Of a stretch of 22,331 nucleotides of DNA, positions 1 through 22,331 are shown in pieces. The DNA comes from a virus. Every line of letters starts with the position of its first letter. Position 1 is the stretch's first letter. The notes beneath the pieces were generated by a model that was given only the letters and a program-made list of their open reading frames with translations, did not search any database and was not told the DNA's origin. The stretch lies in the IMG/VR virus record IMGVR_UViG_3300024346_000565, positions 1 to 22,331 of that record. The stretch is one strand, 5' to 3'. The position numbers were made by a program, and so were the translations under genes.

Positions 1-680
1 GCATAGTCACTACCATTATAAGAGAGCACTTGATCATTAGCAGCAGTAGAAGTATTTAAATGAGTATCTACATCACTATCAGCATACGCTGCAGGAATAA
101 CAGTATCACCAGCCAGTGCTGTAGTTGAACTAGTTCCTAATGTCAAAGCATCAGTAATACCGTAGCCTGCAATAGTAGTAGGAGTACTAGTTAAGTCACC
201 AAATGCTATTGATGACACAGACCCCGCACTAACCCAAGCATAGTCACTACCATTATAAGAGAGCACTTGATCATTAGCAGCAGTAGAAGTATTTAAATGA
301 GTATCTACATCACTATCAGCATACGCTGCAGGAATAACAGTATCACCAGCCAGTGCTGTAGTTGCTGTAGTTCCTAATGTCAAAGCATCAGTAATACCGT
401 AGCCTGCAATAGTAGTAGGAGTACTAGTTAAGTCACTAAATTCCATTCCGATAGAGGCTACAGTAGTCCAATTATAGTCACTACCATTGTAAGAGAGCAC
501 TTCATCATTAGCAGCAGTAGAAGTATTTAAATGAGTATCTACATCACTATCAGCATACGCTGCAGGAATAACAGTATCACCAGCGAGCGCTGTAGTTGCT
601 GTAGTTCCTAATGTCAAAGCATCAGTAATACCGTAGCCTGCAATAGTAGTAGGAGTATTTGAAAGATCCGCCCAGCTACC
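1..680 (-). repeat. Three near-identical 234-237 bp in-frame fibre repeats
   Basis: The same block recurs with equivalent positions at 4, 241 and 475, so the spacings are 237 and 234 bp (79 and 78 codons). About 190 bp of each unit is nearly identical, including synonymous sites; the rest is a variable linker of about 45 bp. Each unit encodes a TIAGYGITDA ... SDVDTHLNTSTAANDxVLSYNGSDY module. The copy nearest the left edge is cut by the window, so further copies may lie outside. Confidence 0.95.
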
Positions 681-2348
681 GGACATTGCAATATCTGCAA
701 AGCCTGCACCTACTTTAGTTTTATTGTGCCACTTATCGTCTGCTTCTTGGTATACAAGCAAATCGCCTTGCGCAGGATCAGCAATACTTATGTCAATTAA
801 GTTGCTTAAAGAAAATTGTGCTGGGGCATACTGACTACTACTGGTATCATAAATTAACACGTCATTATCAGAAGCTGCGCTATTAGAAACGTCATTTAAT
901 TCTGTGGTTACATGATCTACTGGTTGATACTCGCTTGCAGTAGAATCATATTTTAGTATTTGATTATCAGAAGCTGAGGTATTAGAAACGTCATTTAATT
1001 CTGTGGTTACATGATCTACTGGTTGGTATTCGCTTGCAGTAGAATCATACTTTAGTATTTGATTATCAGAAGCTCCGGTATTAGAAACGTCGTTTAATTC
1101 TGTGCTTACATGATCTACAAAAGAAAGAGGGCTAGTAGGTGATGTGGTCTGTTTAAGAATGTACCCTTGTGTGGCTCCAGAAACAGTTAAGTTATCTACC
1201 TCTAGGTCTACAGTGCTTAAAGCTTGAGTATATAATTTCTGCCACCTTAAATCCGTGGAGCCTAGATCATGAGTATTATGTGCACTTGGTATAAAGTCGC
1301 TAGATGCTCTAGCAGTAAAGGCTATAGTATCACTAGTAGCATTACCTATCTGCACGTTACCTTTTAAATTTGTACTCCCCTCCACGACCAAATTACCGTT
1401 AGAGTCTGAGGTAAGATTGCCGGAGCCTATATCTAGACTAGCACCCTCAAGGGCTCCTGCGGCAGTGATATCTACAGTAGCGTCTATGCTTCCTGTGACT
1501 GTAAGATCTCCGGTTATGTCCAACCCTTTGTTTAAGTTCCATCTATCTCCCGAGGCTGTATAAGTAATAGTAGCATTTGCACCTTCAAGAGTGATACCGC
1601 CTCCATCAGCAGCCGCAGCATTGGCTGCACCGTCTGCAAGTACAATATTTATATCATCTACAGTCATTTCTGTACTGTTGACAGTAGTGGTAGTTCCGTC
1701 TACTTGCAAACTCCCGGCAATAACAACAAGACCTGTATTGTTTCCTACGCCCGCAGGATCTATTGTAAGAGTAGAGGGCCCTGATACAGTGCCTCCTGCT
1801 ACTTCTAAATTTCCTCCAATAGTTACTTCTCCGGTATTATCTCCATGAGCAGCTGGATCAATTAAAAGGTCTGAGGGGCCTTGTATAGTGCCCCCTGCCA
1901 CTTCCAAATTACCTGCAATAATTACTTCTCCGGTATTATCGCCATGAGTAGCTGGATCAATAACAAAAGCTGAGGGCCCCCGTAAATAACCTCTAAGCTC
2001 TAAATTATTCATTTTAGAGTTTATTTCTTGGCCGTCCCAATTAAACGTATCACCGTTCGGATCTCCAATTGCTACTTTATAATAGAGGTCTGTGTCTCCG
2101 TCTCCTCCCAGCCAAAAGCCGCTACCAACATCGTAAGAAGTTTTCCCACCTTTAATAGACCCCTGTCCTAAAAAGGTAATCCCTCCATCAACTTGATCTA
2201 TTATAATACCTTGATTTAGAGCTTCTTGAACATTTTGAAAAGACCCGCCAGACCCTGTACCTCCTGCTATAGGGCCCGGACCTATTCCTGGCCCCCCATT
2301 AAAGGGGCGAACATCTAACCAAACTTCTGCTACTACTTTACCTGCCAT
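1..2348 (-). CDS. Tail fibre protein, repeat-rich (partial, C-terminus beyond window)
   Basis: An uninterrupted reading frame runs from ATG at 2348-2346 to the left edge, giving 782 visible codons and no stop. The start overlaps the stop of the hub gene by one base (TAATG), with a purine-rich GGGGAAG just upstream. Residues ~55-105 carry the FWLGGDGD...KVAIGDPNGDTFNWDG pattern often seen at the start of phage fibre or tip C-terminal regions. Three 33-aa beta-rich repeats follow, then TTTTVNSTEMTVDDINIVL, a motif common in marine phage structural proteins, then three more 33-aa repeats of a different kind, and last three 78-79-aa repeats each containing TIAGYGITDA, a widespread tail-fibre motif. 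Composition is rich in Thr, Ser, Ala and Asp with almost no Cys. The likely role is a trimeric fibre at the tail tip that contacts the host surface. The receptor-binding end is not in the window. Fibre identity is fairly sure; its exact position on the virion is inferred. Confidence 0.85.
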   Translation of the reverse strand, partial: MAGKVVAEVWLDVRPFNGGPGIGPGPIAGGTGSGGSFQNVQEALNQGIIIDQVDGGITFLGQGSIKGGKTSYDVGSGFWLGGDGDTDLYYKVAIGDPNGDTFNWDGQEINSKMNNLELRGYLRGPSAFVIDPATHGDNTGEVIIAGNLEVAGGTIQGPSDLLIDPAAHGDNTGEVTIGGNLEVAGGTVSGPSTLTIDPAGVGNNTGLVVIAGSLQVDGTTTTVNSTEMTVDDINIVLADGAANAAAADGGGITLEGANATITYTASGDRWNLNKGLDITGDLTVTGSIDATVDITAAGALEGASLDIGSGNLTSDSNGNLVVEGSTNLKGNVQIGNATSDTIAFTARASSDFIPSAHNTHDLGSTDLRWQKLYTQALSTVDLEVDNLTVSGATQGYILKQTTSPTSPLSFVDHVSTELNDVSNTGASDNQILKYDSTASEYQPVDHVTTELNDVSNTSASDNQILKYDSTASEYQPVDHVTTELNDVSNSAASDNDVLIYDTSSSQYAPAQFSLSNLIDISIADPAQGDLLVYQEADDKWHNKTKVGAGFADIAMSGSWADLSNTPTTIAGYGITDALTLGTTATTALAGDTVIPAAYADSDVDTHLNTSTAANDEVLSYNGSDYNWTTVASIGMEFSDLTSTPTTIAGYGITDALTLGTTATTALAGDTVIPAAYADSDVDTHLNTSTAANDQVLSYNGSDYAWVSAGSVSSIAFGDLTSTPTTIAGYGITDALTLGTSSTTALAGDTVIPAAYADSDVDTHLNTSTAANDQVLSYNGSDY
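822..1118 (-). repeat. Three tandem 99-bp (33-codon) fibre repeats
   Basis: Units run 1118-1020, 1019-921 and 920-822 in reading order. Each encodes VDHV(S/T)TELNDVSN...ASDN..L.YD followed by a short Ser/Tyr-rich tail. The first two are almost identical in DNA; the third has drifted in its second half. All are in frame with the fibre and probably form a repeated shaft segment. Confidence 0.95.
1683..1979 (-). repeat. Three tandem 99-bp beta-rich fibre repeats
   Basis: Units start at 1979, 1880 and 1781 in reading order, exactly 99 bp apart. Each encodes GPS...IDPA..G(D/N)NTG.V.I.G.L.V.G, a short-strand, glycine-turn pattern consistent with a triangular beta-helix shaft. The third unit leads directly into the TTTTVNST motif. 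The sequence is unrelated to the other 99-bp array at 822-1118. Confidence 0.92.
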
Positions 2349-5300
2349 TAGCTTCCCCTATTAATTTCTGCAATTACTGCATCATTCTCTAAATCCGGAC
2401 GATACGATGTTTTATATAAATAATTTATTGTTGATGAGGCTCCTGAATTCTGTACGTCAACTCTAAAAAGTGTATCGGAAAACACTTCCTGTACAGTAGC
2501 GGAGTAAGACCCTACTGTAGTAGAGCTACTTGTTAGAGGAGCCGCTAAAAAGGCCACTACGTCCCCTTCCACTAAGTCTGTAAGGAAAGAAGTACCAACA
2601 CCCTTAATATTGAACCCTGCAACATCTGTAAAAGATGTGCCACTAATAGAGGCCCATGCTGTACTTAGAGTAGCTGTGCCATCTCCAATATCTCTCCAGT
2701 AAGGCGGACCTTGTGTGTTGCTAGTCTTATCCCACTGGGCCAAGAAACACTTGGGAGTACTATGGTCAAAAATAACATATAGCTCTCTAGCATCACTGTC
2801 TGAGATATTAGATAAATCTAACTCCGCATTTACTTGTGTAAGATCTCCCGGATTTGTAGGAGCTGCATGGCTTGCAAGGCTTGCCGAATAATCGTCAAAA
2901 ATAAATTTTTCTGTACCTTGAGCTATACCGTCTGTTCTTGTAGTTTTTATAGAAAAGAAGTCCCAGTTTTGCGTTCCTTCAGTTATAGTACTAGTAGTGC
3001 TGTAACTGCTTTGAATACTCCCAACATAGTACGTCTCTCCCAAAACTGTCAAAGTAATATCAGAAAGAGTGTGGGTATCACTAGGGCCTCTAAACTTTTG
3101 CGCTAGTAATAACCCGTTCCAAACAAAGTCATATCTTTTAGTACCTCCAGGCTGAGTTAGCCTTCTAACTGTATGAGCTCCAGCGGGCGTAGAGCTAGTA
3201 GTCCAGTTTGCTCCTAGTGAAAATATTTCTTGTGATATATCATTTGAAATTTTTGCGTTAGTATTACTTGTGGCCCCTTTTACTATGCCATGTATTCTTT
3301 CTGGAGTACTGGCCGCTCCAACTCCTTTTATGCCCCGCTGTGTTGTAGAAGGGTAAAACTTAGAGAATATAGGGTCTAAGTTATTAGAGCTAGAATTTAA
3401 ACCTGCTGCTACTTTATATCGTATCCAGTAATATCTTATAGCAGTACCTGACTCATCTAAAACTGGATCTGTGATTGTGCCTCCAGAAGCGGTAAGAGTG
3501 TGAGTAGCGTCTGCAAAGCTTGATGTGGGAGAGACCCATACTTCTACTGAGTGAGTGGACGAATTGTAGTCTGGTGTATTAGTCCAATCAAGGTTTATTC
3601 CTCCAACAGCCCCCTGCTCTTTTACAATATTACTTGCGATTAAATTTACAGGTCTATCAATAAGTATATCAGAATGAGAAGCCGGCTCTCCGTAGGGAGT
3701 AACTATATCGTTAGCCATAGACTTCAGCAAGTATGCTTCATCATTGTGTTCGACAGCAACTACGTTTACTAATAAGTTGCTTTTTATTTTTAGACTTTCT
3801 ATTCTAAATAGCTTATTAACCCAATTAAATTGAGCGTAGGTTATTAAAATAATATTTCCTGCTAATAGTAAGTAGCCTTTTGGAGCCATTGTAAAGCTAA
3901 TAGTTAAGCCCGCCCTAGACTCATCTAAAGCTTGCTGAGCGTTTAATCGTAAATTAAAATAATTTGTTATTGCAGGAGCTCGGTACGTGCCTTGTCGAGG
4001 TATGCCCTTATCCTGAAGAAGATAATTAGAGTTAAAAAACGAAACCGTTCTATTGGCAAATAAAAGTGAGGGGTCACTTATTTGGGCACTAAAAGCGTTA
4101 AAAGTTTTCGATATCCCTTTATCGTCTAGTTTTATGTCTCCTATAATATCTTCTTCTGTTATAACTTCGACATTTGTATCAAAATCAGCCAAAGGCTTAG
4201 CTTTAGTTTTTATATCTAAAAAATACTTTCCATTACTGTATCTTAGTATACCATTAAATTGTGCTAAAAGAGTATTTACGTTTTCAGAAAGTTTTTGAGA
4301 GGTATCAATGACTGGATTAATCTGGTGTCTTGTTACCCAACGCTGATCCCACGAGTCCCAGCCAAGGTACTTCCAATAACGTACTTCATCACTATCATAC
4401 AGAGAGTACCCTGAAAGTATTCTAGCAACTCCTGTACTTTTATCTATTTGTTTAACAATAGGATTTCCAGAAGGGGCCTTGAAGCTCGTATTAGGATATT
4501 GGCCACTACTTGCTGTAATTTCTAAGTTTCTACTATGTTGATGGTCAATAGTAAGCGTGCTGTTTAAGGTTAAATTACGAATCTGTATTGGTGTGCTTTG
4601 TGATGTAGTGCCTGGATCTGTAGTAGTTCCGGTGCTAGATACAACTGTACATCCTCCCCCTTTGGACCATACTATCTCATTTGCATAATAAACTTCAGAA
4701 TTTCTCCACGCCCTGCCCAACTTTCCTGTACAGTTAGTGAAGGTAATTTCATGGACGTTTTGCGTACTACCTGCGGATACCTCAACACTAGCAGTATTAA
4801 GATTAATTTCTTTAATAGTTCCTTGGAATAGTATTGGTTGACTAACGTCTGCCGGGTACCTACAGAGGTTGCCTACGGCAGTTGAACCAAGCGTACTCGA
4901 AGCTTGTACTACTTGAATAGTAACATCAGACCCTTCATCGCAAGTACGTGCAGCCTCTTTAAAAGATGCAAAGTCGATTAAAGACGGCTTTAATCCTTTT
5001 CCGTACCTTCTACTAAGTAGGTAGTCCAAAAGAATCATTGCAGGGTTATTTGTAACCCTTGCATCTTGGGGGCTAATTTCTAGCGCTGCCTCACCTACGT
5101 CAGACCCGTCTTCCTCTGCTCCGTAATAGTAGTCATAGTCCGTTGCAGGAAACCCCGAACCTCTAATTAAATCCATATGGTGAGCTAAGTTCATGGTAGC
5201 TACCAGACATAAAACGTTGTTTGTATCACACCAAGCAGACAATGTAGAATCGTCGGGTGTATTTACAAAAGTATGGGTCCTAGCTAAAGTGCTGTCACCT

Positions 5301-8182
5301 TCTATAAAATTAATCCTTAAACGACTAGCGATAGTACTAGGCACAAAAGTGTCTGTTGGATCTTGTTGTATTAAATTATAACTATAAATTCTAGTAGTAG
5401 GTATGTTGCTGTTTATAAGCGATCTTACTCCTATTAGAGTACCTCCTTGATTGGAATAATAATCACCCAACACTGTAGTTCCGTCAGTAACAAGACTATA
5501 TGCAGTACTTATAATCCCATTGGTTCTAGCGACTTGAAGAGCTCGCATAAAGTTATCAAGGTAACTTAGAGGCTCTGTAGACTGCTCTGAAATAATTACA
5601 AGACCTTGACGTTCAGAGGTAAAAGAAGCAGCAATAGTTTTAGCTCTTAAAGGTATATTAAAGTACTGGTTCCCAAACGCAGTTGTAATATTTATTACCC
5701 CACCTGAGGGTCCAATAGCAGCCACTGTTTCTATCGCTGTTTTTGCGAACGCGTCTGTATAAAGCTCGTGTAAATCTAAACCATAAAGAACAGTATTAAT
5801 TTCAACAAAAGGGTCACTTCCCGTAACCTCATCGTCTCCGTATGGGTCATAAAATGGATTGTCAACTTGCTCCGTATACCGTTCAAAAATAAGGTCTACA
5901 GAATTAAGCACAAAAGAGGCGGAGGTCCCGTCTATTATTAAACCTCCTACATCGTACTTGATACTAGAATCAGGAGTGTACTCTGGGGCGGCCACATTAC
6001 CGGTATAAGTTTCTTTTGACATTACCCAGTCTACTCCACTTATAGGATTATTACTGGAATCTAGGGGCCTCATAACAATATACGGAGCTTCTCCGGTTGT
6101 AACCAAATCTACTAAACTTACATTTGATCCAGATACACTTTCAAACTTAAAGCGCCAATCTTGAGTACCAACTATATCATACATGTACCATTTGTCAGCA
6201 ATTCTAGCGGTAGTAGTGGAGGTAGAGCCTCCGGAAGTTACTGTTAGCTGAACTATATCTCCTAAGTTATACGAAGTATTTCTTGCAGCAGGCACTAAGC
6301 CTTTATAGCTTCCATCGTAGTTTACACAATTTACATACTTACCTTTTACAATATAATCAAAGGCAGGCTGTTGGCCAGAGGACGCTGAAATAGAATCTTT
6401 TTGTACAACATACGAAGTATCAGCGAGTCTATGATCTTTGCTCCAATAATCTCTAATATCAGTAGAGCCCTCGTAGTAGCTATTTTGTATTTTAAACTTT
6501 TTGTTTCTAGCAATAGTTAATAAATTAGCATCAGGCGGCTGAAATAACAATCCCGCATGAAGCGTTATATTAATAAAATCGTTATCTCCTCCAAAATTAA
6601 AATTAAAGTTTTTTTGGTGAGTAAGACCAATAGGGCCTACCGCTCTAAATTGAGTAGGATCTGTAATATCTACAGGTTGTGGTGCAGTGTAGGGTTGCCC
6701 ATCTAATGCTTCAAGAGCGCCTAATGAGTCATTTAAAGCAGCCTCCCATGCATTCCAATTCTCTTGAGTGTAGCGTATTGCTATCTCTGCTCTTGTGAAG
6801 TCCTCCCCCGAATAATTGTACTCGCTAATTCCCGCTAAAACATCTCCCTTTGTCATGTTACCTACGCAGAGTGAGCCTGTATAACTATCAACAGAATTAC
6901 CTTCGCCTCTTTGATCGGCATCTTTAAGGTCTCTACACACTAGGCCTTCATCATCTACTATAACATCATAGATGGCTCTGATTGGGCCTTCTGATATTGC
7001 ATTAGCCGTCCATAGGTCTGTTGTGCGGGCACTTTGGCTTCCATTGTCTACACTGCCAAACTCTCCTAGCTCTATATCTGCAAATACTGGAATACAGCTT
7101 ATTCTATTTACACCGTACACAACTGGAAGAAATTTTGCCGCTAAATTTATGCTTAAATCTAACTCTTTTTTGATCTCATAAGTTTCCTCTACCTGAGAAT
7201 AGCTTTGTCGCAGACCAAAGTAACTACTGCTTTTCTTTAACTTGGGTCGGGTAGCTGTATCAATATAAGGCGCAAGAACATTTAAAGACTTCTCAGAGTG
7301 TTCAAATCCTTTGTCTCCTTCGTATTCCGGCTTTAATAAAGCAGAGCGTACTGATGTACCAGAACCGTCTAAAGCTTGGTGAAACTCATCGGAAGTCAAA
7401 CGCCCTTGTACACGAACAAAATCTCCCCAATGACTAGTAAGGGTCCAGGTCATTATAGATTTTTTATCTCCGGACTCTTTCAAAGCGCCCTTAGCAATAA
7501 TTCCTTCAAACAATAGTACAGGGTTTCCATAAAGATTTCCTGTTTTAGGATTTACAAAACATCTATGTATAAATACATTCTTATTTATGTAATTTTGGTA
7601 GCTTAGAGAGGTAGCAGATCCGGTTAAGCCTACGACTGAAGCGCTGTTATAGCTTACAGTCATTACTTCATTACTTATTGCAGAAGTAACACTAGATAAA
7701 AGAGTTACGTCGGCTCTTTCGGTATTAGTACCACTATATAGTCTGTCAATTCTAGCTTCTACAGTATGGTTTGCATTTGTAAAAGTTACTTCATCACCTA
7801 TTTGGAAGCCTGCTTGAAACAGATCTAAGTCCATAATAATTGTTGTAGAGGCTCCGACAGCTCCAATACTAATAGACGCCGTTACTACAGCCTCCCTGCC
7901 TAAATTATTAGCATTTAAAGCAAGAGTCATACCGGTAGCTTTTGCCACTACATCCTCGGATACATCACCGATACTAGAAAAATTAGTACAATTATATGTA
8001 CTTCCTCCAAAGTCTACAGGGTATGGAGCATCCGTTAAGTAAGAAAATGCAGTCGTAGGTATATTTTCTTCTGTATATAAAATATTAGAAGGCTTCTCAA
8101 ACTTTACTAAGTGGTACACTTGTAGGGGCACATTATCTATAAGTGCAAGTTTTAGTGTGTTGTCTAAATTACGAAGAGCCAT
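2348..8182 (-). CDS. Giant tail hub / central tip protein (J-like), 1944 aa
   Basis: This should form the tail hub and central tip that opens on contact with the host. Residues 1-~310 resemble the N-terminal hub-type domain of siphophage tip proteins, including ...SHWGDFVRVQGR(L)TSDEFHQ... and KGFEHS near residues 250-300. FLPVVYGVNRISC follows at ~350, a strand seen at the start of lambda J-like proteins. A J-like core occupies roughly 1030-1490: NNPAMILLDYLLSRRYGKGL at ~1045, then LLAQFNGILRYSNGKYFLDIK at ~1310, and a hydrophobic hub segment ending in VAVEHNDEAYLLKSM at ~1488. A fibronectin-III-like domain lies at ~1505-1600, and beta-rich sequence with a VGTSFLTDLVEGDVVAF element near the C-terminus. 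It is much longer than lambda J (1132 aa), mainly through the ~400-1000 region, where I recognise nothing. The ATG is preceded by TAAGGA and lies 9 bp after the upstream stop. The role is confident; domain borders are approximate. Confidence 0.85.
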   Translation of the reverse strand: MALRNLDNTLKLALIDNVPLQVYHLVKFEKPSNILYTEENIPTTAFSYLTDAPYPVDFGGSTYNCTNFSSIGDVSEDVVAKATGMTLALNANNLGREAVVTASISIGAVGASTTIIMDLDLFQAGFQIGDEVTFTNANHTVEARIDRLYSGTNTERADVTLLSSVTSAISNEVMTVSYNSASVVGLTGSATSLSYQNYINKNVFIHRCFVNPKTGNLYGNPVLLFEGIIAKGALKESGDKKSIMTWTLTSHWGDFVRVQGRLTSDEFHQALDGSGTSVRSALLKPEYEGDKGFEHSEKSLNVLAPYIDTATRPKLKKSSSYFGLRQSYSQVEETYEIKKELDLSINLAAKFLPVVYGVNRISCIPVFADIELGEFGSVDNGSQSARTTDLWTANAISEGPIRAIYDVIVDDEGLVCRDLKDADQRGEGNSVDSYTGSLCVGNMTKGDVLAGISEYNYSGEDFTRAEIAIRYTQENWNAWEAALNDSLGALEALDGQPYTAPQPVDITDPTQFRAVGPIGLTHQKNFNFNFGGDNDFINITLHAGLLFQPPDANLLTIARNKKFKIQNSYYEGSTDIRDYWSKDHRLADTSYVVQKDSISASSGQQPAFDYIVKGKYVNCVNYDGSYKGLVPAARNTSYNLGDIVQLTVTSGGSTSTTTARIADKWYMYDIVGTQDWRFKFESVSGSNVSLVDLVTTGEAPYIVMRPLDSSNNPISGVDWVMSKETYTGNVAAPEYTPDSSIKYDVGGLIIDGTSASFVLNSVDLIFERYTEQVDNPFYDPYGDDEVTGSDPFVEINTVLYGLDLHELYTDAFAKTAIETVAAIGPSGGVINITTAFGNQYFNIPLRAKTIAASFTSERQGLVIISEQSTEPLSYLDNFMRALQVARTNGIISTAYSLVTDGTTVLGDYYSNQGGTLIGVRSLINSNIPTTRIYSYNLIQQDPTDTFVPSTIASRLRINFIEGDSTLARTHTFVNTPDDSTLSAWCDTNNVLCLVATMNLAHHMDLIRGSGFPATDYDYYYGAEEDGSDVGEAALEISPQDARVTNNPAMILLDYLLSRRYGKGLKPSLIDFASFKEAARTCDEGSDVTIQVVQASSTLGSTAVGNLCRYPADVSQPILFQGTIKEINLNTASVEVSAGSTQNVHEITFTNCTGKLGRAWRNSEVYYANEIVWSKGGGCTVVSSTGTTTDPGTTSQSTPIQIRNLTLNSTLTIDHQHSRNLEITASSGQYPNTSFKAPSGNPIVKQIDKSTGVARILSGYSLYDSDEVRYWKYLGWDSWDQRWVTRHQINPVIDTSQKLSENVNTLLAQFNGILRYSNGKYFLDIKTKAKPLADFDTNVEVITEEDIIGDIKLDDKGISKTFNAFSAQISDPSLLFANRTVSFFNSNYLLQDKGIPRQGTYRAPAITNYFNLRLNAQQALDESRAGLTISFTMAPKGYLLLAGNIILITYAQFNWVNKLFRIESLKIKSNLLVNVVAVEHNDEAYLLKSMANDIVTPYGEPASHSDILIDRPVNLIASNIVKEQGAVGGINLDWTNTPDYNSSTHSVEVWVSPTSSFADATHTLTASGGTITDPVLDESGTAIRYYWIRYKVAAGLNSSSNNLDPIFSKFYPSTTQRGIKGVGAASTPERIHGIVKGATSNTNAKISNDISQEIFSLGANWTTSSTPAGAHTVRRLTQPGGTKRYDFVWNGLLLAQKFRGPSDTHTLSDITLTVLGETYYVGSIQSSYSTTSTITEGTQNWDFFSIKTTRTDGIAQGTEKFIFDDYSASLASHAAPTNPGDLTQVNAELDLSNISDSDARELYVIFDHSTPKCFLAQWDKTSNTQGPPYWRDIGDGTATLSTAWASISGTSFTDVAGFNIKGVGTSFLTDLVEGDVVAFLAAPLTSSSTTVGSYSATVQEVFSDTLFRVDVQNSGASSTINYLYKTSYRPDLENDAVIAEINRGS

Positions 8183-8191
8183 TATAATTCC

Positions 8192-8863
8192 TTATGAAAG
8201 AGTTTCTTCTAGTTTTACAGAAAAAGTGTAAAGACCAGAAGAGTCCACAGTATAGTCTAAGTTAGTACTTGGACAGGTCACACGCATCTCAGGGGATGCA
8301 ATATTAAAAGTTATAGCTGGGCTACCATTTGCAGAAGTAGTATCGACCTTTCTTTGTAGAGTGGGAGATACGTATAACTTATTGCTTTCAACAGCGGTTA
8401 TTTTGTACGCTTTTTTATGTGTGTTATCTGTGCTATCTGAAATTGTTATTAGATCGCCTCTTTCAATATTAGCGTCATTAACGACTTCTAAGTATTGTTG
8501 TCCTGCGGGCTGCAACAAGTTAGAGGCCACAGACGTAGCTATAACACCCCTATTAGTTACATCGTATTGAGGAAGATTAACAAAAAACGCTTCTTGCCAG
8601 GCCTGTCTTTGAAGCAGGAAGGGGTACACAGTATTAAACTGACTTTTTGTTAGTTTATTGTATGATATATCCACCTTCCACATATGGTACTGATTAATTC
8701 TTCGGTAACTTACGCCTGATCTAGATTTATCTCGTAGCACTTGCTGCTCTGAACTTACTTTTACAGTTTTATACCCAGGCCCCGCAGTACCAGTATTTGC
8801 ACTGTCGTCCCCTGAGTTTGTTATTCTATTAATTGGATCGGGTAATGTAGTTTGAATTGCCAC
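8192..8863 (-). CDS. Distal tail protein (Dit / lambda M-like), 223 aa
   Basis: This small protein sits between the tape measure and the hub, the usual place of the ring that joins tube to tip. The core pattern at ~60-100 (WKVDISYNKLTKSQFNTVYPFLL...W..AFFVNLPQ) resembles tip proteins of the DUF2460 / lambda M type. Residues ~105-175 look like an inserted small beta domain (V.NDANIERGDLITISD...KAYKITAVESNKLYVSPTL), after which the core resumes and ends in YTFSVKLEETLS. The start is GTG at 8863-8861, two bases after the tape-measure stop, with AGGAG eight bases upstream lying inside the last codons of the tape measure, so translation is coupled. Function is assigned from position plus a weak family pattern; other minor tip roles remain possible. 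Confidence 0.7.
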   Translation of the reverse strand: MAIQTTLPDPINRITNSGDDSANTGTAGPGYKTVKVSSEQQVLRDKSRSGVSYRRINQYHMWKVDISYNKLTKSQFNTVYPFLLQRQAWQEAFFVNLPQYDVTNRGVIATSVASNLLQPAGQQYLEVVNDANIERGDLITISDSTDNTHKKAYKITAVESNKLYVSPTLQRKVDTTSANGSPAITFNIASPEMRVTCPSTNLDYTVDSSGLYTFSVKLEETLS

Positions 8864-8865
8864 GA

Positions 8866-11800
8866 TTAGTACTCCTGTACGCTAACGGACTCTAAAAAAG
8901 TTTCTCCGTTAGCATTTGCTGCGTCTCTGAGCATACCTATAATGTTTCCTCGTTGGTTCATTAAAATATCCTCTACCCCATCAGCATCTAGCGCTGTGAT
9001 ATTAATATTTGCGTTAATTGGCGTACCTAGCTGTGGAGTTTCATCAGAGGGTACAATTGTTCCAGGACGCTCAGGAATAAACATTTCTGGTCCTTGCTCT
9101 CCTACCATAAATGCAGTGTTTCCACCATTTGCCCTATACTTCATGCCACTTGCGGCAGGTCGGAAGTTTTCCGGACCTCCAATTCCTTGACCCCCTCGGA
9201 AGTATGCAAGCTCTCCTCCAGCTCCTTGCGACTTGGCAAGGTCTGTAGTGCTGCGTCGATCCCCTCCTACTTTAACTTGTGTAGGCCCGGCAGCAGAAGC
9301 AACACTACTTGCACCCCCTTGAAAAGTCATACTTGATATAGCGGCAAGCTGCATTGCTCCCATACCAACAATAATAGGAATAAGCGGTATTCCAAAAGGC
9401 CCCATAGACAAGGCAGCAGCAACACCCGCAGCGATACTCATAACTGCTTGCGCCATTTTCATCTTTTTATCGGTTTCAAAAGCTTTTTTCTTTATTTGCT
9501 CTTTTTTTGCTTCCAGTGCTTTGATTTTAGCTACACTCTCTGCAGATTTACCGTCTAGCTTATTTTCTGCATCTATTTGTTTATCTATTCCTGATATTCT
9601 ATTGTTTGCCGATGCCGCCATTGCTGATGCTGCACTTCCAATTGCATTGGCCGCCATAATAAAAGCAGCTGAAACAACTTGTGCCTTTTCTTCGAGACTA
9701 GCCTTGTCCCAAGCCGCAGCAAAAGCTTCAAAACTTTCAAGAGCAACTCCTTTAAAAGTACTTTGAATTACATCCCTAAGGGAGCCTACATCTGCTATCA
9801 TTTGGCCAACACCGGCACTTAGAGCGCCTGCTACAGCCCCCTCAGGGCCTAAAGCGCTAAGGTCTTCGGCCATGCTGGAAAAAGCCGTAGAAAAAGTATT
9901 AAATACGGATCTAGTTATTTCATCGTTTGTTGAAAGAATAACCTCTTTGCTCGTAAGAACGTCTTCTTTGAGTTTTCCTAATGCTTCTCTCGACGCATTA
10001 ATTTCATCTATTGGAGCGCCTCTTGCTTCCATGTCCATGACTTTTAAGGACATGGCATCTCGTGCAGCTGTTTGCTTGCCTAAACGCTTTTCGTCTAATC
10101 CTTTTTGAGCAGTTAAACTTGCAATATCTCCCATACTACTAATTGCAGTACCGGTTCCACCTCCAATCATTTGTCCTAGGGTATCATAAGAGGCCCGAGC
10201 TTTCTCTCCAGTAAGTTTTCTTTTCTTAGCTATTAAACCTATAAGTGCTAGTTCTTTTTCGAGAACAGCTATAGAGCCTCCCTGTCCGTCACGAATTAAA
10301 TTATTTATCTCCTTTCTTATATCTCCTATTTCCCTATTTACAGTTATTTGCTCTTTCGTATTTGCTAGAATATCTAAGCCCGCATCTCTTAAAGCATCTG
10401 TGTGGGCGCGTTGTTTTTCTACCTCAAGTTGCGCTCTTCTAAGCGTAAGGGACCTTATTTTTGCATCCGCCGCACCAGTCAGTATTATTTTATTAAAGCC
10501 CGCTGCATCCTTAAGAAGTTGCTCCATCTCAGATGTCACATTAGATACATTAACTGGAGATACACTATCAACAGCAGAGGACGAAGTATCTCCATGAATT
10601 GCTTTTAGATCTTTAATTCTTGCTTTTTCAAACTCGATTTGCTTTGCTAACAGTGTAAAGTCTAGTCTAATTGCTTCTAATTTGTTACTTAGAGCCTTAT
10701 CTTCCATTGCCAACTTTCGAGATAAGAAACTTTCCTCGATAGCAATCTCTTCTTCTGGAGTCAGTGCTCTGCCTACTTTTTGTTGTTTTGTTGCTTTTGT
10801 CGCCTGTAACTCGAGCTCTAAAGTGCTTCGCTGTAAACCGGCTAATTTTTGTGCTATTGAAAGATTTCTTCGTCGAGCTCCTACAATTGCAGTCACAACT
10901 GTAAGACTTTTTTCTTCATCTGTAACTCTTTTTGCTTCAAGCCTAGACCGCTCTGCTGCTATGTCTGCGAGCTCTCGAGTCTTCTTAATGCCATCATCCA
11001 TGTATTTGGCTTGCTTCTCTCTGGCAAGAAGGGCCGCAAGGTCCGAATCCAAAGCTTTATTTTGTAAGTCTACTTGTAGGCCGGCTGCAAAAGCATTGTT
11101 TTTTGCGACTTTTCCTACTTCTTTTGATTGTTGTATAAGTTCTTTTGATTTTTCTACTGCTGCTATATAGGAAAGATCTAGTCGTTCTATTTCGTCTGCT
11201 AAAACTCCGGCAGCCTTTTCTAGTGAGGGCATTGAACCTGTAACTACTAAAAGTTTTTTTGCTATTTCGAATAAATCTTTAGTGTCTGCTTCTTTTAATC
11301 CGGCATCTAAGCCTTTTACACCCTCAGCCGCCTTTACTGCTTCGTTATTTAAAGCTCTAAGTCGTTGAATTATATCAGCCATAGGCCCTCTAGCTGACCT
11401 TCCAAAATCAGCAAAAGCTGTTTTAACTTCGGATATTGCTCCACCAACTCCCTCAATAGAGCTATCTACACTTGCGAGCGGTTCAATAGCGCCCTCAATA
11501 AGCTCTTGAGCGAAGCCTGTATCTCTACCCGATGTCATAGCCCTACGTATATTCTTAATTACCCCTTCGGCTTCTTTACCTACTATATCTAAGGTTCCCT
11601 TAGCCTTGCTATTCTTCAAAAACTCTTGAGCAACAAGTGCAACATTTTGACGAGCCTCAGCCTCGCTTTCAGAGTTTTCTACAACTTGGTTTATACTCGC
11701 GGATAGTTCTCGCATAAGGCCTATACGAGTTCTAAGAATTGCGTTGCTCGCCTCTCTAGCCGTTCTATCGCCTGCTAAATATTGGTCGAGCTTACTCGCA

Positions 11801-13497
11801 ACTTTTCCAAAATTATCAAATCTTTCTGTTGCCTCATCAACAACTTTATTTCCTCTAGTAAAGAACTCTATAAAACTCTCTGGCAAGAACGATGCCAGCA
11901 TAGATAAAAGAAAGAGAAACGTTCCAATACCTGGAATTGCATTTAAGAAAGCAGCTCCAGCAAATCTAGCTGCGAGCCCTACACCTCTTAAACTATTTGT
12001 AGCTAGATTAGCTCTGGCTGCAACACCTCCAAGAGCTTTACCTTCTTTCTTGAAAGTTCTTATTGTATCTTTAAATTCTAGTTTAGTCCCTTTTAAAGCA
12101 GCGGCAAAGCCTCCTAAAGCTCCGACGCTTGCAATTTTATCAAATACACCTCCTGCGCGCGTACCGGAACGACTTTGTGCACCCGCCGCAGACCCTGCGG
12201 CGCCTGCTACTAGTCTTTTAGATTCTGCTGCTTGAAGAGCTTCTGTTTCTATTCGAAGTTGTCTTATAGCGGCTAATTCTAGCTCTTTTGCTGCAAGGGT
12301 TTCTCCAGTATAATTTTTCAAAGCTACAGCTCGAAGGCTCTCAGACTTTTTAAGGTTAACTACGGCGATGTTTAGTTCTTTTGCAGAAAGAGTTCCATTT
12401 TTAAATGCAGGAACCAGTTTTTGAACACTAGCGGGAAGCACTTTAGTACTAGCAGCTAGGGTACCTACTGCTTTTTGTTGTAATGCGAATTCTTTATTTA
12501 TTACTTTACTCGAAGCTTTAAATGCTTTAGACGCCTCTGTCCCTACTTCTCTATATTTTATAGCAATTGCCCCTATAGAAGGCAGTAGGCTGGAAGCAAT
12601 ACTTTTTGTAAATAATATTAAAACACCCAGCAAGGCTCCCGGGCTTTCTGCTAAAAGATTTACAATAGGCACTAAAACTTTATTTGCTAATTCTAGCCCT
12701 GTTTGAGCTAGGTTTGCGAAACTAGCTGCAAGCTGATCGTAAGGGTTAGCGTCTAAAGATTCTGCGATATCTCCAAACTTTTTAAGACCTTGTTCAGTAG
12801 TAGCATTCAAAAATGCTTGTTGTCGTTCAAAAGTTGTTAAGTCAGTCGCAGTTTTGCCTAGTGCTGCGGCATAGTCTCTTGTAGCGTCATCAAGCCTTAC
12901 AATAATCCCTAATTCGTCTAGAATTTCTGGCTCTAGCTTTGCTGTACCTCTAACCAAACGATCTAAAGCATCGCCCATGTCTCTTCCTAAAGCAATTGAG
13001 GCGCCTTTTGCTACTTTAGTTAGTTTTTCAAGTTGTCCGCTCGAGAATCCGGCGGAGGAAGCTACAGCAGTGGCCCTTAATGCTTGTTCTGCACTAATAG
13101 CACCGTCTGTAACTTCTTGTAGCTTTCTTGCAGTAAAAGGTAAATTTCTGCCTGAAGCAGCTCCTACCTCATCCAGTCCTGCTGTTAGCTGCTCGAAAGC
13201 GGCAGCTCTACGAAGAACTCCAAAAGCTGCTGTAAGTGCAAATATGTTTGCTGCTAAAGTTGCATAAGCAGCAACAAGGCCACTACTTCCAGAGCCTATA
13301 CTTTGTTGCATCTTACTAAATGCTTTAGTGCTGTTAGACGTAGCTCCTGCTACTCCTTTTTCCCCTTTGGAGTAACGATCACGAGAATTTGCTAACTTTT
13401 CTGTCGACTTTGCAGCTTGCTCAGCTTTTTGAGACACGAGTGAAAGACTTCCATCATCAGAAATCTTTACCTTAATATTAATTTCATTTTGGGCCAC
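8866..13497 (-). CDS. Tape measure protein, 1543 aa
   Basis: It sets tail length and is probably ejected into the host envelope before the DNA. The N-terminal third has the typical tape-measure core: a hydrophobic stretch at ~73-95, FEQLTAGLDEVGAASGRNL at ~101, helical repeats to ~260, and a second hydrophobic segment at ~273-313. Further membrane-like segments lie at ~512-542 (NAIPGIGTFLFLLSMLASFL) and ~1346-1391. Long Lys/Glu/Ala-rich coiled coil fills ~550-1150. The C-terminus has Gly-rich sequence and VGEQGPEMFIPERPGTIVP, a motif seen near the end of many tape measures. At the usual ~0.15 nm per residue this predicts a tail of roughly 200-230 nm. The start is GTG at 13497, overlapping the chaperone GT frame by 14 bp with a weak AAGAGA upstream; the next residues AQNEINIKVKI look like a natural N-terminus. 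Very sure. Confidence 0.93.
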   Translation of the reverse strand: MAQNEINIKVKISDDGSLSLVSQKAEQAAKSTEKLANSRDRYSKGEKGVAGATSNSTKAFSKMQQSIGSGSSGLVAAYATLAANIFALTAAFGVLRRAAAFEQLTAGLDEVGAASGRNLPFTARKLQEVTDGAISAEQALRATAVASSAGFSSGQLEKLTKVAKGASIALGRDMGDALDRLVRGTAKLEPEILDELGIIVRLDDATRDYAAALGKTATDLTTFERQQAFLNATTEQGLKKFGDIAESLDANPYDQLAASFANLAQTGLELANKVLVPIVNLLAESPGALLGVLILFTKSIASSLLPSIGAIAIKYREVGTEASKAFKASSKVINKEFALQQKAVGTLAASTKVLPASVQKLVPAFKNGTLSAKELNIAVVNLKKSESLRAVALKNYTGETLAAKELELAAIRQLRIETEALQAAESKRLVAGAAGSAAGAQSRSGTRAGGVFDKIASVGALGGFAAALKGTKLEFKDTIRTFKKEGKALGGVAARANLATNSLRGVGLAARFAGAAFLNAIPGIGTFLFLLSMLASFLPESFIEFFTRGNKVVDEATERFDNFGKVASKLDQYLAGDRTAREASNAILRTRIGLMRELSASINQVVENSESEAEARQNVALVAQEFLKNSKAKGTLDIVGKEAEGVIKNIRRAMTSGRDTGFAQELIEGAIEPLASVDSSIEGVGGAISEVKTAFADFGRSARGPMADIIQRLRALNNEAVKAAEGVKGLDAGLKEADTKDLFEIAKKLLVVTGSMPSLEKAAGVLADEIERLDLSYIAAVEKSKELIQQSKEVGKVAKNNAFAAGLQVDLQNKALDSDLAALLAREKQAKYMDDGIKKTRELADIAAERSRLEAKRVTDEEKSLTVVTAIVGARRRNLSIAQKLAGLQRSTLELELQATKATKQQKVGRALTPEEEIAIEESFLSRKLAMEDKALSNKLEAIRLDFTLLAKQIEFEKARIKDLKAIHGDTSSSAVDSVSPVNVSNVTSEMEQLLKDAAGFNKIILTGAADAKIRSLTLRRAQLEVEKQRAHTDALRDAGLDILANTKEQITVNREIGDIRKEINNLIRDGQGGSIAVLEKELALIGLIAKKRKLTGEKARASYDTLGQMIGGGTGTAISSMGDIASLTAQKGLDEKRLGKQTAARDAMSLKVMDMEARGAPIDEINASREALGKLKEDVLTSKEVILSTNDEITRSVFNTFSTAFSSMAEDLSALGPEGAVAGALSAGVGQMIADVGSLRDVIQSTFKGVALESFEAFAAAWDKASLEEKAQVVSAAFIMAANAIGSAASAMAASANNRISGIDKQIDAENKLDGKSAESVAKIKALEAKKEQIKKKAFETDKKMKMAQAVMSIAAGVAAALSMGPFGIPLIPIIVGMGAMQLAAISSMTFQGGASSVASAAGPTQVKVGGDRRSTTDLAKSQGAGGELAYFRGGQGIGGPENFRPAASGMKYRANGGNTAFMVGEQGPEMFIPERPGTIVPSDETPQLGTPINANINITALDADGVEDILMNQRGNIIGMLRDAANANGETFLESVSVQEY

Positions 13498-13816
13498 TCG
13501 TTTTTCTCTTTAGCTTATCTCGCTCCTTCTTTAAACTTTCAGAAGACTGTTTGATAGCTCTTGAGTCCAGAAAATTTAGTACATCCATTAAAAATTCTGT
13601 ATCATTCACTCCGTATACATCAGTTAGTATAGGTAAGTTTGTGTAATCTTTTCCAACATACCCAATCTCTGGGTAGACTCTGTCACCTAAAAGATTAAAT
13701 ATATTTATTGAACTTATAATATCTTCTGGAAAGTCCTCCCAGCTGGGAGGTATCTCAGACTCAATAGGTTCTTTGCCTAGCTGCTCCATCATTTCTAGAT
13801 AGCGCTCTCTAGTCAT
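13484..13816 (-). CDS. Tail assembly chaperone, GT (T-domain) frame
   Basis: This frame encodes a domain of ~105 aa with PPSWEDFPEDIISSINIFNLLGDR and YGVNDTEFLMDVLNFLDS, then a Lys-rich tail. It lies between a G-like gene and the tape measure, where the second chaperone frame of siphophages is found. The ATG at 13816 has only a poor ribosome site (AGAAAG four bases away). The frame stays open upstream to 13891, overlapping the end of the G frame by 59 bases. The main product is therefore probably a G-T fusion made by frameshifting (about 263 aa if the shift is at 13871-13868) rather than a free 110-aa protein. By analogy with lambda, the T part would bind tail-tube subunits and the G part the tape measure. 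The role is fairly sure; the mode of expression is inferred. Confidence 0.75.
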   Translation of the reverse strand: MTRERYLEMMEQLGKEPIESEIPPSWEDFPEDIISSINIFNLLGDRVYPEIGYVGKDYTNLPILTDVYGVNDTEFLMDVLNFLDSRAIKQSSESLKKERDKLKRKTSGPK

Positions 13817-13832
13817 ATTACTTTCTAAATTT

Positions 13833-13891
13833 TTATACAGCTTCTCCAGACGACTCAGTGCTTCCTCTTTTTGCGTCTGTACGAAAGTTGT
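13833..13891 (-). other. Candidate programmed +1 frameshift window (G to GT)
   Basis: From 13891 to the G stop at 13835-13833 both the G frame and the GT frame are open. GT is one base further on, so the shift must be +1 or -2. At 13874-13866 the G codons read GCA AAA AGA. After a +1 slip Lys-tRNA on AAA re-pairs perfectly with the next AAA, and AGA, which is rare in many bacteria, would be the slowly read codon. Reading then continues GAG GAA GCA into the GT frame. A -2 slip at GGA GAA (near 13847-13842) is a weaker alternative. The mechanism is inferred from sequence only. Confidence 0.5.
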
Positions 13892-14276
13892 CTAGATCAA
13901 AGACTACCTCGTTAAGCCATGTATCAAATTCGGTTGAAGAAGAAACAAGAACCTCTGCGTTTTCATCGGTATAAGGAAGCTCTTCAGATAAGTCTTTTCC
14001 TTCTGTATCAATTAAAAGAAGTGTCTCAAGGTTTTCAAGAGTTAAGCCCTCCCATCCTTTGATCACTGCTCCACTAAACTCAGTAACAAACTTTTCTTCA
14101 TCAAGAGTTTCTACTACTTGACGAGTCTTTCTATCAAACTTTTGTACGGTGCAGCGCTTTCGAAGATTTGTTAGCTCTTTTCGCGAAAGGTTTGCAACTT
14201 TGACCTTAAAACCTGAAAGTCCAGGAAAATCTACCCAAACTTCCTTAACGTCAACCATTAATTTTTTTAAATCCAT
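13833..14276 (-). CDS. Tail assembly chaperone, G-like, 147 aa
   Basis: An acidic small protein directly before the GT frame and the tape measure, as in lambda G. It begins MDLKKLMVDVKEVWVDFPGLSGFKVKVANLSRKEL, a compact beta-strand opening followed by helices, with a short Ser/Glu tail after ~135. Abundant chaperone G is expected to coat the tape measure during tail assembly and to be absent from the finished virion. A strong AAAGGAG lies nine bases before the ATG and overlaps the end of the upstream tail-tube paralogue. The last 20 codons overlap an open +1 frame (see 13833-13891). The family call rests on size, position and the two-frame layout more than on a diagnostic motif. Confidence 0.78.
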   Translation of the reverse strand: MDLKKLMVDVKEVWVDFPGLSGFKVKVANLSRKELTNLRKRCTVQKFDRKTRQVVETLDEEKFVTEFSGAVIKGWEGLTLENLETLLLIDTEGKDLSEELPYTDENAEVLVSSSTEFDTWLNEVVFDLDNFRTDAKRGSTESSGEAV

Positions 14277-14290
14277 TCTAAACTACTCCT

Positions 14291-15232
14291 TTATATAGTG
14301 TTATATTGTAAAATACTACTTAACGTAGTGTTATCTGTAAGTCTCCAATCAAAGGCTTGACTATACAGTTCTGCAGGGGAGACCCTATTCGTGAACGAAA
14401 CAGTAGGCATATTAAAGTCTAGTCCAGCAAAGCTTCCTGAGTAGTCCTTGCCTGCTTCTATTCGTAAAGTTGAGGAAGGGCTAAAGTTCATAAAACTGCT
14501 ATCTGACCCATCCTCTAAATATCTTCTTATATTTCCAGAAAATATTTTTTTATCTACAGTGAACCCACTAGGGTACATTGCATTCGAGCTGTTAGTTACG
14601 CTCAATCCTTGGTGTATTGTATCATACCCCGTCCAGCTAATGTCATTTTGCATTTCTGCTGATATGCCAAAGACGCCTTCAGTAATATTAGTATTATCTA
14701 ATCGTACTGTAACGTCAGGAATAAGTATAGTAGGGGAGCTAGGATGGCTAGTGTAACTTTCTGACAGTGTAGCAATAAAGTTATTAAATGTAGTCTGAGG
14801 TAGCTGATTAGTATTATTTGAAGCAATTCTGATAAGTCTTTCAGCTTCACCTTCTAGCTCTAGTTTCATCAGACTGTTTCTATTAATTTGAAACGATCCT
14901 GAAGCTAGAACTGCGTTTTGAAGTCTAAAAATACTTTCATCTGCCACAAAGTACAAGTCAAATGTATCACACTCTATTAATCTGTCAAATAAAACGCTTG
15001 CGCCGGTACTCTCTTTATAAATATTCACAGTAAAAGAAAAAGATGCTGGATTTGCTTTAACAATCGTTGATCTTTCGAAGTACTGTGGAGAGTGTATGGT
15101 GTTTACAGACTGAGTCATCTCTGTAAAAGTTTGTGAGAAAGAAATTTCCTGTTCTGGCATAATCTCATGAACACTAATGCCCGGCCTAACCAAAGCCAGT
15201 TTGGTATTCTTCTTAAAATTAAAAGCCGGCAT
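14291..15232 (-). CDS. Second tail-tube-like protein, 313 aa
   Basis: A beta-rich protein without signal peptide or membrane segment. It shares an ordered set of motifs with the 386-aa tube protein just upstream: an early SFSQ...TE(V/M)T stretch, then F(D/N)LYFV followed by I(F/Y)(R/K).xNAV..S.S and a hydrophobic strand pair ending in (A/G)(E/T)LI, here at ~90-135. The C-terminal half also shows a shared IS...I(S/T)...NI(R/S) strand order. I infer a paralogous tail-tube fold. It may be a second ring type in the tube, a minor tube-tip or collar ring, or an assembly variant. The ATG at 15232 has AGGAG seven bases upstream and its own promoter at 15256-15284, after a terminator that closes the first tube gene. 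The next gene follows after 14 bp. Confidence 0.65.
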   Translation of the reverse strand: MPAFNFKKNTKLALVRPGISVHEIMPEQEISFSQTFTEMTQSVNTIHSPQYFERSTIVKANPASFSFTVNIYKESTGASVLFDRLIECDTFDLYFVADESIFRLQNAVLASGSFQINRNSLMKLELEGEAERLIRIASNNTNQLPQTTFNNFIATLSESYTSHPSSPTILIPDVTVRLDNTNITEGVFGISAEMQNDISWTGYDTIHQGLSVTNSSNAMYPSGFTVDKKIFSGNIRRYLEDGSDSSFMNFSPSSTLRIEAGKDYSGSFAGLDFNMPTVSFTNRVSPAELYSQAFDWRLTDNTTLSSILQYNTI

Positions 15233-15239
15233 TTTTTAT

Positions 15240-15244
15240 CTCCT
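15240..15244 (-). promoter_or_regulatory. Ribosome binding site AGGAG for the 313-aa tube paralogue
   Basis: The minus strand reads AGGAG, then seven A/T bases, then ATG at 15232. It is a strong, well-spaced Shine-Dalgarno that fixes the start of the gene. Confidence 0.8.
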
Positions 15245-15255
15245 CACAATATGGT

Positions 15256-15284
15256 ATATTACTTTATTAAAGGTGTTTTGTCAA
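15256..15284 (-). promoter_or_regulatory. Sigma70-type promoter before the second tube gene
   Basis: On the minus strand a perfect -35 box TTGACA (15284-15279) is followed, after a 17-base A/T-rich spacer, by TAATAT (15261-15256) as -10. Transcription would start near 15249, just before the ribosome site. It lies in the only intergenic gap above 100 bp, directly downstream of an intrinsic terminator, which supports real use. It would be read by host RNA polymerase. The -10 matches the consensus at only four of six positions. Confidence 0.65.
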
Positions 15285-15308
15285 GAATTATTTTTGGAAG
15301 GTGAATAG

Positions 15309-15331
15309 AAAAAACGGGCCGTAGCCCGTTT
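15309..15331 (-). terminator. Intrinsic terminator after the major tail-tube gene
   Basis: Read on the minus strand, AAACGGGC and GCCCGTTT form an 8-bp stem (15331-15324 with 15319-15312) around a 4-base loop, followed by six T residues (15314-15309, partly overlapping the stem foot). It lies 22 bp after the tube stop codon. The plus strand lacks a matching T run, so it works in the direction of the genes. Confidence 0.88.
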
Positions 15332-15353
15332 AAAAATCACTTAATATTTTTTA

Positions 15354-16514
15354 TTACGAGTTGTGGTACTCTAAAGTAGCTTCGTTAGTTTCATCAAGAT
15401 CTCCGGGAAGTGCGTGGAAATTTACCTCTAGACTAATAACGTCTTCGATTGAGTGCGTAGGAATCTCTAAGTGTGCGGTAGGTACATTTACCACAACTTT
15501 AGGTGCGGCGCCTCCTCCAATAGAAAAGGTTAAATCTGCACTGTTCGTAACAACGCCAGTACCTGAAGCAAGATCATCAAATAAATCCGCACTTGTACCT
15601 GCACCACTCACGGTGTCCCCTGCATTCAAGTAGCAAGTAAAGCTTCCAGAGATATTTCGAGTACCTGTAACATTACCAATAGGTTGATTAACTACACAAA
15701 GCTCTTCAGGCGTTAAGAAAGTGATATTGTTTTCAAAACTAATATTTCCGCCTGTTAGTGTTAGCTCATACGACGTTTCAGCAAAGGGCGCCACCGGGCC
15801 CGCAGTAGCTACGCCTAAAGTAGTAAGGCGGTTTCGAATAAAGTTAGCCTCACTGTGAGCAATACCATCGCTAATAATCTTAGTATCCCATGTAGGTGAA
15901 ATAACTGGCATAGCGGCTTCTTCTGAAATTAAAGTACCTAATCCACTCCAATCAAGAGTAAGAATACCATCAATATCAAAGTCCATTGATACAGAGTTAC
16001 ATACGGCATTTGCAACTTTATAGATTGTTTGAGGGTTGCCTGGCCCTGCGTTATAAGCACTAGCGGCCGTGCCGCAAGCACCCAGTACGAAGTACAGATT
16101 AAAAGTTTCAAGAGCCGCTACGTTGCTTGAATCAAAGTCAATGTCCATATGAGCTGCTGTACCTTTGTCCACGCCATTTGTGAATAATCGTGTACTGTGG
16201 TCATAAGCACCTGCATTAACAAAGTTAGCCCAAAAAACTTCATCAGTACTTCCAGAAACAGCAGGGCTCGTAACATCATAGGGACGAGCATACATCTGCA
16301 AGTTCCACTCTGCTGGCTCAAAAGCGTCAGTAAACAGTTTTCGTCCACGACGGGAGCTGTTATTTGCCCCAGCCATTTCCGAAAGAGTAACTTCTGTTGT
16401 TGCGTTTGATTGTGAAAAAGAAAATCCGTCTAGTACGGGAACTTTCCAAAAGTAACCATCCTTCTCCGCATAGACGTGCGTATCTCTAGCTAGTTGTAAT
16501 TGTGGTGCTGGCAT
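15354..16514 (-). CDS. Major tail-tube protein, 386 aa
   Basis: This is probably the repeated ring subunit of the tail tube. It begins MPAPQLQLARDTHVYAEKDGYFWKVPVLDGFSFSQSNATTEVTLSE, a beta-strand opening typical of tube proteins, has FNLYFV near residue 137, and is beta-rich throughout. The C-terminal ~90 aa (HLEIPTHSIEDVISLEVNFHALPGDLD) ends in a strand common in such subunits. It follows the tail-terminator gene, as expected. The ATG has AGGAGA seven bases upstream, and the gene ends at a strong terminator, so it can be expressed at a high level separately from the genes beyond. I chose this copy as the major tube protein because of that signal and its position next to the terminator; the 313-aa paralogue could share the role. 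Confidence 0.78.
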   Translation of the reverse strand: MPAPQLQLARDTHVYAEKDGYFWKVPVLDGFSFSQSNATTEVTLSEMAGANNSSRRGRKLFTDAFEPAEWNLQMYARPYDVTSPAVSGSTDEVFWANFVNAGAYDHSTRLFTNGVDKGTAAHMDIDFDSSNVAALETFNLYFVLGACGTAASAYNAGPGNPQTIYKVANAVCNSVSMDFDIDGILTLDWSGLGTLISEEAAMPVISPTWDTKIISDGIAHSEANFIRNRLTTLGVATAGPVAPFAETSYELTLTGGNISFENNITFLTPEELCVVNQPIGNVTGTRNISGSFTCYLNAGDTVSGAGTSADLFDDLASGTGVVTNSADLTFSIGGGAAPKVVVNVPTAHLEIPTHSIEDVISLEVNFHALPGDLDETNEATLEYHNS

Positions 16515-16540
16515 AGTATATCTCCTATGTACTTGAAAAG

Positions 16541-16572
16541 GCTAGGTCGTGAATCGTTTGATTCGTGCCAGC
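16541..16572 (-). other. Imperfect hairpin in the leader of the tube gene
   Basis: The 66-bp gap between the protease-terminator gene and the tube gene contains, on the minus strand, GAATC-AAAC-GATTC flanked by GCTGG and CCTAGC, giving an interrupted stem of about ten pairs. It is followed by CTTTT, too short for a convincing terminator. It may slow polymerase, mark an RNA processing site or be chance. Confidence 0.3.
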
Positions 16573-16580
16573 ATTTTCTT

Positions 16581-19235
16581 TTAGTAATGAACCTGTACTA
16601 GAATCTCTCCGACTCCATATGGCTCAAGTACTCCTTCGTCAGTTTCTATACTGACTATTTTAATGTCAATTGTTTTTTGAGCAACCCCTTGCTTATCTGT
16701 ATAAGACAATTGGCCTTGCTCATCTAGTATTGTTTCTGCGTCTTCAAGTAGCTTATCCAACGCCAGTGCTGCATCTTCCTCTTGTACATAACATCTAAGC
16801 GTTATAGTTAGATATCTGTCTCGGTACCCTGCAGCTTGGTACTCTCTAGTTTCAGATCCTGCATTTAAATGAATTGCAGGAAACTCTTCTATTTCGTCCC
16901 AAAACTTTAATCTTGGATGCACATTATTAAATACATCTGTTAAAAAATCTGCACTTCCATCAATTTTTTTAAGTTCCCTGACTAACGCCTCTACAATAGA
17001 AGAGCGTCTAGTAGTATGAGGTCTTCCTACATATGTTGTAGGAGTTCCACTACTTGAAGAAGACGCTGGAGGCGCTGGAGGGGCTGCAGCAATTGTAAAG
17101 CTAGAACTTGCTACAACAGTACCCGTGGCACTCCCACTTCTAATTGTTAAGTTTCCTTGTGTAGCAGTGCTTGAAACAGCAGTTAAAGTAAAAGAACCTG
17201 TATTTGATGTTATAGTAACTTGCCCCGAAGCAACATTTGTTGTTTGAAAGCTGGTGGTTGGAGTAGCCTCCCAATATAAAATTGTTCCATCTGCAACATT
17301 TGTTGTTGTTATTGTAACAGTTGTTGGTGTTCCTACCGTTAGAGTAGTACTAGGTAAAGAAATAGAATAACTTGGAGGTACTGTATTATACTGCTGATAG
17401 GCCATTCTGTTGGGGCCTCCCATCAGACCACCTCCAGCAGCAGGCAGGTGGCTTCTCCACCCTATGTTTGGTACTCCAGCAAATGAAATTCCATCTATGT
17501 AAGCAGGGTCGTCTGGGTACCCCTCTTGAATAGCGTCCTCTATAGTAGCGTTATTAGATGAAGTTTCTACAAAAGTTTTTAGCTGTGCCGGAGTTAGTCC
17601 GGGATTTTTTTCTAAAATACAAGATAAAATTCCCACAACTCCAGGAGCCGCCATCGAAGTACCACTTAATTTAAGTAAACCTTCCGTAGCGTCTAGGGGG
17701 TGCGTTATCTCTGTAGCCCCCTGACCAATCATTTTATTTTCTGGAATTGTTCGAGACGGGTCCGTCGTATGCACATAAGGGCCACTCCTGCTGGAGGCTC
17801 CTAGTATCTGAGATCCGGGGTGCCACAATGAAACTCCCGGGCCTCTTCCAGAACTAGCGGCTATACCTATCTTTTTAGGCCCTGAAGGCGCTCCTGTATC
17901 TCCTACTTGAAAAGTATTTCTGTAATCTAAATTTAGATTACCAACTATAAAAGCTTCGGGATGGTGTACTCCGCCTCTGTGCAGATAGTGAGTGCCTGAA
18001 GTTAAACCAGGCCAAGGAGTTCCTGGCGCAGGGCTGGGTGTTGCAAAAGTAATTGTATTATTCCAATCAACATGAGTGTCATGTGCAATATACTCATTGG
18101 TATTACCTGCTGATATAACTACATGGACTCCTTCATCAATTAACTCTTCTATATCTGCTACAATCGAGGCTGAGTACGCGGGAATCTTAGAAGTGATGTA
18201 AGAATAGTTGGTGCCCCCTGAAACTGCAGTATCACTATTTATATAAGAGGCAGAAATTCCATAATGTAGATTTCTATGAGTATGATCCTGCAGTACATCA
18301 TTATTTGGCCGTAAATCTGCTGCCGAAGAGTATACACTACCTCTATAGTTAACTGAACTAATATAGTCAGACCTGATTGTATAAGTAGAGCCCCAGCTCA
18401 TATTTACAATAGTAGGCCGCTTATTTCCATTGGAGTCTACAGCTTTATTCCTATGAAATATTTTTATTTGATCGAAACAATCTGTATAAGCAGTATAATC
18501 TTGTAAGCCTCCGAACTGTGGTAACATAGCTCCAAATTGAAGCTTTTGAGCATAAATTTGAGCTCCTCTAGCGTAGCCCATACTTTTACCAGCGGCAGTA
18601 CTTGCTACATGAGTTCCGTGACCCTCCCAATCTCTGTAGTAATCATTAAGGTTAGAAGGGCTTGTACCTATTCCAGTTGTAGTTGCCCAATCAATTTTAT
18701 TAACTCTACTTATGCCATTTGCATCTTGAAACTCATAGTGCTCTGCATCTATTCCGGTATCTTGAATAACTATATCTACACCTTCGCCGTCAGCACCATA
18801 AGCATAAACACCAGTGTAATTATTAGTAAAGGTGCCATCGGATTGTACATTCCAAGGTTCTGCTTTATTTGTTATCCCTCCTGATTGAGGAAACTGCCAA
18901 GGGTACCCTTCCCCTGCACTAAATTCTACTATCTGTCCGTATTTTCTATAAGTTCTTTCAGGGTCCGCTCCTACACCTGAAGGGCCTATCTCTATATCAG
19001 GATTTTGCCAGTATGGAATTTCAACTGCGAGTACGTCTGGGTGAGGCCGCAAAACATGTGCCTCTAGCTCAGTCAAATAATAATTAGCCTGTCTAGTACT
19101 AGCAGGCCTTTCATTTGCTACTTCTACTTGGCGATTAGGAATTCCATCCTCGCCTTGAAAGTCAACCATTCGTTCATGAAATTGATGAAAATCAACTCCT
19201 TTATTGAGAACGACTATATACTCTTTTTCAGACAC
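16581..19235 (-). CDS. Subtilisin-like (S8) protease fused to Ig-like and tail-terminator domains, 884 aa
   Basis: Four parts can be read. Residues 1-~82 resemble the I9 subtilase propeptide (EYIVVL at the start, ELEAHVLRPHPDVLAVEIP at its end). Residues ~150-590 are a full S8 catalytic domain with Asp159 (QDTGID), His206 (GHGTHVAST), oxyanion Asn378 (ISAGN) and Ser527 (SGTSMAAPG), so it should be active. Residues ~620-718 are an Ig-like phage domain (TTNVADGTILYWEA...). A Pro/Ala/Ser linker leads to ~740-884, which looks like a stand-alone siphophage tail terminator (LVRELKKIDG...NVHPRLKFWDE...YLTITLRCYVQEEDAALALDKLLEDAE...PYGVGEILVQV). No signal peptide is seen. The terminator part fits its place between the neck and tube genes. 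The start is GTG at 19235, directly after the previous stop, with AGGAG seven bases upstream. The protease may process phage proteins, autocleave, or decorate the collar. The protease assignment is very sure, the terminator domain fairly sure. Confidence 0.88.
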   Translation of the reverse strand: MSEKEYIVVLNKGVDFHQFHERMVDFQGEDGIPNRQVEVANERPASTRQANYYLTELEAHVLRPHPDVLAVEIPYWQNPDIEIGPSGVGADPERTYRKYGQIVEFSAGEGYPWQFPQSGGITNKAEPWNVQSDGTFTNNYTGVYAYGADGEGVDIVIQDTGIDAEHYEFQDANGISRVNKIDWATTTGIGTSPSNLNDYYRDWEGHGTHVASTAAGKSMGYARGAQIYAQKLQFGAMLPQFGGLQDYTAYTDCFDQIKIFHRNKAVDSNGNKRPTIVNMSWGSTYTIRSDYISSVNYRGSVYSSAADLRPNNDVLQDHTHRNLHYGISASYINSDTAVSGGTNYSYITSKIPAYSASIVADIEELIDEGVHVVISAGNTNEYIAHDTHVDWNNTITFATPSPAPGTPWPGLTSGTHYLHRGGVHHPEAFIVGNLNLDYRNTFQVGDTGAPSGPKKIGIAASSGRGPGVSLWHPGSQILGASSRSGPYVHTTDPSRTIPENKMIGQGATEITHPLDATEGLLKLSGTSMAAPGVVGILSCILEKNPGLTPAQLKTFVETSSNNATIEDAIQEGYPDDPAYIDGISFAGVPNIGWRSHLPAAGGGLMGGPNRMAYQQYNTVPPSYSISLPSTTLTVGTPTTVTITTTNVADGTILYWEATPTTSFQTTNVASGQVTITSNTGSFTLTAVSSTATQGNLTIRSGSATGTVVASSSFTIAAAPPAPPASSSSSGTPTTYVGRPHTTRRSSIVEALVRELKKIDGSADFLTDVFNNVHPRLKFWDEIEEFPAIHLNAGSETREYQAAGYRDRYLTITLRCYVQEEDAALALDKLLEDAETILDEQGQLSYTDKQGVAQKTIDIKIVSIETDEGVLEPYGVGEILVQVHY
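17421..17435 (-). promoter_or_regulatory. Possible internal ribosome site and start inside the protease gene
   Basis: At codon 605 an in-frame ATG (17423-17421) is preceded by GGAGGT six bases upstream (17435-17430). Starting here would give a 280-aa product made only of the Ig-like and terminator-like domains. The GGAGGT comes from Gly codons, so it may be accidental, but it falls exactly in the linker between protease and structural parts. Confidence 0.4.
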
Positions 19236-20642
19236 TTACACTCTCCTAGTATAAAATCTTCCAATAGCAAACTGAACGGCTATTTCTCTGATTGACTTAT
19301 CAATTAATTTTCGTGGGTCTCGTTCTACGGATCCTTGAGCATTTCCTGGCTCAAATGTTTCGTAAGGATATCTCATATAGGTATACCCAATACTAGGAAA
19401 TCCTTGCGCAGTTTGAGTAATCTCGGTAACTCTAGTACTTGCTGCAAATCTTCCCGATTGGTACTGTAAAGCAGGGGAGATCATATTTCTAGCCACAGCT
19501 CCAGGAAGTTGTTGATTGAAAATACCTATGTAACTTGCTATAGAATAAGGAGATTTTTTAGGCTTTTCTCCTTTTCTTAAAGAAGATAACCCCGCTACTT
19601 TAACGGTAGAAGGAGACTTCCCTTTTTTACCTGTGCTTCTTTTCTTTTTCGATACTGTTGAGGTGCTATGCTTTATATTTATATCTTCTGTTTTTACGTT
19701 TACACCTGCTATTTTTTTAAAAGGTTTTGTTACTTTTGATACTGTTTGTTTTCTCTTTATAGTTTTTAAGCTGTCAGAGCCTTCTAAGTCTGCTATAGTA
19801 TTCAACATACTTGGATTATTTATTAATTTTTTAAGTCGCTTTCTAGCATCTTCGAGTTTTTTCTTCATCTGATTTCCAGCTAGAATATTTCCACCAGCGC
19901 CTATAAGACTAATATTTTGAGTCATATCACTAGTGCTTCTCATAAAACTTAAATCAACACCCATTTTATTTAAGTCTGATAATAACTCTTGTTCGGTTGA
20001 GACATTTCCTGTTTTAGCATTAAATACCGTGCTGGCATGTTTGTCAAAAAACTCACGAGTCATTGTTTCTACGATACCCTCTCCCTCTGCGTGCCCAGAG
20101 TGCCCCATTCTACCTTTTGTAGGAGTATCTAAATCTTCTTTAAATCTGTAGTTTCTATCAAAAGACTCTCTGCCTTTAGTGCCTTCTTTAAGCATCCTTC
20201 TAAGGCCAAAGAAGAAGTTCCTGTACGAATTTGAGTAAGAAACTTTTATTTTATCAAAAACATCAGCCTGTCCTTGAGCCCAGCCATTAGGAGTCTTACC
20301 TGTACGTATATCTGTAGTAAATACAAATGAAAAAGACTTGGAGCCTCCTTTAAGTCGCGTTATACCGCTTTTTGCTTCTGCAACTTGATTTAGGGCTACT
20401 ATATCTTTATATAGACTAGTTGAAAAAAGCTCTGCAAGACGCTGTATTTCAGACTTTCTATCCGAACTGAGTTTTATGCTTTTAGACTGTAACTCGCTTT
20501 CCATTTCCCTCACAAAAATACTTTCATCATAACTAAATGTATGAGTTAGTAGATTATACTCTAATCGTTTTTGTTTGGGCGTTGTACGCTCAAATTCTTT
20601 ATCCAACTTCGTTAAAAATGATAGTAAACTTGCAGTACTCAC
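19236..20642 (-). CDS. Neck / head-closure candidate, lysine-rich, 468 aa
   Basis: I do not recognise the family firmly. By order (capsid, connector, this gene, tail terminator) it occupies the slot of the head-closure or HK97 gp10-like neck protein. The N-terminal ~250 aa are mixed helix with charged segments and an odd MGHSGHAEGEG patch at ~179-188. Residues ~258-365 are very basic, with runs such as KKKLEDARKRLKK and SKKKRSTGKKGK, and look disordered or nucleic-acid binding. The last ~95 aa (IFNQQLPGAVARNMISPALQYQSGRFAASTRV ... DKSIREIAVQFAIGRFYTRRV) form a distinct basic module that may be the conserved neck domain. The start is GTG at 20642, sharing one base with the upstream stop (TAGTG), so translation is coupled; the protease start follows its own stop without a gap. 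The role is from context. Confidence 0.55.
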   Translation of the reverse strand: MSTASLLSFLTKLDKEFERTTPKQKRLEYNLLTHTFSYDESIFVREMESELQSKSIKLSSDRKSEIQRLAELFSTSLYKDIVALNQVAEAKSGITRLKGGSKSFSFVFTTDIRTGKTPNGWAQGQADVFDKIKVSYSNSYRNFFFGLRRMLKEGTKGRESFDRNYRFKEDLDTPTKGRMGHSGHAEGEGIVETMTREFFDKHASTVFNAKTGNVSTEQELLSDLNKMGVDLSFMRSTSDMTQNISLIGAGGNILAGNQMKKKLEDARKRLKKLINNPSMLNTIADLEGSDSLKTIKRKQTVSKVTKPFKKIAGVNVKTEDINIKHSTSTVSKKKRSTGKKGKSPSTVKVAGLSSLRKGEKPKKSPYSIASYIGIFNQQLPGAVARNMISPALQYQSGRFAASTRVTEITQTAQGFPSIGYTYMRYPYETFEPGNAQGSVERDPRKLIDKSIREIAVQFAIGRFYTRRV

Positions 20643-21223
20643 TAGTGGTTTTTATACAGATCTAGTATTCGCTTAATATGATCTGGAAAAGCGACACTGC
20701 TGTCTTGGCTACTAGAGCCTGGGTTTTGGAGAGTTGCGCCTGCTAAAGTACGGCGCTCTTTATACTCGTCCCTAAAATAATAAGTAACTAAATCAATTAC
20801 TGCCAACTTCAAGTCAAGAGGCGTATTTAAATACCCTGCGGTATATGTAACACGAACAGCTCCTGGGCCTCGAGGCCAGTTTTTATAGGTAGATCCAGTC
20901 ACATAGAATACAGTATCCGTGTTTTGGTCAAGATAATAGTCTGTAGGTTGCACGGTCGAGTAACTAGAGGTGACTGAATCTCTAACTTCTACAGAGACAA
21001 TAGTATTAACAGGACTCTCGGTAAGTTGTACCAAGTGAGTCTGCCACTCCATATTAAAAGTCTCTGTCTTATTAACAGCATAGTGGTCAATAATACTATT
21101 ACCACAATAAGTTTTTATTAATTGACTTACAGACGAAATAAGTTGCGAAAGATTATAATCGTCTTTCGGGTTATTTATGCCTTCCATGTCTTTATACTCA
21201 CGAAGAGTTATTAAATCAGCCAT
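20642..21223 (-). CDS. Head-tail connector, HK97 gp6-like, 193 aa
   Basis: It probably forms the ring under the portal. The sequence has the usual connector layout: an N-terminal helical start (ITLREYKDMEGINNPKDDYNLSQLISSVSQLIKTYCGNSI), a beta-rich centre with VQLTESPVNTIVSVEVRDS and TDYYLDQNTDTVFYV, the typical WPRGPGAVRVTYTAGY strand at ~115-130, then LKLAVIDLVTYYFRDEYKERR helix. This pattern is widespread in gp6-like (YqbG-type) connectors. It follows the capsid gene and a terminator. The ATG at 21223 has no clear Shine-Dalgarno: the upstream bases are almost all A and T. An alternative ATG at codon 14 is no better and would lose conserved N-terminal sequence. Sure of the family, less of the expression level. 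Confidence 0.88.
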   Translation of the reverse strand: MADLITLREYKDMEGINNPKDDYNLSQLISSVSQLIKTYCGNSIIDHYAVNKTETFNMEWQTHLVQLTESPVNTIVSVEVRDSVTSSYSTVQPTDYYLDQNTDTVFYVTGSTYKNWPRGPGAVRVTYTAGYLNTPLDLKLAVIDLVTYYFRDEYKERRTLAGATLQNPGSSSQDSSVAFPDHIKRILDLYKNH

Positions 21224-21238
21224 AATAAATCAATTAAT

Positions 21239-21265
21239 AAAAACTTGGGGAGGAAAACCTCCCCA
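21239..21265 (-). terminator. Intrinsic terminator after the capsid gene
   Basis: On the minus strand TGGGGAGG and CCTCCCCA form an 8-bp, GC-rich stem with a TTTT loop (21265-21246), followed at once by AAG and five T residues (21243-21239). It lies 17 bp past the capsid stop. The strong stem should end most capsid transcripts, leaving a minority to read through into the connector, neck and protease genes. Confidence 0.88.
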
Positions 21266-21282
21266 GTTTATGTCACGCTAGA

Positions 21283-22331
21283 TTATGCATCTACGCGCTT
21301 GAGAGCGATAACAGACTTATCTGCTGCAGTGTCAGCCACTAGCTGGTTAAAGCCGAGTGATTGAGTAGCAACGATAACGTTACGCTGGTTCATTACTTCG
21401 TAGTCTTGCTCTACATTTACGCCACGGAGACGTGGAATAACGAAGTTACGAACGTTGACCGCAAGGCCTACTGCTGCGCCATCTGCTTCAGCTGGGAAGT
21501 TGTCAGATACAATTACGGGAGTACCGAAGATTGAACCAACTTGACCAGTGAGCTTAGTAGCAATATCAGAGCCTACGTCTGTGATATCAGCAAAACCAGG
21601 ATCTGAAATCAGATCATAGTAACGGTTCTGTGATACAACATATACGAGCTCATCAGGCATCATGCCATACTTACCCATCATCTTACGTGCAGACAAGAAC
21701 TCAGAAGCTTCTACAGTGTCTGGAGTAGCTTGAGGAGTTGTGTTGTTCAACACTGATAAGACGTTAGTGCCTGCAGTTGCGACCAGACCGTCAAAGTCGT
21801 TGGCACTACCAGCAGTTGTGTGGTTAAGCAGAGCATTGTCTACAGCACGAGCGTGAGCACGAGCAACAGACTCAACAAGCATTGGCATCAAGTTGATAAG
21901 AACCTCTTCGTCTACATGGTTATCCATGAGAGTAGTAGAGATCAAACGGAACGCCTTCAAGACTACTTGTGCAGGCTGTGGAGCAGCTGCGGCACGAGTT
22001 GTCAGGTTACCACTTGTATTAGCACCACTCTGGAATGCAGCCAAACCAGTGTCTTGCTGAATTGGCAATACTTGTGCTTGTGAGTTAATCTGAATTTCAC
22101 GGAAAGCACGTGCAAGCTTCAACTCACGCATGATCTCTTTCTCGATTTGGCCAGATACTTCAGTAGCAATGTTAGGCTGTGCAGATGCGTATGTTACACC
22201 AGCTTTCTCGATAACATCACGACCGTATGAAGTGCCCTCAAAGCCCTTACCAGTCATTACACCGAGAAGGTGTGCATTCATAAACTCTTTGCCCCACTTA
22301 GAGACAGTACCTTCGTCAGTACGGTCTGCAA
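21283..22331 (-). CDS. Major capsid protein, HK97 fold (partial, N-terminus beyond window)
   Basis: The frame is open from the right edge to TAA at 21285-21283, with 348 codons visible. The first in-frame ATG (22281) is internal: open codons upstream encode ADRTDEGTVSKWGKEF, so the real start is outside. Features of HK97-type capsids are visible: an N-terminal arm region with IEKEIMRELKLARAFREIQINSQAQVLPI, an AHARAVDNALLNH spine-type helix followed by FDGLV, MMPDELVYVVSQNRYYDLI, GSIFGTPVIVSDNFP, and a C-terminal beta-strand region with RGVNVEQDYEVMNQRNVIVATQSLGF. No scaffold or protease portion is seen here. The gene is clearly richer in G+C than its neighbours and favours CGT for Arg, as expected of a very highly expressed gene. 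A strong terminator follows. Confidence 0.93.
   Translation of the reverse strand, partial: ADRTDEGTVSKWGKEFMNAHLLGVMTGKGFEGTSYGRDVIEKAGVTYASAQPNIATEVSGQIEKEIMRELKLARAFREIQINSQAQVLPIQQDTGLAAFQSGANTSGNLTTRAAAAPQPAQVVLKAFRLISTTLMDNHVDEEVLINLMPMLVESVARAHARAVDNALLNHTTAGSANDFDGLVATAGTNVLSVLNNTTPQATPDTVEASEFLSARKMMGKYGMMPDELVYVVSQNRYYDLISDPGFADITDVGSDIATKLTGQVGSIFGTPVIVSDNFPAEADGAAVGLAVNVRNFVIPRLRGVNVEQDYEVMNQRNVIVATQSLGFNQLVADTAADKSVIALKRVDA

Follow-up and report, generated by a model that had tools for sequence, protein, structure and literature searches.

A subtilisin-like protease and a phage tail terminator are almost certainly joined in a single gene of the window, i.e. the whole 22,331-nt stretch of DNA analysed here, which is a 22.3-kb fragment represented by a single metagenomic contig. 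A reading made from the sequence alone had claimed one unbroken frame at this site, and the gene indeed encodes 884 aa in one frame; independent searches and models likewise confirmed the proposed order of domains, with a propeptide followed by a subtilase, a spacer and a terminator (Table 1). Both halves are ordinary members of their families; what is new is above all the origin of their fusion.

Table 1 Features of the fusion gene and its neighbours (window coordinates).
Feature	Position	Strand	Basis
Fusion gene, 884 aa	16581..19235 (19235→16581)	minus	one open frame; GTG start, ribosome-binding site AGGAGAG
I9-type propeptide (inhibitor/chaperone), residues 1-84	18984..19235	minus	AlphaFold model and alignment to ProN-Tk-SP
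Disordered connector, residues 85-108; putative region of propeptide autocleavage	18912..18983	minus	low pLDDT
S8 catalytic domain, proteinase K/aqualysin type, residues 109-616	17388..18911	minus	Pfam S8 and structure alignment
Catalytic Asp159	18759..18761	minus	invariant 46/46
Catalytic His206	18618..18620	minus	invariant 46/46
Oxyanion-hole Asn378	18102..18104	minus	invariant 46/46
Catalytic Ser527 (GTSMA)	17655..17657	minus	invariant 46/46
mRNA hairpin where the protease domain ends, the most stable in the gene	17380..17460	minus	folding energy
ATG605, candidate internal start; strong GGAGGTGG motif upstream, paired in the hairpin	17421-17423	minus	ribosome-binding-site prediction
Beta-rich Ig-like spacer (putative), residues 617-716	17088..17387	minus	low-confidence model beta-strands
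Pro/Ser-rich linker, residues 717-741; contains the 3′ boundary of the cassette	17013..17087	minus	pLDDT and drop in identity to L002
Tail terminator, T5 p142 type, residues 742-884	16584..17012	minus	Pfam, T5 p142 sequence match, Foldseek
Upstream neighbour, 468-aa protein, T5 p143-like tail completion/neck	19236..20642	minus	residues 391-433, weak, below the Pfam cut-off
Downstream neighbour, major tail (tube) protein, phrog_3575	15354..16514	minus	PHROGs
Baseplate tube protein, T5 p140 type	14291..15232	minus	Pfam and PHROGs

The join recurs outside the window. In contigs L003 and L004, which come from two other metagenomes, an intact fusion homologue of 985 aa has two copies of the spacer and a protease about 76% identical to that of the window. 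A further contig, L002, harbors the same fusion, interrupted by a single TAG in frame at residue 550 (near L002 position 9648); the window codon at this site is CAG. Other genes in the 18.6-kb L002 locus were seen to end in TAA or TGA. With one TAG in one gene only, a recent mutation or a sequencing error is a better explanation than a recoded or suppressed stop codon. The suspicion that a sequencing error near 17.4 kb, or the assembly, had joined two genes draws on the window being a single contig; with the intact join in L003 and L004, and in L002 apart from its TAG, we reject an artefact as vanishingly improbable. The collections that we searched yielded the fusion in the window and in these three related contigs only. 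No GenBank phage record covers 80% of it, and among the listed matches in predicted viral structures, each corresponded to the protease or the terminator part only and none was named as a fusion. Among the open-access papers searched, none combined tail terminator, subtilisin and phage, and none combined peptidase S8, tail fiber and virion.

The C-terminal part (residues 735-884), previously likened to a tail terminator by size, position and pattern, matched T5 p142 in Pfam, PHROGs and Foldseek searches. Specifically, Phage_tail_terminator_7 (PF23818) aligned to residues 742-884 at 1.2e-33, the tail terminator family phrog_3907 at 1.7e-34 and T5 p142 itself, by sequence, at 9e-20. Modelled alone, the terminator reached a pLDDT of 86, with T5 p142 as its closest solved structure (8bcu; E 1.8e-13, TM 0.82, 35% identity). 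Its location at the head-tail joint was also borne out, as the gene lies between the p143-like neck gene and the tail tube gene. Judged from sequence, the order of genes (major capsid, head completion, p143-like neck, fusion, tube and p140-like baseplate tube, followed by two chaperone-like ORFs, the tape measure and large tail proteins) is that of the tail module of a T5-like siphophage. L008, a 48-kb relative whose terminator stands alone, encodes a D5-like regulator, a family A polymerase and an NAD-dependent ligase, consistent with T5 kinship. The source virus is a T5-related phage of aquatic bacteria. At the end of the contig, an incomplete fibre-like protein (3-2348, minus strand) contains several near-identical internal repeats. 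The neck protein is 468 aa long, compared to about 255 for T5 p143, with its p143 likeness confined to residues 391-433; at the DNA level its gene is mostly about 40% identical to that of L002 and about 80% at the 3′ end, the C-terminal anchor being conserved and the N-terminal region in front of it variable.

A separate terminator gene elsewhere, which would have spoken against the fusion serving as the terminator, was absent from the window and from L002, L003 and L004, all four of which are fragments rather than whole genomes. Codons 690-760 of the fusion contain no ATG, GTG or TTG, which led us to reject a separate terminator started near the linker. Given this, and given that it is the only terminator in the contig, the terminator would normally be made within a longer protein.

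For the protease part, Pfam matched Peptidase_S8 at residues 150-563 (2.9e-26), while the PHROGs match over residues 2-735, phrog_9158, is a family of unannotated function. An Asp-His-Ser triad in S8 order together with an oxyanion Asn places the enzyme in family S8. The same four residues that had been named from the sequence alone, Asp159, His206, Asn378 and Ser527, were unchanged in all 46 aligned relatives. Structure alignment with VIA matched residues 109-616 to aqualysin and proteinase K (Z 31-33), the best aqualysin alignment comprising 269 residues at 31% identity (Z 33.3), and ProteinT was matched as well. The I9-like propeptide proposed earlier gained support from the AlphaFold model, in which residues 1-84 adopt an I9-like fold of alternating strands and helices (pLDDT mostly >82), and from the VIA alignment of model residues 1-615 with ProN-Tk-SP, propeptide included; a Pfam I9 sequence match to the propeptide was not found. 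Residues 86-113 had a pLDDT <50, and residue 4 of mature aqualysin aligned at residue 109 of the fusion. The fusion protein has no apparent signal peptide, which suggests the enzyme to be made in the cytoplasm. Comparing the window with L003, dN/dS of the protease was ~0.2. Together with the invariant catalytic residues, this argues that the protease is maintained as a protein and is very likely active.

Between the two halves, the model shows beta-strands at low confidence over the spacer (residues 617-716), and a Pfam search returned sub-threshold matches only. The Ig-like domain proposed for this region is hence plausible as far as the region is beta-rich, but no Pfam Ig model matched. L003 and L004 homologues contain a second spacer copy. 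The linker that follows is long, Pro/Ser-rich and of pLDDT <50, and it is within the linker that nucleotide identity between the window and L002 drops from about 95% to about 80%.

This drop marks the edge of a cassette, and comparison of related contigs showed that the protease is gained and lost as such. Among the 80 relatives fetched, 77 have a stand-alone terminator, normally of 149-154 aa (one of these ORFs is open at the contig end), and in a protease profile search of 20 contigs L002, L003 and L004 were the sole matches; the protease was not found in any of the other 17 contigs searched, all with a stand-alone terminator and one of them 78.7 kb long. Terminators bearing the cassette have close stand-alone counterparts. 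Between L003 and L005, identity is 97.2% in the 5.6 kb upstream and 97.3% in the 0.6 kb downstream; what sets them apart is an insert of about 2.5 kb at the first codons of the terminator. For L002 and L006, the flanks match at 91% and 93.5%, with the cassette again as the difference. In these two near-matched pairs the cassette thus measures ~2.2-2.5 kb and is inserted at the terminator start codon. The cassettes of the window and L002 are ~95% identical overall (88-99% per 120-nt step), this high identity beginning ~80 nt before the end of the neck gene and lasting up to the linker. In contrast, identity is 78% for their terminators (55% when only third codon positions are compared) and about 40% for most of the upstream neck gene. 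Such near-identical cassettes on unlike terminators and flanks imply that the cassette moved between backbones.

Relatives of the protease are common in viral contigs: its profile matches at least 528 of them in IMG/VR, mostly as single genes of about 520 aa, as compared to four protease loci only in bacterial and archaeal genomes. Homology to relatives extends over the full length of propeptide and S8 domain (35-42% identity in the protease alignment; a combined alignment with the terminator was dropped because the proteases got spread across the terminator). The upstream neighbor is the tail fibre family phrog_9729 in 15 of 51 cases, and the downstream neighbor the baseplate wedge/tail fibre connector phrog_677 in 20 of 47. 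Named relatives belong to Synechococcus and Prochlorococcus phages, two of them adjoining baseplate wedge/tail pin genes, and some relatives have C-terminal lectin-like, copper-binding-like or other domains. The family, then, otherwise sits in tail-fibre/baseplate loci of cyanophage-like myoviruses; by sequence the fusion protease is a relative of this tail-fibre-locus S8 family, but it is encoded at the head-tail joint. For Synechococcus phage S-SCSM1, whose virion proteome was determined by mass spectrometry (PMC9602691), the homologue has virion protein as its annotation.

Several family loci were unusual. In L116 (5059-8776), L120 (5125-8731) and L123 (3924-7527), two different subtilase genes of the family lie adjacent to one another in tail-fibre-type loci. 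L125 (5998-12339) encodes a 2114-aa protein with an N-terminal protease and a 1609-aa extension (glycine-rich, with Reeler-like matches), and in L100 (7474-7932) a plastocyanin/azurin-like (copper-binding) domain follows the protease (E 1e-7). A 1180-aa protease relative with DUF7483 resides on a 335-kb contig filed as bacterial (Candidatus Neomarinimicrobiota PBPT01000016.1), which could be a prophage or a mis-binned phage.

With moderate confidence, we regard the fusion as an accessory virion-borne protease that moved from tail-fibre loci to the tail neck and acts extracellularly on host-surface or environmental protein, an extracellular function being in keeping with the tail-fibre habitat of the protease family. 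In subtilases, the propeptide keeps the enzyme inactive until self-cleavage. In this reading, the gene arose when a mobile cassette of propeptide, subtilase, Ig-like spacer and linker was inserted in-frame at the start codon of a T5-type terminator. Computation shows the fusion, its intact catalytic set, its folds and position, the gain and loss of the cassette and the tail-fibre habitat of the family, and from these we infer virion presence, copy number, autocleavage, activity and substrate of the protease. By homology, the terminator domain would be expected to form a hexameric ring that closes the tail tube where it meets the head, and up to six proteases could be tethered by this ring on the outside of the tube. 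Folding of the enzyme, and its silencing while in the cytoplasm, would fall to the propeptide, which would subsequently be removed by autocleavage at about residues 85-108. The mature protease may then serve as an optional surface tool that cuts host-envelope or surrounding protein during approach or adsorption, i.e. the same kind of job that its tail-fibre and baseplate relatives probably do. Of the functional guesses made from the sequence alone, those that would fit best are presentation on the collar or activity against host surface protein. More tentatively, and leaning slightly against it ourselves, the terminator could be a natural docking site for a swappable enzyme in some T5-related phages, where a cassette that enters and leaves at the start codon would create a hexameric protease collar, possibly tuned by mixing long and short subunits.

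What speaks against display is the interruption of the L002 protease by a stop codon and, above all, the terminator itself: the N-terminus of T5 p142 contributes to subunit contacts, and an N-terminal His-tag left the protein monomeric (PMC11784142), which makes it conceivable that a 735-aa N-terminal fusion interferes with formation of the ring, except if it is cut off or if shorter subunits are mixed in. Ways around this may be a linker of sufficient length, cleavage in the linker or such a mixture. Self-cleavage within residues 717-741 would free the protease for the infected cell or the lysate and leave a normal terminator behind, in keeping with the long, low-confidence, Pro/Ser-rich linker, the poor tolerance of the p142 N-terminus for additions and an enzyme made in the cytoplasm. 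Yet a separate gene would suffice for a free enzyme, as in most relatives, the fusion has been kept in three backbones with different terminators, and the spacer is retained and in L003 even duplicated, which suggests a tether; we therefore consider self-release unlikely. A shorter form, in turn, could arise by internal initiation. Upstream of the linker, the remaining candidate starts are ATG605 and ATG611, within a strong hairpin at the protease/spacer boundary (-39.6 kcal/mol versus a mean of -15.3; z -3.0), a weaker version of which is present in L003. An internal start may be masked by this hairpin, or ribosomes may be slowed there as they cross from one domain to the next. The ribosome-binding site of ATG605 was predicted to be the strongest of the 90 internal ATGs and 11 gene starts tested (-10.6 kcal/mol), and L003 has an equally strong predicted site at the same place. 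Two products, the full-length protease-terminator and a spacer-terminator started at Met605, would give mixed rings with fewer than six proteases, and the stop at residue 550 in L002 would leave the Met605 product only. However, the site lies within that hairpin, the gene's most stable one, the motif may merely reflect glycine codons and the L002 stop may be a sequencing error; initiation at ATG605 is possible but not favoured, and a two-product scheme seems rather improbable.

The protease is also positioned where, and at the point when, the tail is completed, and density attributed to the N-terminus of the T5 tape measure extends to the terminator (PMC11784142). It might thus be a maturation protease that cleaves a structural protein (e.g. 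tape measure, tube or neck) at tail capping, a role that had been guessed at as helping maturation. Because near-matched phages, with flanks 97% and 91-94% identical, lack the protease, a required role in assembly or maturation is disfavoured; its absence from all 17 other contigs searched and the tail-fibre-locus habitat of its relatives also weigh against this explanation, which we hold to be very unlikely.

Phage enzymes acting on the host surface usually reside on fibres, spikes or the tail tip and mostly cut sugars. If the accessory-protease reading is true, an active-looking protease on the tail-capping ring would be anchored at a new site, with a chemistry that is less common, and a bulky N-terminal addition would be tolerated where a small tag disturbed T5 p142. 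With the near-matched pairs L003/L005 and L002/L006, one member of each having the cassette and the other lacking it, what a virion protease does could be tested directly. That at least 528 viral contigs have a relative suggests such proteases to be widespread and little-studied in aquatic phage tails.

The C-terminal 143 aa of the fusion resemble T5 p142 (PF23818; PDB 8bcp, 8bcu, 9ilv) at 34-35% identity and a TM of 0.82, and p142 has gene neighbors of the same kind (p143-like, tube protein, p140-like); p142, however, is a 161-aa stand-alone protein, to which the fusion adds about 740 N-terminal residues including an enzyme. With the subtilases aqualysin I, proteinase K and Tk-SP it has the catalytic fold in common (Z about 30-33), and with ProN-Tk-SP the propeptide arrangement, yet these are secreted cellular enzymes without a structural anchor of this kind. 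Proteases of Synechococcus and Prochlorococcus myoviruses (e.g. S-CREM1, Sf-FR1, S-SCSM1) are homologous over the full length of propeptide and S8 domain (about 23-31% identity, tblastn) and have the same invariant catalytic residues, but mostly stand alone or are fused to lectin-like, Ig-like or other domains in tail-fibre/baseplate loci; a terminator fusion was not found among them. Finally, lactococcal 936 phages carry carbohydrate-binding and enzyme-like modules on their neck structures, and their neck passage structure proteins, like the fusion, place modular, swappable domains at the neck of a siphophage (PMC6669499). We regard this as a functional analogy; the neck passage structure is a separate collar protein rather than the tail terminator, and its modules target carbohydrate instead of protein (PMC6669499).
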